Assembly: GCA_000227505.4 (NCBI GenBank)
Contig: AGIF02000001.1
Coordinates: 268,035 to 332,034, forward strand
Length of the DNA: 64,000 bases
From: a gamma proteobacterium HIMB55
GTDB taxonomy: Bacteria > Pseudomonadota > Gammaproteobacteria > Pseudomonadales > Halieaceae
Reading direction: 5' to 3'
In this document: positions 1-64,000 of the stretch, one piece after another
Position numbering within the stretch: position 1 is the first letter of the stretch
How the letters are laid out: each line of letters opens with the position of its first letter
The notes under the pieces: model-generated
What the model was told of the DNA's origin: nothing
Databases searched by the model: none
What the model saw: only the letters and a program-made list of their open reading frames with translations
Translations under genes and position numbers: made by a program

Positions 1-180
1 AAGTTGCCGTTCGAGGAGCAGTGTCTTCGTTATTATGAGAAAGACCGGGCGGTTCGTACCGCCAGTTCGGAACAGGTACGACAGCCCATTTACCGAGACG
101 CTTTGTCACTTTGGCAGCGCTATGAATCGCATTTAGACCCGCTCAAAGCGGTGCTGGATGAAAGAGGGGTTGCCTACTAG
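1..180 (+). CDS. Sulfotransferase family protein, C-terminal fragment (5' end outside window)
   Basis: The frame is open from base 1 to the TAG at 178-180 and gives 59 residues. They include FEEQCLRYYE, VRTASSEQVRQPIY and a closing LWQRYESHLDPL. This block is typical of the C-terminus of bacterial PAPS-dependent sulfotransferases, often fused to TPR repeats, where the R-T-x-S-x-x-Q-V-R-x-P-I-Y segment is strongly conserved. The sulfonate-donor-binding P-loop and any TPR part lie to the left of the window, so substrate and exact subfamily cannot be judged. It ends about 100 bases before the BCCT transporter and is probably a separate transcription unit. Confidence 0.7.
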   Translation, partial: KLPFEEQCLRYYEKDRAVRTASSEQVRQPIYRDALSLWQRYESHLDPLKAVLDERGVAY

Positions 181-277
181 CCCATGGCTCCAGCCGCCCC
201 TGACGTAGGGGCATGAAACCTTACGGGAAAATAGGCTACCCTGTTACCACACCAAAACAATAACTCTGGGATTCTTT

Positions 278-1795
278 ATGACGCAGGCTGTAGATCGCGT
301 TAACTTCGTTTTAACCCTTTCGGTCATGTTGGCCATGGCCATACCGCTGCTTCTCTTCCCAGAAGCCAGTGCGCTCGCACTCCAAACGGCCTACAACTTC
401 CTCGCTACCGAGCTGGGTTGGCTGTACATTCTCACGGCGATATCGGCGTTTGGTGCCGTTGTTTTTCTTGCCTTTGGACCTTACGGTCGCGTGCGGCTAG
501 GGGACGATAAACCTGAATTCAGTACAACTAGCTGGATCGCGATGCTGTTTGCCGCCGGTATTGGTGCCGGCATGATGTATTGGGCATCCATTGAATGGGC
601 GTTCTACGTCGATACCCCCCCCTTTGGGGCTGCGCCGCGGTCGCCCGAAGCCTACGTTTGGGCGTCGTCCTTTGGTCTGCATCACTGGGGACTGGTTGCC
701 TGGTCGTTTTATTGCCTGCCGACGCTCGCCATTGCCTACCCCTTTTACGCGCGCGGTGTGTCTAAGCTCAAGTACAGCATCTCAGCACCGCATTTTATTA
801 AGGGCGGTGAGGGATCGATTGGCGCAAGGTTAATGGATAGCTTCTTCATGATCGCTTTGGTCGGTGGGATTGGGAGCTCGCTTGGATTCTCGACACCCAT
901 GATTGCCGCGTTGATCTCAAGGCTGACGGGCATTCCCGTCAGTTTTGGTATGGAGTTAGTGGTGGTTGCGGTGTGTGTTGCAATGTTTGGCACCAGCGTT
1001 TGGCTTGGACTTAAGCGCGGTATTAAGCGCCTCAGTGATTTTAATATGGTCCTGGCCTTTGTCATTTTGGTCTGCATTCTCCTCGCCAGCGATACCGTCT
1101 TCCTATTGCGAATGGCGATCAACTCGATCGGTCACACGCTGCAAAACACCGTAGCGATGATGTTTTGGACTGACCCCATAAACAACACGGGATTCATCGA
1201 AGATTGGACGATCTTTTATTGGGCGTGGTGGCTTGCCTACGGTCCCTTCATTGGTATTTTCGTAACCCGTATATCGAAAGGCCGATCGATACGCGAGGTG
1301 GTACTCGGCATGTTGGGAATGGGTTCTATGGGCGTGTGGCTGTTCTACCTCATTATCGGTAACCACAGTCTCGGACTGCAGGTGAGTGGTGAGGTGGATG
1401 TTCTGGGTATCATGGCTGCGTCCGATGGTAATCAAGCCATTATCGCGGGTCTTGATGTTTTGCCGGGTGCATCGCTGTTCATCATCGCCTTTATTTTCCT
1501 AACCAGTATTTTCACGGCAACGACTTACGATAGTGCGTCCTACGTTCTGTCAGCAAGCGCGACTAAATCGCTCAAGCCCTCTGAAGATCCGGCGCGGTGG
1601 CATCGTGTTTTCTGGGCGGTTGCGATTGCGATTTTGCCCATTGGATTGATGTATGCCGGTGGTCTCAAAACGGCTCAAACGGTCGTCCTCGTGGTATCGC
1701 TGCCACTGGTCTTTACCTTCTGGCTATCCGGTATCTCCCTCCTTAAATCACTTAAGGAAGATCATGGTGATACAACGGACAACTCAGCCTCTTAA
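278..1795 (+). CDS. BCCT family betaine/choline/carnitine-type transporter
   Basis: This 505-residue protein is very hydrophobic with about twelve membrane segments, the usual size for the family. Residues about 92-110 carry the glycine-rich GAGMMYWASIEW stretch with the tryptophans of the betaine-choline-carnitine family. Around 315-345 the FYWAWWLAYGPF...RISKGRSIREV block is the family signature covering the TM8 substrate box. By family knowledge it takes up quaternary-ammonium osmolytes or related zwitterions, driven by sodium or protons. The ATG follows a weak purine stretch. The C-terminal tail is short, so a large osmosensory domain like that of BetP is not evident. The exact substrate cannot be told from sequence. 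Confidence 0.9.
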   Translation: MTQAVDRVNFVLTLSVMLAMAIPLLLFPEASALALQTAYNFLATELGWLYILTAISAFGAVVFLAFGPYGRVRLGDDKPEFSTTSWIAMLFAAGIGAGMMYWASIEWAFYVDTPPFGAAPRSPEAYVWASSFGLHHWGLVAWSFYCLPTLAIAYPFYARGVSKLKYSISAPHFIKGGEGSIGARLMDSFFMIALVGGIGSSLGFSTPMIAALISRLTGIPVSFGMELVVVAVCVAMFGTSVWLGLKRGIKRLSDFNMVLAFVILVCILLASDTVFLLRMAINSIGHTLQNTVAMMFWTDPINNTGFIEDWTIFYWAWWLAYGPFIGIFVTRISKGRSIREVVLGMLGMGSMGVWLFYLIIGNHSLGLQVSGEVDVLGIMAASDGNQAIIAGLDVLPGASLFIIAFIFLTSIFTATTYDSASYVLSASATKSLKPSEDPARWHRVFWAVAIAILPIGLMYAGGLKTAQTVVLVVSLPLVFTFWLSGISLLKSLKEDHGDTTDNSAS

Positions 1796-1846
1796 CGTTG
1801 CGGACTCCCAACTCACCGCAGAGCATTTTATGGTTCAGGTGGTAGC

Positions 1847-3532
1847 GTGAGCGATCAGCCAGTTGCCATCGTTATGGGCGGTGCATCTGGCATTGGACTG
1901 GCCCTGTTGCTGACGATCGTGCTAGCCGGTTGTGACCCCGCGAATAAGTCGCCTGTTGTTGAAACGGCAAATGCTCAGTACTCGGGGCTCGAATTGACTG
2001 GAGGCGTTCAGGCGTTTTTAGGTATCCCCTTTGCGAAGCCCCCGATTGGCGATCTGCGTTGGGAGCGCCCTATGCCTCTCCATGGTCCGCAAGGGCAGGT
2101 CGATGCCACTAGCTTCAAGCCTGCGTGTATGCAGACGGGGAGTGGCCTTGCTTGGTATCACGGGATGATGTCGCGTGTGGGTGTTGATCCAAGCCTGATG
2201 AAGGGCCCGAGGTACTCGGAAGACTGTCTTTACCTCAATGTATGGACGAAGGGTGATGTCTCCTCACCCAAGCCCGTACTCGTATTCATCCACGGTGGCT
2301 CGAATAAAGGTGGTTGGAGCTACGAGCCGAACTACCGCGGTGAGGCGCTGGCAGCCCGCGGTATCATCGTGGTAACAGTTGCCTATCGTCTCGGCGTCTT
2401 TGGATGGCTGAGCCATCCCGATATGAATATCCAAAACGCGGGGTTACATGATCTCATCGCCGCACTCGATTGGGTGGGCGAAAATATTGCTGCCTTCGGC
2501 GGTGATCCCAGCCGTATCGTGGTATCGGGCGAGTCGGCGGGGGCGGATAACGCGCTGCATCTTGCGCTCTCGCCACCCATATCGGGTAAGTTGGCTGGGG
2601 TGATTCATCAAAGCGCCGGTTGGTCGGCCACGAGCACGCTCAGTCGAGACACAGGTTTTACGTTAGGGAGGGCCCTAGTTGCGCACCACCTTGGCCCCGA
2701 CGGTCAATTTGAGGGGTTGAAAAACATAGCGGCTGAGGATTTGCTGGAATCTCAGACCGAGCTCTTCAGCGAGCACTACTTCAGTCCTATTCCTGACGCT
2801 GAGACCCTGCCAATTCCATTGGAAGATGTGGTGGAGGGGGGCACCTTTCCCAAGCTAGATCTCATCATTGGTTCAAATCGCAATGAGTCGCTGATGTATC
2901 TCCCTGAAAGCGCAAGGCTTGAGGATTATTTGGAAGGTTTTTTCCCAGTTGAGTCGTGGGAAGACATCAAGCAAATGCTTGGCGCTGATCTTTCTGAGTT
3001 AGCACAGATGGATCGATTACGCTCCGCCGTCCAGTACACCTGCCCAAGCCTGGCAGTAGCGTCCGCTGCACACGATGCAGGCGGGTCAGCCTATGTTTAT
3101 CGTTTCGATCGCATGCGTGAGGGTTTCGACGCAATCGGTGCTTATCACGGTGCTGAGCTTCCCTACGTGTTTGATACCCATGACGCTTGGCTACCTACCA
3201 ATGATGTAGATCTCGAAATCACAGAAGCGCTGGTGGATTATTGGATAGCCTTCATGACGAGCGGCCGTCCTGGTGAATTAGCGTCCTCGATAAAGCGCAA
3301 TGGAACGCCAATTGCTGTAAAAGGTGAAGCAGACCGTGAAATAGGAGAGGGAGTAGAAGGCAGCGAAGCGAGTGTTGCAGAAAGTGAAGCACCGGTAAGC
3401 GTATTTTGGCCGGCCTGGAGTCCAAGCCAGCAGTCGCTCGTGGTCTCAAATGAGGTTACTGCGGCGACACACCCTGATGCTGAGCTCTGCGATTTTCTCA
3501 GTGCAACTCAAGCGGCAAGTGCGCGTCACTGA
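1847..3532 (+). CDS. Type B carboxylesterase lipoprotein with an SDR-like N-terminal remnant
   Basis: The main body (from about residue 45) is a type B carboxylesterase of the alpha/beta-hydrolase fold. It has EDCLYLNVW, an oxyanion FIHGGS motif, nucleophile Ser230 in GESAG, an acidic residue in GSNRNES and the catalytic His in YHGAELPYVF. Residues 21-29 (LLTIVLAGC) look like a lipoprotein hydrophobic core with Cys29 in a lipobox. The first 19 residues instead read MSDQPVAIVMGGASGIGLA, the nucleotide-binding start of a short-chain dehydrogenase. The n-region therefore has no positive charge, which is unusual for a signal peptide. Translation starts at GTG 1847. An acidic, low-complexity insertion lies near residues 480-520. 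The stop overlaps the convergent oxidase gene by a few bases. Hydrolysis of carboxylic esters is expected; export efficiency is doubtful. Confidence 0.85.
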   Translation: MSDQPVAIVMGGASGIGLALLLTIVLAGCDPANKSPVVETANAQYSGLELTGGVQAFLGIPFAKPPIGDLRWERPMPLHGPQGQVDATSFKPACMQTGSGLAWYHGMMSRVGVDPSLMKGPRYSEDCLYLNVWTKGDVSSPKPVLVFIHGGSNKGGWSYEPNYRGEALAARGIIVVTVAYRLGVFGWLSHPDMNIQNAGLHDLIAALDWVGENIAAFGGDPSRIVVSGESAGADNALHLALSPPISGKLAGVIHQSAGWSATSTLSRDTGFTLGRALVAHHLGPDGQFEGLKNIAAEDLLESQTELFSEHYFSPIPDAETLPIPLEDVVEGGTFPKLDLIIGSNRNESLMYLPESARLEDYLEGFFPVESWEDIKQMLGADLSELAQMDRLRSAVQYTCPSLAVASAAHDAGGSAYVYRFDRMREGFDAIGAYHGAELPYVFDTHDAWLPTNDVDLEITEALVDYWIAFMTSGRPGELASSIKRNGTPIAVKGEADREIGEGVEGSEASVAESEAPVSVFWPAWSPSQQSLVVSNEVTAATHPDAELCDFLSATQAASARH

Positions 3533-5103
3533 GTCGAGGTAATGAACGCCACCAGCGCGGTGACCTCTGCATCGCTGAGCTGATCAGCATAGGCCGGCAT
3601 CGCGCCAACACCTTGAGCGAGTGCGGTTCTTATGCGTTGAGCATCGGGTCTCAGCTCATCAAGATTAGGACCAACCACACCCTTAGCACCCGCGGCTTTC
3701 AAGCTATGACAAGCGGCGCATGGTGGCTGAGCAGCGTTATTAAAAAGTTGGTAGCCCAAGCTTGGTTCTGAAGCACGATCTTTCTGCAAATTTGTCGAGT
3801 CCATATGACTTACTGCACTGGCGGAGGTGGTTGAGGTCCCCGCCACACTCCCAGCTGCCAACGCAAAGGCTTTTCCATCTGCCGATTTCTCGGGGGCCAT
3901 AGAGCTGCTAGCTGTTTCGCTGACACTTATCGATAAACCATGGTCCCGCCAACCGTTGTGTCCATAACCCCGTTGATTAGGCGGGAAGTCAGCGGGCTGT
4001 ATATCGCCGCGGGTATCGGTGGCACGACTTACCAGTTGGTGTTGCCCATCATTCAGTTCACTATCCAAAGAGAAAGTTCGCCAGCCGTTTACGCCTAAAT
4101 CAGGCCCGTAGAGACTGGCCTCTTGCCAATGTTTTCCGCCGTCTGTTGAAACTTCCACTCGCTCAACGCCGCGCTCGCCTGAAAAAGCGACACCAAAGAT
4201 CCGATGTTGTCCTGGAGCGATGGGCTGACCGTCTGCGGCGGGACTGTTTATCCATGACTTTACCGGCATGCGATACATCGAAGGGTGGCTCGCATTGCCA
4301 CTCTCCCCAACGGGCCTCATTCGATAGCCCGATTGCTGGATTTTGTTCGGTGATTCATGGGTGGCTGCAGCGAGTGTTCTCAACCATTTCACATTGTTCA
4401 CACCGAAATAACCCGGCACCAGAAGCCGAACGGGACCGCCGTGAACGAGCGGTAGTGGCTCACCGTTCATCTCCCAGACGAGCAAACAGTCTTCAAGGCC
4501 TTTTGCTAAGGGTACTGATCGCTCTACAGCAACAGTTTGCGGGTCTATTCCTGCGGGCAGAGGCTCACCGCCTGTCCCGGTCAGATAAGTCCTACCGTCG
4601 ATCGGTCCACCAAACTGCGCGAAGACATCAGCAACGCTCACTCCAGTCCAGAGCGCACAACCGGCAGCACCCACAGCCCACGGCGAGCCCGACGGTTTGT
4701 GATCGAAGAAAGCGCGCCCGTTTCCAGAGCATTGCAAGACTGAGGCGACTGTTTTGGTGGGTAATAATTTTAGGTCGGCAAGTGTCAGCTCACCCCCGGA
4801 CTGACAGCCTGTCACTCTGACAGCCCATGTATTGGGGTCGGCAACAATCTCGGAATCGGGCATCGGCAGGTTATTGCGCACGAAGAACTGGCTGATGGGT
4901 GTAATGGGTCCCTGCCCGTAGGCGTCTCGGGCAGTTTCAAGCGCTAGTGGCAAGTCATTGTGTTCAATAAAGTTCGCGCGACGCTTACCCGCTGGCAGTA
5001 GTGGCTGAATGGCACTCCAAGCGAGATTGGGTAGTGCAACCGCGGTCGCCGCCAGCAGCTTAAGCGCCGAGCGGCGAGAGGTGTTAGGGCCAATCAAATT
5101 CAT
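3526..5103 (-). CDS. Tat-exported sulfite-oxidase-type molybdopterin enzyme fused to a C-terminal cytochrome c domain
   Basis: The protein has 525 residues. A twin-arginine signal (TSRRSALKLLAATAVAL) is followed by a sulfite-oxidase-fold molybdopterin domain. Its molybdenum-ligand Cys is about residue 125 in LQCSGNG, with GVNNVKWL and VHGGPVRLLVPGY typical of the fold. A dimerisation domain follows (VEVSTDGGKHW, GPDLGVNGWRTF). After a Ser/Ala/Thr-rich linker a mono-heme cytochrome c domain carries CAACH (about 462-466) and a probable axial Met in GAMPAY (about 502). This mimics SorA and SorB in one chain: periplasmic oxidation of sulfite or a related substrate, with electrons passed to the heme. 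ATG 5103 was chosen because AGAGAA lies just upstream and the longer frame would run into the upstream lysE-type gene. Confidence 0.88.
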   Translation of the reverse strand: MNLIGPNTSRRSALKLLAATAVALPNLAWSAIQPLLPAGKRRANFIEHNDLPLALETARDAYGQGPITPISQFFVRNNLPMPDSEIVADPNTWAVRVTGCQSGGELTLADLKLLPTKTVASVLQCSGNGRAFFDHKPSGSPWAVGAAGCALWTGVSVADVFAQFGGPIDGRTYLTGTGGEPLPAGIDPQTVAVERSVPLAKGLEDCLLVWEMNGEPLPLVHGGPVRLLVPGYFGVNNVKWLRTLAAATHESPNKIQQSGYRMRPVGESGNASHPSMYRMPVKSWINSPAADGQPIAPGQHRIFGVAFSGERGVERVEVSTDGGKHWQEASLYGPDLGVNGWRTFSLDSELNDGQHQLVSRATDTRGDIQPADFPPNQRGYGHNGWRDHGLSISVSETASSSMAPEKSADGKAFALAAGSVAGTSTTSASAVSHMDSTNLQKDRASEPSLGYQLFNNAAQPPCAACHSLKAAGAKGVVGPNLDELRPDAQRIRTALAQGVGAMPAYADQLSDAEVTALVAFITSTQ

Positions 5104-5123
5104 GGTGATCGTTCTCTGACGAC

Positions 5124-5699
5124 TTACTGTAAGACGGCCCACACGATGACGCCGAGCGTTAATAAAATCAATGCTCGATGGACGACGAGATTCTGATCGA
5201 GGGCACGACTAAGAGCGGCGCCTGCGAGACACCACAACGAGTGAAAGCATAGTTGAGCTGCCAGAAAACTGACCGGGACGACAAGCATACGTTCCAGATC
5301 GGTTTCAAAGCCGTCACCAAATTGCGACAGCGCGAGAGTCGCCATCATCCAGGTTTTTGGACTAAGTGGATGCACAATCGCTCCTGCCCAGAACGAAAAG
5401 CGAGTCTGTGATGATGAGGCGGATGGTGGTGTCCAGTTGCGAAGTGCTAGGTAGGCCATATAGGCCGCAGAGACAAAGACGAAGACATTCTTGATGTCTG
5501 GGTTTGCGTCGATAACTTGCATCAGTCCAAAAGCAAGAGCGAGATTCAATGCAAGCTTTCCTGCGAGGAGGCCTCCAATGAAGGTAAGGGTTCTCACGTA
5601 CCCTTGCTGTGCTCCTGCTGTCATCAGGAGCATATTGGCGGGTCCGGGCGTTGCAACCATCGCGAAGATAAAGGCCCAGAGGGCGAGGTAGACGTCCAT
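5124..5699 (-). CDS. LysE/RhtB family amino-acid exporter
   Basis: The protein has about 191 residues and six hydrophobic segments, the usual size for LysE/RhtB exporters. The N-terminal motif FAMVATPGPANMLLM matches the conserved P-G-P-x-x of the family, and HPLSPKTWMM is the conserved loop. The frame could start earlier (TTG 5723 or ATG 5711), but ATG 5699 is preceded by TGAGAGA at good spacing. The gene ends 20 bases before the molybdopterin oxidase start on the same strand, so the two may be co-transcribed. Efflux of an amino acid or small metabolite is expected from the family; the substrate is not predictable. Confidence 0.87.
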   Translation of the reverse strand: MDVYLALWAFIFAMVATPGPANMLLMTAGAQQGYVRTLTFIGGLLAGKLALNLALAFGLMQVIDANPDIKNVFVFVSAAYMAYLALRNWTPPSASSSQTRFSFWAGAIVHPLSPKTWMMATLALSQFGDGFETDLERMLVVPVSFLAAQLCFHSLWCLAGAALSRALDQNLVVHRALILLTLGVIVWAVLQ

Positions 5700-5934
5700 A
5701 AAATCTCTCATTGACGACAGCAAGCTTGGCGCCGCCTGCGGTGTGGAATTAACGCAACTTCAGAACTTCGCTGTAGCTGTGTATAGCTCCGATCAAAGAA
5801 TATCAGCTGAGGGGTCGCACTCGGGATAATTCTGCATGTAATCTTGGAACAAATAATAAGACTCGGAAGATAAGAGCTTGCGGCAACGAGAGGTTAGTCT
5901 CTGTCAATTGTCTTGAGCAGCTCAGGGAGATTTC

Positions 5935-7137
5935 ATGGATTTATCGTACGGTGCGGAGTACGACGCTTTTCGGGAGGAAGTGCGTTCGTTCATTCGGGAA
6001 AACAAAGATAAGCAGCCCGTAGCTGGAGATGGCATCAAAAGCCAAGCCATGCGCGATTGGCAGGCAGTCCTTATTAAAAATGGCTATCACAGCCGCACGA
6101 TCCCAAGCGAATACGGTGGCTATGGCGCCGAGCCAGACATCATCAAATCCCGAATCATTGCTGAAGAGTTTGGTGCGGAGCGCATGCACCGTGGCTTCAA
6201 TGGTCAGGGTGTGACGATGTTGACGCCTGTTCTACTCGAGATGGGCACGGAGGAGCAGAAGAAGGCTTTTGTCGAACCGACAATTCGTGCGGAGATGATC
6301 TGGTGCCAGGGTTATTCCGAGCCAGGTGCCGGAAGTGACCTAGCGAGTCTCACTACTAAAGCCGAGCTTGATGGTGATGAATGGGTCATCAACGGACAGA
6401 AAATCTGGACCAGTACAGCTCATCATGCCGACTGGATCTTTTGCCTGGTTCGCACCGAACCCGATGCGCCTAAGCATTTAGGCATTTCGTTCTTACTATT
6501 CCGCATGGACACACCGGGCATTGAAATCAGACCGCTCGTTGATATGACCGGTGACGCCAATTTCAACGAAGTTTTTTTTACAGACGTGCGGGTGCCGAAG
6601 CATCAAATCGTTGGGGAACGCGGTCAGGGCTGGCAAGTGGCAAACGCTATATTGGGGCACGAGCGCGGATCGCTGGCGACGCCAGATGCGGCAATGAATC
6701 GCTTGAACGGGGTAAAGCGCCTGATGCGGGAAGAGAGCATTAACGGGGAAGCGATTATTGATAACCCTGTCTTTCGCGATCGTCTCCTGAAACTTGAGGG
6801 ACGCGTACTCGCCATGCAGTACAACGACATGCGCTTGCTCTCGGCCAAAATCAATCGCAACCAGGATGTTCGCCTTGCCAGCATGATCGTGAAGCTGATT
6901 GGCACCGAGCTGCGTCATGAGATCGAATGCCTGGGCATCGACGTCATGGGTGAGATCGGTCTTAGCTACGGCGACAATCCACACGTGCGTGGTCGCGGTT
7001 CATGGCAGTACCAATACATGTTCTATCTTGGGCTGATCATTGGCGGTGGCACCTCGCAAATTCAGAAAAATATTATTAGCGAGCGGGGATTGGGCATGCC
7101 GAAAGAGCCAAAGATTCCGGCCGCGGGCGCCAAGTAG
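5935..7137 (+). CDS. Acyl-CoA dehydrogenase, large/catalytic subunit of a pair
   Basis: A 400-residue flavoprotein with the family order of N-terminal helical domain, middle beta domain (WCQGYSEPGAGSDLASL, WTSTAHHADWIFCLVR) and C-terminal helical domain. The usual MCAD catalytic Glu position (YEGT) is Gly here (IIGGGTSQIQ). A Glu in GHERGSLA sits at the G-helix position used as base by isovaleryl-CoA and steroid-type enzymes. GGGAG-like spacing (CAGGGAGATTTC) precedes the ATG. The neighbour 17 bases downstream is a shorter acyl-CoA dehydrogenase, so the two probably form a heteromer as in actinobacterial ChsE1-ChsE2. Alpha,beta-dehydrogenation of an acyl-CoA, with electrons to ETF, is the expected reaction. 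Confidence 0.92.
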   Translation: MDLSYGAEYDAFREEVRSFIRENKDKQPVAGDGIKSQAMRDWQAVLIKNGYHSRTIPSEYGGYGAEPDIIKSRIIAEEFGAERMHRGFNGQGVTMLTPVLLEMGTEEQKKAFVEPTIRAEMIWCQGYSEPGAGSDLASLTTKAELDGDEWVINGQKIWTSTAHHADWIFCLVRTEPDAPKHLGISFLLFRMDTPGIEIRPLVDMTGDANFNEVFFTDVRVPKHQIVGERGQGWQVANAILGHERGSLATPDAAMNRLNGVKRLMREESINGEAIIDNPVFRDRLLKLEGRVLAMQYNDMRLLSAKINRNQDVRLASMIVKLIGTELRHEIECLGIDVMGEIGLSYGDNPHVRGRGSWQYQYMFYLGLIIGGGTSQIQKNIISERGLGMPKEPKIPAAGAK

Positions 7138-7153
7138 GAGGAGGGGGTAACAA

Positions 7154-8212
7154 ATGGAATTTGGATTATCACAAGATCAACTGCTCCTCGATGACAGCGT
7201 TAGAAAGTATTTATCCTCCGAGGTGTCCATCGACGTCGTGAGAAAGATTGCCTCGGGCGAACAATCTGATAGCGACATTTGGCGTGGTCTCGCGGAAATG
7301 GGTTTGGCTGGCATCATCATTCCAGAAGCCCATGGCGGTGCAGAGCTAGGTATGCTGGACGCGATGGCGATTGCAGAGGCGCTGGGTTACGCCGCTTGTC
7401 CCGGGCCGTTCTTAAGTACCGCTATCATGTCCGCACATCTGCTCAACCAGGCGGGTGCCACTGATCCGCTCGCGGGGATGGCAAGTGGCGACTACCGAGT
7501 GGGTATTGCCTTCAGTGACTTTGTTGGTAGCAGAAAAGGCGCGGTTACAGAGTCGGACGCCAAACTCAGTGGTCGGAGTTTGTATGCCCTCGACGCCACT
7601 GCAGATGCCTATTTAGTGGCTCTAGCGGACGGTCGGATCTACATGGTTGAGAGCGAGCATCTTGGCCGAAAGTTGCTCACTTCCATTGATAGCACTCGCA
7701 GCGTTTGTGAACTAAATTTCGATCAGACCCCGGCTTGTCTTGTTACAGACGATGCGCAGTTGGTGCGAGACACGCTTTATCGCGGGCGTGCTATTCAGGC
7801 AGCCGACACGTTGGGAGCTGCGCAGTACATGCTTGATCAAGCGGTGGCGTATTCACTGGATCGAAAGCAGTTCAATCGCGCGATTGGTTCATTTCAGGCG
7901 GTGAAGCATATGTGTGCAGAGATGGCCTCGCAGTTGGAGCCCTGTCGTGCCTTTTCCTGGTATGCGGGACATGCGTTTGACGAGTCAACGGAAGATGCGG
8001 CGGAGACCGCCTGTCATGCCAAGGCGCACCTTTCAGAGGTCGGTCAGTTTGTCGCGAAAACAAGCACTGAAGTTCACGGCGGCATGGGCTTTACTGACTT
8101 AGTGGGCCTGCACTATTGGTTTAAGCGGATTGGTTTCAATCGACAGCTTTTGGGTTCACCCGAGGCGGTTCGCCATGAGGTGGCAGTGCTTCAAGGGCTC
8201 TGCGAGGCTTAG
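7154..8212 (+). CDS. Acyl-CoA dehydrogenase, small partner subunit
   Basis: A 352-residue member of the acyl-CoA dehydrogenase family, shorter than usual. It starts at ATG 7154 after a strong AGGAGGAGG stretch. The N-terminal domain (SQDQLLLDDSVRKYL) and C-terminal domain (DRKQFNRAIGSFQAVKHMCA, HGGMGFTDLVGLHYWFKRI) are intact, but the middle beta domain is poorly conserved. No Glu is seen at either known catalytic position (the G-helix region reads YRGRAIQAADTLG). This is the pattern of the non-catalytic, FAD-sharing subunit in alpha2beta2 acyl-CoA dehydrogenases of steroid side-chain catabolism. The tight spacing to the upstream gene supports one operon and one complex. Confidence 0.9.
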   Translation: MEFGLSQDQLLLDDSVRKYLSSEVSIDVVRKIASGEQSDSDIWRGLAEMGLAGIIIPEAHGGAELGMLDAMAIAEALGYAACPGPFLSTAIMSAHLLNQAGATDPLAGMASGDYRVGIAFSDFVGSRKGAVTESDAKLSGRSLYALDATADAYLVALADGRIYMVESEHLGRKLLTSIDSTRSVCELNFDQTPACLVTDDAQLVRDTLYRGRAIQAADTLGAAQYMLDQAVAYSLDRKQFNRAIGSFQAVKHMCAEMASQLEPCRAFSWYAGHAFDESTEDAAETACHAKAHLSEVGQFVAKTSTEVHGGMGFTDLVGLHYWFKRIGFNRQLLGSPEAVRHEVAVLQGLCEA

Positions 8213-8324
8213 GTTGGCCTCTGCTTCCAGTGTCCAACCTCGAGGCAATAAAACGCATATCCACGGGGTCATCAAAATGATCGGCGAAGTTACTCCAAAG
8301 AATAAGAATGAAGGGAGCAGAACG

Positions 8325-9959
8325 GTGAGACATAAAAATGCAAAAACCCCAGCGAAGTTACTCGGTGCGTCGATACTTTTTGCTCTGGTCTCTCAGCTAG
8401 CCGCCTGCGGGGGCACTCCCGATGATCCGTCTGTTGTAGAACTCGGCGTAAAGCAACTCACCGAGGGACAAGTAACGGGGATCCCATCGCCTTACGATGA
8501 GTCGATTACGGTTTACCGCGGACTCCCTTACGCAGCACCACCGGTTGGTGATTTGCGCTGGCGTGCACCTCAGGCGCCGGCTGATTGGCCGGGGGTCATA
8601 TCGGCTGATACTTTCGCTGATAGCTGTTACCAGCCGCGTCATTCGTCGACCTTTGTATGGCGCCGCGAGGACTTCCCCGTCTCCGAGGACTGTCTCTACC
8701 TCAATGTTTGGACGTCCGCGACTGAGGATAAAAAGCCCGTTATGGTTTGGTTTCACGGCGGTTCGCACGTAAGTGGGCAGGGGCACTCGTTGATTTTTGA
8801 CGGCACTACGCTCGCTCAGCATGACGTCGTGGTGGTCACCATTAATTATCGCTTGGGCCCACTGGGCTTCCTGGCGCATCCGTGGCTATCTGATGAAGCT
8901 TCCACGGCCACCGAAGAGAGCACGTCTGGAAACTACGGATTGATGGATAAAATTGCCGCGCTTCAGTGGGTGAATCGCAACATTGCATCACTCGGCGGTG
9001 ACCCTAACAACGTGACTATCTTCGGGCAGTCTGCAGGTTCCCAGAGCGTGTGCTCGCTGATGACTGCACCTGCGGCTCAAGGACTCTTTCACAAAGCCAT
9101 TGGTCAGTCGGCGGCCTGTGTAAACCAGCTAACCAAAGCCGATGCTAAGGGCTACGAGCGCGGTCAGGCGCTGGTTGAGGCTCTGGGTGCTACGTCCATC
9201 GATGGTCTAAGAGACGCAGATCCTGATGCGCTGCTTGAGGCCATGGCAGCCTCAGATTGGGAGTCTGGCAGTCGCATTGTGATAGACGGTGTTGTATTGC
9301 CCCGATGGCCCGATGAGGCCTACGCGGCAGGCGAGCAGAGCAAAATACCGCTGATGCTCGGTTTTCTTGCCAATGAAGGGTATGAGCTGTTCCCGGTTAA
9401 CAACGCGCTTACTGAGGCTGAGTTGGAAGGGTTTCTGGCCTATGTGGGTGGTGATCGAGCCGATGAACTTGTTGGGGAGTATGACGCCGAGAACATGAGT
9501 CCGGGCGAGCTGCAGCATGCCATTTCTACGGATCTATTTATGGCCTTTGGTAAACGGCAGTGGGCGTCGTATCACGCGGACGCGGGCCAGGAGACCTTCC
9601 TCTATTTTATGGACCATGTACCACCGTCGTTTCACATCTACATGCCCGACCAACCGTTCTTAGAACTCGAGGGCGGACCGCGAAGCGGTGGCGCCTATCA
9701 CTCAGGGGATTTGGCCTATGTGTTTGGCACCGTAGACAAGGTGGGATATGACTGGAATGAGGCTGACCGCAAGGTATCCGCCCAGATCGTGGATCACTGG
9801 ACGCAATTTGCGAAGACAGGAAACCCCAATGTCGTAGGTTCATCGGATTGGCAGGCATTCAATACCGAAGACCTTCACACTCGCGTTATTAATACGACAC
9901 CAACAACAGTGGGAGGTGTTCGAAACACCATCATGTCAATTTTTAGCGGTGCTGAGTGA
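8325..9959 (+). CDS. Type B carboxylesterase lipoprotein
   Basis: The protein has 544 residues. The GTG at 8325 was chosen because AAGGGAG lies 7 bases upstream and it yields a proper lipoprotein signal: basic RHKNAKTPAK, a hydrophobic stretch and LAAC with Cys28. The body is a carboxylesterase/para-nitrobenzyl-esterase type hydrolase. It has SEDCLYLNVW, WFHGGSHVSG for the oxyanion hole, nucleophile Ser236 in GQSAGS, an acidic residue near GFLANEGYEL and catalytic His in YHSGDLAYVF. It should act on esters at the outer membrane or periplasm. It follows the acyl-CoA dehydrogenase pair after a gap of about 110 bases and precedes an amidase lipoprotein. Extending the frame left to 8130 would overlap the dehydrogenase and lose the signal peptide. 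Confidence 0.92.
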   Translation: MRHKNAKTPAKLLGASILFALVSQLAACGGTPDDPSVVELGVKQLTEGQVTGIPSPYDESITVYRGLPYAAPPVGDLRWRAPQAPADWPGVISADTFADSCYQPRHSSTFVWRREDFPVSEDCLYLNVWTSATEDKKPVMVWFHGGSHVSGQGHSLIFDGTTLAQHDVVVVTINYRLGPLGFLAHPWLSDEASTATEESTSGNYGLMDKIAALQWVNRNIASLGGDPNNVTIFGQSAGSQSVCSLMTAPAAQGLFHKAIGQSAACVNQLTKADAKGYERGQALVEALGATSIDGLRDADPDALLEAMAASDWESGSRIVIDGVVLPRWPDEAYAAGEQSKIPLMLGFLANEGYELFPVNNALTEAELEGFLAYVGGDRADELVGEYDAENMSPGELQHAISTDLFMAFGKRQWASYHADAGQETFLYFMDHVPPSFHIYMPDQPFLELEGGPRSGGAYHSGDLAYVFGTVDKVGYDWNEADRKVSAQIVDHWTQFAKTGNPNVVGSSDWQAFNTEDLHTRVINTTPTTVGGVRNTIMSIFSGAE

Positions 9960-10111
9960 CTCTCGGGTTCGCTGAGTAGAGTTCTATTTTTGCACCTCGG
10001 CTTTGCGTTTCGGTTTCGCACTTCAGTTTTATGTTTCGGTTTTGCGTTCCGGTTTTGCGGTGCTCCAGTGTTACTGTCACGGCGATGACTCTGACTAATG
10101 AGGCTAAATTT

Positions 10112-11707
10112 ATGAAAAAGCTACTTTTAACCGCATCGATGGCACTTGCTTTGATCGGTTGTGGGTCACCTGAAGAGTCAGAGGTAGGCTCAACGTCTGC
10201 CGCCAGCTCAGCTCCCGATGTCGTCAATATGACACTATCCGAGATTAGCTATCAGCTTGAGGAAGGTGCATTTTCATCGGTCGAGCTCGTGCAGGCTTAC
10301 CTAGCACGTATTGAGGCAATCGATAAGACGGGACCCACCCTCAATGCTGTGATCTCGGTGAATCCGAGCGCTTTGGGGCTGGCTGAAAAGAGCGACTTAC
10401 GTCGTAAATTGGGACAAGCACTCAGTCCGATCGACGGTGTACCCGTTCTTTTAAAGGACAATATTGAGTCTAAAGATGATCTTGCAACCACGGCTGGTTC
10501 GACTGCGCTGATTAATAACGTGACGGGTCGAGACAGTCCTCTTGTTGCGGCCCTGCGTGAATCCGGAGCCATTATTCTGGGCAAGACCAATTTGAGCCAA
10601 TGGGCAAATTTCCGCTCTAATCACTCGGTTTCCGGTTGGTCGGCAGTGGGCGGCTTAGTGAAAAACCCGCACGTATTAGATCGCCAAGCCTGCGGTTCAA
10701 GTTCGGGCTCTGCGGCTGCTGCAGCCGCAAGCTTGGCAGCGGCAACTGTCGGGACAGAAACCAACGGCTCGATTATTTGTCCATCACAGGTAAATGGTGT
10801 TGTGGGGTTGAAACCAACGCACGGTCTCTTGCCGATCGATCACATTGTTCCAATTGCTGCCACGCAGGACACAGCGGGACCCATTACTAAATCCGTGAGT
10901 GGTGCTGCCTTGATGCTCGACGGTATGACGGGTTGGGAGAATCACTATTTTACGTCGCTCAATCCCTCCGTGGTTTCCGGGATACGCATCGGCGTATTGG
11001 AGTTTGCGCGCAATGACAACCCGAGGCTCAACGCTGAGCTCGACGCAGCGATTACGAGGATGTCCAAAATAGGCGCCGAGGTCATTCGTATCGACGAGCA
11101 CGACACCCCTCCAGAGTTTTGGGGCGCAGCTCGCTTAGTTCTTGGGGCGGAGTTTAAACAATACCTCGACGCGTATTTGGCCGGTTCGCCTGCGGATATT
11201 CCTGTGCGTAGTCTGCAAGATGTGGTGGCGTTTAACGAAGAGAATGCGGCTGTCGAACAAGCTATTTTTGGGCAAGACATTCTCGAGTCTTCACTCGAAG
11301 CCCCGTCACTCGAGAGCGATGCATATCGCGATGCGCTAGTCTTAATCCGTGCGGCAACCCGTGAAAACGGAATTGATGCACTGCTTGAAAAGCACAATGT
11401 GCAAGTGCTGATGGGGCCGAGCGGGCCTGTCTCACCGAGAGCCGATGTGGTCAACGGTGATGTTTGGCCCGCTTGGGCGGGCGCCGGGTCTATGGCGGCG
11501 GTGAGTGGCTATCCAAATCTCACCGTGCCTATGGGCACGATCGCCGGGGTGCCAGTGGGTGTCTCGTTCATGAGTGGTCGGGACCAAGATTCACTGTTGC
11601 TTTCAGTTGGTTTAGCGTTTGAGCAGGCGGGCCCTGGTTCTCCTCGCCCAAGCTACAAACCCACAGTCACTGTGGATGATATGCAAGCTCTAACGGTAAG
11701 CCGCTAG
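10112..11707 (+). CDS. Amidase-signature family lipoprotein
   Basis: The protein has 531 residues from ATG 10112, chosen over upstream in-frame starts because GAGG precedes it and MKKLLLTASMALALIGC is a clean lipoprotein signal (Cys17). The amidase-signature Ser-cisSer-Lys triad is visible: Lys115 in VLLKDN, the cis-Ser in CGSSSGS (about 196-198) and the nucleophile Ser220 in TNGSI. GatA-like GVVGLKPTHG and VPMGTIAGVPVGVSFM also match. It hydrolyses carboxylic amides by family assignment; as a lipoprotein it is not the cytosolic GatCAB subunit. Together with the upstream esterase it may form a set of envelope hydrolases. Confidence 0.9.
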   Translation: MKKLLLTASMALALIGCGSPEESEVGSTSAASSAPDVVNMTLSEISYQLEEGAFSSVELVQAYLARIEAIDKTGPTLNAVISVNPSALGLAEKSDLRRKLGQALSPIDGVPVLLKDNIESKDDLATTAGSTALINNVTGRDSPLVAALRESGAIILGKTNLSQWANFRSNHSVSGWSAVGGLVKNPHVLDRQACGSSSGSAAAAAASLAAATVGTETNGSIICPSQVNGVVGLKPTHGLLPIDHIVPIAATQDTAGPITKSVSGAALMLDGMTGWENHYFTSLNPSVVSGIRIGVLEFARNDNPRLNAELDAAITRMSKIGAEVIRIDEHDTPPEFWGAARLVLGAEFKQYLDAYLAGSPADIPVRSLQDVVAFNEENAAVEQAIFGQDILESSLEAPSLESDAYRDALVLIRAATRENGIDALLEKHNVQVLMGPSGPVSPRADVVNGDVWPAWAGAGSMAAVSGYPNLTVPMGTIAGVPVGVSFMSGRDQDSLLLSVGLAFEQAGPGSPRPSYKPTVTVDDMQALTVSR

Positions 11708-11723
11708 AGCCTGCGCCGCTAGA

Positions 11724-13658
11724 TTACTCCTCGACCACTTCCAGGGGCTCGGCGTCGAGCTTGACCCAATGGCGTGTGTCCAACAAATAGCGTGTTTGAT
11801 AGTCGTCTAAGTAGTCGAAGAAGTTGTGAGTATGACCCATCACAAAACGGCCTCCGTCGATGTCGATCATGTCCCAATAGCGCTTGTTGTAGAGCACACA
11901 TCCCTCGGCTTCGTCTGGGGGGCACAATGACTTATCGTTTCGATCACTGCGGCGATACAAATTGATGATCATTTGCTCGAATTGGTTGTCCCAATTGCCG
12001 GTATACATGATGGCCTCGCTGGTAGTCACGACTCCGTCGCCATTGTCATCAAAGGTCCACGTGCTCTTCGCTGTGCCATCTTGATTGATGTTAATCCAGA
12101 AGCGCGAGTTCGCATCACTGAGCCAACTCCACTCTAGGCTGTAAATGCCGGGTGTGATGTCATTGGCATTGGCAATACGCTTGCCACCCCTACCGACACT
12201 CATCCCTATGGTGTAGCCAGCTTCATCTCTCTCAACAACGCCCATCAAAAGGGGACCGAAGGGAATGAACTCCAATGACCGTGAGGTCTCAGTGGTGATG
12301 AGCAAATGCCCCTCCGCGTTGGTCTGCCAATCAAAGCTTCCAAGCTCTGCGCCCGCACCTACATTTGCTGGGTCGAACATGACGAAGTCAAATGTAATGT
12401 CGCTCCGGAAGAACAAACCATCGGGATAGTCTTCAAAGAAGCGACCCGGTATAGGCAAGATCCAATCCTCTATGTCAGAGGGTGAGCTAAAGGTGTCTCC
12501 GTTGGCCGTATAAAACGCTTTTGCACCCCTCCCCGCGCCTTGTGTACCGTCATGATCAACTTCCACCTCAGGCAGTATTCCTGAAACCTCGGGATATCGC
12601 TTGATGTGCTTGGTTTGGATGTTTACGACGTCATAGCCTTCTCCCTCAGCCACAAAGGTGAGCGTCGTGCTTTTGCGTACCGTCTCTTCGTATACCTCCT
12701 CCTCGACACCATCGTCATCGGTGTCGATCAGAACAATTCGTCCGTCCACAACCCAGTCTTCATAGGTCATCACGACTTCGTCGCCCAATTGCGTCCAGGT
12801 AAAGAACTCTTCTCCGAGGCGCGCATTGGTGAACTCGATACCCGTACCGTCTTCGTAGAATTCAAGGGCGGATGAACGGTAGCCCGGCTCATAGATGAAG
12901 AGTTGGTCAAGCCCCGACTGTCGGCTTGCCAGATTCGTGGAGGCTTTAGATATGGTGTCCATCTTGGCATTAGATAGCTTGCTCGCGTCCTCAGATTGAA
13001 TGGACGACACCGCGTCGTAAAGCCGGTCTACAGAGGTCACGAGGTCCATGGTTGATGCGTCGCCGCTCAGCATCATTGATTTCATGTTCGGGTCATTTAC
13101 TGCCAGCTCGAGCGCAGCGGATGCGATCAACATTTCTTCCGAATTGACGTTGAGACTGTGTGAACGCAATTCATCAAAACTCAAGGGGAGGCCGCCATTA
13201 TTTTCTATCATGACGAGGCCCACAGCGGCTGTTGTGATGGGTGTGATCTCCACAGCGGCCAACTCATCGGTGGTGAGGCGCGCGTCATTGCCTGCCAGTG
13301 ACTTTAGGCTTTTTAGATCACCCAAAGCACTTGCAAGTATTAGCATGTCTTGAGCGTCTTTACCTTGGGCATTGAGGCTAACAAGGCTGTCCGACGCACT
13401 GGAGTCGACCTCCAATTCGTATCGCCCTTGTGAGTCTGTTGTTGTAGAAAAGCGCTGACCCGCGAGATCAACAAACACATTGGCGCCCGCATCAAGTGAT
13501 GCATCGACATAACCTACAATCGTAAACACAGGCTCGGGTGGTGGTGCGACCGCCTCTATCGTTCCGGCGCTGTTGTTCGAGCCACCGCCCCCGCCGCAAG
13601 CGGCGAGTATTAAAAGTGCGAACAGTGTGAGTGCTTGAGTGGTAAGCCTTGGGTACAT
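11724..13658 (-). CDS. Large lipoprotein of unknown function with N-terminal carboxypeptidase-regulatory-like segment
   Basis: A 644-residue protein beginning MYPRLTTQALTLFALLILAAC, a lipoprotein signal with a glycine/serine-rich spacer (GGGGGSNNSAG) after the Cys. Residues about 45-90 (VGYVDASLDAGANVFVDLAGQ...DSQGRYELEV) resemble a carboxypeptidase-regulatory or Ig-like surface domain. An alpha-helical segment follows to about 250. The C-terminal half is rich in Asp/Gly/Trp and beta-strand-like, with DDDGVEEEVYE and NDGDGVVTTSE stretches that look calcium-binding. It ends with about three cysteines (CPPDEAEGCVLY). I do not recognise a specific family. It is convergent with the amidase gene. 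Surface location is inferred from the signal; no function is assigned. Confidence 0.8.
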   Translation of the reverse strand: MYPRLTTQALTLFALLILAACGGGGGSNNSAGTIEAVAPPPEPVFTIVGYVDASLDAGANVFVDLAGQRFSTTTDSQGRYELEVDSSASDSLVSLNAQGKDAQDMLILASALGDLKSLKSLAGNDARLTTDELAAVEITPITTAAVGLVMIENNGGLPLSFDELRSHSLNVNSEEMLIASAALELAVNDPNMKSMMLSGDASTMDLVTSVDRLYDAVSSIQSEDASKLSNAKMDTISKASTNLASRQSGLDQLFIYEPGYRSSALEFYEDGTGIEFTNARLGEEFFTWTQLGDEVVMTYEDWVVDGRIVLIDTDDDGVEEEVYEETVRKSTTLTFVAEGEGYDVVNIQTKHIKRYPEVSGILPEVEVDHDGTQGAGRGAKAFYTANGDTFSSPSDIEDWILPIPGRFFEDYPDGLFFRSDITFDFVMFDPANVGAGAELGSFDWQTNAEGHLLITTETSRSLEFIPFGPLLMGVVERDEAGYTIGMSVGRGGKRIANANDITPGIYSLEWSWLSDANSRFWININQDGTAKSTWTFDDNGDGVVTTSEAIMYTGNWDNQFEQMIINLYRRSDRNDKSLCPPDEAEGCVLYNKRYWDMIDIDGGRFVMGHTHNFFDYLDDYQTRYLLDTRHWVKLDAEPLEVVEE

Positions 13659-14152
13659 CGATCTTCCCTAAACCCTTATTTGGGTAATACTTGAATGGTT
13701 GCAAAAATAACAAGGTCGGTTTTTCAGGAAAATGACACTCCTTGGCTCTTTCTTGACAAAATTGAGACGCTGTCGTGGTCCGGCTACAGAGCACTGCTGG
13801 TGCAGCTAAAACGTGAAAGAAGTGGTGTATTGGTCCATTAGAGTGCGCGACGCTCTGAAGCGTGTTCGACGCTCCAACTGAACCGGAATCGTCGCTGGTC
13901 TATTGGCTTGATCTAGAAGTCATTTTCACAACACTGCCTCAATGGCATCCGTTTTGCACCTAAAGGGTGCGTTTTCTGCCGTATCTCTCCGCAAAAAATG
14001 TGACACAAGTCCAAAGGGGGCAAAACAGACGGCTGAGAGTTAAAAAAATAGACTTAGCACCCCCACCCTGTAGTGTTTGGCGTGGGGGCGGCGTTTGCGG
14101 TTCCACCTCGCGGACGTTTGGAGCTCCTGTGATAATTAACTGGGGCAAGACA
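13659..14152. other. Gene-free intergenic stretch between divergent genes
   Basis: About 490 bases separate two divergently transcribed genes for exported proteins, so both promoters should lie here. No open frame in it looks protein-like. The right half contains a possible hairpin with 7-base arms, CCCCCAC (14060-14066) and GTGGGGG (14082-14088), in the leader of the rightward gene. The segment 13980-14050 is A-rich and has no recognisable operator. I see nothing else that can be named. Confidence 0.5.
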
Positions 14153-14941
14153 ATGAAAGCATTAAAGCAAGTTGTATTAGGTTCAGTACTAACCTGTGCG
14201 GCGCCATTTTTGGCGGCGGATGATCACGAGACATTTGCGGGGGGAATTGATCCCGCCGAGCCGATGTCTGTTCAAATTCAATTGTGCACACTCAACGACG
14301 GCAAAAGCATGCGTGATTACGATGCTATGTCCGCTCGTTACAGGAAGTGGGCGAAGAAGAATGACGCCGAGGTTGCACTCATCCGTCAATATCCCTTCGC
14401 TACGCACAATATGCCTAACAATCCATACCCGGCAGATTTCGTCGAATTTTTAGTCACAGATTTTGAGAATTCAGGCTCGGGTTGGGACAAGTGGATGTCG
14501 ACCAAAGAGGGGCAAAAGCTTAATGCTGAGTGGCAAGATATAGCCACCTGCAGTGTGAAGTTTGCCGCGATGTTTACTAACTGGGCAGACGTCGAAGCTA
14601 TAAATACGGATGATTCTCGAATGGTCACCTGGAATTGGTGCACGCGTCGTGAGGGTGTTAGCCATGACGACCTAAATGCAATGCATGCGAGGGTCGTGGA
14701 GAACAATCCTGACGGACTGGGCAACATAGGCTGGTTTACTATGTATCCACTTATTGGCGGCGCGTCCGCGTCGGGTGAGTTTGCTCACGTCGTGGTATAT
14801 CCAGATATGGCGGGTGTGATGACCCGAATGGATCAATTTGCCAACGGTGGTTGGAGAGATCGCATGGAGTACTACAAGTTGGCAGATTGCACGGGAGAGG
14901 CATTGATGATGGAGGAAGTCTTGAGTCGCCCCGGTGACTAA
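14153..14941 (+). CDS. Secreted protein with two tandem repeats, unknown function
   Basis: The protein has 262 residues with a Sec signal peptide (MKALKQVVLGSVLTCAAPFLAA). The mature part contains two related halves of about 105 residues. Each starts with a strand ending in Cys (QLCTLNDG and NWCTRREG), continues with a helix (MRDYDAMSARYRKW and HDDLNAMHARVVEN), a hydrophobic strand with Phe/Pro, a strand (DFVEFLVTDF and EFAHVVVYPD), a Trp-containing helix (GWDKWM and GWRDRM) and ends in a second Cys (IATCSV and LADCTG). The arrangement resembles duplicated dimeric alpha/beta-barrel (ferredoxin-like) domains with one potential disulfide per half. No enzyme motif is recognised. A clear terminator follows at 14961, so it is probably monocistronic. 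Confidence 0.8.
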   Translation: MKALKQVVLGSVLTCAAPFLAADDHETFAGGIDPAEPMSVQIQLCTLNDGKSMRDYDAMSARYRKWAKKNDAEVALIRQYPFATHNMPNNPYPADFVEFLVTDFENSGSGWDKWMSTKEGQKLNAEWQDIATCSVKFAAMFTNWADVEAINTDDSRMVTWNWCTRREGVSHDDLNAMHARVVENNPDGLGNIGWFTMYPLIGGASASGEFAHVVVYPDMAGVMTRMDQFANGGWRDRMEYYKLADCTGEALMMEEVLSRPGD

Positions 14942-14960
14942 TTTTTTAAGACCGTAGCCA

Positions 14961-14988
14961 AGCCGCGATCATCGCGGCTTTTTTTTAG
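14961..14988 (+). terminator. Rho-independent terminator
   Basis: The arms AGCCGCG and CGCGGCT flank a five-base loop and are followed by a run of eight or more T. It lies 20 bases after the stop of the repeat-containing secreted protein and ends that transcript. Confidence 0.9.
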
Positions 14989-15278
14989 CTAAGTCGCATG
15001 TTTTGGTTAAGTTACTGAAAAGCGCTAGCTACAAAATTTAAGCCAGCCTGCGGATAGCAGAGCCCGCGATTATCTGCTGACGTAGCCATATTTGCGCTGG
15101 TTGACTCGGATGCGGGATTTTGCACGAGAATCAAAAAGGTACGGACATTCACTTTATTTTGCACTGAGAGGCTCCGAGCGCTACCGTGTTGGAAATAGAA
15201 AATGGTGCTGGCACAAATACACCAACACCGACAAAAGACAGCGCAAAAGTTGTCTGGCATCAAACAGGAGATCACCCA

Positions 15279-16124
15279 ATGGCCTATGAATGTTTTGATC
15301 TGAGCGTTTCCGAGGGAATTGCCCATATCCGCTTCAATCGTCCCGAAAAAGCAAACTCAATGATTCCGTCTTTTTGGACCGAATTGCCCGCAGTGGTTAA
15401 TGAGTTGTCTCGCGACGCAGCCTGCCGAGTCATTGTTCTATCTGCAGAAGGTCGACACTTTTCCTCTGGCATGGATATCTCGGTCTTCACGGAGGGTGGC
15501 TTAGACGGCCCCGAGAGTGGCAGCCGATTTGTCCGCGCCGAGGCCTTCCGGCACCACTGTATGGCACTTCAGGATGCATTTACCTGTTTAGAGGAAGCCC
15601 GAATGCCCGTGCTTGTAGCGATTCAAGGCGCTGCCGTCGGCGGAGCAATGGATCTGATCACTGCTTGCGATTGTCGCTATGCAACCCGTGACGCTTTCTT
15701 TTCGGTGCACGAGACCGCTATCGGGATGACGGCGGACGTTGGTACCTACCCGCGCCTGGTGAAATTAATACCCGAGGGATGGGCACGTCAGATGTCCTAC
15801 ACCGCAGAGCGCGTGAGTGCCGAAAAGGCCCGCGATATAGGTTTAGTCAACGAGGTTTATGACTCGGCTGAGCAAATGCTGGATGCTGTTATGAACATCG
15901 CGCAACAAATTGCTGCTCATGCGCCGTTGGCTGTTTCCGGTGCTAAGCGTATGGTGAACTATGCGCGTGATCACAGTACAGCTGATGGCCTTGATTACAT
16001 TGCTACCTGGAACGCGTCTATGCTCGATGGCGAAGCCATCCGCAACACGTTCATGGCACAAGCGAAGGGCGAGAAACCTCAATACGAAGAGCTGCTAGCG
16101 GTCAAAAAGACAGCGGGCGAGTGA
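15279..16124 (+). CDS. Enoyl-CoA hydratase/isomerase family protein, dienoyl-CoA isomerase-like
   Basis: The protein has 281 residues from ATG 15279, with AGGAG eight bases upstream. It has the crotonase fold: FNRPEKANSM near the N-terminus, GRHFSSGMD for the first oxyanion-hole segment and IQGAAVGGAMDLITACD for the second. Residues equivalent to the three acids of mammalian ECH1 (delta3,5-delta2,4-dienoyl-CoA isomerase) are present: Asp in GGAMDL, Glu in SVHETAIG and Asp in TADVGTYPRL, with the Glu eight residues before the last Asp as in ECH1. I therefore favour isomerisation of 3,5-dienoyl-CoA in the oxidation of unsaturated acyl chains over simple hydration. It stands alone between unrelated genes. 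Confidence 0.88.
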   Translation: MAYECFDLSVSEGIAHIRFNRPEKANSMIPSFWTELPAVVNELSRDAACRVIVLSAEGRHFSSGMDISVFTEGGLDGPESGSRFVRAEAFRHHCMALQDAFTCLEEARMPVLVAIQGAAVGGAMDLITACDCRYATRDAFFSVHETAIGMTADVGTYPRLVKLIPEGWARQMSYTAERVSAEKARDIGLVNEVYDSAEQMLDAVMNIAQQIAAHAPLAVSGAKRMVNYARDHSTADGLDYIATWNASMLDGEAIRNTFMAQAKGEKPQYEELLAVKKTAGE

Positions 16125-16427
16125 TTTCGCAGCAGCTATCCCTCTTGTTGTGGCGCCACCGGGCGCCACTTATGTCGCATTAGTGCCCCCACTATTCGCG
16201 TTGGTGCCAGCCTTAAGACGAGCGGTGGGGCAGTCTTTGCTTGAACGCGTTGCTCAGGCGCTCGGTAAGATCAAGGCTCGTTCAGATCAAGGCTAGATAA
16301 GATTACTGTAAACGCCCTGATGTATTGATAAGCCCGCCCCGTCAATATTTTGTCTTCAGAGAAGCACCTTAACGGGGAGGCTCTCGTATAAGGTTTGCAT
16401 ACACTTGTGACGATGACTTCGATAACG

Positions 16428-17228
16428 ATGAAAAAACACTGGTTTCTGATCTGCTGCTGCGCACTGGCTATAGTAAGTGGCGCTCTGGCCGCACCTGTCT
16501 CTACTGAACTCGAGTCAGCGTCAAGCACATCGACGCAGGCAGCAGCGCCGATCGCTCCAGAGATTCTCTTTTTCATCCTGAAAGGCGATGGTGCCAGCGA
16601 GGATGAGACCGAGCAGCCGACAGATACAGATGGGGACGGAGTAGCCGACACTTCGGACCAATGTGCCAATACACCTGCCGGTGCTAGCGTAGACGCCAAC
16701 GGCTGCGCGGATTCACAGTTGGATGATGACAGTGACACGGTCAGTAATGATGTCGATCAGTGCCCAGCGACCCCAACAGATGAGACGGCCGATGCGACGG
16801 GCTGCTCGCCTTCGCAGCTCGACACCGATAACGATGGCATCACCGATGACCTTGATCAATGTCCAAATACGTCTCCCGGTGTGGCTGTTGATGATCAGGG
16901 CTGTGAGGACACCAGTGGGTCACTAAAAGACGATTACATTCAAAACGTGAATCCGCTGATTACCGACTTTCAGAAAGGCTGCACCAGCTCGGGCTGTCAC
17001 GGTAGGGGCAACGCACCGGGTGGATTGAGCCTCTACGGCAGCAATGTCGCGGGCAGTGACCAGCTAAATTACGATTCTCTGGTGTCGTATATCGATCGAA
17101 GTAGCGTTACGCGCTTACTTGGCAAACTGTCGGGCACACTTGGCCACGGTGGCGGCGTGCGTTACGGCACCGGGACCGCAGGCTATCAAGTCATCAAGAC
17201 GTGGGCAGAGGCGGTTGATGCACGGTAG
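16428..17228 (+). CDS. Exported protein with thrombospondin type 3 calcium-binding repeats and a Cys-X4-Cys-His motif
   Basis: The protein has about 266 residues with a signal peptide (KKHWFLICCCALAIVSGALA). After an acidic linker come three thrombospondin type 3-like units (residues about 65-160). Each has a D-x-D-x-D-G loop and a D-Q-C...G-C pair, as in DTDGDGVADTSDQC and DTDNDGITDDLDQC. The C-terminal 100 residues contain FQKGCTSSGCHGRG, a CX4CH motif in the setting of planctomycete-type cytochrome c domains (C-x-x-C-H widened by two residues). They end with a helix (YQVIKTWAEAV) like those closing c-type cytochromes. Heme attachment is uncertain. Starts at 16395 or 16410 are also possible. 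Role unknown; surface or periplasmic calcium binding is inferred. Confidence 0.78.
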   Translation: MKKHWFLICCCALAIVSGALAAPVSTELESASSTSTQAAAPIAPEILFFILKGDGASEDETEQPTDTDGDGVADTSDQCANTPAGASVDANGCADSQLDDDSDTVSNDVDQCPATPTDETADATGCSPSQLDTDNDGITDDLDQCPNTSPGVAVDDQGCEDTSGSLKDDYIQNVNPLITDFQKGCTSSGCHGRGNAPGGLSLYGSNVAGSDQLNYDSLVSYIDRSSVTRLLGKLSGTLGHGGGVRYGTGTAGYQVIKTWAEAVDAR

Positions 17229-17292
17229 ATTGCTGGCGTTGTGAGCACAGCCAAATAATCGGATGAGTTTCCTCTCCAGCCCAGATGCGCCA

Positions 17293-18228
17293 TTAGTTAG
17301 CAAGCGGCCCATGTAAGTGGCCTGATTCATCGATAAGCAACCACGGCAGTCCCGACTTCGTCAGCCACGTCTCTGCGCCGTCTGCACCATGAAGACATGC
17401 AGCGGTGGCGATCGCGCCGGCAATCAATGTGTTTTCGGCCACGACACTTACACTAATTGCGCCTTCAACCGGTCTGCCGGTTTTAGGGTTCAGGAAATGG
17501 CTGTATGTTTTGTCTTCATGAGTGAAGAATCGCTGATAAGAACCACTCGATGCGAGCGCTGCATCCTTTAGTTCGAGCGTTTTAATCGCGGTCTTGGGAT
17601 CATTTGGGTCCGAGATGCCAATTCGCCAGGGCTGTTCGTTGTTACTGGTGCCACTGGCGTATACATCACCGGCTAGTTCCACGATGTGGTTTGGAAATCC
17701 AGCCGCTCGCAGCGTCTGAACGCTCATATCAACTGCAAATTCTTTGACGATGCCGCCAAGGTCAAGCCTCGTATTTGCGTGGGAGAGATAGACGCCTGTC
17801 TCGCAGAGTTGCACATATTGCCAACCTACCGCGTCGAGAGTTTCCGGAAGTCGCTGGGGCGAATCAATTCGACCCTCCTGCAAATTCCAGATCTTATTGA
17901 GCGCGCCTGCGGTAGGGTCAAATAAACCATCGCTTTGCACATGGAGTTGCTGGCAAAACTCCAGAAGCCCTCGCGTCTCTTGGTCGATCTCAACGGGAGT
18001 GCCGGATCCTGCGTTTAGATTGATCTGACTCACGAGGCTTTTGGCGTTATAGCGACTGTACTTAGCCTCTAGCTTATCGAGTTCACCGCGCACGTTATTA
18101 CACGCGACTTCTGCTGCCTGCCGGTCTGATCGGTCATGTCGGATCGTGATTGAGGCGGGGCCACCCATGACGCGAAAGGTTTGTTGGGTGAAGTTGTTTG
18201 GCTCAGTCAAAGCGCCAAGAGACTCCAA
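17293..18228 (-). CDS. apbE: ApbE family FAD:protein FMN transferase
   Basis: A 311-residue ApbE-fold protein with the family blocks VMGGPASITI near the N-terminus, SDGLFDPTAGAL, TRLDLGGIVKEFAVD, ELAGDVYASG, SGSYQRFF and the flavin-binding THEDKTYSHFLNPKTGRPV. It links FMN to a Thr in target proteins such as NqrC/RnfG or flavocytochromes by family knowledge. It begins with TTG at 18228 and overlaps the end of the DUF3570 gene by 26 bases, so it is translationally linked to it. Unlike most ApbE proteins no signal peptide or lipobox is visible in this start, so export is unclear. It belongs to a three-gene unit with DUF4266 and DUF3570. Confidence 0.9.
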   Translation of the reverse strand: MESLGALTEPNNFTQQTFRVMGGPASITIRHDRSDRQAAEVACNNVRGELDKLEAKYSRYNAKSLVSQINLNAGSGTPVEIDQETRGLLEFCQQLHVQSDGLFDPTAGALNKIWNLQEGRIDSPQRLPETLDAVGWQYVQLCETGVYLSHANTRLDLGGIVKEFAVDMSVQTLRAAGFPNHIVELAGDVYASGTSNNEQPWRIGISDPNDPKTAIKTLELKDAALASSGSYQRFFTHEDKTYSHFLNPKTGRPVEGAISVSVVAENTLIAGAIATAACLHGADGAETWLTKSGLPWLLIDESGHLHGPLAN

Positions 18229-19426
18229 CGGTCATTCGCCAGAAGTCGACAAGGGCAGGGGATTCGCCGCCACCTGATAAGCCCCAGTCGTGGTCGCTTA
18301 GGTAGCGCTCGACTTGACCTTCAAACTGCCAGTCGCCAACTGTCACGACGCCTCTCAGACCTAGGGTGAACGCCCCGTAAGATGAGAGCCTGAAGTCATC
18401 CGCGTAGTAGCGTTGGTCAAGCTGTGCTCTCGGCGCAAAGAAATCCGCTTGCTCTTGGCTGTAATACCGAATGTAAGGCTTGAGACTGTGTTTGCGTATC
18501 TCTTGGTGCCAGGCAATTTCAGCGGTGTGTGAGTTGGTGCCCCAGCTGTCGTCGTAGTAACGATAGTCGAGATGCAGTGACCCTTGAGCTTCGATGAAAT
18601 GTCGACGGTAACCGGTGCTAAAGGCGTAGCGCTCGTGTCGGCCAGGCCGCTGATCGAATAGTTTGTAGGGATCCGATAAATACCCTTCGCTAACCGTATA
18701 GCTCAGTCCCACCCGCATGAGAGCCGTGCTTGAAAGAATTTGGCTCATGCCAAAGTAGAGCGATTGCGTATCAAGAGAATCTCGCTCAACCGACACGGGG
18801 ATGTTGCCTTGTTCGGGCTCGACAGTGTCGTTAGAGCTGCTAAGTGAGGTCGTCCAGGTCCGAGCGTTGTCGTCGCTATTCCACGAAGCGTCGAAGGCCC
18901 AAGACGTGGCTTCGTAATCGTCTTCTTTGGACTGCGCCACGTTAAAGCCGGCGTTCCCATCGGCCCAGAAATAACGGGTTGTGACACCCACCTCTACGCG
19001 TTGATCTGAAATACTAGCGCCGCTGGTGATGACGCCCGGATTTCCGTCGATATTCGTACCGATGAACCACGGGGAGGCACCACTCATGACGTCATTTTGC
19101 ACGTCGAGTGCAACCGACCAGGAACCCCCGACCGGCGCTTCGAACCAGAACTGCGTCACGTCGATATCGTAGCGATCCCTGCTGCCAAAAATGAAAGTGG
19201 AGTCGGCTAGCTTGTCTTCGTCGTAGTGGGTATAGCGAATACCCATCTCCGAAAACGCTGGGGGCGCATCAGCATGGGCTGATTGGTAGGCAGGGATTGC
19301 CGCCAACGCGGTACCGAGCGCTTGGATGAGCGGGCTGCGCGTGTTGATTTTGTGCTGCACGTTCTTCCCGGTCGCAGGTGGGTTAGCGCTCTCAGTTTTA
19401 CCGCGAGACGGATCAGTTGCAGCCAC
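18203..19426 (-). CDS. DUF3570 family outer-membrane beta-barrel-like protein
   Basis: About 407 residues. After a signal-like segment (SPLIQALGTALAAIPAY...AHA) the sequence is made of alternating amphipathic strands rich in Tyr, Trp and Asp (MGIRYTHYDEDKL, LHLDYRYYDDSW, VDFWRMTVGVSWRFD). It ends in an aromatic residue two from the terminus plus Asp, typical of an outer-membrane barrel. The family match is DUF3570, which usually travels with DUF4266 and ApbE. I place the start at GTG 19426, after AGGAGG, which lies inside the last codons of the DUF4266 gene; GTG 19360 is an alternative that starts directly at the signal peptide. Function unknown. Confidence 0.82.
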   Translation of the reverse strand: MAATDPSRGKTESANPPATGKNVQHKINTRSPLIQALGTALAAIPAYQSAHADAPPAFSEMGIRYTHYDEDKLADSTFIFGSRDRYDIDVTQFWFEAPVGGSWSVALDVQNDVMSGASPWFIGTNIDGNPGVITSGASISDQRVEVGVTTRYFWADGNAGFNVAQSKEDDYEATSWAFDASWNSDDNARTWTTSLSSSNDTVEPEQGNIPVSVERDSLDTQSLYFGMSQILSSTALMRVGLSYTVSEGYLSDPYKLFDQRPGRHERYAFSTGYRRHFIEAQGSLHLDYRYYDDSWGTNSHTAEIAWHQEIRKHSLKPYIRYYSQEQADFFAPRAQLDQRYYADDFRLSSYGAFTLGLRGVVTVGDWQFEGQVERYLSDHDWGLSGGGESPALVDFWRMTVGVSWRFD

Positions 19427-19670
19427 AGCCGCCTCCTGCAGCTTTGGAACCGCCCGAAGATGCTTCCTTACTGGTATAAACATGGCCCGCCAGTCGACCT
19501 TCTCGCGCAAACGCTTCCCATTGCATGCCCGTTTTCGCTAGATACCCTCGCTCCCACGCAGGGACCTCTTCGATGCTGGCACAGCCCTGCAGTACAAAGA
19601 AACTGGCTAGAAGTCCCACCATCTTTAGAGATGTGTTGTGGGTGCGATTAAAACGACTCGATGTCTGCAT
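19413..19670 (-). CDS. DUF4266 small lipoprotein with Gly/Cys tail
   Basis: An 85-residue protein with a lipoprotein signal (MVGLLASFFVLQGC, lipid-modified Cys about 30) followed by the DUF4266 core VPAWERGYLAK. A segment HVYTSKEASSGG leads to the terminal GGGCGCN. This glycine-rich tail with two closely spaced cysteines is characteristic of the family and could bind metal or be modified. It is the first gene of the leftward unit DUF4266-DUF3570-ApbE. Its stop overlaps the chosen start of DUF3570 by 14 bases, which suggests translational coupling. The ribosome-binding site at ATG 19670 is weak; ATG 19622 would give a shorter signal. No biochemical role is established to my knowledge. Confidence 0.82.
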   Translation of the reverse strand: MQTSSRFNRTHNTSLKMVGLLASFFVLQGCASIEEVPAWERGYLAKTGMQWEAFAREGRLAGHVYTSKEASSGGSKAAGGGCGCN

Positions 19671-20044
19671 GGAAGGCTTAAATTAGGTCTGATCTCGCCA
19701 CGAGTTTACTGCTCTCATTGCGAAACCAAAAGTAGTGTTCTCCTCTGGATGCTCGTATGCCTCGTGCAGCCTGCCAAGCCACTGGACTCGAATTTAAAGA
19801 ACTTAAGTCCTCGACGCGCAGCCACGTGCGTCCAAACAGTGCGTTTAAACGATTTATTGCATCAGAAGAGTGCAATTTTGCCTACATAAACTCGCGCAAC
19901 GAACCTTTTGAGCAGGTAGAATCGCGCGCTTACTACGCCACCAACACGATTACGGAGTTGGCATCCATCGTGCATACGTTCTTTGAATCGAGGCAGTTTA
20001 AACCCACTCTAAACCCGACCCTAAAACCAAAGTAAGGCTCTGCA
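19671..20044. other. Intergenic promoter region between the DUF4266 unit and the TonB receptor
   Basis: This 374-base divergent spacer should hold promoters for the leftward DUF4266 unit and the rightward receptor. AAGTAAGG before ATG 20045 serves as ribosome-binding site. Small frames on both strands lack convincing starts or protein-like composition. No Fur-box-like sequence was found. Confidence 0.5.
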
Positions 20045-22324
20045 ATGAACCTCCATCTTCGACGATTTATCGCGGTAAACGCTATTTCCCTGGCGGCCGC
20101 TCCCTTCGCATTCAGCCAAAGCACCCCTGTTTTTGAAGAGGTGATAGTCACGGCTGAAAAACGTTCAGAAAGCCTGCAAGATATGTCCCAAGCGGTTACG
20201 GCATTGACGGCAATTGAAGTTGAAGAGCGCCAGTTGACGTCCTTTGTCGACCTAAGCGCTATCGCTCCCGGTGTAAACGTGGCGAAGAACGAAGGCTTCA
20301 AAACCGTGATTACCATCCGTGGTATCGGTAACGAGGCGAACCAGAATGCGATTGCCAACCCTTCAGTTTCTTATCACCTAGACGGTGTTTATATCGCGTC
20401 ACCTTTCGCTCTACAGACTGATTTTCTCGACCTAGAGCAAATTGAAGTTCTTCGTGGTCCTCAGGGTACGTTGTTTGGTCAGAACTCAACTGGCGGCGCG
20501 ATCAATGTCATTACGATGGACCCCGACTTTGATGAGTTCAGTGGTTCTGCTGACCTGAGCTTGGGTCAGTACAAGAGCGTGCGTGCACGCGCAAGCATGA
20601 ACATTCCGCTGTCAGACAACCTTGCTGCTCGAGTCTCATTGCTTCGTAACAACCACGAAGGATTCAGTGAGAACGTTTCTAATGGTCAGGATCTTGATGA
20701 CGCGGACAGTTTGTCTGCGCGCGTCAAGCTGCTCTGGCAAGCAAGCGATAACGTTCGCGTAACGCTGGGTGCGCAGCGTTTCGATGAGAGTGTGAATGGT
20801 CAGGCACAAAAAGGTATCTATGATCCCACACCGGGTTCACGCCGCTTGGCGCAGGACTCTCGATCTGCTTACGAGCTGACATCGGAAATGTACAGTGCAA
20901 CCGTTGAGTGGGATTTACCCGCGTTCACCGTTAAGTCGATTACGAGCTATCAGAGCGACGACATCATGGTACTGCGTGACAATGACCGTCATGATCCAAC
21001 AACGTTGCCGCCGTTCTTCCTGCTGCAGAGCTACTTTGAACCTGAAACCAACGATCAGACAACGACGACTCAGGAATTCAACTTGATCTCGTCGGAGCCC
21101 GCTTTTGGCAAGCTTGACTGGGTGGCAGGTGTTTTCTACCTCGACACTGAGGTGGATATTGCGATCACCGAGCGTCTCGACTTCGGATTTGATGGCACGT
21201 TTGACCCCTTCACCGTGCAAGATATCGTCACGTTCGCTCCTGCGGATGCGGGCTTCATCTCTAACTCGAAGCCAGAGCGTGAATCCATGTCAGTCTATGG
21301 TCAGGGCACTTGGGCGCTCACCGATACAACACGCCTCATCGGTGGCCTTCGTTACACAAGCGACGAAGTTTACAGCGAGGTAACGAACTTCTACGGTCGT
21401 GGCGGTACAGACATTCTTGAAATCGACAGTAACGAAGTGACAGGTCGTCTTGCATACGAGAAAGACTTTGACGACGTGACGCTCGGCTACGTCTCATATA
21501 CCCGAGGCTTCAAGCCCGGTGGTTCAAACCTCACTTACGGGCGTGAGAGCGTTGTATCTCCTATTGTTGTGTTGCCAACGTTCGAGCAGGAGACCGTTGA
21601 TGCCTACGAAGTGGGTCTGAAGACTGACCTCGATGGTGGTCGTGTCCGTATGAACGCGGCGGCCTTCCTCTACAATTACGAGAACTTGCAGTATCAAGCG
21701 ACTGACCCAGAGGTTTTCCAGGGCGGCGTAGGTAATATCCCTGAATCCGAAATCTACGGTGCAGAACTCGAGCTGGGCGCTTTCCTCAGCGATTCTCTTT
21801 TGTTCGATGCGCGCCTTGCTTGGTTGAGTACTGAGATCACTGAAAGTCACCTTGCACTTGATAACGTCGCGTCAGAAGCAGCGACCAATGCTCTTCTCGC
21901 ACAGGGCGTAAACCTGTTCAGTCCAGAGGTGGAAGTAGCGCGTGCAGCGCAGATTTCGGATGTGCGCGGTAACGTTCTTCCAAAGACACCAAAGGTAACC
22001 GCTAATGTCGCACTGACGCATACCACGTCAATCGACGGATGGGGTGATGTGAAGTCGAGCTTGAGCTACACCTACCGTGGTGACTTCAAGCACCGTGTGT
22101 TTAACAACCCAACAACGGACAGTGTTGGTTCGTACCACACACTCGATGTCATGGTGAAGTTGTCTCCAGACAATGCTTCTTGGCGCGTTGAGCTCATCGG
22201 TAAAAACGTCACCGATGAAGACGGTATTAATGCGCGATTCACTGACGTATTCGGTGTTGGCGCAACGGGTGATCAGTTTATTCAGCCACGCCAGATTATG
22301 GTTCGTGCAGGCGTCGACTTTTAA
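20045..22324 (+). CDS. TonB-dependent outer-membrane receptor
   Basis: A 759-residue receptor with a short signal peptide (AVNAISLAAAPFAFS), then a TonB-box-like VFEEVIVTAEKR. The plug domain follows (SLQDMSQAVTAL, VITIRGIGNEAN, VEVLRGPQGTLFGQNSTGGAINV-like block at about 130-160), then a 22-strand-type barrel to the terminal aromatic-containing strand (MVRAGVDF). The size and the QNSTGGAINVIT motif match the large group of receptors common in marine heterotrophs for complex organic or lipid-like ligands as well as siderophores. The ligand cannot be named. A terminator follows at 22392, so it is likely monocistronic. Confidence 0.93.
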   Translation: MNLHLRRFIAVNAISLAAAPFAFSQSTPVFEEVIVTAEKRSESLQDMSQAVTALTAIEVEERQLTSFVDLSAIAPGVNVAKNEGFKTVITIRGIGNEANQNAIANPSVSYHLDGVYIASPFALQTDFLDLEQIEVLRGPQGTLFGQNSTGGAINVITMDPDFDEFSGSADLSLGQYKSVRARASMNIPLSDNLAARVSLLRNNHEGFSENVSNGQDLDDADSLSARVKLLWQASDNVRVTLGAQRFDESVNGQAQKGIYDPTPGSRRLAQDSRSAYELTSEMYSATVEWDLPAFTVKSITSYQSDDIMVLRDNDRHDPTTLPPFFLLQSYFEPETNDQTTTTQEFNLISSEPAFGKLDWVAGVFYLDTEVDIAITERLDFGFDGTFDPFTVQDIVTFAPADAGFISNSKPERESMSVYGQGTWALTDTTRLIGGLRYTSDEVYSEVTNFYGRGGTDILEIDSNEVTGRLAYEKDFDDVTLGYVSYTRGFKPGGSNLTYGRESVVSPIVVLPTFEQETVDAYEVGLKTDLDGGRVRMNAAAFLYNYENLQYQATDPEVFQGGVGNIPESEIYGAELELGAFLSDSLLFDARLAWLSTEITESHLALDNVASEAATNALLAQGVNLFSPEVEVARAAQISDVRGNVLPKTPKVTANVALTHTTSIDGWGDVKSSLSYTYRGDFKHRVFNNPTTDSVGSYHTLDVMVKLSPDNASWRVELIGKNVTDEDGINARFTDVFGVGATGDQFIQPRQIMVRAGVDF

Positions 22325-22391
22325 GACGTGATGCTGGGCTTGCCTTGGGGTTTGCTCTGTGTAGCTTTCCCGAGGGATACATGATTGATTG

Positions 22392-22419
22392 AAAATGGCA
22401 GCCTCGAGCTGCCATTTTT
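22392..22419 (+). terminator. Rho-independent terminator
   Basis: Inverted arms AAAATGGCAGC and GCTGCCATTTTT flank the loop CTCGA and end in a T-run. It lies about 70 bases after the TonB receptor stop. The A-tract on the left means it could also work leftward. It overlaps the longest version of the next frame, which supports the later start at 22512. Confidence 0.88.
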
Positions 22420-22511
22420 CGTTTTGGCATGTTGAGCCAGATACATTGCTGGCAATCGGTGTCACTCAGCGGCAGACTGGGCCGCGAAAATTTTTTACTA
22501 GGGCCGGGCGC

Positions 22512-23798
22512 ATGAGCGATTTTTTTAAACTGCGAGAGCACGATACGACAATTGGGCGCGAGATTATGGCGGGTGCCACAACATTCGCTGCAATGGCTTA
22601 TATTCTTGTTGTAAATCCTCAGATCATGGCAATCGCCGGGATCGATCAGGGCGCGAGCTTTGTTGCAACGTGCCTAGCTGCGGCACTAAGCTGTTTGTTG
22701 ATGGGGCTATATGCAAACTGGCCCGTCGGCTTGGCCCCCGGTATGGGTTTAAACGCACTGTTTGCCTACACCATCGTTGGCGACATGGGTTATCCCTGGC
22801 AAACCGCGCTGGGTGCTGTTTTTATCGCTGGCGTGCTGTTTGTGATTATCAGCACGACTCGAATTCGCGCTTGGATCATCATGAGCATCCCCGATGATCT
22901 CAAGATTGGTATGACAGCGGGTGTTGGTTTATTTATCGGTATTATTGGTCTGCAAAACGGCGGAATCATTGCGGATCATCCGGCTACGCTCGTTACCATG
23001 GGCGATTTCAGTCAGATACCCACGGCGCTTGCAGCACTCAGTTTTCTTCTCGTTGCCATTTTATCCGCACGCTTGGCGGCGGGCGGACTGATTCTCGGCA
23101 TCCTCATTGTCACTGTACTCGGCATCCTATTGGGTGAGGTTACCTATCAGGGCGTTGTCTCTGCGCCACCTTCGATTGCACCGCTGGTTGGTCAAATCGA
23201 TATCATGGCCGCGCTCAATGTCTCGCTAGTCAGCGTTATCTTTTCGATTTTGATCGTTAATTTATTCGACACGACCGGCACGTTGGTTGGTGTCGCATCG
23301 AACGCGGGTCTGGTCGACGAAAAGGGTGACTACAAAAATTTCAGTAAAGCACTAAAAGCCGACAGTACCTCGAGTGTTCTGGGTGCATTATTGGGCAACT
23401 CACCTGTCACCTCTTACGTCGAGAGCGCGGCAGGCGTTGCCGCCGGTGGTCGAACGGGTCTCACCGCTTGTGCGGTCGGTGTGTTTTTCCTACTGGCGAT
23501 TTTCTTTGCGCCTTTAGCAATGATGATTCCCAGCTTCGCTGTTTCGGGCGCTCTGGTTTATGTGGCACTGCTTATGTGCTCGGGGCTTGGCAGGTTAAGT
23601 TGGGATAACCCAGTCGTGCTCATCCCAGCCTTACTGATCATGATTATGATCCCGCTGACGTTTTCGATTGCAGACGGTATTGGTATTGGATTCATTAGCT
23701 ATGTTGCACTGAGCTTGCTTGCATCTGAGGAGCGCAAAGTGAGTTGGGGTGCTTTGGTAATCGCGGGATTATTCGTGATCAAGTTCGCACTGCTTTAG
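22512..23798 (+). CDS. NCS2/AzgA-type purine (hypoxanthine/guanine/adenine) permease
   Basis: The protein has 428 residues and about thirteen hydrophobic segments, the size of AzgA-like nucleobase permeases. Diagnostic stretches are TIGREIMAGATTFAAMAYILVVNP, GLAPGMGLNALFAY (NCS2 motif), VNLFDTTGTLVGVASNAGL and GNSPVTSYVESAAGVAAGGRTGL. These place it with the GhxP/PurP branch rather than the uracil/xanthine branch. The start ATG 22512 follows AGGG and is confirmed by the terminator that precedes it. The two purine-type phosphoribosyltransferases directly downstream support a purine-salvage role: uptake, then conversion to nucleotide. Confidence 0.92.
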   Translation: MSDFFKLREHDTTIGREIMAGATTFAAMAYILVVNPQIMAIAGIDQGASFVATCLAAALSCLLMGLYANWPVGLAPGMGLNALFAYTIVGDMGYPWQTALGAVFIAGVLFVIISTTRIRAWIIMSIPDDLKIGMTAGVGLFIGIIGLQNGGIIADHPATLVTMGDFSQIPTALAALSFLLVAILSARLAAGGLILGILIVTVLGILLGEVTYQGVVSAPPSIAPLVGQIDIMAALNVSLVSVIFSILIVNLFDTTGTLVGVASNAGLVDEKGDYKNFSKALKADSTSSVLGALLGNSPVTSYVESAAGVAAGGRTGLTACAVGVFFLLAIFFAPLAMMIPSFAVSGALVYVALLMCSGLGRLSWDNPVVLIPALLIMIMIPLTFSIADGIGIGFISYVALSLLASEERKVSWGALVIAGLFVIKFALL

Positions 23799-23847
23799 GC
23801 TGCCGAAGCGAGAGCAAAGCGGCCGAATTATCCGGATAGAGGCAGGT

Positions 23848-24420
23848 CTAGGTCTCGATGTGATCTTTCAGGATCTCGAAGAGCGCTGGCTTATTTTTCC
23901 TTAGCTCCTCCGTGGTCAATCCGTGTATTTCGTAGGGGTAGACCAACCAATCCTCGTTCTCATAGAGGAAGTAATCGGGCGTTAGATCCACTTTGCGCCG
24001 GCTTGGCTTGTAATAAGGCGTCGCAACTCGGATGTCTCGCGGAATGTTCTGTCTCAGCAGTTTGTGCAGCCGATTAATTACCGCGTCGATGGTGCGTCCT
24101 GTGTCAAAGACATCATCGACAATGAGCAGCCTGTCTTCATGGGTCAGTCGCTTCACGAGATAACTCAAACCGTAGACCTCGACGTGCCCTTTCTGCTGGT
24201 CGATGCCTTGCTTGTACGAGGATGTTCTTATCGCGATGTTGTCGGTTTCAATGCCGGCGTAGGCAAGTATTTCTTGCACAGCGATGCCGACAGGCGCACC
24301 ACCACGCCAAATACCCACGATGAAGGTCGGTTTGAAGCCGCTATTGATGATTTGGGTACCCAATTGAAACGAATCGTTCAATAATTGGTTAGCGGATAGA
24401 TATGTTTTTGTGGTGCTCAT
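23848..24420 (-). CDS. Purine-type phosphoribosyltransferase
   Basis: A 190-residue type I phosphoribosyltransferase. The PRPP loop is LLIVDDVFDTGRTID (about 99-113), with the two acids of the PRPP motif and the downstream Asp that acts as base in hypoxanthine-guanine enzymes. FIVGIWRGGAPVGI is the first phosphate loop, and the C-terminal region YFLYENEDWLVYPYEIHGL resembles the hypoxanthine or xanthine phosphoribosyltransferase hood. It converges on the purine permease gene and is divergent from a clear paralogue at 24486. Formation of IMP, GMP or XMP from PRPP and base is expected. Confidence 0.88.
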   Translation of the reverse strand: MSTTKTYLSANQLLNDSFQLGTQIINSGFKPTFIVGIWRGGAPVGIAVQEILAYAGIETDNIAIRTSSYKQGIDQQKGHVEVYGLSYLVKRLTHEDRLLIVDDVFDTGRTIDAVINRLHKLLRQNIPRDIRVATPYYKPSRRKVDLTPDYFLYENEDWLVYPYEIHGLTTEELRKNKPALFEILKDHIET

Positions 24421-24485
24421 GAAGGTGATCTTGGTAACCGCTAAAACCCTATGATATCAGCAAGCAACTTTCAGGAAATCAGCTC

Positions 24486-25073
24486 TTGGATCAAATGATT
24501 AAAAAAACCTTTGTCGAAGAAGAGGCGCTCCTCAACGACTCTTTCCGCATGGCCGTTTCTGTTTATGAAAGTGGTTTCGCGCCCACGTTTATTGTGGGCA
24601 TTTGGCGGGGCGGTTCTTCGGTCGGCATTTACGTACAGGAGTGTTTGCAATTCTTGGGCGTTGAGAGCGACCACATCTCTATCCGCACGTCCTATGCAGG
24701 ATTACCCGACTACCAGAAGTCGGTTGATGACCCCTCGAGTATTCGCGTGCACGGATTGCAGTACTTGCTAGAGAATCTGAATGCGGATGATCGTCTGCTA
24801 TTGGTAGACGATGTCTTCAACTCGGGATACAGCATCGAGGCAGTGATCACAGAGCTTCAGCAAAAGCTCAGGCTGAATATGCCGGCCGACGTCCGAGTCG
24901 CAACACCCTATTACAAACCTGCCAGAAACAAGACGGGTCGGTCACCCGATTACTACGTCCACGAAGTCGATGAATGGTTGGTCCTTCCTTATGAGCTGCA
25001 AGGTTTGAGTCGAGCAGAAATAGTGTCAAATAAGCCAGCGATGGCAGGCGTTTTAGAGACGCTCGATCGCTAG
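24486..25073 (+). CDS. Phosphoribosyltransferase paralogue with altered PRPP loop
   Basis: The protein has 195 residues and is alignable over its whole length to the divergent neighbour (shared LLNDSF, FIVGIWRGG, RVATPYYKPAR, PYEL.GL). The PRPP loop reads LLLVDDVFNSGYSIE: the Asp expected as general base in the neighbour's FDTG is Asn, and Thr is Ser. Either substrate choice or activity must differ. The start is TTG 24486 with CAGGAA eight bases upstream; ATG 24495 is an alternative with poorer spacing. The 65-base divergent spacer probably contains promoters for both. It may be a second purine phosphoribosyltransferase, a heteromer partner or a PRPP/nucleotide-sensing protein. Confidence 0.85.
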   Translation: MDQMIKKTFVEEEALLNDSFRMAVSVYESGFAPTFIVGIWRGGSSVGIYVQECLQFLGVESDHISIRTSYAGLPDYQKSVDDPSSIRVHGLQYLLENLNADDRLLLVDDVFNSGYSIEAVITELQQKLRLNMPADVRVATPYYKPARNKTGRSPDYYVHEVDEWLVLPYELQGLSRAEIVSNKPAMAGVLETLDR

Positions 25074-25192
25074 TTAGGACAATAACTCACTACTTGCTAA
25101 GACTGTAAAAACGCAAAAATGGCATGCGTTGCTCGAGCAATCAAAACAAGCAATAACAAGCAGTAAAGAGAAAAGAAAAAGCTGCGTAATTG

Positions 25193-26122
25193 ATGGATAA
25201 GGTAATGGGGAGAGCACTTAGTATCTTTTCAAAGGGGTTTGTGACCCTAGTTCTTATAGGCTCTCTGCTTATTGCGATCTTTGACTTGCAGTCATCGCCG
25301 CCAAGTAAGCCATCCTCATGGCATGCCTACGTTACTGAGGACGAACTTCAGCACCCATTAGCCAAGTATTGGTTTGACCGAGCCGAGCCAGATTCAGGCG
25401 TTTTAGAGGCGCTAAATGCAGGACCGCTCCGAAAGGACGAGGTGCTCTTGTGGGATGACCGGCACAAGCTTGCGGAGTCGGGATACCTGCCAGGCGAGAA
25501 CGGTTGGGCGCGACTCGAAGATGGGTCGGCCTACGTTGCAGTAAAGACCTTCTTTCCGGATGCAACGGCAGAGATGATCGACTGGTGGTTCGAGTGGGCT
25601 CAGCAAGCAGAGGATATTCGCTACAAAATCTGGTACCCCGGCGCTCATTACGCTATGTCTCAGGCATCCACGCCTAATGCACCTAACTACGAGCAATCCA
25701 AGGCTTATTGGGGCAAGAGTCGCTTCCCTGTTGAAGACGTGGGTGTGGGTGTTGCAAGGCTGCGGCTCGATTTTGTAGCTCCCTCAGAATTTGGCTTCGA
25801 CGAACTACCCGAGGGTTCGACAATGCTTGCGGTGAGAGTGGGCCTGCCGAGCGGGCTCCTTAAAACAACCGACATGATTCACTACGTGAGGCCAGTCGAT
25901 GGTGGCGTCGAGATGCGCAGCCGCTTCTGGATTGCGCGCGAGTTTGAGGCCATGGCGGGTGGTTTGGGAGTCGCAGCCGCGCTTGCCGATAACGCCCTCG
26001 TGAAACGAGTAGTTGTGCCTGAAAACTTACCGCAGGAGTTGGCGCTCCACTGCGCGAACGAGTACCGCCAGTTGGCGTCGTTTTTGCCCGAGGTGTATGG
26101 CCAGTACGCAGGCATAGACTGA
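25193..26122 (+). CDS. DAPG-hydrolase (PhlG) family protein
   Basis: The protein has about 309 residues with an N-terminal hydrophobic segment (FVTLVLIGSLLIAIF) that could be a signal anchor. The following domain matches the 2,4-diacetylphloroglucinol hydrolase family: FFPDATAEMIDWWFEWAQQ, RYKIWYPGAHY and late MIHYVRPVDGGVEMRSRFWI. The His of PGAHY and later His/Glu residues are candidates for the zinc site known in PhlG. Characterised members cleave a C-C bond in acyl-phloroglucinols; the membrane anchor and a marine host make a different beta-diketone-like substrate likely. A purine-rich but non-consensus leader precedes the ATG. Confidence 0.8.
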   Translation: MDKVMGRALSIFSKGFVTLVLIGSLLIAIFDLQSSPPSKPSSWHAYVTEDELQHPLAKYWFDRAEPDSGVLEALNAGPLRKDEVLLWDDRHKLAESGYLPGENGWARLEDGSAYVAVKTFFPDATAEMIDWWFEWAQQAEDIRYKIWYPGAHYAMSQASTPNAPNYEQSKAYWGKSRFPVEDVGVGVARLRLDFVAPSEFGFDELPEGSTMLAVRVGLPSGLLKTTDMIHYVRPVDGGVEMRSRFWIAREFEAMAGGLGVAAALADNALVKRVVVPENLPQELALHCANEYRQLASFLPEVYGQYAGID

Positions 26123-26389
26123 CACGCATTGGGGTAATCTCACCTTGCCCATCAGGCGCGTCACTTGTTGGTGGCAACCAATCTTGAGTTCCCCGAGCGT
26201 ATGGCTCAACAGCAACTCATTGATTGACTGCCGGTTTTGTGCGGGTGAATAGAACTGAATGTCGGCGTGCAGATCATTGCTTTCTTTTGAAGGCTGGCCG
26301 TGTCACCCTTAAGTCTCTGAGCCAGCTCCACCTGAGTTGTCGCTGATCAAATGATAGCTGATTAAATAATAATAGGGAGGCAAATAACG

Positions 26390-27247
26390 ATGCCCGTAGG
26401 TGTGCTTGGTTTTTACGGAGCTGTGTTGGTGTGGGCGGTACTCATCGCCAGAGGATTCTCTCGCCCTAGATACTGGCCAGTGATTGCAGGCTTCGGACTC
26501 GTGCTATTGCTGTTTCTAAATATTCGCTACCTGATCGAGGGCGCGCCTGCGGGGATCGCCTTTTTTATCAGTCTCTATGATTTTTTTGACAACCTCGGCC
26601 TCGCTAATGGCGATATGCCTCTGGCGATGACTACGTGCGTCGATAACGCTTGTTCGTTATGGGGTGCTACTTTTGAGCTTCATCAGACCTGGGGAGTGGC
26701 GTTTTTTGACCGGTTTGTTGAGGCACCCGCGTTGAGAACAAATGCGCTATACCTTCACTTAGCCTGCAACTCGATCGTCTTTGTTTTAATGCATATTCAG
26801 CTGTTCAGACCCGGTCATACCGCATCAGGTTCTAACCATGCTTGGTTGGGACGGCTTACCATGACGTTCCTCACCATCGGTACGGTCGCTGCGCTCTATC
26901 TCGCAAGCGAGCATGACGCGGTCTCACCTTACGGTGGCATTTGGTCTGAGTGGGGTTTCTATTCGATGTCGCTTTGCGTCTACGGTGCTGCGGTTATGGG
27001 CTGGCGTACCGCTGTTCAAAAGGATTGGGAGCAACACCGTATCTGGATGGTTCGCTTTGTCGGTGCCATGTACGGTGCGTTTTGGCTGTTCCGCGTCCTG
27101 CTTCTTGTCACTGGGCCTTTATTGCGGGAGTGGCAAAGTGCCTCAGTCTTGATCTCTATTTGGGCCTCTGCACCACTGGGCCTGATCATCGCCGATGCAT
27201 TGCGGCGTTCTTGGGATGCCGAGAAATTTACCAGGGTGGCAACTTAG
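26390..27247 (+). CDS. DUF2306-like integral membrane protein
   Basis: The 285-residue protein has seven or eight hydrophobic segments. The conserved feature is ALYLHLACNS...NHAWLGRLTM and, later, KDWEQHRIWMVRFVGAMYGAFWLFRV, the His/Arg pattern of DUF2306 proteins, a family related to cytochrome b561-like four-helix folds. AGGGAGG precedes the ATG. Two cysteines in the first outer loop (TTCVDNACSLW) are notable. Function unknown. A 7-base tandem repeat begins 30 bases after the stop. Confidence 0.75.
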   Translation: MPVGVLGFYGAVLVWAVLIARGFSRPRYWPVIAGFGLVLLLFLNIRYLIEGAPAGIAFFISLYDFFDNLGLANGDMPLAMTTCVDNACSLWGATFELHQTWGVAFFDRFVEAPALRTNALYLHLACNSIVFVLMHIQLFRPGHTASGSNHAWLGRLTMTFLTIGTVAALYLASEHDAVSPYGGIWSEWGFYSMSLCVYGAAVMGWRTAVQKDWEQHRIWMVRFVGAMYGAFWLFRVLLLVTGPLLREWQSASVLISIWASAPLGLIIADALRRSWDAEKFTRVAT

Positions 27248-27635
27248 GTCTCAGTCCCGAGCGCTTAACCTGATTGTCCTGAGTCCTGAGTCCTGAGTCC
27301 TGAGTCCTGAGTCCTGAGTCCTGAGTCCTGAGTTCTGAGCCAAAATGCGCGGTGTTTCCGATCGGTAGGCCGCACCACCAGCGTCTAAAAGTACTACTGA
27401 CATTTTTTTGAACGATGTTTGGCTGGAGCGTGAGACTCGCGCGCAAATGAATGTCGCCTCAGCATCGTTGCGCGCGTTCGTTGTGAGATACTCCTGTCGC
27501 AGCCGCCTTACCCTGTCGCAGTGCATCCCGGGTTTTTCCAACCCTTAGTGGCTGTCGATTATGGGAAGGGGTCTTTTCGAGCGGTAGGTGCACTTTGTGC
27601 ACTTCGCAGGTAAGCGAAAAACAGTATTTTTATAA
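27248..27635. other. Gene-free stretch carrying a heptanucleotide repeat
   Basis: About 390 bases between the DUF2306-like gene and the ABC-F gene. The left part is the TCCTGAG repeat (described separately). The rest has no gene-like frame. A short palindromic GTGCAC-TTT-GTGCAC lies at about 27590-27604, upstream of the ABC-F start. Confidence 0.55.
27277..27339 (+). repeat. Tandem repeat of TCCTGAG, nine units
   Basis: Eight perfect copies of the heptamer TCCTGAG run head to tail from 27277 to 27332, followed by one copy with a single change (TTCTGAG, to 27339). It is non-coding and starts 30 bases after a stop codon. Such short perfect arrays change length by slippage. Confidence 0.97.
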
Positions 27636-29648
27636 GTGATTATTTTAGAAGACATCAGCCTCAGCCGCGGTCCCAAGCTCTTGATGCAGAACGCATCGGC
27701 TACCTTGCAGCCAGGACAAAAACTTGCGCTCATCGGCGCAAATGGCACGGGCAAATCGAGCTTCTTTGCCATGCTGCTAGGGTCGTTAGGTGCAGACAGC
27801 GGGAACATACGTGGTATGTCCGGGTTGCGGCTGGCGCATATGGCGCAGGAGCTGGAGGCGAGTTCTGAGACGGCGCTTAGCTTTGTCATGGCGGGAGACT
27901 TAGCGGTCTTTACTCTTCTTCAAAAAATCGCTGAGGCCGAGCGCGCAGAGAACTTCGAAGAGGCCGCGTCCTACTATCAAGAACTCGATACGCTAGATGG
28001 TTACGATGCAGAGCGACGCGCTGAGCAACTCCTGCTCGGTCTCGGCTTTAATCGGTCCGAGCTGCATCAGACCGTGACAGATTTCTCCGGTGGCTGGCGC
28101 GTGCGCTTGAATCTGGCGCGCGCGTTGATGACGCCCTCAGACGTTCTTCTGCTTGATGAGCCCACCAACCACTTAGATCTCGATACGATGCTTTGGCTTC
28201 AATCCTGGCTGCTAAGATACGAAGGTACGTTGCTCATGATTTCGCATGACCGCGATTTCATTGACGCGATTTGCGATCGTACCTTGAGCTTGGAAGGCCA
28301 ACAGCTCGTTACCTATCGTGGTGGTTACTCTGCCTTTGAGAAACAGCGTGCGGAGCGCATGGCACAGCAACGCGCCGAGTACGCGCGTCAGCAAAGAGAG
28401 ATCGCTCACATCGAAGACTTTGTGCGTCGGTTCCGTGCCAAAGCGACCAAAGCGAAACAGGCGCAAAGTCGCTTGAAAGCACTCGAGCGCATGGAGACAG
28501 TTGCACCTGCGCACGCCGACTCACCGTTTTATTTTCAATTTCCCGAGCCTGGTAAAACCAGCGATCCACTGCTGTCGATCGATGATTTGTCATTGGGTTA
28601 TGGCGACGAAACTATTCTGAACAATGTTTCATTCTCGCTTCATCCCGGCGATCGTATTGGGCTCTTAGGTAAGAACGGGGCGGGGAAATCGACATTGCTC
28701 AAAGGATTGACGGGTGCCTTGAAAGCTCAGAGCGGCAGGCGAGTAACGGGTGCCCACCTGCGAATCGGCTACTTTGATCAGCAGCAGTTAGATGTGCTCG
28801 ATCTCGACGCCAGCCCACTTCTTCATCTGCAGCGTTTAACACCCGCAGCCCGTGAGCAAAGTATTCTTGATTTCTTGGGCGGTTTTAATTTCAAAGGAGA
28901 TCGTGCCAAAGAAGCAATTCGGCCATTCTCCGGCGGTGAAAAGGCACGTTTGGCGCTGGCAATGGTGGTCTGGCAGGACCCCAATGTTCTCATTTTAGAC
29001 GAACCAACAAACCACCTCGATTTAGAAATGCGTCACGCGCTCGCTATGGCGTTGCAAGGCTATACCGGTGCCATCGTATTGGTGAGTCACGATCGCCATT
29101 TGCTTCGCCACGTTGTTGAGTCTCTATGGCTGGTCGAGGGTGGCTCAGTGGCAGAATACCCCGATGATCTCTCTACGTATGAGAAGTGGGTACTAGCGGG
29201 GGATAAAGCCCCTGAAAATCGGCCCGAGGGATCCAAAGGTGATACCTCCGGATCTGTGGGACGTGCTGATCATGGCTCGGGGCGTGATCAGAACAATTCT
29301 GGACTGCCTAATGGTATGGATAATAGCTCTGGCGCTCACGCCGTGACGTCTGGAAGTCCTCATAAACCAGCGCTCCGTGGAAAGGCTCAGCGGCAAAGTA
29401 ACGTAGAGCAACGCCAGCGACTCAAACCTCTTCGCCAGGCACTACAGAAAACAGAGAAGCAGCTAGAAAGCCTTCAAAGCAAACTGGAAGCCTTGCAGAT
29501 TGAACTTTCCGACCCCGCGATGTACGAGGCAGAGCGGCGCGACCGATTGGCTGAGGTGGTCAAACAGGAGGGGTCAATTAAAGTAGAGCTAGAGACCGCC
29601 GAGGAGCTCTGGATGGAGCAGCAAGAGGCCCTCGAGGATGCCAGCTGA
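27636..29648 (+). CDS. yheS: ABC-F family ATPase (YheS-type)
   Basis: The protein has 670 residues with two ABC domains and no membrane segments. Domain 1 has Walker A GANGTGKSS, signature FSGGWRVRLNLA and Walker B LLLDEPTNHLDLD. Domain 2 has GKNGAGKST, FSGGEKARLALA and LILDEPTNHLDLE. The inter-domain linker is the arginine/alanine-rich helix pair RFRAKATKAKQAQSRLKALERME, very close to YheS. A low-complexity Ser/Gly/Asn stretch (about 530-590) separates domain 2 from a C-terminal coiled coil (QALQKTEKQLESLQSKLEALQ). ABC-F proteins act on the ribosome, rescuing stalled translation; YheS-type members relieve nascent-chain stalling. Starts at GTG 27636 with a poor ribosome-binding site. Confidence 0.93.
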   Translation: MIILEDISLSRGPKLLMQNASATLQPGQKLALIGANGTGKSSFFAMLLGSLGADSGNIRGMSGLRLAHMAQELEASSETALSFVMAGDLAVFTLLQKIAEAERAENFEEAASYYQELDTLDGYDAERRAEQLLLGLGFNRSELHQTVTDFSGGWRVRLNLARALMTPSDVLLLDEPTNHLDLDTMLWLQSWLLRYEGTLLMISHDRDFIDAICDRTLSLEGQQLVTYRGGYSAFEKQRAERMAQQRAEYARQQREIAHIEDFVRRFRAKATKAKQAQSRLKALERMETVAPAHADSPFYFQFPEPGKTSDPLLSIDDLSLGYGDETILNNVSFSLHPGDRIGLLGKNGAGKSTLLKGLTGALKAQSGRRVTGAHLRIGYFDQQQLDVLDLDASPLLHLQRLTPAAREQSILDFLGGFNFKGDRAKEAIRPFSGGEKARLALAMVVWQDPNVLILDEPTNHLDLEMRHALAMALQGYTGAIVLVSHDRHLLRHVVESLWLVEGGSVAEYPDDLSTYEKWVLAGDKAPENRPEGSKGDTSGSVGRADHGSGRDQNNSGLPNGMDNSSGAHAVTSGSPHKPALRGKAQRQSNVEQRQRLKPLRQALQKTEKQLESLQSKLEALQIELSDPAMYEAERRDRLAEVVKQEGSIKVELETAEELWMEQQEALEDAS

Positions 29649-29658
29649 GCAGGAGACC

Positions 29659-30228
29659 ATGCCGACGACCGAACTGACGCCTTCTCAAGCTGATGTTGAG
29701 CGTAAAACGCTCGGGTGGGTCAAAGATTTTGTGGTCGGGCTAAATCTATGTCCCTTTGCGAGACCGCTATTAGCCGCCAACGCATTGCGCGTGACAATCT
29801 GTGAAGCGGCCGAGGATAAGGGTATTGCTGGCGCACTATTAGATGAAATCGAGCGTATCCAAAAAGCGTCGGAGGCAGAGATCGCAACGACGCTGGTTGT
29901 GTTTCCGAATGCCTTGCAACGTTTTGATGCTTACTTGGCGTTTCTGGATGGCGCGCAGCAACTCATTGAAGAGATGGATCTTATAGGTGTGCTGCAGCTA
30001 GCGAGTTTTCATCCTGATTATCAATTTGCCGGGGAGCCGATCGAGGCTGCGAGCCACTTCACCAATCGCGCGCCGTTTCCGATGATCCATCTGCTTCGTG
30101 AGGATATGGTGACTCGCGCTTTGGAGACCTACCCAAACCCAGAGCAAATACCCGAGCGCAACATCCGAAGACTCGAGGACTTGGGTCGAGAGCGACTTCA
30201 GCAAATGCTCACTGCGCTGGATGCGTGA
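29659..30228 (+). CDS. DUF1415 family protein
   Basis: About 189 residues. Family features are WVKDFVVGLNLCPFARP near the N-terminus, TTLVVFPNALQRFDAYLAFLD, GVLQLASFHPDYQFAG and NRAPFPMIHLLRE, which together identify DUF1415. The ATG at 29659 has CAGGAG immediately upstream; an ATG at 29638 overlapping the ABC-F stop is possible. The close spacing suggests co-transcription with the ABC-F gene. Cytosolic; no reaction is known for the family. Confidence 0.88.
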   Translation: MPTTELTPSQADVERKTLGWVKDFVVGLNLCPFARPLLAANALRVTICEAAEDKGIAGALLDEIERIQKASEAEIATTLVVFPNALQRFDAYLAFLDGAQQLIEEMDLIGVLQLASFHPDYQFAGEPIEAASHFTNRAPFPMIHLLREDMVTRALETYPNPEQIPERNIRRLEDLGRERLQQMLTALDA

Positions 30229-30264
30229 CACCTTCGCCTTGGGAGTGACGTTTGGCCATCCGCA

Positions 30265-31719
30265 TCAGCCAGGATTACGGTCCACCATATCTTTTTTGAG
30301 CCGTGGCCAAGTCAGCAAGAAGAAGAGCGAGCAAAGCGCGTAGAGGCTGGCTGTTATCAGAATGGCTGACTGAAGACTCTGGGCGTATACCGCACCGCAG
30401 GCTTCTTGCAGGTTGGTCTCCAATAGTCCAATGACTTTGGGGTGGCACTGATTGCGCGCGAGTTCATCGACACCGACACCAAGTTCGATGATGCCATTCA
30501 CAAAGAACACATCCGAAACAGCGCCGATGAATAAGGGGCCAAATCCGTATCCCAAAAGGTTGACCACAAATAACAGGATGGCCGTGGCGATGGCGCGCGC
30601 ACGCATGGTGACTACGCCTTGGCCGATGGTGTATTGCGCAGCTAAGTAGCCATACTTAGAGAAGCCGGCAATGGCCAGACCAATGCCTGCCCAGAGCAAG
30701 CTCTCTGTTGTGAAGGCAAACAAGTAGAAGGGCACTGAGATACCCAAGCCGATGGCAGGAACCCAGGCAATCGCGCCCGGGTATGTCTTGTAGAGTTTCG
30801 AGGCGATCCAGCCTGTTCCGAAAGTGCCGAACGCCGCCGCTAGAGCCACCGGTGTGTTGATCCAAATCGCCGCCTCGCCCGCAGTGATGCCGTGAGATCG
30901 GACGAAGAAAATCGATTGGAAAGAACTAATGCCATAGCCGCAAAATGCTGCGATCGTTGCGCCAGCCGTCATTAGCCAGAAGGCGGGTTTTGTCGATAGC
31001 TCTTTCAGGGCCTCCCCAAGTGGAACCTCATCCTTAGGTTTGGTACCCGCTGGGTCGGTATAGCCACGTGGAGGTTCGGTGACGGTCAATTTGAAAACAA
31101 GCGCAATCAAAAGCCCGGGTAAGCCCAATACAAAGAAGGCGGTTCGCCAATCAAAGGCATCCGTGACCCAGCCGCCGATTAAGTTGGCAAAAAGACCGCC
31201 AAGCGTCACGCCCATGGCGTACACACCGAGTGCCTGAGCGCGATCCTGTGGTGCGTAGTAGTCAGCGATGAGCGAATTCGCGGGCGGTGTGCAGCCTGCT
31301 TCACCAATGCCAACCCCTGCGCGGCACATTAGCAAAACCCAAAACGCACCGATGGTGACAGAGCCAACCGTAACGTCTGTTGCTAAGCCACAGAGCGCCG
31401 TCATGAGTGACCAGAGCGCAATGCAGATCGTCATGATCCAAACACGATGCCCCGTGTCTGCGATGCGTGCCAAGGGAATGCCAACGATTGTGTAAAGCAG
31501 CGCAAAGCCAAAACCGGTCAGAAGGCCGAACTGTGTATCGGAGATACCGAGTTCTGGCACCAAGTCAGGACCTACAACGGAGAGAAGCCCGCGGTCGACG
31601 AAGTTCAACACATAGATAAGTGTCAGAGCGCTGAGAACATAAGTGCGGTAGGGCTTTGAGCCGTACCCCGTGTTCTCGGTGTGCGCTTCGTTTTCCACGG
31701 ACGTGGCAGCATTGCTCAT
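30265..31719 (-). CDS. MFS transporter, spinster-like
   Basis: The protein has 484 residues with twelve hydrophobic segments. YVLNFVDRGLLSVVGPDL at TM1 and GLLTGFGFALLYTIVGIPLARIADTGHR between TM2 and TM3 are the major-facilitator motif A in its spinster-like form. Start ATG 31719 is preceded by GGGAAG. A large periplasmic loop late in the protein carries two cysteines (RNQCHPK and QEACGAV). It is convergent with the DUF1415 gene. Substrate unknown; relatives in catabolic islands often import organic acids or sterol-like compounds. Confidence 0.9.
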   Translation of the reverse strand: MSNAATSVENEAHTENTGYGSKPYRTYVLSALTLIYVLNFVDRGLLSVVGPDLVPELGISDTQFGLLTGFGFALLYTIVGIPLARIADTGHRVWIMTICIALWSLMTALCGLATDVTVGSVTIGAFWVLLMCRAGVGIGEAGCTPPANSLIADYYAPQDRAQALGVYAMGVTLGGLFANLIGGWVTDAFDWRTAFFVLGLPGLLIALVFKLTVTEPPRGYTDPAGTKPKDEVPLGEALKELSTKPAFWLMTAGATIAAFCGYGISSFQSIFFVRSHGITAGEAAIWINTPVALAAAFGTFGTGWIASKLYKTYPGAIAWVPAIGLGISVPFYLFAFTTESLLWAGIGLAIAGFSKYGYLAAQYTIGQGVVTMRARAIATAILLFVVNLLGYGFGPLFIGAVSDVFFVNGIIELGVGVDELARNQCHPKVIGLLETNLQEACGAVYAQSLQSAILITASLYALCSLFFLLTWPRLKKDMVDRNPG

Positions 31720-31889
31720 TGATTGACTTCCCAGAACAAAGTTTTCGTTATTAACGTTATGGTGTCTCAACCATATCAGAGAATTTGCGAGTTACCTCAA
31801 AATAACAAGATCAAATCGGATTATTGATAGACTGTGACAGGCGCTAATTTGGGGCCGTTTGCTACCCACATGTTGGATTGAGGTTGCCT

Positions 31890-32759
31890 ATGGATTTGAA
31901 TAATAAAACGGCCGTTGTAACGGGTGGTGGAAACGGTATTGGCAAATCGCTTTGCGTGGCTCTCGCGGAGGCAGGCGCCAAGGTGGTTGTCGCTGATATT
32001 GAACTGGAAGCTGCCACCGCTGTGAATGCTGAGCTTACTACCAACGGCCATCAATCGATGGGTTTACAGGTCGACGTGAGTGATGAGTCGAGCGTGATTG
32101 CTCTGCGAGACGCAGCGGTCGAGACGTTTGGCAGTGTGGATATTTTGGTCAACAACGCAGGTGTTATGCACGCCACCAAGCCGCTCTTTGCTACCACAAC
32201 TGCCGATCTCGAGTGGGTGATGTCGGTTAATGTCGGTGGGGTAATGAACGGTATTCGTAGCTTCGTGCCCCTTTTTATTGAGCAGGGTACACCCGCGTGG
32301 ATCCTCAATACAGCCTCTGAGCACAGCTTGGGTGTCCCTCACTTGGGTGGCGGTTTATACACGGCCTCAAAACACGCAGTGCTGGGTTTGTCTGATGTGC
32401 TTAGGCGCGAACTGCCCGACCACATCGGTGTCAGCGTGCTTTGCCCGGGTATCGTCGGCACCACGTTGTGGAAAGCGAGTGAGCGCCGCCAAGATCGTTA
32501 CGGTGGGGTAGAGGCCGGCTCAGAGCAGGCTGGTGCAGCGATGCAACATATTGGCATGCCCGCTGAGTGCGTAGCAGAAGCGACGATCCGCGGCCTTCAA
32601 GAAGAGACCTTCTTCATTGTCACGCACCCCCATGCAGTCGAGTTTGGAAAGTCACGGTGGGATGAAATTGAGTCGGCGTTTGCCGCGCAAGCACCGAGAT
32701 TCGAAGGCGACGAGAAATACGATCTAAATGTGGTACTAAAACAACTCGGTGGAGGCTAG
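31890..32759 (+). CDS. Short-chain dehydrogenase/reductase
   Basis: The protein has 289 residues from ATG 31890, with GAGG upstream. Classical SDR features: TGGGNGIGKSL at the cofactor site, VADIE with an acidic residue after the second strand (NAD preference inferred), NNAGV, and the Ser-Tyr-Lys set in NTASEHSLG and YTASKHA. It is somewhat longer than 250-residue classical members because of a C-terminal extension (EIESAFAAQAPRFEGDEKYD). It oxidises or reduces an alcohol/ketone with NAD(P); substrate unknown. It is divergent from the MFS gene across a 170-base spacer, so the two may be functionally linked. Confidence 0.9.
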   Translation: MDLNNKTAVVTGGGNGIGKSLCVALAEAGAKVVVADIELEAATAVNAELTTNGHQSMGLQVDVSDESSVIALRDAAVETFGSVDILVNNAGVMHATKPLFATTTADLEWVMSVNVGGVMNGIRSFVPLFIEQGTPAWILNTASEHSLGVPHLGGGLYTASKHAVLGLSDVLRRELPDHIGVSVLCPGIVGTTLWKASERRQDRYGGVEAGSEQAGAAMQHIGMPAECVAEATIRGLQEETFFIVTHPHAVEFGKSRWDEIESAFAAQAPRFEGDEKYDLNVVLKQLGGG

Positions 32760-32881
32760 CCCACTTCGATAGATTTAACTACCCTCCAGAGCGAAGACAG
32801 GATTCGGTTTGTCAAAGCCGATAATAAAAACAAAAGCAAAGCGACGATCGCGAAGTAACAAATTGATTGGAGAAGTTTGGG

Positions 32882-33943
32882 GTGACTAACAGGGCGATAG
32901 TAAGCAGCTTTTTGCTGTTGATATTAGGTCTATTGGGCTGGACGGGTATCGAGATGTACCTATTCGATTACCAATACAAGGTGGCGTCACTGCACACCTT
33001 CGCGGGAAGTATTTTCCTACTGATTATCGCCCTCCACCTAACGAATAACTTCCAGTCGCTGAAGCGCTATTTGCTGTCGATCGAAGGCCGGAGCCTAAAA
33101 AGCCAGTCGAGTGAGGCTAGCAACAATAGCCAGAGTAAGATGCTCACGACGCAGGCCTATGCGATCATCGTTGCAGGCGTTCTACTCATTCCCGTCTACG
33201 AGTTTGACTTGCCCCCGATTACAACGGTTTATGACTTTGGCAAAGCTCAGCGCGGTACAACCGACGTGTTTTACAAGCAAATGTCCACCAAGGCCGGGAG
33301 TGGTCAGCAACCCATCACCGTAGAGGTGTTGCGCGGTGCTGAAGCAACCGACCCTCAGGTGGCTATCTGGATCGAGGACGAGTCGGGCACGCTTCTAAGT
33401 ACACTGTATGTATCGAGCGCGCTGGCAACGAATAACTTCTTTGCCATTGATGGCAGTACGCCACGAAGACCCGAGGCCCTGCCCATATGGTCACATCGGC
33501 GGGGAGTAAAAGCTGCAGATGGCCTTTACGCTCCCGACGATGACACAAAACTTGCTGATGGAGTAACCGCGGCAACACCCAACACCAACTTTATTTTAAG
33601 TTCAGGTTTCCACGCGTCGGGCGATTCGCGCATCAGAGTCATGCTTGAGGTTAACGCTTCGTTCGACTGGAACGAGACTTACCACGAAAATGCCTATCCT
33701 GATGATCCTGTTTACTCAGGTTCTGGGTCCGTAGGACAGCCCGCACTGTTATTTGCGACGCCTTTTATTAACCGGCGCGAGGCCAACATTTTAAAAATGA
33801 GTCTAGTCGGACGCGGCCATCACTCGGGAAAGGACGGTGAGATCTATGCAGATCTCAGTGGTATCACCACGGCGCGTGATCTTGTGGCGCGTGCCCTTGT
33901 TTTCATTGAGCCGCCAGAAGAGCAGATAGCCAGCACACTCTAG
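32882..33943 (+). CDS. Membrane-anchored protein of unknown function (DUF2271-like C-terminal part)
   Basis: The protein has about 353 residues. GTG 32882 is favoured because GGAG precedes it and it starts just before the first membrane segment (SSFLLLILGLLGWTGIEMYLF). A second segment (SLHTFAGSIFLLIIALHLTNNFQSL) resembles the His-containing helices of DUF4405-type heme-binding membrane domains, and a third follows (AYAIIVAGVLLIPVY). The periplasmic remainder has VAIWIEDESGTLLSTLYVS and LPIWSHRRGV...GLYAPDDDT...GVTAATPNTNF. This resembles DUF2271-type periplasmic proteins that accompany flavin or cytochrome systems. The combination is unusual; no function is assigned. Confidence 0.72.
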   Translation: MTNRAIVSSFLLLILGLLGWTGIEMYLFDYQYKVASLHTFAGSIFLLIIALHLTNNFQSLKRYLLSIEGRSLKSQSSEASNNSQSKMLTTQAYAIIVAGVLLIPVYEFDLPPITTVYDFGKAQRGTTDVFYKQMSTKAGSGQQPITVEVLRGAEATDPQVAIWIEDESGTLLSTLYVSSALATNNFFAIDGSTPRRPEALPIWSHRRGVKAADGLYAPDDDTKLADGVTAATPNTNFILSSGFHASGDSRIRVMLEVNASFDWNETYHENAYPDDPVYSGSGSVGQPALLFATPFINRREANILKMSLVGRGHHSGKDGEIYADLSGITTARDLVARALVFIEPPEEQIASTL

Positions 33944-34059
33944 GGCTCAGTACAAAAGGGTCCTTCGCTCGCTCTTGACGCGATAGCGCGGCGATTCCCC
34001 ACGATTGGTAGGCCCTGAGAAAATGGGTGTGTTCATCAGGAGAGGAACGGTTGTAACTG

Positions 34060-35220
34060 TTACTCAGAAGTGGCACTGACCGCTTTGATTTCCACCTGCA
34101 CGTCCATTGCATCCAAAGTGGCTCTCACGTCATACGCAATCCAGGCAACCCAGAGGACAGCAGCGGCTGAAACCCAAACTGCGGGGAAAAATACAAACGC
34201 GAGTACCCAAAGCGCGATAAAAAATGGCCAGCGCTTGAACGCTTTTGCAAAGCGTTTTGGTGTTGATTCTGCCCCCGGAGAGTAGGCGAAGGACTTCACA
34301 CCCAAGAACCATGCATTCGCGACAAGCGCCGCGATAAATACAAGTTTTGGTGGCGGCGGCGCATCGATTTCTGGGTTCTCGTCGAGTGGTGCGTGTACGC
34401 CCTGGCTTCTCTTAGTAAGCGCGTGCTCAATGGCGTTCCAAACGTGCATCGGCGTGGGTCTTGCCACAGTGCCATTGAGATTTTTCTCAGACGGCACGGA
34501 TCGCCAGCGGTAGAGAATCTCACTCGATTGATTAACCACCAGCACACCGGGCTGAAAAAATCCTTTCGGATGTTCGACCTTCCAGTTTGCACCGCGCTGC
34601 AGAAACTCGGTTTTTCCGCGGCTGGCGTAGAGGGTCAGCCAATCTCGCTCGTTACAAACGCGCGGGATTTCCTGGTGCGGGTCTCCGATGTTTTTAAAAT
34701 TAAGATCCCAGTGGGTATGTGCCTGATCCGCAAGATATTGTGGCTCACTGGTTATGGCAAAGACCTCACCACCTGCCGCACGAATCTTGTCGACCACACC
34801 GTCGTCAATATAGCTCCGCAACTCGGAGCGACAGGGCGGTCACCAAAACCCTCGGTAAAACAGTAGGACGACGAACGCGTGCTGGGCAATTGCGGCGTCA
34901 AGCCAAGGTAAGCGGGCACCCGGAGGTGGGTCGAGCTCAGCCTGCGGCTTGCCTTCTACTGCTGGCTGGCCATTCACAATCTCAATCGACCAAGGGCTGC
35001 TCGCACCGCTAATCCGAAACGAGTGCTGTTCACAGCGATCGCCACCACACAAAATGAGCTTTAAATCACCGGATTGATCGAGAGTGCTATCGGCGTCGAT
35101 GATGCCCGTTGCGCTAAACGTATCACCCGCAGCAAGGTCTGAATCATTGAAAAACGCCACCGCTGCATCAACACGTTCGCTGAGTGCGGAGGGGATTATT
35201 TCACTGACTTGGTGGGGCAT
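34060..35220 (-). CDS. SelL-type peroxiredoxin-like selenoprotein (in-frame UGA decoded as selenocysteine, UxxC)
   Basis: Read as one gene of 386 residues with an in-frame TGA at 34842-34840 (residue 127). Before it the chain reads VVLLFYRGFW; after it PPCRSEL, without frame change. This gives W-U-P-P-C-R-S-E-L, the redox motif of the AhpC/TSA-fold SelL family, in which U-x-x-C is the active site. The thioredoxin-fold part continues (GGEVFAITSEP, WDLNFKNIGDPHQEIPR, GVLVVNQSSEILYRW). The C-terminus adds two or three membrane segments (LVFIAALVANAWFLG, PFFIALWVLAFVFF). Immediately 3' of the UGA the mRNA can fold a hairpin with arms GCUCC/GGAGC whose loop begins about 18 bases from the UGA, where a bacterial SECIS is expected. 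A thiol-dependent redox role at the membrane is inferred. SelA, SelB and tRNA-Sec must be encoded elsewhere. Confidence 0.85.
34812..34830 (-). promoter_or_regulatory. Putative bacterial SECIS hairpin
   Basis: On the minus strand, GCTCC (34829-34825), loop GAGTTGC (34824-34818), GGAGC (34817-34813). The loop begins with G and lies 18 bases 3' of the start of the in-frame TGA. Flanking GTC and GAC could extend the stem across a bulge. Position and a G at the start of the apical loop agree with SelB-binding SECIS elements. Confidence 0.65.
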
Positions 35221-35422
35221 CGGTGTCTCGCAGAAGAACCTAGATCTACCAAACTAGTTAAAAAGAGTGTCACAGGTCAACCCTGGTAGCTCGAGGCAGT
35301 AGGTCAGTGACTGAAGCGTGGAGATGAGGCAGAGTAGAAGAAAGGACGATCAAACATTTACATACGAGAGCTGACCACCCAAATTGATACTTTGAAAGGC
35401 CCAGCACCGGAGAACGATAACA

Positions 35423-36409
35423 ATGCCTACTGTGCCGACTATCGACTTATCTAACATTGACGCTGCGGCGCTAGCTGCCATTGATCAAGCCTGCCTTGAC
35501 CATGGATTTTTCAAGCTAAAAGGCCATGGTCTAAATGACGCTATTGATGAGATGTGGCGCGAAGCCAGACGCTTCTTTGCGCTGCCCAGAGACATCAAGC
35601 AGTCAGTGATGCGTCAGCCTGATCGGGCGTTTGGCTACTTTGATCGAGAGCTCACTAAACAGAAACGCGATAAAAAAGAAGTGTTCGATTACTCAGCGAA
35701 ACCAGAGCCGATGTTTGACTCGGGTGGGTCGAGCTACTGGCCTGATAATTCTCAGGGGCAGTTGACTGAACACGGTGCAGAGCGGTTTCAAGAGGTACTT
35801 CTCGACTTTTATAAGAAGCAAAACGTGCTGGCCCATGAGGTTATGCAGCTGGTCTGCCGAGCCATGGGTGCATCTGAGGGAGCCCTAGATGATCTCTTCG
35901 GTGAGCGCCACACCAGCACGGCGCGTCTCAACAATTACCCCACGGAAGATCCTCTCCCGGAAGAAGAGCGCGACCCCACTATTGAGCTCGCCTCCGTTGC
36001 GCTTGGTGAGCACACTGATCCCGGCGCGGTGACGCTGCTCCTTCAAGATGATGTGGGTGGGCTGCAGACCGAATCGGACTCAGCTGGCTGGGTCGATATC
36101 GAACCCGAGGAACACACCTTCATCGTCAATATCGGAGATATCGTGCAGGTTTGGTCCAATGGTCGCTACAAGGCAGCGGTGCACAGGGTAACTGCAGTAC
36201 CTGATGGCGCATCCCGACTATCGATGCCTTTTTTCTACATGCCCAAGGCCGATGCCCTTATCAAACCGATCACCTCTGGCGAGGACGCGAAATACCGCGA
36301 GTTCACCTGGCGCGAGTTCATTAATAAGCGTATTGCAGACAATTATGAAAAGGTGGGCGAGGAGGATATGCAGGTGTCGGACTATCTTCTCGATAAAGAG
36401 ACCGCATAA
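35423..36409 (+). CDS. Isopenicillin N synthase-like 2-oxoglutarate/Fe(II) oxygenase
   Basis: A 328-residue protein of the isopenicillin-N-synthase-like group: N-terminal PTIDLSNIDAAALAAIDQACLDHGFFKLKGHG, then the jelly-roll core. The iron ligands are His197 and Asp199 (EHTDPGAVTLLLQDDVGGLQ) and His254 (AAVHRV); the 2-oxoglutarate-binding pair is Arg265-x-Ser267 (RLSMPFF). It hydroxylates or oxidises a small molecule with O2; substrate unknown. The alternative-oxidase gene starts 68 bases downstream on the same strand and could share its transcript. Confidence 0.92.
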   Translation: MPTVPTIDLSNIDAAALAAIDQACLDHGFFKLKGHGLNDAIDEMWREARRFFALPRDIKQSVMRQPDRAFGYFDRELTKQKRDKKEVFDYSAKPEPMFDSGGSSYWPDNSQGQLTEHGAERFQEVLLDFYKKQNVLAHEVMQLVCRAMGASEGALDDLFGERHTSTARLNNYPTEDPLPEEERDPTIELASVALGEHTDPGAVTLLLQDDVGGLQTESDSAGWVDIEPEEHTFIVNIGDIVQVWSNGRYKAAVHRVTAVPDGASRLSMPFFYMPKADALIKPITSGEDAKYREFTWREFINKRIADNYEKVGEEDMQVSDYLLDKETA

Positions 36410-36477
36410 CCGACAACATAATCCGCTTTCGACAGTAAGTCCGCTATAGTCTCGCGCCCAAAATGATGGAGACGAGC

Positions 36478-37047
36478 ATGAGTGATTGGTTTGCACGGAG
36501 CATGACTGCGTTTTTCCGCTTTTTTGCAGATGCGTTCTTTGCCAGTCGCTACGGTCATCGCGCTGTAGTGCTCGAGACAGTCGCTGGAGTGCCCGGGATG
36601 GTGGCCGGCATGTGGGTTCACCTAAAAAGCTTGCGGCAAGCGAAGACAGGTTATGGCCCGATGATACGTGAGCTCTTGGCCGAGGCAGAAAACGAACGTA
36701 TGCACTTGATGTTTTTTGTCGAGATTGCAAAGCCGAACTGGGTGGAGAGGGCGCTTATACTCATCGCACAGCTCGTTTTCATGGCCTATTACTTGGTGCT
36801 TTACATTGTGTCGCCTAAGACAGCACACAAAATGATCCACTATTTCGAAGAAGAGGCTGTTCGTAGTTACACGAGCTATCTCAAGGAGATAGAAACGGGC
36901 AAGATCGCCGACGTTCCGGCACCCAAACTCGCTATCGACTACTACGACCTACCCCCCGACGCTAAATTATCTGACATGATTCTCAAGGTGCGGGCTGACG
37001 AACAGGTTCATGCAGACGCGAATCTCTCTTTCGCAGACGCGTATTGA
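36478..37047 (+). CDS. aox: Alternative oxidase (cyanide-insensitive ubiquinol oxidase)
   Basis: The protein has 189 residues, shorter than plant AOX because it lacks the targeting and regulatory N-terminus. The di-iron carboxylate ligands of the family are all visible: Glu33 in LETVAGVPGM, Glu73 and His76 in NERMH, Glu124 (or 125) in YFEEEAVRSYT, and Glu175 and His178 in ADEQVH. A membrane-associated hydrophobic face lies at about 93-112. It oxidises ubiquinol and reduces O2 to water without pumping protons, and resists cyanide and NO by family knowledge. The start ATG 36478 is preceded by GGAG; ATG 36463 is an alternative. A TATAGT hexamer near 36444 may be a -10 element, so its own promoter is possible. 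Confidence 0.93.
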   Translation: MSDWFARSMTAFFRFFADAFFASRYGHRAVVLETVAGVPGMVAGMWVHLKSLRQAKTGYGPMIRELLAEAENERMHLMFFVEIAKPNWVERALILIAQLVFMAYYLVLYIVSPKTAHKMIHYFEEEAVRSYTSYLKEIETGKIADVPAPKLAIDYYDLPPDAKLSDMILKVRADEQVHADANLSFADAY

Positions 37048-37136
37048 TAACGCTAGTGGCGGATTACTGACGGGTTGTCTTAGCGGTCGTAGCCTCGGTA
37101 GGGCGTGCTGAGTTTTATACCTGATTCACAAAACGC

Positions 37137-37165
37137 AAAAAGGGCAGTCTTTTCAGACTACCCTT
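37137..37165 (-). terminator. Rho-independent terminator of tmRNA
   Basis: On the minus strand AGGGTAGTCT and AGACTGCCCT pair (one G-T) around the loop GAAA, followed by TTTTT. It begins eight bases beyond the CCA end of tmRNA. Confidence 0.92.
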
Positions 37166-37172
37166 CTGCGTT

Positions 37173-37528
37173 TGGTGGAGGCGGCGGGAGTTGAACCCGC
37201 GTCCGCCAGTACTCTGCCTTTGGCTCTACATGCTTAGTTTCCGTTAATTAATTTAACGGTCAACAGCCCAACGGTCAGGACGTAGACCGCGAGTCTCGTA
37301 AAATTTGACGGTGTCTCCCGAGACATGAGCCACCGCGGTCCAGTTCTAAGTGACAGTCACACCCTCGATACTGGCATCTTGGGATAGACCGCTAGCAGGG
37401 TTTAAGCCGCTAGTGCGTAGTTGTCGTCGTTGGCAACTATTAGTTAACAGCTTTGGATTAACGTGATTGGCTGTCATCACGGCATGCACCGCAGGTTTCG
37501 TTACCGTCGTCGAATCCGTAACGCCCCC
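37173..37528 (-). ncRNA. ssrA: Transfer-messenger RNA (tmRNA)
   Basis: The minus strand starts GGGGGCGTTACGGATTCGAC and ends in a T-arm (GCGGGTTCAACTCCCGC) with acceptor strand ...CGCCTCCACCA, about 356 bases, the normal one-piece bacterial size. The tag reading frame (37434-37402) reads A-N-D-D-N-Y-A-L-A-A then TAA; the common gammaproteobacterial tag is ANDENYALAA. With SmpB (gene at 43063) it rescues stalled ribosomes and marks the truncated peptide for proteolysis. The CCA is encoded. Confidence 0.97.
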
Positions 37529-37592
37529 GATGACGCGAGTATACACCAAGCGATATAGAGCCATAGCGAAACAGTTCACGTACACTCCGCGC

Positions 37593-38273
37593 ATGAAAAT
37601 TCTGTCCCCCATCGTTAGGGCGGCTTTCAAAGATATGTTGCCGCTGTTTTTACCTGCCTTACCGTTTGCGCTGCTCTTTGGTGTGATGGTGGTCGAGTCA
37701 GGCGTGCCCCATCTTTTGGGCTGGTCGAGCTCCATTATTATGTTCGGTGGCTCAGCCCAGATGACGCTGGTCACTTTGGTAGGCGAGGGCGCAGCGGTTT
37801 CTGCTGCGGTTACAACCACACTTATCGTGACCGCGCGGCATATTCTCTACTCCGTTACGTTAGCGCCGCGTTTTCAGGTTCAGCCTCGCTGGTTCCGGTG
37901 GGTGGGTCCCTACGTGTTGATCGATCAAGTCTTTGCTTTGACGCAGGTGCGAGACCTCAGCGATGACGATGACTTCAGGCATTACTACCTTGCGGCAGGT
38001 TTTACCTTTTGGTTTATGTGGGTGGTCTTTACGGGACTAGGCATTATCCTCGCGCCGATTATTCCTGCGTCAATCGGCATCGAGATTGCCATCACGCTCA
38101 TGTTCCTCGGCTTATTGCTAATGGCTATTAAGCGCAAAAGCCAAGTGATTACTGCCGTGATTAGCGCGAGCGTCGCACTTTGGTTTGCCCATCTGGAAAA
38201 CCAGCTGGGTCTGATCATTGCCGTGCTGGTCTCCCTGCTTGTCGCCACAGTGAATGAGTGGAGGGAAGCGTGA
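37593..38273 (+). CDS. azlC: AzlC family branched-chain amino-acid exporter large subunit
   Basis: The 226-residue membrane protein has the family blocks AAFKDMLPLFLPALPFALLFGV, MFGGSAQMTLVTL, TARHILYSVTLAPRF and DQVFALTQ, which identify AzlC. Start ATG 37593 gives the usual N-terminus; the longer frame runs into tmRNA on the other strand. It overlaps AzlD by four bases (GTGA) and the two form a branched-chain amino-acid export pair (AzlCD/YgaZH). Confidence 0.92.
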   Translation: MKILSPIVRAAFKDMLPLFLPALPFALLFGVMVVESGVPHLLGWSSSIIMFGGSAQMTLVTLVGEGAAVSAAVTTTLIVTARHILYSVTLAPRFQVQPRWFRWVGPYVLIDQVFALTQVRDLSDDDDFRHYYLAAGFTFWFMWVVFTGLGIILAPIIPASIGIEIAITLMFLGLLLMAIKRKSQVITAVISASVALWFAHLENQLGLIIAVLVSLLVATVNEWREA

Positions 38274-38581
38274 GTTTGTTCTGGGGAATTGTCCTTGCTG
38301 GCATTGGTGCCTACACCATGCGCGCCTCTTTTGTGGTGTTGCTCTCGGGCGTTACCTTCCCCGAGCGCGTTATCCGCATTCTTGATCACGTAGGCCCGGC
38401 GGTTATGGCAGCATTGGTTGTCACCACCTTAATGGGTTCAGAAGGTCAGCTCGAAGCAGGCCCTATCGAATTTGTGACACTGGCTGTGATGGCGGGCGTG
38501 ACCTTGTGGCGAAAAGATTTATTGATCGGATTGTTTGCTGCGCTTGTCGTATTCTTTGCGGCTAATGGCCTGTTAGGCTGA
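38270..38581 (+). CDS. azlD: AzlD family branched-chain amino-acid exporter small subunit
   Basis: The 103-residue protein has four hydrophobic segments. GAYTMRASFVVLLSG, FPERVIRILDHVGPAVMAALV and LWRKDLLIGL are the AzlD family pattern. GTG 38270 overlaps the AzlC stop, with GGAGGGA upstream, so translation is coupled. Confidence 0.92.
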   Translation: MSLFWGIVLAGIGAYTMRASFVVLLSGVTFPERVIRILDHVGPAVMAALVVTTLMGSEGQLEAGPIEFVTLAVMAGVTLWRKDLLIGLFAALVVFFAANGLLG

Positions 38582-38603
38582 GTGTTAAGCGATAGGAGTT
38601 GCC

Positions 38604-39110
38604 ATGACCAAACGTCGAAACCCTCTCGATCGATATGCCAGCGATATTGCACCCGGTGAACTTACTTGGATTGGGGTGAGGCCTAAGCGGCGCGAACCGC
38701 TCGAGTCAGTCTCGAGCACGCGTGCTGTGGCGACCTTGGGTTTAGAGGGCGATCACCGTATGGTTAAAACGCCTGGTTCGGGCCGACAAGTATCGATTAT
38801 TTCCGAGGAGTTCATTGCGCAGGCAGCGCACTTCTTGGGGCGTGATTCCATTGACCCAGGGCTCTTGCGCCGCAACCTTGTCGTCAAGGGCGTAAATCTA
38901 AACGCACTCCGGCGACAGCGATTTCAAATTGGCTCGGCCGTGTTTGAGGCGACCCAGCTTTGTCACCCATGCGCACGCATGGAAGAAAATCTGGGTAAAG
39001 GTGGCGTCGCCGCTATGTTGGGTCACGGGGGTCTCTGCGCCAAAATTATTGAGTCGGGTGAGGTTGCAGTGGGTGACGCTATCTCTGTCTTGCCGCCTAT
39101 GGACCATTGA
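38604..39110 (+). CDS. MOSC domain protein
   Basis: The 168-residue protein spans a single MOSC domain (beta-strand domain shared with molybdenum-cofactor sulfurases and YiiM). GLEGDHRM near 48, RQVSIISEEF, GLLRRNLVVKGVNLN and TQLCHPCARMEEN carry the expected conserved Cys residue(s) in the last block. It probably transfers sulfur or handles a Moco-bound substrate; exact partner unknown. AGGAG precedes the ATG by a few bases. It is followed after 10 bases by a HIT protein, so both probably belong to one transcript with AzlCD. Confidence 0.87.
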   Translation: MTKRRNPLDRYASDIAPGELTWIGVRPKRREPLESVSSTRAVATLGLEGDHRMVKTPGSGRQVSIISEEFIAQAAHFLGRDSIDPGLLRRNLVVKGVNLNALRRQRFQIGSAVFEATQLCHPCARMEENLGKGGVAAMLGHGGLCAKIIESGEVAVGDAISVLPPMDH

Positions 39111-39120
39111 GGGAAAGCGG

Positions 39121-39543
39121 ATGAACGACCCTTACGCGTTTAAGCTGGACCCGCAGCTCGAAAAAGACACCGTCCTTATTTCCGACTGGCATCTCTGTCA
39201 GGTTCGGCTAATGAACGATAGCCGCTACCCTTGGGTCATTTTGATTCCGAAGGTAGAAGGCGTCTCTGAAATTCACGAGCTTGCAGAAGAGCAGCAACAG
39301 CTGTTGCTCGGAGAGTCGATGAGACTCTCAAAAGCTCTGGATCAGCTGTTTTCGCCACACAAGCTCAATATCGCAGCGCTCGGTAATATGGTGAGGCAGT
39401 TACATATTCATCACATCGTTCGATTCGAGAATGATCCGTCCTTCCCCAAGCCTGTTTGGGGTGTGGGGGATGCGGTGCCTTATGAGACAGAAGCGCTAAG
39501 CGAGACCGTGAACGGATTACAGATAGCGTTCGAGCTGCTATAA
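39121..39543 (+). CDS. HIT-family nucleotide hydrolase/transferase
   Basis: The 140-residue protein ends with the histidine triad variant QLHIHHIVRFEND, preceded by KLNIAALGNMV, the canonical nucleotide-binding core of HIT proteins. The N-terminal part PYAFKLDPQLEKDT is that of the bacterial HIT subgroup annotated next to YiiM/MOSC genes. It hydrolyses or transfers nucleotidyl groups on nucleoside phosphates or dinucleoside polyphosphates. Ten bases separate it from the MOSC gene. Confidence 0.87.
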   Translation: MNDPYAFKLDPQLEKDTVLISDWHLCQVRLMNDSRYPWVILIPKVEGVSEIHELAEEQQQLLLGESMRLSKALDQLFSPHKLNIAALGNMVRQLHIHHIVRFENDPSFPKPVWGVGDAVPYETEALSETVNGLQIAFELL

Positions 39544-39608
39544 CCGATAGCTAAGGTCGTTCAGGCTTATTTTGAATTTTATGCAGGGCGATTAATTGCA
39601 AAATGCAA

Positions 39609-39761
39609 TTATGCGGCTAAGACTTCGCTTTCTTCCAGGACAATTTTTAGACAATCTGCATTGCGTTGTAGGCGCTGAACAAAATATTTTGCGTGACCGC
39701 GGGAGTTGAAAAATACACTCTGTGGGGTGGCGTTTTCGTACCAAGAAACGACGTAGATCAT
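39609..39761 (-). CDS. Possible small protein, unknown
   Basis: A frame of 50 residues beginning MIYVVSWYENATPQSV and ending VLEESEVLAA. Composition is protein-like (hydrophobic start, RGHAKYFVQRLQRN helix) but no ribosome-binding site is evident before ATG 39761 and no family is recognised. Its stop lies inside the AATTGCA inverted repeat. A strong terminator stands on the same strand just upstream (39805-39831), so it would need its own promoter or readthrough. Confidence 0.4.
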   Translation of the reverse strand: MIYVVSWYENATPQSVFFNSRGHAKYFVQRLQRNADCLKIVLEESEVLAA

Positions 39762-39804
39762 AGCTTTTAACTCAAATATCTTGTTGCATTCACCGTGACG
39801 TCTC

Positions 39805-39831
39805 AAAAAAGGAGCCCATCTTCATGGGCTC
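39805..39831 (-). terminator. Rho-independent terminator on the minus strand
   Basis: On the minus strand GAGCCCAT, loop GAAG, ATGGGCTC, then a C and six T. No annotated gene on that strand lies directly upstream, so it either ends a short untranslated transcript that starts near the palindromes at 39889-39934 or controls the small frame downstream. Confidence 0.8.
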
Positions 39832-39888
39832 AACTCAGAAGTCGTCACAATGACTGAGCTAACACAGTTGTTTGGCTCGAGAAGATAA

Positions 39889-39934
39889 TCGCAAATTGCG
39901 AATTTACTTGCAATATAAAATTCGCAATTTGCGA
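39889..39934. repeat. Perfect inverted repeat with self-palindromic arms (putative operator pair)
   Basis: Left arm TCGCAAATTGCGAATTT (39889-39905) and right arm AAATTCGCAATTTGCGA (39918-39934) are exact reverse complements around a 12-base spacer. Each arm is itself nearly palindromic (TCGCAA-A-TTGCGA). It therefore offers two copies of the same dyad about 29 bases apart, as expected for a dimeric regulator binding twice, upstream of the EF-hand/sigma operon. Confidence 0.85.
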
Positions 39935-40032
39935 AAAATGCCCTTTTTTGCAGGGCGACGGGTTCGTTATGAGGTTTGCGTATCAATATCAAGACAACGA
40001 GAAGTCGCCCTGTTGGCGCGGAGGAAAAAATT

Positions 40033-40524
40033 ATGAAACGTGTGTTTTCTGTAGGAGTTGTGACACTGGCTGCGTTGGCGTTACCGCTATCAGCAACGGC
40101 AGATCATGAAGACGGTCGTCACGGCAAGCGAATGTCGAAAATCATGTCGCACCTCGATAAAGATGAGAGTGGCACGATCAGTCTGAGTGAGTTCCAGATG
40201 CCTGAGGGTCGTGATGCGCCCGATATGCGAATGGACCTAAATGGCGATGGCACGCTGTCTCGTGATGAGGTCGACGACGCAATAAGCCAGCATTCAGAAA
40301 AAGCGCTCGCGCGATTTGATGAAGCTGATCTTGACGGTAACGGTGTTGTCACTTCAGATGAACGTCGACAAGCCGCCTTCAATCGCATTGACAGCGACGC
40401 CGATGGCCAGATAACAAAGAGCGAGATGCGTAAAGCGCGAAAAGAAATGGGAAAGCGGATGAAGCGTCACGGTAAGAGAGGTAAGAGCAGCATGCATCGC
40501 CACGACGAACGAAGCGAGCACTGA
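40033..40524 (+). CDS. Exported EF-hand calcium-binding protein
   Basis: The protein has 163 residues with signal peptide (MKRVFSVGVVTLAALALPLSATA). Four EF-hand loops follow: 42-53 (DKDESGTISLSE), 68-79 (DLNGDGTLSRDE), 99-110 (DLDGNGVVTSDE) and 120-131 (DSDADGQITKSE), each with the D-x-D/N-x-D/S-G-x-I/V spacing and a terminal Glu. The tail is rich in His, Lys and Arg (KRMKRHGKRGKSSMHRHDERSEH) and might bind metal or anionic surfaces. GAGGA precedes ATG 40033. It leads an operon with an ECF sigma factor, its likely anti-sigma and a periplasmic sensor, so periplasmic Ca2+ or metal sensing is plausible. Confidence 0.9.
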   Translation: MKRVFSVGVVTLAALALPLSATADHEDGRHGKRMSKIMSHLDKDESGTISLSEFQMPEGRDAPDMRMDLNGDGTLSRDEVDDAISQHSEKALARFDEADLDGNGVVTSDERRQAAFNRIDSDADGQITKSEMRKARKEMGKRMKRHGKRGKSSMHRHDERSEH

Positions 40525-40555
40525 ACCCGGCTGGGCCGTTTAGGAATTTCAGGCA

Positions 40556-41152
40556 TTGAAGGCATTCGATGAAGCGCAACTGGTCGCTCTGGTAACTCAA
40601 GGCGACTCCCGAGCGTTTGCTGAACTGGCCCAGCGCCACCTACCAGCGATCGAAACCTACGCTCGTCGAATATTAGCTGACGAAACAGTAGCCCAAGACA
40701 TTGCTCAAGAGACGTTGCTTGTGTTGTGGCAGCGCTCTAGCGAGTTCAAGCCTGAAAAAGCGCGATTAACAACCTGGTTGCACCGGGTTGCGCACAATCG
40801 CTGTATTGACCTTCTGAGACGCCAGAAGCGCGAAACGACAATGCCGTCGAGTGATCTCTTTGACCACCAGGAAAACGGTGTTCAAGAATATGGTGCGAAT
40901 GACGCGTCTGACTTCTCTCTTGGGACAGCGCCACCAACATCGTCGTCAGCATCAAGTGATAAAGCGAAAGCCATGGATACTGCCTTGCGACAACTCCCAG
41001 AATCCCAACGGACAGCCTTGGTGCTGACCTACTACCAAAACCTCTCAAACCGCGAAGTTGCCAGTGTTATGAATTCCTCGACACGGGCCGTCGAATCTCT
41101 CCTGTGTCGAGCTCGCGGTAATCTAAAAAAACAGCTGGAGAATCAGCAATGA
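40556..41152 (+). CDS. ECF-type RNA polymerase sigma factor
   Basis: The protein has 198 residues. Region 2 (QRHLPAIETYARRILADETVAQDIAQETLLVLW ... LTTWLHRVAHNRCIDLLRR) and region 4 (LRQLPESQRTALVLTYYQNLSNREVASVMNSSTRAVESLLCRAR) are intact. They are separated by a Ser/Asp-rich linker. It starts at TTG 40556, after AGGAA, 31 bases beyond the EF-hand gene. The downstream gene overlaps its stop by four bases (ATGA) and encodes a membrane protein with a short cytosolic N-terminus, the usual ECF/anti-sigma arrangement. It directs polymerase to a set of promoters released by an envelope signal. Confidence 0.92.
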   Translation: MKAFDEAQLVALVTQGDSRAFAELAQRHLPAIETYARRILADETVAQDIAQETLLVLWQRSSEFKPEKARLTTWLHRVAHNRCIDLLRRQKRETTMPSSDLFDHQENGVQEYGANDASDFSLGTAPPTSSSASSDKAKAMDTALRQLPESQRTALVLTYYQNLSNREVASVMNSSTRAVESLLCRARGNLKKQLENQQ

Positions 41153-41589
41153 GCCCAGAACAGAAACAATACGAACGCGCTTTTGAAATCATCGAGGCTT
41201 ATGGCGCTGACTCGGCTAAGTGGCCGCAAGCGGAGCGTTCTTCGATTGAGCAATGCGTTGCCGAGAGCGCCGAGTTACAAGCGCATTTACAAATGCACGC
41301 GGCGCTGGATGTTCAATTGAATAACCTCGTAGTACGGCCGCGCCTGAACCCTGAAATTATTGCGCAGCAGATCGCTGCTCACCCGCAGCGAATCGGCATT
41401 GCGCAGAAGCTTCAGTTTCAGCTCGAACGTTTAAGTGAATGGATGATGGCGGTTCTTTGGAAGCCTGTCTTTGCAGCAAGCTTTGTTTTTCTGGTGGGTA
41501 TTGGCGCAGGCACGGTAGCGCTAGAGCCGGTGGAAGACTGGAGCCAGGCTGAGCAATTCAGCTTCGCGCTGATTGGTGAGGAGCAGTAG
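41149..41589 (+). CDS. Putative anti-sigma factor, single-pass membrane protein
   Basis: The 146-residue protein has an N-terminal cytosolic part (EQKQYERAFEIIEAYGADSAKWPQAER) and one membrane helix (VFAASFVFLVGIGAGTVAL, about 109-126), then a short periplasmic end. It overlaps the sigma gene by four bases, so the two are translationally coupled. No zinc-binding HxxxCxxC motif is seen, so it is not a ZAS-type anti-sigma. By position it should hold the ECF factor at the membrane; sequence similarity alone does not prove it. Confidence 0.75.
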   Translation: MSPEQKQYERAFEIIEAYGADSAKWPQAERSSIEQCVAESAELQAHLQMHAALDVQLNNLVVRPRLNPEIIAQQIAAHPQRIGIAQKLQFQLERLSEWMMAVLWKPVFAASFVFLVGIGAGTVALEPVEDWSQAEQFSFALIGEEQ

Positions 41590-41591
41590 TT

Positions 41592-42098
41592 ATGAGTCAC
41601 AGAGCATTAACAGGGTTATTGATTGCGTCATTGGCGGTGAACTTACTCCTCGCAGGTCTCATCATTGGGCACATGGTGCGATCCGACGGCGGACGCGAGT
41701 TGCCGCTCGCCTGGGCCTTCAAAGAGGTTTCACCTGAGATCAGAGAGAAGGTTCGTCCTATCATCCGACCGCAAGTTGGAGAGATTCTCTCAGAGAGACG
41801 GGCTGTACGACGCCAAGAGCGCGAGCTGCGCAGGCTTCTGAAGTCAGAAACACTGACGCGTGAAGAGCTGGAAACAGCGTTGTCGGATATGCGAATCGTG
41901 ACCAACCAATTCAACAAAAAGCTTCACGGGATAGGTGTGGATGTTTTGATGTCACTCGACGCGGCTGAGCGAGCCGCGGCGGCTCCCTATCTTTTCCGTC
42001 CCCCCCATCAAGGCCGTAAAGGCCACCATCGGCCACCAGAAGATCGAGGGCATCACCAGAGCCGAGAGGTGCGAGGGGATGAGCAGTCCGATAGGTAG
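41592..42098 (+). CDS. Periplasmic heavy-metal-sensor-like membrane protein
   Basis: The 168-residue protein has an N-terminal membrane anchor (ALTGLLIASLAVNLLLAGLIIG). A long helical periplasmic part follows (EIREKVRPIIRPQVGEILSERRAVRRQERELRRLLKSETLT REELETALSDMR region), typical of the CnrX/ZraP-Spy type of metal or stress sensors. The C-terminus is rich in His/Arg/Pro (PPHQGRKGHHRPPED and following). It begins two bases after the anti-sigma stop and completes the EF-hand/sigma/anti-sigma/sensor unit. It could transmit a periplasmic metal or damage signal to the anti-sigma. Confidence 0.78.
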   Translation: MSHRALTGLLIASLAVNLLLAGLIIGHMVRSDGGRELPLAWAFKEVSPEIREKVRPIIRPQVGEILSERRAVRRQERELRRLLKSETLTREELETALSDMRIVTNQFNKKLHGIGVDVLMSLDAAERAAAAPYLFRPPHQGRKGHHRPPEDRGHHQSREVRGDEQSDR

Positions 42099-42273
42099 GC
42101 ATTCCTAAGTGCTTAATGGATTCGCTTTTTAGATCGGCTAGCTAGATTCCCTGTTGCGTGAGTCCCCTAAAGAGCCCGTAGTAATTTTTATAGGCTGATT
42201 GAGAGTGAGCGTTGGTTGGGCTTGATCTACACTTGACGCCTCTATGGCAGCGGCTCGATAGCCAACTGGCTTG

Positions 42274-43029
42274 ATGGAACTCATCTTCGATCTTTTATCT
42301 CCAATGCAATTGCTTGCCGTGGGCGGAACTGCCATGGCAGCTGCGCTTTTGCGCGCTTTTACCGGGTTTGGCTTTGCGATGATTGCTGTGCCGGTTTTCT
42401 CACTACTCCTCCTTCCGAGCGAGGCGGTCGTTTTGGCTGCGAGTTTGACTATTGCAGTGAGCACGACCAGTTACAAAGAATGGTGGGGTAAATTCCCGGT
42501 CGATCAGTTCAAGCCGATGATCTTGGGTTCGCTCGGAGGTACGGCAGTAGGCGTGTACTTACTAAGTGGGATGTCTAAGGCTGATTTCCAGTTGTGGATC
42601 GGCTTGTCAGTCATAGCAGCAACCTTAGTGACAGCACTTGTGAAGCCGACGAATAAAGTACGCGTCCCCAAGCGCCTTACTTTCGGCACAGGCATCGCCT
42701 CAGGTCTCATGAACGGCGCTTTTGCCATTCCTGGGCCGCCGGTGGTCGTTTACGCCATGGCGGTGATTCCAGAAGCGGCGTCCGCTCGCGCTTTCCTGAT
42801 GGCGTTTTTCTATGCGTCTAATGTGCTGGGCGTGGTCATGTTTTCCATCGCCGGAATGGTTACATTGACGCCATTGTTGCTGCTGGTTTTAGCGTTTCCC
42901 TTAACCCTGTTGGGAGATAAAACAGGGATTGCACTCTTTCACCGGTTCGGCAGCGGATCCTACCGGCCAGTGGCGCTAGTAGTCGCTCTTTGCTTGGGTT
43001 GCTGGAACGTTTACTCAGGCTTGAGTTAA
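42274..43029 (+). CDS. TauE/SafE family sulfite/sulfonate exporter-like permease
   Basis: The protein has about 251 residues and seven to eight hydrophobic segments. The family pattern is visible in LRAFTGFGFAMIAVPVFSLLLLPSEAVVLAA at TM1-2 and GLMNGAFAIPGPPVVVYAMA at the second repeat (GxxxGxxG-P-P). Two repeats of about 120 residues reflect the TauE fold. Substrate not predictable; members export sulfite, sulfoacetate or organic anions. ATG 42274 directly follows an in-frame TTG. Confidence 0.88.
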   Translation: MELIFDLLSPMQLLAVGGTAMAAALLRAFTGFGFAMIAVPVFSLLLLPSEAVVLAASLTIAVSTTSYKEWWGKFPVDQFKPMILGSLGGTAVGVYLLSGMSKADFQLWIGLSVIAATLVTALVKPTNKVRVPKRLTFGTGIASGLMNGAFAIPGPPVVVYAMAVIPEAASARAFLMAFFYASNVLGVVMFSIAGMVTLTPLLLLVLAFPLTLLGDKTGIALFHRFGSGSYRPVALVVALCLGCWNVYSGLS

Positions 43030-43062
43030 GAGCCTAGGCAGCAGACGCCACGTGGTGGCCAC

Positions 43063-43548
43063 TTACTGCTTGACGTTGTCTCTAACGATTCGGGCTTTAT
43101 CGCGTTGCCAGTCGCGCTGCTTCTCAGTGTCGCGCTTGTCATGCTGCTTCTTGCCTTGAGCAATAGCGATTTTCGCTTTTACCAAATGACCTTTCCAGTA
43201 AAGCGCAGTGCACACGCAGGTTTGGCCTTTTTGAGTCAATGCTTGGTTGATCTTTGCCAGCTCTTTTTTTTGCAGCAGTAGCTTGCGGGAGCGCGCCTTT
43301 TCAACAACGTAATGCGTTGAAACAGTATCTAAAGGCGTGACTTGGGCGCCCAACAAAAATGCTTCGCCTTTGGTCATCACGACAAAGGAATCGGTAAGCT
43401 GCACACGGCCTGCACGAAGCGCTTTCACTTCCCAGCCCATAAGGGATACACCCGCCTCGAACGTGTCGAGGAGGTGATACTCAAAACGCGCGCGTTTGTT
43501 TTGCGCGATCGTGTTATCCGAAGGTTTTTTTGTTTTACCTTTGCCCAT
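43063..43548 (-). CDS. smpB: SsrA-binding protein SmpB
   Basis: The 161-residue protein is SmpB throughout: NKRARFEYHLLDTFEAGVSLMGWEVKALRAGRV, FLLGAQVTPLDT, RKLLLQKKELAKI and the tail GKKQHDKRDTEKQRDWQRDKARIVR. It binds tmRNA and places it in the stalled ribosome's A site. The tmRNA gene lies 6 kb away on the same strand. The gene is divergent from the NSS transporter, whose start region overlaps only the upstream spacer. Confidence 0.97.
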   Translation of the reverse strand: MGKGKTKKPSDNTIAQNKRARFEYHLLDTFEAGVSLMGWEVKALRAGRVQLTDSFVVMTKGEAFLLGAQVTPLDTVSTHYVVEKARSRKLLLQKKELAKINQALTQKGQTCVCTALYWKGHLVKAKIAIAQGKKQHDKRDTEKQRDWQRDKARIVRDNVKQ

Positions 43549-43576
43549 CGCCGCATTATACGCATGGCGGACTTGG

Positions 43577-44941
43577 GTGTCTGATGTTTATAGTGAGCGT
43601 CTCAGCAAATGGAACATTGATTTGGACAACAACGTTCAAAAACCGTGGCGAGGACAAACCACTCTTATTCTGGCGCTGCTCGCGGTCGCGCTGGGGATGG
43701 GTAATGTCCTCCGGCTTCCCTACATCATTGGCGAGCAGGGCGGTGGCGCATTTCTGATCGTTTACTGCGCGGTGCTTTCAATCGTAGTGGGACCACTGCT
43801 GATTGCCGAGTTAACTCTGGGGAGTTTGGGGCGAGCATCACCGATGGGCTCGATCCAGTGGGTTGCATCCCTCGCAAGTCGAGACACGCGTTGGCGATGG
43901 ATCGGGGCGCTGCAAGCAGTGCTCGCATTTCTCGTTGCGACCTTGCTTTTAGTGCCCATCGTTATTGGTGTTGAAGCCGGGTACGCTATTTATCAAGGAG
44001 AGTGGGGTGCTGCCAGTGCGGGCGAGATTGTTGCTGCGCTGTCGGAGGTCGAGACGGCAGATCACCTCAGGATCTTGGCGCTGGTTATAGCGATCATTGT
44101 TTTCACTGCGCTCCCCGGTCCACAAGTGGTGCTGGCTGTTGTGGGTTGGCTTTTGGTGCCCGTCATTTTGGGGATGCTCTACGTTGCGCTGGGTTTTGCG
44201 TTTGATGTCGGTGATCTATCGGCTGCCAACGAGTGGCTATTCAAATACCGCCCTGAGCAGCTGTCCCAGCAAGGCGCTCTGACCGCTGCACTTGCGGCGC
44301 TCTCAACGCTTGGGGCGGGTGTTGGCGTTGGTCTCGTGTTTGGCAGTCGCTCTCCGCAGGGCTTGCCCCTCATACGGTCGGTCGTAGCCGTTGGCATTCT
44401 CGATACTGCCATTATGTTGGTAACAGCGATCGTTATTGTTGCGGTGACTGCCGCAGTCGATGTGGAGATGACCCAAGGCCTAGCCTTACTTGTAGTGTCC
44501 ATGCCCTATGCCTTTGTGAATCTTCCGACTGGAGAGTTGTACGGCATGTTGATCATGGCGTCGATTTTACTGTCTAGCCTTGCAGCGCTCATTGCGCTTA
44601 TCGAACCCATGGTTGCCATTTTGGCTCGCGAACTAGAGATACCTCGTCTGCTCGCCATGGGGGCTATCGCCATTGGGCTTTACGTCACCGCGTCGCTTGC
44701 GCTGACAGAGGCTGGCCTCAGACAGACCATAGACGGTTGGTTGGTCCCTATTTTGATTCCCTTTGTTTTGGGCATCACAGCATTCTTCACAGCTTGGCGG
44801 GTTCCGCGACCCATTTTGCGTGGTGAAAAGTATCGGGAGCCTTTCTCGCTTTTTTATGGATGGTTCCTATTACTTAGGTGGTTCGCCCCCGTATTGTGCT
44901 TTGCGCTGGGTATACTTACGCTCATGCGTGTATTGAGTTGA
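43577..44941 (+). CDS. Sodium-dependent transporter of the NSS/SNF family
   Basis: About 454 residues with eleven or twelve membrane segments. TM1 has the sodium-binding stretch ALLAVALGMGNVLRLPYIIGEQGGGAFLIVY of neurotransmitter-sodium symporters, followed by LLIAELTLGSLGRASPMG. Later, LSTLGAGVGVGLVFGSR marks the TM6 unwound region. Substrates in bacteria are amino acids, as for LeuT, Tyt1 and MhsT. I prefer GTG 43577 as start; TTG at about 43619 is nearer to TM1. A 12-base tandem repeat fills the space to ratA. Confidence 0.87.
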   Translation: MSDVYSERLSKWNIDLDNNVQKPWRGQTTLILALLAVALGMGNVLRLPYIIGEQGGGAFLIVYCAVLSIVVGPLLIAELTLGSLGRASPMGSIQWVASLASRDTRWRWIGALQAVLAFLVATLLLVPIVIGVEAGYAIYQGEWGAASAGEIVAALSEVETADHLRILALVIAIIVFTALPGPQVVLAVVGWLLVPVILGMLYVALGFAFDVGDLSAANEWLFKYRPEQLSQQGALTAALAALSTLGAGVGVGLVFGSRSPQGLPLIRSVVAVGILDTAIMLVTAIVIVAVTAAVDVEMTQGLALLVVSMPYAFVNLPTGELYGMLIMASILLSSLAALIALIEPMVAILARELEIPRLLAMGAIAIGLYVTASLALTEAGLRQTIDGWLVPILIPFVLGITAFFTAWRVPRPILRGEKYREPFSLFYGWFLLLRWFAPVLCFALGILTLMRVLS

Positions 44942-44987
44942 CGGGACTGTTGACGGAATAACTGACGGAACTATTTACGGGACTATT
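44940..44987 (+). repeat. Four imperfect 12-base tandem repeats ending at the ratA start codon
   Basis: The complete spacer between the NSS transporter stop and the ratA GTG is four units: GACGGGACTGTT, GACGGAATAACT, GACGGAACTATT, TACGGGACTATT. They fill exactly 48 bases with no conventional AGGAGG ribosome-binding site; each unit contains ACGG. Confidence 0.85.
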
Positions 44988-45431
44988 GTGGCAACCACCA
45001 TAAACAAAACGGCATTACTGCCGCACTCGGCCAAAACGATGTTTGATTTGGTGGCCGACATTGCGAGCTACCCTGAGTTTTTGCCGGGCTGCTCGGGCGC
45101 GCAGATTATTGAGCAGACGGAAAATGGTGTTGTCGGTAAGCTAGATCTTTCTAAGGCGGGCGTGACGCAGTCCTTCGTTACCCGCAATACCAACACTCCC
45201 TACACGTCGATCACGCTAGCTCTCGAGGATGGCCCGTTCGAGTCGCTGGGTGGTGAGTGGCGTTTTGATGCGCTTAGCGACGAAGCCTGTCGTGTATCGC
45301 TAGATCTAACGTTTCAATTACGATCCGGTCTGCTTAAGATGGCCGCCAGCCGCCTGTTCGAGTCAGTTGCTAACGACATGGTTGATGCGATGGTGAAGCG
45401 GGCGAATCAGTTACAAAAAGAAAAGGCGTAG
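44988..45431 (+). CDS. ratA: RatA, ubiquinone-binding START-like protein / ribosome association toxin family
   Basis: The 147-residue protein is of the Coq10/RatA START-like type: NKTALLPHSAKTMFDLVADIASYPEFLPGCSGAQI at the N-terminus and LTFQLRSGLLKMAASRLFESVANDMVDAMVKRA at the C-terminal helix. E. coli RatA blocks 70S assembly; eukaryotic Coq10 handles coenzyme Q. It begins with GTG 44988 and is followed six bases later by ratB, the conserved gammaproteobacterial pair near smpB and bamE. Confidence 0.93.
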   Translation: MATTINKTALLPHSAKTMFDLVADIASYPEFLPGCSGAQIIEQTENGVVGKLDLSKAGVTQSFVTRNTNTPYTSITLALEDGPFESLGGEWRFDALSDEACRVSLDLTFQLRSGLLKMAASRLFESVANDMVDAMVKRANQLQKEKA

Positions 45432-45437
45432 TAGCCC

Positions 45438-45743
45438 ATGTCTGACCCAATTGCCGTTGAAGTTGCTTATGCGCTCCCAGAAAAGCAGCGTATCGAGAAG
45501 CTAACTGTGCCGAAAGGAACGTCAGCCTTGGAGGCTGTTGAACGGGCTAACCTCGGGCGCTTCTTCGACGAGCTACCTGAACCATCAGCCATGAAGCTGG
45601 GTGTTTTCGGTAAAGCAGTACCGCCAACCCATGAGTTGTCTGATGGTGAGCGCGTGGAAATCTACAGGGACTTGCTGATTGATCCCAAGGCGGTGAGACG
45701 GGCTAGGGCAGAAAAGGCAAAAGCGGAGCGGGCCGAGTCTTAG
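45438..45743 (+). CDS. ratB: RnfH/RatB family ubiquitin-like protein
   Basis: The 101-residue protein with a beta-grasp fold: IAVEVAYALPEKQRIEKLTVPKGTSALEAVERANL, then LGVFGKAVPPTHELSDGERVEIYRDLLIDPKAVRR, the RnfH family signature. No function is firmly known. It is co-transcribed with ratA. Confidence 0.93.
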   Translation: MSDPIAVEVAYALPEKQRIEKLTVPKGTSALEAVERANLGRFFDELPEPSAMKLGVFGKAVPPTHELSDGERVEIYRDLLIDPKAVRRARAEKAKAERAES

Positions 45744-45748
45744 GTTTA

Positions 45749-45795
45749 TTTAGCGACTCGTCGCACTGATGGTTAGACCGGTGCGATGCGCTAAA
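45749..45795. repeat. Two-tier inverted repeat after ratB
   Basis: Outer arms TTTAGCG (45749-45755) and CGCTAAA (45789-45795) enclose inner arms TCGCAC (45761-45766) and GTGCGA (45781-45786) around a 14-base loop. It lies six bases after the ratB stop. It lacks a T-run, so it is either a structured 3' end or a cruciform/protein site rather than a simple terminator. Confidence 0.65.
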
Positions 45796-45931
45796 TTCTT
45801 TGAGCCTTCACTCACTGAGGCGTTTGGTGATTAGGGTACGCGGCGCAGGGGCCATTTATTTTGGCAACGCCTGATCCACCAGCTTCAAGCTGCAAGATTT
45901 TGGATCGCACCCAGCAGAGGCTTTCTTTGTT

Positions 45932-46342
45932 TTATGAAATCTCTTCTGAAGATTCCCCGGAGTCCTCAGCGGGTTCCTCGGGGTCAGGCTCAGGCCAGTT
46001 TTCACTGACGTAATCGCCCTCGACATCCACTAAAACGTCGTCCTCGAACACAACGGTGAGGCGTCGACGCAAAAGCGTGTCGTTGCCGCGTCGGACGACG
46101 CGAATGTAATCCCATCGTTCGTTATTGAACGTATCTTCAACAATAGGCGTTCCTAGCAGAAAGCGAACCTGCCGTCGGGTCATGTCAGGCTTGAGCTGAT
46201 CAACCATGTCCTGTTCGACGATGTTGCCCTGATCGATGTTGATCAGATACACGCCGGGGAAGCCAATGCCACTGCAGCCAGACAAAGTGACGGTGGACAA
46301 AAGAAGAGATAAACCGATGATCAGACGCGTTCGATACAACAC
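45932..46342 (-). CDS. bamE: Outer-membrane assembly lipoprotein BamE (SmpA/OmlA)
   Basis: 136 residues from GTG 46342, chosen because AGGAAAGG lies just upstream and it gives a short lipoprotein signal (LYRTRLIIGLSLLLSTVTLSGC). The BamE core follows: YLINIDQGNIVEQDMVDQLKPDMTRRQVRFLLGTPIVEDTFNNERWDYIR. The C-terminal tail is acidic (EPDPEEPAEDSGESSEE), longer than in E. coli. BamE supports the Bam complex that inserts outer-membrane proteins. It is divergent from fur across a 66-base spacer, the arrangement found in Pseudomonas. Confidence 0.94.
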   Translation of the reverse strand: MLYRTRLIIGLSLLLSTVTLSGCSGIGFPGVYLINIDQGNIVEQDMVDQLKPDMTRRQVRFLLGTPIVEDTFNNERWDYIRVVRRGNDTLLRRRLTVVFEDDVLVDVEGDYVSENWPEPDPEEPAEDSGESSEEIS

Positions 46343-46408
46343 AATGGCCTTTCCTGTTGATGGAGCGGCTGGCATCATAACTCTATTACCCGTCTTCGAG
46401 GAAATCTT

Positions 46409-46825
46409 GTGAGTAATCAAAACGTCGATCTTAAGCGTGCGGGCCTCAAAGTAACGCTTCCGAGGTTAAATATCCTCTCTATTTTGAGTGAATCTGCCGA
46501 TGAGGGAGCGCACCTCAGTGCCGAAGATGTTTACCAGCGATTGCGTGATGCGGGTGATGATGTTGGATTAGCGACGGTCTACCGCGTGCTGACACAGTTC
46601 GAAACCGCGGGCCTCGTTGAGCGACATAATTTTGAGTCCGGCCACTCAGTCTTTGAGTTGGCGAGCGATGACCATCACGACCATATGGTTGATGTTGATA
46701 CCAACGAAGTTATTGAGTTTGTGGACGCAGAAATTGAAGCTCGCCAGCACGCGATTGCGGCCGAGCAAGGCTACGAAATCATCGACCACTCACTCGTTCT
46801 ATACGTGCGTAAGAAGCGCTCGTAG
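46409..46825 (+). CDS. fur: Ferric uptake regulator Fur
   Basis: The 138-residue protein starts at GTG 46409 after CGAGGAA. It has the winged-helix domain (RAGLKVTLPRLNILSIL, LATVYRVLTQFETAGLVERHNFESGHSVFEL) and the metal-binding H-rich block DDHHDHMVDV. As in Pseudomonas Fur, the CxxC pair found in E. coli Fur (structural zinc) is replaced (VDVDTNEV), and the chain ends soon after VLYVRKKRS. It represses iron-uptake genes when Fe2+ is bound. Confidence 0.96.
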   Translation: MSNQNVDLKRAGLKVTLPRLNILSILSESADEGAHLSAEDVYQRLRDAGDDVGLATVYRVLTQFETAGLVERHNFESGHSVFELASDDHHDHMVDVDTNEVIEFVDAEIEARQHAIAAEQGYEIIDHSLVLYVRKKRS

Positions 46826-46951
46826 AGATAGGCTGAAAGCGTCACTTCGTGAGTAGGTAGTCTTTTCACGTTAACAGTTTTCAGAGATATCGCCGAAATC
46901 TCGTCTCAGTCCTGCTAGCGAAACTTCGACGTTGCTCAGCAGCCAGCGTGT

Positions 46952-48598
46952 TCAATCAGCCGCTAGTAATTCGCGCGCATTCTCTCGCGTCGCCTCGGTC
47001 ACAACAGCGCCACCTAACATTCGGCTTAATTCTTCGACGCGCTCATCACCTGAGAGGTAAGTGAGGCTGGTTGTCACGACCTCATCGCCGGCTTTGCTTA
47101 CTTGGATGTGCTTGTGTCCCTTGGCCGCCACTTGTGGCAGATGGGTGACGCAGAGGACCTGCACATTGGCCGAGAGCGTTCTCAACAATTTGCCCACCAC
47201 ATCAGCGACAGCACCGCCAACACCGACATCCACCTCATCGAAGATCATAGTGGGCGCTGTTGCCATATCAGCGACCGCGACTTGAAGGGCCAGCGAGATG
47301 CGAGACAGCTCACCGCCCGAGGCAACTTTGTTCAAAGGCCCCGGTTGGCTGCCCGGATTTGTCGCAATCCATATCTCAATTTCCTCGAGACCGCGAGGGT
47401 CGAGCTTGTCCGCATCCAACGGCAGAAAACCTATCTCTAGCTTGCAGCGCTCCATGGCCAACTGCGCGAGAAGATCCATGGCTCGGGAGGCGAGCGCTTT
47501 GCCGCCCGCAGCCCGCTTTTTACTTAGCGCGGTTGCAGCCTCGCCCCATTCGGTTTGTCGCTTGTCGATTTCCTTTTCCAGCTCATCAAGTCGCTGGTTT
47601 CCTTGCTCGAGTCCCTCGAGCTCGTCACTCAGGGTATTGAGGTGATCGGCGAGCGTCTCGGGTTGAATACGATGTTTGCGTGCCAGTGTGTAGGCGGTGT
47701 CCAGACGCTTTTCTATCTCTTGCAGCTTTTGCGGATCGAGCTCGATGCGGTCTAGATAACGCCGTAGCTCTGAAGCGGCTTCTTCAAGCTGAATCTGAGA
47801 CGAGGCCACCATGTCACGGCTCTCATCGATGCCGCTTCCGAGACGATCGTCGCTCAGCGCGGCAACTGAGGAGCGCAATTGATCCCCCAGTTGGGCACAC
47901 TGCTCAGACACGCCGTGCACCGTGTCCATGATCCAGTTTGCGTTGCTTAACAGCTTTTGCTCTGACTCCAGGGATTCGAGTTCGCCCTCGGTGAAGTTGA
48001 GCTCTAGTAATTCCTCGATCTGGTAGTTGAGAAGATCTCTCCGCTCCTCCAGCTCCTTACTCGATGAAGTCAGGGTTGCGAGTTCCTGCTTGAGTCCGCG
48101 GATTGCTTCTGCTTCGGATGCGACTGCGGAGGCTTCATTCGTAATTTCGGAGAACTCATCGAGAAGCTCGCGCTGCACTGCGCGACGAAGCAGGGACTGG
48201 TGCGCGTGCTGGCTGTGGATATCAACCAGCAACTCCCCCAGCTCGGTGCACTGAGAAAGCGTTGCTGGAGAGCCATTGATGAAGGCGCGGGAACGACCAT
48301 CCGAGGTCACCGTTCGTCGAATGAGACACTCGTGGCCCTCGAGCAGTGCGGCGCGCTCAAGCCAGGCCTGTGCGAGTGGCAAATGCTCCACTGAAAACAG
48401 CGCTGAGATCTCCGCACGATCTGCGCCGGCCCTTACAGCGCGGGCGTCAGCGCGATCCCCAATGCACAAGCCCAGGGCGTCGAGCATGATTGACTTGCCC
48501 GCGCCTGTCTCACCGGTCACGCAAGTCATACCGTTGTGCAGCTCGATATCAAGCCTTTGCACAATGGCGTAGTCGCGGATGGAGAGGTCGGTCAGCAT
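46952..48598 (-). CDS. recN: DNA repair protein RecN
   Basis: The 548-residue SMC-like ATPase has Walker A GETGAGKSI at the N-terminus, long coiled coils (about 150-370) and the C-terminal ABC signature LNKVASGGELSRISLAL with Walker B TMIFDEVDVGVGGAVADVVG. It acts early in double-strand-break repair, bridging ends. It is convergent with fur and divergent from hrcA. LexA regulation is usual for recN, but no clear CTGT-N8-ACAG box was found in the spacer by eye. Confidence 0.96.
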   Translation of the reverse strand: MLTDLSIRDYAIVQRLDIELHNGMTCVTGETGAGKSIMLDALGLCIGDRADARAVRAGADRAEISALFSVEHLPLAQAWLERAALLEGHECLIRRTVTSDGRSRAFINGSPATLSQCTELGELLVDIHSQHAHQSLLRRAVQRELLDEFSEITNEASAVASEAEAIRGLKQELATLTSSSKELEERRDLLNYQIEELLELNFTEGELESLESEQKLLSNANWIMDTVHGVSEQCAQLGDQLRSSVAALSDDRLGSGIDESRDMVASSQIQLEEAASELRRYLDRIELDPQKLQEIEKRLDTAYTLARKHRIQPETLADHLNTLSDELEGLEQGNQRLDELEKEIDKRQTEWGEAATALSKKRAAGGKALASRAMDLLAQLAMERCKLEIGFLPLDADKLDPRGLEEIEIWIATNPGSQPGPLNKVASGGELSRISLALQVAVADMATAPTMIFDEVDVGVGGAVADVVGKLLRTLSANVQVLCVTHLPQVAAKGHKHIQVSKAGDEVVTTSLTYLSGDERVEELSRMLGGAVVTEATRENARELLAAD

Positions 48599-48840
48599 AG
48601 GTTGTTTGTTGTCAGGGCTCTTTTATGGGTCGTTCTTTTATCGTGCTTAGAGTTGTGCTTTTAGCTCTTTATGTTGCCCATTCGTCGGCGTATCGATTTG
48701 CTGACGTCTGGATTTATATACCGACGTTATAGCTCAGCCATGGGAATTTCGGAACACCGCGATAGCGAATCATGCAAATCCTTTTCGTTCTTTTCGAGTC
48801 AGGTTCGGTGTGCTAAAACTCGATCTTGGGAGATCGATAC

Positions 48841-49875
48841 ATGGCATCTGAAGGTTTATCACCGCGGGCGGAGTCGCTGCTGAGGACACTCGTGGATATG
48901 CATATCCGCGAGGGACAGCCCGTGGGCTCAAAAGCCTTGCACGTGGAAAGCGGCATGTCGGTGAGCCCGGCAACCATTCGCAATGTCATGTCAGATCTTG
49001 AGGACCGCGGTTTCTTGTCCTCGCCTCACACGTCGGCAGGAAGAATACCGACGGCGCAGGGCTACCGGCTCTTCGTCGACAGCTTGTTGCAAATGAGCCC
49101 CATCGATGAGAACGCGATTCAGGCGCTCAGGAGCGAATTGAATCCGTCGCGGCCCTCGTCTGAACTCATTGCCTCTGCATCCAACTTGCTGACACAGGTA
49201 ACGTCACAAGCAGGCATCGTGACTGTCCCGAAGCAGAAGGCGTCGCAGCTCCGCCAAATCGAATTCTTGCCCCTTTCTGATTCGCGCGTGCTGGTGATCT
49301 TGGTGGTGAACGAAAAAGAAGTTCAAAACCGCGTCATCGAGCTGTCTCAACCGTTATCCGAGGAGCAGCTCAGGTCGGCAGCAGATTGGATAAATCGACG
49401 ATATGCCGGAAACGACCTCACTCACGTCAAGCAGCTATTGGTTGCTGAGATGGCCGAAGCGCGATCGCGGATTGATGAGCACCTCGAAGCAGCTTTACAG
49501 CTGGCCAAGGACGCCATGGATGTTGAAGACGCCCAGGATGAATATGTTGTTGCGGGGGAGCGTCGACTTCTTCAGCAGGCCTCGGCAGGAGACATGGATA
49601 AACTGCGTGAGCTTTTTGATGCCTTTGAACGCAAGCGGGACTTGCTCGAACTGCTAGATCGCTGCTCCCGCGCCGACGGAGTGCAGATCTTTATTGGCGA
49701 AGAGGCGGGGTACGAAGTGCTGGGTGACTACAGCGTTATTACAGCGCCGTACGCACAAGGTACGCAGCCTGTTGGTGTACTGGGTGTCATCGGCCCAACC
49801 CGCATGGCGTATGAGCGTGTCATCCCGCTGGTCGACATTACAGCAAGGTTACTGACCGCTGCGCTGTCGCGCTGA
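48841..49875 (+). CDS. hrcA: Heat-inducible transcription repressor HrcA
   Basis: 344 residues from ATG 48841 (GGAG upstream). The N-terminal winged helix reads LSPRAESLLRTLVDMHIREGQPVGSKAL and SVSPATIRNVMSDLEDRGFLSSPHTSAGRIPTAQGYRLFVD, followed by the GAF-like region and QIFIGEEAGYEVLGDYSVITAPYA...GVLGVIGPTRMAYERVIPLVD. HrcA represses chaperone genes at CIRCE elements in other bacteria. None was recognised in the spacers of this cluster, so its targets may lie elsewhere (for example groESL). Confidence 0.95.
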   Translation: MASEGLSPRAESLLRTLVDMHIREGQPVGSKALHVESGMSVSPATIRNVMSDLEDRGFLSSPHTSAGRIPTAQGYRLFVDSLLQMSPIDENAIQALRSELNPSRPSSELIASASNLLTQVTSQAGIVTVPKQKASQLRQIEFLPLSDSRVLVILVVNEKEVQNRVIELSQPLSEEQLRSAADWINRRYAGNDLTHVKQLLVAEMAEARSRIDEHLEAALQLAKDAMDVEDAQDEYVVAGERRLLQQASAGDMDKLRELFDAFERKRDLLELLDRCSRADGVQIFIGEEAGYEVLGDYSVITAPYAQGTQPVGVLGVIGPTRMAYERVIPLVDITARLLTAALSR

Positions 49876-50068
49876 CTCGGCACTTTTAGAGCCCATCTTC
49901 TAGAGCCCATTTTCCAAAGGATCCTAAAAACGATCCCGGTTGGAATCCACGTAGTTGTAAAACACATTTACTCTCGTGTTGTAGCTCCCATTTTTCTCGA
50001 TGAAAGTGCCAAGTTTTGTAGTGAGCGAACTCAAAACGTAAATATCCCCAAAAGTTGAAGGTTTTTGC

Positions 50069-50096
50069 CTTGAAAACCTAATTCAACGCCCCATCT
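50069..50096 (+). promoter_or_regulatory. Sigma-32 heat-shock promoter of grpE
   Basis: CTTGAAA (50069-50075), a 13-base spacer and CCCCATCT (50089-50096) match the RpoH consensus CTTGAAA-N11-16-CCCCATNT exactly. It lies 38 bases before the grpE ATG. Confidence 0.93.
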
Positions 50097-50134
50097 CCCC
50101 CATATCGAACAAAATGATTTGTGGGAGAACTTGC

Positions 50135-50695
50135 ATGTCGAGCGACAATAACGACATTCAAAACGACGAAGAGATGAACGCAGAGGTTGAGTCTGCTGAG
50201 ACTGAGGCTACCGACATCGAGACCGATGAGCTGTCTGAAGTTGAGGCACTTCAAGAGGAGGTAGCCATCGCCAAAGACGCGGCTTTGAGAGCACAGGCCG
50301 ATGCCATTAATGCTCAGCGTCGCGCAGAGATGGAAGTTGAGAAGGCGCGCAAGTTTGCACTCGAGCGCTTCGCACAAGATTTGCTGCCTGTGGTCGATAA
50401 CCTCGAGCGAGCGCTAGAAGCCTCTTCGGGATCAGACGCCGAAGGTATGTCAGCCGTGGTTGAGGGGGTTGAGCTGACCTTGAAGAGCTTGGTCGACGTG
50501 CTCTCGAAGAACGGCATCACGCCTGTAGATCCGCACGGTGAGCCTTTTGATCCTCAAGTTGCTCAGGCAATGAGCATGATCGAGAACCCCGATGTTGAAC
50601 CCAACACCGTCATTGCCGTGATGCAAAAAGGTTATGTGATAAATGACCGACTTTTGCGCCCCGCCATGGTCATGGTTTCGAAGGCTGCCTCGTAA
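50135..50695 (+). CDS. grpE: Nucleotide exchange factor GrpE
   Basis: 186 residues from ATG 50135, preceded by GGGAG. The acidic, helical N-terminus (about 1-50) leads to the coiled coil ([30 protein letters not shown]) and the C-terminal beta domain with [29 protein letters not shown] and [18 protein letters not shown]. It releases ADP from DnaK. The upstream promoter is of the sigma-32 type. dnaK follows with its own similar promoter. Confidence 0.96.
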
Positions 50696-50736
50696 GTTAG
50701 GGTCATAAATTTTTTCAACGCTTTTTGATGGGCGCG

Positions 50737-50764
50737 CTTGAAAAAAGAAGAGCAAGACCCATCT
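50737..50764 (+). promoter_or_regulatory. Sigma-32 heat-shock promoter of dnaK
   Basis: CTTGAAA (50737-50743), a 13-base spacer and ACCCATCT (50757-50764), one mismatch from CCCCATNT. It lies about 48 bases before dnaK and directly after grpE, which lets dnaK be induced separately. Confidence 0.87.
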
Positions 50765-50812
50765 ACAGAAACAAGATTAAGCGCCGGGTGTTCCCGGTTG
50801 TAGGAGAAAGAA

Positions 50813-52741
50813 ATGGGAAAGATCATTGGAATTGACCTCGGGACCACTAACAGCTGTGTGTCGGTTCTTGAGAGTGGCAAGCCTCGCGTTATCGAAAACG
50901 CTGAAGGCGGCCGAACCACGCCTTCAATTGTGGCTTACGCAGATGACAGCGAAGTACTCGTTGGTCAGTCAGCGAAGCGTCAGGCGGTCACCAATCCAAC
51001 GAATACACTGTTTGCGGTCAAGCGATTGATCGGCCGAAGATTCGAAGACAACGTTGTTCAGAAAGACATCTCAATGGTGCCTTACAACATCGTCAAAGCG
51101 GATAACGGCGATGCGTGGGTTGAGGCGAAAGGCGAGAAGATGGCGCCACCTCAGGTCTCTGCTGAAGTGCTGCGTAAGATGAAGAAGACCGCCGAAGAAT
51201 ATCTTGGCGAGTCGGTTACCGAAGCGGTTATCACCGTTCCTGCCTACTTCAATGATTCACAGCGCCAGGCAACCAAGGACGCGGGGCGCATTGCGGGTCT
51301 TGAAGTCAAGCGCATCATCAACGAGCCAACGGCTGCGGCACTTGCCTACGGCATGGACAAAGCACAAGGCGATCGCACAGTTGCGGTCTACGACTTGGGC
51401 GGCGGTACGTTTGATATCTCAATTATTGAAATTGCAGAAGTCGACGGTGAGCACCAGTTCGAAGTGTTGGCAACCAACGGTGACACCTTCTTGGGTGGTG
51501 AGGATTTTGACCTCCGATTGATCGAGTTCTTGGCAGACGAGTTCAAGAACGAGAACGGTATCGATCTGCACAACGATCCACTCGCTTTGCAGCGCCTCAA
51601 GGAAGCGGCAGAGAAGGCGAAGATCGAGCTCTCTAGCTCGCAGCAGACTGAAGTGAATTTGCCATACATCACTGCAGATGCGACAGGTCCTAAGCACTTG
51701 GTGGTTAAGCTGACGCGCGCCAAGCTCGAGTCGCTTGTGGGTGAGTTGGTTACACGTTCACTCGAGCCCCTTAAGGTTGCTCTTGGTGATTCAGGCCTGT
51801 CGGCAAGCGAGATTGACGACGTTATTTTGGTGGGTGGTCAGACACGTATGCCACTGGTTCAGCAGACGGTTGCTGATTTCTTCGGCAAAGAGCCACGTAA
51901 GGATGTAAACCCTGACGAGGCGGTTGCGATGGGTGCGTCAATTCAAGGTGCGGTACTTGCGGGTGATGTCAAAGACGTTCTCCTCCTTGACGTCACACCA
52001 CTGACGCTCGGTATCGAAACGATGGGTGGCGTTGCGACACCACTTATCGAGAAGAACACTACGATTCCTACCAAAAAGTCTCAGGTTTTCTCTACTGCAG
52101 AAGACAACCAGACAGCGGTAACCATTCACGTGGTTCAGGGTGAGCGTAAGCAGGCAGCATCCAACAAGTCATTGGGTCGGTTTGACCTGGCTGATATTCC
52201 GCCAGCACCGCGCGGGATGCCACAAATTGAGGTGACATTTGACCTCGACGCGAACGGTATCCTGAATGTGTCTGCGAAGGATAAGGCGACCGGCAAAGAG
52301 CAATCGATTCGTATCACTGCGTCGGGCGGTCTTTCAGAGGAAGACATCGAGCAAATGGTTGCGGATGCGGAAGCCAACGCAGAAGCTGATAAGAAGTTCG
52401 AAGAGCTGGTTACGGCCCGGAATGCGGCAGACGGCATGATCAATGCGGCTAAGAAGACGCTAGAAGAAGCCGGCGAGCACGCAACCGATGACGAGCGCTC
52501 ATCAATCGAAGCGGCGATCAGCGAAGCGGAAGAAGCGCTCAAGAGTGACGATAAGGACACGATTGAAGCTGCGACGACCAAGCTGACCGAAGCGACAAGC
52601 GGCGTTGCTCAAAAGATGTATGCAGCACAGGCTGAAGCTGGTGAGGCGGCAGGCGAGCAGGCGGCACCCGAAGACGATGTGGTTGACGGTGACGTTGTTG
52701 ACGCTGAGTTCGAAGAGGTTCGTGAAGACGATAAGCGTTAA
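50813..52741 (+). CDS. dnaK: Molecular chaperone DnaK (Hsp70)
   Basis: 642 residues, full length. The nucleotide-binding domain has [32 protein letters not shown] and [11 protein letters not shown]. The linker [10 protein letters not shown] is followed by the substrate-binding domain and helical lid. The C-terminus ends in an acidic tail (EEVREDDKR) instead of the E. coli EEVKDKK form but similar. It folds and refolds proteins with DnaJ and GrpE. AGGAGA lies before the ATG. Confidence 0.98.
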
Positions 52742-52860
52742 TCGGTGCGGTTTTGAACCGCTCAGGTTTGTGACACGTTAAACGTTGTACGGGTTCTGGC
52801 AGCAGGTCGGAATCCGTTTTTTTTAACTAAGCCACTGATGTTTGAGTGGCGGGAATGACT

Positions 52861-53982
52861 ATGTCAAAGCGCGATTATTATGAGGTGTTGGGGGTCGATA
52901 AGTCGTCCTCAGCGCAAGACATCAAAAAGGCGTACCGTCGCGTTGCGATGAAGTACCACCCAGACCGTAATCCGGATGACGAGAACGCGGATGAGAAGTT
53001 CAAAGAAGCCTCTGAAGCCTACGAAGTTCTGAGCGATGCCGAGAAGCGGCAGGCCTACGATCAATATGGCCACGCAGGCGTTGATCCGCAGATGGGTGGC
53101 GGCGGCTTCCAGGGTGGCAGCTTCAGCGACATTTTCGGAGATGTTTTTGGTGACATCTTCGGGGGCGGAGGTGGTCGACGTCAGGGCCCGCAGCGCGGAT
53201 CCGACCTGCGCTATACCCTCGAGGTCTCCCTAGAGGATGCGGTTCGTGGAAAAACCGCAGAAATAAAAGTGCCATCGCTTCAACACTGCGACACCTGCGA
53301 CGGTAGCGGTGCAAAACCTGGAACGAGTGCAACAACCTGCAGCGGCTGTGGCGGGAGTGGCCAAGTCCGCATGCAGCAGGGCTTCTTCCAAGTTCAGCAA
53401 ACCTGTCCTAAGTGTCGCGGTCGGGGTCAAAGTATCGATTCGCCTTGCGGCTCATGCTACGGCGAGGGGCTGGTCGAGAAGACCAAAACGCTGTCGGTCA
53501 AGGTTCCACCCGGTGTTGATACGGGAGATCGCATTCGCCTGAGCGGTGAAGGTGAGGCGGGCCCCTCAGGTGGCCCCAATGGCGATCTGTACGTTCAGAT
53601 TTCCGTCAAGCAGCATCCGCTGTTTGAGCGCGATGGTCGAAACCTTTACTGCGAATTCCCCATTAGTTTCGCCGACGCCGCGCTGGGTGGTGAGCACGAG
53701 ATCCCCACGTTGGACGGTCGTGTGAAGCTTCGAATTCCGGCAGAGACGCAAACAGGCAAGTTGTTCCGTTTGCGGGGCAAAGGCGTGAAGCCCGTGCGAG
53801 GTGGTCCAGTGGGTGACTTGTTGTGTCGCGCTGTTGTGGAGACTCCTGTTAATCTGAACGCCGAACAGACGGAGTTGCTTGAAGAATTCCGTAAGAGCTT
53901 GGGTGAAGGCGGCGATCAGTCACCTCGGCAGTCGAGCTGGTTCGACGGTGTGAAGAATTTCTTTGAAGGGCTTAATGGATGA
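52861..53982 (+). CDS. dnaJ: Chaperone DnaJ (Hsp40)
   Basis: 373 residues. The J domain ([36 protein letters not shown], with HPD) is followed by a Gly/Phe-rich linker, four CxxCxGxG zinc repeats ([32 protein letters not shown]) and the C-terminal domain. It stimulates DnaK ATPase and delivers substrates. ATG 52861 is used; ATG 52855 and 52846 are in frame upstream. Its stop overlaps the dapB ATG by four bases. Confidence 0.97.
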
Positions 53983-54779
53983 CATTAAGAGTTGCAGTAA
54001 CCGGTGCGAGTGGGCGAATGGGCCAAGCGGTCGCTCGCGCCGTGATTGCTGACGACAACGCTGAGCTGGCAGCATTTATTGCTAGACCTGGCAGTACGCT
54101 CTCGGGTACCGATATTCAATCGCTCCTAGGGAGTGACTCACCGAGTTTGCAGATAACTGAGACGCTTTCAGTTGAGGCGGTCGATGTGGTGATTGACTTC
54201 ACTTTGCCCGACGCAACGCTTGCGAATGCAAAGCTTTGTGCAGATGCAGGTGTTCCAATTGTTATCGGTACAACGGGATTCTCGGACGATCAGTTAGCGA
54301 CACTCGATGGCAGTTTGGCATCGGTTGCCAGCTGTCGCGCTGCCAACTTTAGTACCGGCGTTAATCTCGCGTATCGGCTATTGTCGATTGCCGCTGAGGT
54401 TATGGGAGCCGATGCCGATATCGAGATTCATGAAGCGCATCACAAATATAAGATCGACGCGCCCTCTGGGACCGCTTTGGCCATGGGGCAGGCAATCACC
54501 GATGCTATGGGCACTTCTCTAAGCGACGTAGCTCAATACGATCGGTCGGCCGTACGCGAGGCGCGTGAGCCAGGGTCGATCGGTTTTTCGGTCACTCGTT
54601 CTGGCGATATCGTCGGCGAACATACCGTGATGTTCGGCACCGAGGGCGAGCGACTAGAAATTACACACAAGGCAAGTAGCCGTAATGCGTTTGCCGCGGG
54701 TGCGCTGCGGGCGGCGCACTTCCTGCGCGATAAGCCTGTCGGCCGTTACAGCATGGCTGACGTGCTCGGTCTGTCATAA
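53979..54779 (+). CDS. dapB: 4-hydroxy-tetrahydrodipicolinate reductase DapB
   Basis: 266 residues. The nucleotide-binding motif [16 protein letters not shown] is followed by [10 protein letters not shown] and the substrate/catalytic block [19 protein letters not shown] with the paired His and the Lys of the family. It reduces the cyclic precursor in the diaminopimelate/lysine pathway. The four-base overlap with dnaJ means co-translation, as in other gammaproteobacteria. Confidence 0.97.
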
Positions 54780-54799
54780 ACCAGATAACTGGGGGATTC

Positions 54800-55648
54800 A
54801 TGAACGTTATTGAGATCGATCAAAATAACGCGCAACAGTATTTGATCGATGAGTCGTTCAATCGACCTGTGGTCGTCGACTTTTGGGCTGAGTGGTGTGC
54901 GCCTTGTAAGCAGCTGATGCCGCTTTTAGAGAAGCTGGCCGATGAGTACGCAGGCGCGTTTTTGCTCGCGAAGATCAACGCTGATGAGCAGCAAGGCATA
55001 TCGCAGCAGCTAGGTGTGCGAAGTCTTCCGACCGTCATGGTGTTTAAGGATGGCCAGCCGGTGGATGGGTTTGCGGGCGCTCAGCCCGAAACCGCCGTGC
55101 GTGAAATGCTGCAAAAACATTTGCCGTCTCCGTGGGACGCAAAAATTGCAGAAGCAACTGAGTTGCTGGACCAGGGCAATACCGCCGAGGCGGTTGCTTT
55201 ATTAAGAGCGGCTTGGGAAGAATCCAACAAACTCCTTGATATTACGCTGGTGTATGCCGGTGCTCTGATTGAAGCCAATCGTCTCGATGATGCTGAAGAA
55301 GTGCTTAACGAAGTGCGGTTGGTTGACCGAGAAGCCGTCCACGAACAGCTGATGGCACAGATTGAGCTCAAGCGAGAGGCGGGTAAATCGCCTGAAATCG
55401 AAGCGCTCGAGCAAGAGCTAGCCGCCGATGAGGAAAATCACGGTGTGCGCGTAAAGCTCGCTGTGCAACTTTCCGCAGCGTCGCATTTTCGCGATGCGCT
55501 CGAGCATCTTCTCGTGGTTTTACGGTCTGACAGAGACTGGAATAACGGCGAGGCCAAGCGCATGTATCTCGATACAATTGCCACAATTGGTAAGGGAGAC
55601 CCCCTCGCGGCTGAGTATCAGCGCAAACTCTTCTCTATACTGTATTAG
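54800..55648 (+). CDS. cnoX: Thioredoxin-TPR co-chaperone, CnoX (YbbN) family
   Basis: The 282-residue protein has an N-terminal thioredoxin domain with the active-site motif WCAPC (E. coli CnoX has SQHC), then a TPR-like helical part (LLDQGNTAEAVALLRAAWEE, YAGALIEANRLDDAEEVL, LAVQLSAASHFRDALEHLL). CnoX proteins hold oxidised clients and hand them to GroEL and DnaK; the intact CxxC suggests it is also redox-active, as in Caulobacter. GGGGG precedes the ATG. It sits directly after dapB in the chaperone cluster. Confidence 0.9.
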   Translation: MNVIEIDQNNAQQYLIDESFNRPVVVDFWAEWCAPCKQLMPLLEKLADEYAGAFLLAKINADEQQGISQQLGVRSLPTVMVFKDGQPVDGFAGAQPETAVREMLQKHLPSPWDAKIAEATELLDQGNTAEAVALLRAAWEESNKLLDITLVYAGALIEANRLDDAEEVLNEVRLVDREAVHEQLMAQIELKREAGKSPEIEALEQELAADEENHGVRVKLAVQLSAASHFRDALEHLLVVLRSDRDWNNGEAKRMYLDTIATIGKGDPLAAEYQRKLFSILY

Positions 55649-55792
55649 CCAGGCGAGCGAAGGCGTTTTCGACGGTGGTTTTTCTTGCAAAAAATTACCA
55701 AAACGCTAACATTCGCCTCGTTGAAAAAACCTACTCAAGGTTCAAATTCGCCGGCATCCCTCGGCGATGACGCACTCACGGGAGCATGAACA

Positions 55793-56968
55793 ATGGATAT
55801 TGCATTAGCAGCAGAAGATCTCGCATTCCGCGACGAGGTCCGCAACTTCCTCGATACTGAATTCGACGCCGAAATGCAGGCGCACCTGAAGAGCCGTGGC
55901 TCTAAGGGTATGGTCGAGTGGCAGAAGAAGCTCTACGCCAAAGGTTGGGTTGCCCCCAACTGGCCTGTCGAGCACGGCGGTACTGGCTGGACTGCGACAC
56001 AGAAATACATCTGGGAATCAGAGCGCTCACTGCGCGGTATTCCAGACGTTGTACCTTTCGGCCTAGTCATGGTCGCCAACGTCATCATGGCGTTCGGTAC
56101 AGATGAGCAGAAAGAGTACTTCCTGCCACGTATTCTCCAAAGTGAAGACTGGTGGTGTCAGGGTTATTCAGAGCCGGGTTCAGGTTCTGACCTCGCGAGC
56201 CTCAAGACGAAAGCTGAGCGCGATGGTGATGACTACATCATCAACGGTGCGAAGATCTGGACTACCTATGCGCAGCACGCAGATTGGATTTTCTGCCTTG
56301 TTCGAACTGATAACAGCGGCAAGAAGCAGGAAGGTATTACCTTCATCTTGGTCGACATGAAGTCAGAAGGCATCAAGGTCAACCCAATCATCGGTATCGA
56401 TAACGAGCACAACTTGAACGAAGTTGAGTTCAACAATGTTCGCGTTCCTGCAAAGAACGTTGTCGGTGAAGTCGGTAAAGGCTGGACTGTCGCAAAAGCG
56501 TTGTTGGCTCACGAGCGAACAGGCATTGCAGGCGTTGCGGACATCAAGCGCAACATGCGTTTGATCAAAGAGGCGGCGGCTGCCGAGATGAATGGTGGTC
56601 AGCGTCTCATTGACGATGCAGGCTTCCAGCAGCGCATGGCGGACATCGAAGTCGAGCTTATGGCGCTTGAGTTCACCGAGCTCCGCACACTGGCAACTAT
56701 GGCCGCGGGCGGCTTCCCAGGACCAGAGTCTTCATTACTGAAGATCAAAGGTACCGAGCTTCAGCAGGCGACCCAAGAGCTCCGCATGGAGTTGGCCGCT
56801 TACTATCAAGGTGTATTGCCGACTGATATGGATCCAGAGGTTCTGGGTCACGAGTTCGGTTCAGAGGCACGTCGCTCATTTATGTATGGCCGTGCAGCAA
56901 CAATTTATGGTGGTTCTAACGAGGTTCAAAAGAACATCATTTCCAAGTACGTACTTGGTCTCGAGTAA
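55793..56968 (+). CDS. Acyl-CoA dehydrogenase, large/catalytic subunit of second pair
   Basis: The 391-residue protein resembles the one at 5935. It has WWCQGYSEPGSGSDLASLKTKAERDGDDYIINGAKIWTTYAQHADWIFCLVRT, and the end IYGGSNEVQKNIISKYVLGLE. The MCAD catalytic Glu position is again Gly; the G-helix Glu is in AHERTGIAG. It is followed after 30 bases by a partner and then an SDR. An acyl-CoA dehydrogenase with FAD and electron-transfer flavoprotein as acceptor is expected; the substrate may be a branched or ring-bearing acyl-CoA. Confidence 0.93.
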   Translation: MDIALAAEDLAFRDEVRNFLDTEFDAEMQAHLKSRGSKGMVEWQKKLYAKGWVAPNWPVEHGGTGWTATQKYIWESERSLRGIPDVVPFGLVMVANVIMAFGTDEQKEYFLPRILQSEDWWCQGYSEPGSGSDLASLKTKAERDGDDYIINGAKIWTTYAQHADWIFCLVRTDNSGKKQEGITFILVDMKSEGIKVNPIIGIDNEHNLNEVEFNNVRVPAKNVVGEVGKGWTVAKALLAHERTGIAGVADIKRNMRLIKEAAAAEMNGGQRLIDDAGFQQRMADIEVELMALEFTELRTLATMAAGGFPGPESSLLKIKGTELQQATQELRMELAAYYQGVLPTDMDPEVLGHEFGSEARRSFMYGRAATIYGGSNEVQKNIISKYVLGLE

Positions 56969-56998
56969 GGACGCATTTCCCGAAGGAGCAATGAAACA

Positions 56999-58141
56999 AT
57001 GAACTTCGATTACACAGAAGAACAGCAAATGGTTCGCGATTCGATCGCGCGCTTTGTACAAGATGACTACGACTGGGACACGCGACGTGCGATTGTTGCC
57101 AGCGACGATGGCATGAGCCGTGATAACTGGCAGACCATGGCAGAGTTGGGTTGGTTGTCTATTCCATTCTCAGAAGCGGATGGCGGCTTCGGTGGCAGCA
57201 TCGTTGATTTGTCCGTCGTTATGGAAGAGATGGGTAAAGGCCTCGTGGTCGAGCCTTTCTTCCCGACGGTTGTCCTCTTTGGCGGCGTGGTAGCCCGTGC
57301 AGGTGATGAGGCGCAACGCGCTTCGATCCTTGAGAGCGTGATCGGTGGTGAAACCCTCGGTGCTTTTGCCTACGTTGAGCGTCAGAGTCGTTACGCTATC
57401 GCAGACTGCAAAACGTCTGCGACGAAGAGCGGAGACGGCTACACGTTGAACGGTGAAAAGGTTGTTGTCTTCAATGGCGAGAACGCGGACAAGCTAGTTG
57501 TACTTGCGCGCACCTCGGGCGATCAGTTCGACGAAAACGGTTTGTCACTGTTCTTGGTTGATGCAAACGCTGAAGGCGTTTCAAAGGTTTGCTACCCAAT
57601 GATGGATGCACAGCGTGTTGCCAACATTACTTTCGACAACGTTCAGCTCGGTGCTGATGCGCTGTTGGGTGAGGAAGGTTCTGCAGCAGGTGTGGTTCAC
57701 GACGTTGTTCGTGAAGCACTGGTTGCACTGGCGTCAGAAGCGGTGGGCATCATGGGCACGCTCAACGCCAAGACCCTCGAATACACCAAGACGCGTGAGC
57801 AGTTTGGTGTGGCTATTGGTTCGTTCCAAGCGCTCCAGCACCGCATGGTTGATGCAATGATGGCTTACGAGCAGGCGAAGTCATTGCTGTTCAAAGCGCT
57901 CTGCGAGTACAAGATTGATCCTGCATCAGCAGAAACTACGATCCATGCACTCAAAGTGCTGATTGATCGCAACAGTAAGCTGATCTACGGCGAAGCGATT
58001 CAAATGCACGGTGGTATGGGTATTACTGACGAGCTGGATATCGGTCACTACGCCAAGCGCTTGATGATGATCAACGCAACACTCGGTGACGGTACCTTCC
58101 ACCGCACCAAGTTCATCGAAAGCACGTACGCGGCGGCATAA
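56999..58141 (+). CDS. Acyl-CoA dehydrogenase, partner subunit of second pair
   Basis: The 380-residue protein has the N-terminal YTEEQQMVRDSIARFVQDDY and C-terminal TREQFGVAIGSFQALQHRMVDAMM and QMHGGMGITDELDIGHYAKRLMMI. The catalytic G-helix Glu equivalent is not evident (DVVREALVALASEAVG). It is the likely second chain of a heteromeric dehydrogenase with the gene before it. GAAGGAGC precedes the ATG. The SDR gene follows after two bases. Confidence 0.9.
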   Translation: MNFDYTEEQQMVRDSIARFVQDDYDWDTRRAIVASDDGMSRDNWQTMAELGWLSIPFSEADGGFGGSIVDLSVVMEEMGKGLVVEPFFPTVVLFGGVVARAGDEAQRASILESVIGGETLGAFAYVERQSRYAIADCKTSATKSGDGYTLNGEKVVVFNGENADKLVVLARTSGDQFDENGLSLFLVDANAEGVSKVCYPMMDAQRVANITFDNVQLGADALLGEEGSAAGVVHDVVREALVALASEAVGIMGTLNAKTLEYTKTREQFGVAIGSFQALQHRMVDAMMAYEQAKSLLFKALCEYKIDPASAETTIHALKVLIDRNSKLIYGEAIQMHGGMGITDELDIGHYAKRLMMINATLGDGTFHRTKFIESTYAAA

Positions 58142-58143
58142 TT

Positions 58144-58938
58144 ATGAAGATCGCTGGCAAAGTCTGTGTTGTAACGGGTGGCGCCAGCGGTATCGGCAAA
58201 GCTCTCGCAAGCCGCTTCGTTGCTGAAGGTGCGAAAGCGGTCGTTATTGCTGATCTCAATGGGGATTCTGTTTCGGCAGTTGCCTCCGAGATCGGTGCTC
58301 AATCCTTTGCAGTCGATGTGCGCGATGAATCCGCAATTTCTTCGATGGTAGCTGCGGTAGAGTCTGAGCACGGTCAGATCGATCTTTTCTGCTCTAATGC
58401 CGGCATTATTGGCGTAGACGGTGATCCCTGGTGGGCCACTGGTGCCGACAATGCATTGTGGCAGCGCATGTGGGAAATACACGTGATGTCTCACGTCTAT
58501 GCGGCTCGCGCCTGTCTTCCAGCGATGATCGCTCGTGGAGAAGGATATTTCCTCAATACGGCGTCTGCCGCCGGTTTGTTAGCTCAAATTGGCTCCGCAC
58601 CCTATTCGGTGACGAAGCACGCAGCCGTTTCCTTTGCTGAAAGTTTGTCGATCACCCACGGTGATGACGGCATCAAAGTCAGCTGTCTCTGCCCACAGGC
58701 GGTTGATACAGCTATGACCGCGGGAACCGAAGGCGGTGGTGTTGCGGGTGTTGATGGCATGCTGTCTGCAGAAGCCGTTGCTGAAGCTGTGGTTCAAGGA
58801 CTGGATGCTGAGTCTTTCTTGATTCTTCCTCACCCTGAGGTGGAAGAGTATCGCCAGAACAAGGCCCGCAGTTACGACCGCTGGTTAGGTGGTATGCGCA
58901 AATTGAGACGCCTATTCACGGACCCCGTCGGCAAGTAA
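58144..58938 (+). CDS. Short-chain dehydrogenase/reductase
   Basis: The 264-residue classical SDR has VTGGASGIGKAL, ADLNGD (acidic residue after the second strand, NAD preference), CSNAGI, NTASAAGLLAQIGSAPYSVTKHA with the Ser-Tyr-Lys set. It begins two bases after the acyl-CoA dehydrogenase stop, so it is in one operon with the pair and probably oxidises a 3-hydroxyacyl- or sterol-type hydroxyl group. Confidence 0.92.
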   Translation: MKIAGKVCVVTGGASGIGKALASRFVAEGAKAVVIADLNGDSVSAVASEIGAQSFAVDVRDESAISSMVAAVESEHGQIDLFCSNAGIIGVDGDPWWATGADNALWQRMWEIHVMSHVYAARACLPAMIARGEGYFLNTASAAGLLAQIGSAPYSVTKHAAVSFAESLSITHGDDGIKVSCLCPQAVDTAMTAGTEGGGVAGVDGMLSAEAVAEAVVQGLDAESFLILPHPEVEEYRQNKARSYDRWLGGMRKLRRLFTDPVGK

Positions 58939-58948
58939 ACTTTCCGGC

Positions 58949-60673
58949 ATGGACAAGCAGTCCCGGCTAGCCCGCACCATTCTCAATGGCTTTACGGCCT
59001 ATTTTGCTGAGTTTGAGAACATCACGCTCTCTGCTCGCACGCGTTTCGAAAATGCCGAATGGCGAGCAGCGCAGGAAGCGTCGATGCGCCGCATCGATAT
59101 CTACAAAATCAAAGTGCTCGAGACCATCGATGTTGTCGAATATATCGCCGCAGAGCGTTTGCACGACCTAACCTTCTGGGCGGAAACACGCGATATCTAC
59201 GCGCAGCTCGTGCGCGGCATGACGAACTTTGAGATTGCTGAGACCTATTACAACTCGATTTTCAATGCGGTCTTTAAGCATCGATGGATCCGAGACGACT
59301 ACGCATTTGTGTTTTCGCCTCAGGGGGACATGCCGCCTGTTGATGTTCGCCGGGTTCTGAACACCTATCGGACCAGAGGTGACATTCAGCAAGCGGTCGA
59401 GACGATGTTGCTTGAGTATGCAATGTCCCGCCCGTACGAGAATTTTGAGCGCGAGTGTGCTCGCGTGACTGAGGTGATGACGGCCGCGGTTGTCGACGCG
59501 GGCATCGATAAGCGGGCGGATATTGAACTCCACGCCCTTGAGCACCACTTCTTCCGAAACAAAGCGGCTTATATCGTGGGCCGTATCTCGGGGAAAGGAC
59601 TGCAGATTCCATTTGTCATACCCATGCTTCATACAGAGAGTGAAGCATCGCCCGCGGTGTATCTGGATGCCTGCTTGTTGGGTTCAGACATTATTTCCAA
59701 GCTGTTTTCATTCACACGAACCTACTTCATGGTGGATGCGTCGATACCGTCCCAATACGTCCTCTTTTTGCAGCAGCTGATGCCACGTAAAGCGGTGTCA
59801 GAGATTTACAGCTGCATCGGCCATCACCGTCACGGCAAAACCTATTACTTCCGAACGGCGACGCGGCATATGCGCTCGACCGAGGACGCGTTTGTTCCGG
59901 CCCCGGGTATTAAGGGCATGGTCATGGCGGTGTTTACGCTGCCGTCGTACGAGTATGTGTTCAAGATCATCAAGGACCGGTTTACACCGCCTAAGGAAGT
60001 CACGCACCAAGAAGTCCGAGACAAATATCAGTTGGTAAAGCGCTGGGATAGAGCGGGGCGTATGGCTGATACACAAGAGTTCGCAAACTTGGTCTTTGAC
60101 GCATCGAGATTCTCTGACGAGTTATTGGAAGAGCTCGAGGCGACGTGTCCATCGCAGTACGAGATCAGCGGTCGGGCACTGATTATTAAGCACTGTTACG
60201 TTGAACGCCGTATGCAGCCGTTGAACCTTTATTTGAAGGACGCAACTGATGAAGAAGTCGATGCTGTGATGTTCGACTATGGGAATGCGATCAAGGAGTT
60301 GGCCGCGGCGAATATTTTCCCTGGTGACATGCTACTCAAAAACTTTGGTGTGACGCGTCACGGTCGCGTGGTTTTCTACGACTACGATGAGATTCAGCCA
60401 CTCCTAGAAGTGAACTTCCGCAAGATTCCTCCGCCGCGGGACGAGTACGAGGAGATGTCCGGCCGTCCCTGGTATACGGTTGGCCCTAATGACGTTTTTC
60501 CGGAGGAGTTTAGGCTCTTCTTCTCGGGTAATGCCCGAGCCCGTAAAGCCTTCGATCAGCTCCACAGCGACCTGTACGAAGCATCGTTTTGGACGAACCT
60601 CCAGGACAAGCTGCGGGACGGTTTCGTTGAGGACTTTTTCCCGTACTCTAGCAAGCTTCGCTTTCAGCGATAG
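58949..60673 (+). CDS. aceK: Isocitrate dehydrogenase kinase/phosphatase AceK
   Basis: The 574-residue protein is the family's usual length. The ATP-binding segment APGIKGMVMAVFTLPSYEYVFKIIKDRF near 315-345 and the kinase-like KHCYVERRMQPLNLYL, FPGDMLLKNFGVTRHGRVVFYDYDEI are diagnostic. It phosphorylates isocitrate dehydrogenase to direct isocitrate into the glyoxylate bypass, and removes the phosphate. It lies ten bases after the SDR, within what seems to be a fatty-acid/acetate-growth operon. Confidence 0.97.
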   Translation: MDKQSRLARTILNGFTAYFAEFENITLSARTRFENAEWRAAQEASMRRIDIYKIKVLETIDVVEYIAAERLHDLTFWAETRDIYAQLVRGMTNFEIAETYYNSIFNAVFKHRWIRDDYAFVFSPQGDMPPVDVRRVLNTYRTRGDIQQAVETMLLEYAMSRPYENFERECARVTEVMTAAVVDAGIDKRADIELHALEHHFFRNKAAYIVGRISGKGLQIPFVIPMLHTESEASPAVYLDACLLGSDIISKLFSFTRTYFMVDASIPSQYVLFLQQLMPRKAVSEIYSCIGHHRHGKTYYFRTATRHMRSTEDAFVPAPGIKGMVMAVFTLPSYEYVFKIIKDRFTPPKEVTHQEVRDKYQLVKRWDRAGRMADTQEFANLVFDASRFSDELLEELEATCPSQYEISGRALIIKHCYVERRMQPLNLYLKDATDEEVDAVMFDYGNAIKELAAANIFPGDMLLKNFGVTRHGRVVFYDYDEIQPLLEVNFRKIPPPRDEYEEMSGRPWYTVGPNDVFPEEFRLFFSGNARARKAFDQLHSDLYEASFWTNLQDKLRDGFVEDFFPYSSKLRFQR

Positions 60674-60684
60674 ACGGTTTTTAT

Positions 60685-61392
60685 ATGGCTAATCTTCTTA
60701 TTGTCAGACACGGTCAAGCGTCCTTTGGGGCTGAAAATTACGACCAGTTATCGCCCCTGGGACAACGCCAGGCCGACCTTACCGGTGAGTTTCTGCGCCA
60801 AATGGGTACGCGGTTCAGCGCGGCTTACAGTGGCGATTTATCGCGCCAACGTGAGACCGGTCAGCGTGTTCTGGATCAGTTAGAGCAGGCGCCAGAGTTG
60901 ATTATTGACCCAAGGTTTAAGGAGGTTCAGACCGACGAGCAGATTGAGGTGATGATGCCACTGTTGGTAGAACGCGATGCACGCTTTGCCGATTTGGTCG
61001 CGGCTATGGATACGGATACAAAATCCTTTCAGAAGATTATCGAAACGGTTTTCAATTACTGGGTCAGCCCAGAGTGTGATGTCTCGGGCATCCAAAGTTG
61101 GAAGGATTACCACGGCGGTGTGGTCAGCGCATTTGAGGGCGCCATGGCGTCTGCTGCCTCGGGGACTGACACCGCTATTTTTACGTCGGGTGGCACGATC
61201 GCCACTATCGTCGGGCATGTACTCAAGCTTACCTCTGACCGCGTATACGAGTTTTATGAGCCGGTATTCAATTGTTCCATCACGCGGATTATTTTCAACT
61301 CGCATAAGTGTTCCTTGTCTACGTTTAACGACGTTGGGCATTTACATCTGATGAGCGCTCAGCTGAATGAGCGATTGGTGACATACCGATGA
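60685..61392 (+). CDS. Histidine phosphatase family protein
   Basis: The 235-residue protein has the phosphohistidine motif LLIVRHGQASFG at the N-terminus, a second conserved Arg in SGDLSRQRETGQ, an acidic residue about 85 and the second His region FTSGGTIATIVGHVL (Ser instead of His at the usual spot; the G-H-V is close by). It belongs to the phosphoglycerate-mutase-like superfamily; substrate unknown. Eleven bases separate it from aceK. Its stop overlaps the next phosphatase by four bases. Confidence 0.85.
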   Translation: MANLLIVRHGQASFGAENYDQLSPLGQRQADLTGEFLRQMGTRFSAAYSGDLSRQRETGQRVLDQLEQAPELIIDPRFKEVQTDEQIEVMMPLLVERDARFADLVAAMDTDTKSFQKIIETVFNYWVSPECDVSGIQSWKDYHGGVVSAFEGAMASAASGTDTAIFTSGGTIATIVGHVLKLTSDRVYEFYEPVFNCSITRIIFNSHKCSLSTFNDVGHLHLMSAQLNERLVTYR

Positions 61393-61940
61393 CCCAAATT
61401 TGGATCGTTAGACACGGCGAGGCAGCGGCAAGCTGGGAGAAGGATCCTGACCCGGGACTCTCCGTGCTGGGCCAAGAACAGGCCGAGCGAACAGCGCAAG
61501 CGCTGCTAGAGATCGTGCCTGAGTACGCGACGCTTCTCTCCAGTCCGCTAAAACGCGCCCAGGAAACAGCTGCTGCGTTTGCTGAAAAGCGAGGTGCTGA
61601 CGTCACGGTAGACCCGCGCTTTTCGGAGGTTCGTTCACCGGTGCCGCTAAGTGGGCGAAAAGCTTGGCTTCAAGCGTTCATGCAGCAGGATTGGTCAGAG
61701 CAGTCCGCCGACTTGTGGGAGTGGCGAAACGACATCATTGCGGGCCTGAAAGCCTGCGAGGGCCCTACCGTTGTCTTCTGTCACTTCTTAGTGATCAACG
61801 CCGTTGTTGCGGAGATCGAGAAGCAGTCAGCCGTACTGCAGGTCTACCCCGCGAACGCGTCTTACCACGAACTTTCGCTCGTAGGCGGTGAGCTCTCGCT
61901 CGTCCAATTAGGCGAGCAAATGGAAACCCGCGTTAACTAG
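61389..61940 (+). CDS. Histidine phosphatase family protein (second, SixA-like)
   Basis: The 183-residue protein begins with MTQIWIVRHGEAAASWEKDPDPGLSVLGQEQAERT, the RHG motif and a SixA-like LTxxGxxQA segment, and has SSPLKRAQETA and VVFCHFLVINAV with the second catalytic His. It overlaps the previous gene by four bases, so the two homologues are co-translated. Substrate unknown. Confidence 0.88.
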   Translation: MTQIWIVRHGEAAASWEKDPDPGLSVLGQEQAERTAQALLEIVPEYATLLSSPLKRAQETAAAFAEKRGADVTVDPRFSEVRSPVPLSGRKAWLQAFMQQDWSEQSADLWEWRNDIIAGLKACEGPTVVFCHFLVINAVVAEIEKQSAVLQVYPANASYHELSLVGGELSLVQLGEQMETRVN

Positions 61941-61959
61941 CGGCTCGTACATTCCTGAT

Positions 61960-62814
61960 TTACTTTCGATCTCTGCGGATGCGCATCAAGCCTTCTTGCG
62001 CCGTTGATGCAATCAGTTTCCCATCTCGGCTCCATAGCGAGCCGCGGTTGTAGCCACGTGCGCCACCAGACCAGGGGCTGTAAGTGTCATAGAGGATCCA
62101 GTCGCTCATATCGGGAACCTCGTGGAACCAGATGGCGTGATCCAAACTTGCACCAATAAACACTTTCTCTGGTTGCTCGTAGGGGAAGGCGGAGAAAGCT
62201 GTACTGTAGAGCGAGAAGTCGGAAATCATCGCCAGTGCGGCTTGCTGTTTGCGCACACAGCCTTCGAACGGTCCGATGACTTTGAACCATGACTGTGCAA
62301 CGGGCTCTTGGGCCTCAGGAAGACGTTCAGTAATGCGCTCTCGTGTTACGCCAAAAAGATCCAACATGTTTTTGGGGAGCTTTTGGTCGCGCTCAGCGTT
62401 TATGGCGGCAGCTTCTTCGGGTGATACGACCTCGGGCATGCTCAGTGAGTGAGACATACCTTCTTCTTCAACGTGGTAACTGATGGAGGTGTTGAAAATA
62501 GCTTCACCGTTTTGGCGAGCCACCACTCGGCGCGTACAGAATGAACGGCCATTTCGGATAGGGTCAACCTCGAGTTCGATCGGGAGGTCTGCATTACCTG
62601 CACGCAAAAAATAGCAGTGCATCGAGTGAGCGGTTAGGTGGTCGTCCACGGTTTCATAAGCGGCAAGTAAGCATTGAGCAACTACCTGACCACCGAAAAG
62701 CCTGAACTGGGGACGTAAGCTGTCTCCAATAAACCAGTAATCGCCAACACGTTTGGGTGTGATGATGTCTAACACCTCAGGGAAGGTGTGGCTGATAATT
62801 TCTTTAGAACTCAT
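61960..62814 (-). CDS. tesB: Acyl-CoA thioesterase II (TesB-type)
   Basis: The 284-residue double-hotdog protein has RLFGGQVVAQCLLAA, HSMHCYFLRAGNADLPIELEVDPIRNGRSFCTRRVVA and SLDHAIWFHEV...AQEGLMRIRR, with the Asp (SLDHAIW) and Gln (AQEG) of the TesB active site. It cleaves acyl-CoA to fatty acid and CoA. It is convergent with the phosphatases and directly downstream of the double TetR regulator gene on the same strand. Confidence 0.94.
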   Translation of the reverse strand: MSSKEIISHTFPEVLDIITPKRVGDYWFIGDSLRPQFRLFGGQVVAQCLLAAYETVDDHLTAHSMHCYFLRAGNADLPIELEVDPIRNGRSFCTRRVVARQNGEAIFNTSISYHVEEEGMSHSLSMPEVVSPEEAAAINAERDQKLPKNMLDLFGVTRERITERLPEAQEPVAQSWFKVIGPFEGCVRKQQAALAMISDFSLYSTAFSAFPYEQPEKVFIGASLDHAIWFHEVPDMSDWILYDTYSPWSGGARGYNRGSLWSRDGKLIASTAQEGLMRIRRDRK

Positions 62815-62829
62815 GGTTACCTCAGTGTT

Positions 62830-64000
62830 TTATCTCGGTTTCAGACCCAAGAAAAAAACATCAAAAAAGTCGTGCGCGGCGCCTGTTAAGTCATCTAGTC
62901 GTCGCCATTGATCAATGTCTGCCGCTGCGTTGATAGCACCCACCAAAAGATGGCGCGATACCAGTGCGTTGGGTGTCTCAACCGTGCCCTCCGCGACGCC
63001 TTGAGACATCAGTTGATCAAGTTTTGCGTGTGTGTCTTCTGTGCGCTTGAGTACTGATAGTCTGATATCGGGAGGAAGTGCAGTGATCGAATTATATCGA
63101 ATCATGGGTCCGCTTTCAGAGTTCTGCAGACCAAAGATGGCGGTGCAAATGTCACCCAGCTTCTCCAGAGGGGAGATCTCCTTGTCACTTTGCGACGCGA
63201 TGATGCTGTCGAACTGATCCAAGGTGAACTCATAGCACTGCGCTAACAACGCTTCTTTGCTAGAGAAATGGTAGTAGAAAGCGCCTTTGGAGACGTCCAA
63301 GGATTCCGCGATATCGTCGAGCGAAGTTCCACTAAATCCTTTTCGGTTGAAGTGTCGCGTGCCGGCGCGCAAGAAGGCTTCCTGCTTCATGCGATTCTGC
63401 GCCTCGCGATTGAAGCCCTGGCTCGCAGTAACGTTCGCTTTCGGTCGTACCTCGCCGAGTGTGAAGTCTGAATTCCTTGGTACCAAACCATTCGAGAACA
63501 GTGTTCTTATCACCCGACTTGCTTGTTTCGCGTCGCTTTCTGGCATCTCGTAGAGCCAGTAGAAAGACCAATCAAGCGCAGTGAGTAACGCTCGCGCGGT
63601 ACTCGTGGTATGGCAATCGCGGATGACGCCGGCTGCAATACCGTCGCGTAGGTAGCCTCTAAAGCGTTTAAACATGTGCAGATAATCTTGCTCGAGCTCT
63701 TTACGTTGTTCGCCCGGCAATACGGCAAGCTCTAGCGGCGCGGCAAAGTAATCTCCGCGCTCCGCTAGCGAGTCCAAGCTAATTTCAATGTGACGCTCCA
63801 TCGCGCGGATAACGCGCTCGAGCGGATCGCTGGTCTCTTTCTCCACCTCATGTAACGAGCGATGCAGACGTCCCATGGCGCTCGCGTAGCACTGGTAGAT
63901 CAAATCCTCTTTCGTTTTGACGTAGTAGTAGAGGCTGGTCTTCGTGAGTCCCAAGCGATTAGCGACGTCAGCCAAAGTGGTTGATCGAGCGCCCTTGGTG
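62830..64000 (-). CDS. Tandem (double) TetR family regulator, 5' end outside window
   Basis: The frame is open to the right edge (the upstream codons give GARSTTLADVANRLG), so the true start is beyond 64000. Two complete TetR units are fused: the first with helix-turn-helix TLADVANRLGLTKTSLYYYVKTKEDL, the second (from about 190 residues later) with TSLDDIAESLDVSKGAFYYHFSSKEAL, each with its own ligand-binding domain. It ends 15 bases before tesB on the same strand. It probably represses a fatty-acyl-CoA gene set; each half could bind a separate operator or ligand. Confidence 0.88.
   Translation of the reverse strand, partial: TKGARSTTLADVANRLGLTKTSLYYYVKTKEDLIYQCYASAMGRLHRSLHEVEKETSDPLERVIRAMERHIEISLDSLAERGDYFAAPLELAVLPGEQRKELEQDYLHMFKRFRGYLRDGIAAGVIRDCHTTSTARALLTALDWSFYWLYEMPESDAKQASRVIRTLFSNGLVPRNSDFTLGEVRPKANVTASQGFNREAQNRMKQEAFLRAGTRHFNRKGFSGTSLDDIAESLDVSKGAFYYHFSSKEALLAQCYEFTLDQFDSIIASQSDKEISPLEKLGDICTAIFGLQNSESGPMIRYNSITALPPDIRLSVLKRTEDTHAKLDQLMSQGVAEGTVETPNALVSRHLLVGAINAAADIDQWRRLDDLTGAAHDFFDVFFLGLKPR

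Follow-up and report, generated by a model that had tools for sequence, protein, structure and literature searches.

A reading frame interrupted by a single UGA codon

The window analyzed here, a stretch of 64,000 nucleotides from the gammaproteobacterium HIMB55, contains on its minus strand a frame of 386 codons plus stop (34060..35220) whose sole interruption is a TGA at 34842-34840. The list of open reading frames gives it as two entries, 35220-34840 (126 aa, ending at the TGA) and 34821-34060 (253 aa, starting at a TTG), both in the same minus-strand frame. The initial annotation had taken them for one gene that looks like two truncated ones, and this description proved accurate: conventional translation with table 11 yields two fragments of 126 and 253 aa, and translation with TGA read as U yields one continuous protein, corresponding in extent to its full-length relatives, with U127 inside the motif FYRGFW-U-PPC-RSEL. 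The UGA (34840..34842, minus strand), which we presume to be read as selenocysteine (Sec), had further been assigned to the first redox residue of this motif. In line with this, codon 127 is TGA in all nine full-length copies from the genus, each with one in-frame TGA, and in all 55 other loci whose alignment spans the site cysteine stands opposite the UGA, a figure to which the search itself contributed in part, FYRGFWCP having been one of the patterns used. Purifying selection acts on the part of the gene that follows the UGA (dN/dS of 0.07, 0.10 and 0.13 in the three of five genus pairs in which dS was computable), and constraint was found on both halves of the gene.

Domain architecture of the predicted protein

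Three parts can be distinguished in the recoded protein. Residues 1-100 (34921..35220, minus strand) make up an N-terminal domain with Cys58 and Cys63 in a CX4C arrangement. This pair, overlooked in the initial annotation, is invariant in 47 of 47 family rows, and a CX8C spacing is common to all five Cys rows and seven Sec rows. No Pfam family matched residues 1-126 at an E-value of 1. The second part, residues 101-275 (34396..34920, minus strand), is a thioredoxin-fold domain of the AhpC/BCP-like kind that carries the U127-P-P-C130 motif. PF00578 scores 34.2 bits on the window protein (gathering score 26), and all 14 members have a match to it with an E-value of 0.01 or better. A sequence search returned no solved structure at an E-value of 0.01; by structure comparison of residues ~101-274, the closest solved folds are the peroxidases AhpC, BCP and PrxQ.

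The third part, residues 320-372 (34105..34263, minus strand), is a predicted hydrophobic helical hairpin that likely serves as a membrane anchor. The structure prediction that includes it has a pLDDT of 89, and in the block covering residues 321-370, within the predicted helices 320-344 and 347-372, the value is 94 or higher. C-terminal membrane segments had been proposed from the sequence of this gene, and the helices are supported; the tail is not peculiar to the window copy, since 46 of 47 family rows are hydrophobic there.

A SECIS-like hairpin downstream of the UGA

A SECIS-like hairpin lies at 34813..34829 on the minus strand, with a 6-bp stem (34829-34824 paired with 34818-34813) and the loop AGUUG (34823-34819). 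The stem starts 13 bases past the U of the UGA, and the spacing from UGA to loop is 16 nt. In the bacterial SECIS model given in the legend to Fig. 2 of PMC13188914, the loop has 3-9 nt, the stem 4-16 bp, a G is found in the first two loop bases, the spacing is 16-37 nt and the minimum free energy is at most -7.5 kcal/mol. The window gene falls within each of these ranges, with a loop of 5 that begins with AG, a stem of 6, a spacing of 16 and -12.1 kcal/mol over 33 nt, so that the earlier proposal of a hairpin about 13 bases past the UGA, with its loop at the bacterial SECIS distance, agrees with the published model.

Note that such hairpins are common by chance and are weak evidence alone: 288 of the 2421 TGA triplets of the window pass the fold test. 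The case rests on conservation and covariation. The nine genus genes fold at -9.0 to -12.1 kcal/mol with z-scores between -1.25 and -3.45, and for one of them, L064, 24 of 200 shuffles reach an equal or better fold. The 6-bp stem is able to form in all nine; in an automatic fold of the 45 nt after the UGA, L070 fails the model, and L065 and L066 pass it via a different hairpin. Among 45 Sec genes the loop is AGUUG in 31 and AGUUA in 14 (AGUUR), and the spacing is alike in every one.

When these 45 genes (41 distinct) are compared with shuffled controls, the stem is better paired and covaries more: 99.6% of its positions pair, versus 90.8% in shuffles, with 24 double-change cells versus 7.0 and a covariation of 0.333 versus 0.145, none of these values being reached in 500 shuffles, and a single mismatch is found in 246 stem cells. 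The shuffles ignore the relatedness of the genes; when the partner strand was slid along instead, which keeps relatedness, the covariation score did not exceed 0.087. Two of the five covariation measures were not above the shuffles, the pairs changing on both sides (335 of 500) and the further pair types (237 of 500), because just two of the six pairs vary on both sides, and in the nine genus copies alone covariation was not significant (120 of 500). The codon for Arg135 is CGN in 45 of 45 genes, and its third base (CGG, CGC or CGA) tracks the second base of codon 132 such that the two can always pair, with at least six changes of this pair on the tree. Codons 130-136 are also the peak of synonymous conservation, ranking first of 363 codon windows in eight genus genes, first of 380 in 42 Sec genes and likewise first in 33 phylum genes alone, three gene sets that overlap. 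In five Cys genes, which offer few pairs, this stretch is not the peak. Over 33 nt, folding energies lie between -0.3 and -7.8 kcal/mol in six Cys genes, as against -12.1 and -9.5 kcal/mol in two Sec genes; in these six Cys forms the hairpin is either weak or no longer present.

Selenocysteine machinery in the host and its genus

The host genome, a single contig of 2.74 Mb, encodes the complete pathway, with every component above its curated cut-off. The genes selA (C1:1500227-1501588, 580 bits), selB (starting at 1501600, 388.6 bits summed) and selC for tRNA-Sec (1503638-1503727, 72.5 bits) are clustered, and selD lies elsewhere (983776-984717, 406 bits). That the host must make selenocysteine had been deduced from the gene itself, and finding selA, selB and selC together, along with selD, bears this out. 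A pseudogene had been reckoned with should selB and tRNA-Sec be absent, or should relatives lack Cys or Sec at the position; both genes were found, and the relatives carry Cys or Sec. A rhodanese-type gene adjoins selD (L107:7558-9886, from the same genome). We take it to be selU, and the host therefore probably also makes selenouridine in tRNA.

In the genus, selA is present in 24 of 57 genomes, and full-length copies of the gene occur in nine of these 24 but in none of the 33 selA-negative genomes (Fisher p 1.5e-4). Sec-containing formate dehydrogenase was considered as another selenoprotein of the host and rejected, as none of the 57 genus genomes exceeded the cut-off of the family model among the matches listed. 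With 24 selA genomes, nine carriers and no such match, the other 15 genomes presumably use selenocysteine in something else.

Distribution of relatives

A protein search of 97 genomes, the host's included, gave 12 that match: nine with full-length copies, one with a remnant and two with weak Cys-type matches. All nine full-length copies belong to one genus, and when 140 genomes of the family were searched with a profile, the same nine came back. The remnant, a decayed C-terminal part with stops (L105:8090-8281), belongs to a selA-positive member of the genus, G054. In a scan of one genome per species we found six further long relatives with CPPC, from Myxococcota, Verrucomicrobiales, Saprospiraceae and Lewinella, one of which (L014) has a broken frame and was omitted from alignments A2 and A4. 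Of their six hosts only the Myxococcota one, G541, has selA over the cut-off; G545 gave three weak sub-threshold matches.

Profile searches of larger groups, in which at most about five first-look candidates were scored per genome, returned two of 369 genomes in the class (the host itself and one with a short CPWC protein) and one of 396 in the order of G543, namely G543 itself. The phylum of G541 gave 46 matches in 35 of 377 genomes. We read 37 of these, leaving out nine shorter ones, and 36 of the 37, from 30 genomes, have TGA in the same motif; the 37th is the Cys gene already known. The Sec form is thus the main form in this phylum, and it was probably missed by the first scan because the pattern required a Cys codon. 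As many genomes are incomplete and few candidates were scored in each, absences are soft. Alignment A4 excludes L135 (TAG 214 codons after the UGA), L157 (cut by a contig end), L161 (partial, at a contig end) and L132 (the same gene as L009). Two or three diverged Sec copies coexist in each of five genomes from the phylum sample: G1252 (L137, L146, L147), G1198 (L126, L145), G1103 (L140, L148), G1065 (L143, L149) and G1174 (L150, L161). Such copies suggest paralogues with separate roles.

A conserved gene neighborhood was sought and rejected, since the neighbors of the window gene recur only in the closest species (L097). The other stretches, some as short as 5-6 kb, have no shared neighbor beside the gene, and their 25 largest clusters comprise only generic families and apparent antisense frames of the gene itself. 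Mobile carriage was likewise discarded: the plasmid evidence was one weak, peroxiredoxin-like match in Deinococcus (53% coverage, 28% identity), and viral contigs held no confirmed relative.

Probable horizontal transfer and replacement of selenocysteine by cysteine

In a midpoint-rooted tree of 47 proteins, eight of the genus genes share a branch with seven from the phylum sample (support 100/100), and L070, the ninth, clusters with L158, L160 and L159 (100/98, 100/99 and 100/97). These two positions suggest two acquisitions by the genus. The gene has probably entered the genus by horizontal transfer at least twice, with relatives of the Myxococcota-phylum copies as the most likely source, a direction suggested by the greater diversity in that phylum. 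Ancient duplication followed by many losses is the alternative to two acquisitions.

Cys forms occupy two positions among the Sec forms of the same tree. L009 is placed among Sec genes beside L134 (96/71), and L010-L013 stand beside the Sec gene L137 (97/89). When a tree is built of the redox domain and 16 distant Cys proteins serve as its root, both positions are again nested, although branches in this tree are long and one outgroup row falls within the ingroup. These phylogenies give good support to at least one change from Sec to Cys and make two likely. According to the available text of PMC1794560 and PMC13188914, such changes are rare and mostly concern FdhA and SelD. In L009 (5001-6167), the Cys form from the selA-positive Myxococcota genome, five of six stem pairs are kept, and RNAfold prefers another weak fold. 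Its SECIS-like sequence is likely a relic, of a kind for which remnant SECIS-like structures in such Cys genes have already been described in PMC1794560.

Mechanism and alternative explanations

Taken together, these data make us highly confident that the locus is a functional selenoprotein gene, whose predicted product would be a membrane-anchored redox enzyme with a UPPC center and a Cys-pair relay, and which probably reached the genus in at least two transfers. Selenocysteine would be inserted at residue 127 by SelB and its Sec-tRNA(Sec), with the hairpin shortly 3' of the UGA as guide. The predicted enzyme would face the cytoplasm, its UPPC center cycling between selenolate/thiol and selenenylsulfide and thereby possibly acting as reductant of a disulfide or a peroxide close to the inner membrane. 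Cys58 and Cys63 may constitute a second redox center that relays electrons to or from UPPC.

The alternative that fares best leaves the selenoprotein untouched and concerns its chemistry, which might be mainly that of a classical peroxiredoxin-type peroxidase instead of a thiol:disulfide oxidoreductase. The kinship in fold to AhpC, BCP and PrxQ speaks for it, but the classical PxxxTxxU/C motif is absent, position U-3 being Gly in every one of 47 rows, and a CXXC-like UPPC stands in its place, so that we regard a peroxidase as rather unlikely. Far less credible is a read-through of the UGA as Cys or Trp outside the Sec pathway. The cysteine that homologs carry at this position would suit it; the genome, however, has the complete Sec machinery, within the genus the gene occurs in selA-positive genomes only, and the hairpin is conserved in TGA forms and decayed in Cys forms. 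A pseudogene, or two truncated genes separated by an ordinary stop, might be suggested by the two frames of the standard translation, the 48 of 57 genus genomes without a full-length copy and the decayed remnant in G054, but we give it, like a sequencing error, hardly any credence in view of the same TGA in 45 genes, the covarying hairpin and the low dN/dS after the UGA in the three computed pairs.

For the selenoprotein reading in its wider form, we lean towards a so far unnamed family of membrane-tethered two-center selenoproteins, most frequent here in the Myxococcota-phylum sample. With a portable SECIS, it would have reached a gammaproteobacterial genus, probably on two occasions, and turned Cys-based at least once, probably twice, in one case on entering Bacteroidota/Verrucomicrobiota hosts without selA at the cut-off. 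What emerges is a multi-domain selenoprotein family with good support, whose genes would probably be cut into two by standard gene calling, and in which nature offers Sec and Cys versions of the same enzyme, with decay of the hairpin accompanying the exchange of Sec for Cys. The findings suggest that selenoprotein genes can cross between phyla together with their SECIS, and testable claims on the use of Sec in this host follow from the predicted membrane tether and from the second pair of cysteines.

Relation to known selenoproteins and peroxiredoxins

The initial annotation as a selenoprotein gene with a SECIS-like hairpin, a Sec-making host and C-terminal hydrophobic helices stands, except for its designation as SelL-type. 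SelL proteins have a UxxU motif with two Sec residues, and the window protein has UPPC with a single Sec and one UGA. The SelL-related model NF040769 gives it 18.9 bits against a cut-off of 120, and by this score membership is rejected. The similarity is distant, extending over residues 113-241 around FYRG-W-[CU]-P-x-C, and 12 of 14 members match the model at an E-value of 0.01 or better (best 9.3e-6). From AhpC, BCP and PrxQ the family differs by the lack of the PxxxTxxC motif and by its additional N- and C-terminal parts.

Domain and motif place the gene in the published class of Prx-like UxxC selenoproteins, its activity being a prediction. This class, predicted in bacteria and found in marine data, is given as Prx-like thiol:disulfide oxidoreductase or 'Prx-like' in Table 1 of PMC13188914 and Table 2 of PMC2398784, and shares with our protein the PF00578 domain family and the UxxC motif. 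Here, in distinction, the PF00578 domain is preceded by an N-terminal domain with a Cys pair and followed by a hydrophobic hairpin at the C terminus, an architecture that we did not find named in the available accounts of PMC13188914 and PMC2398784. The accessible portions of PMC12013277 and PMC2874816 gave no match to the membrane-tailed family, and neither UPPC nor a Myxococcota selenoprotein was found among the literature matches listed, although the family may still be published. Section 9 of PMC2398784 describes, from the Global Ocean Sampling, Prx-like 2 and Prx-like 3 selenoproteins with a UxxC domain fused to an unknown Cys-bearing domain, as is the case here; going by this text description, they are possibly an earlier sight of the membrane-tailed family.
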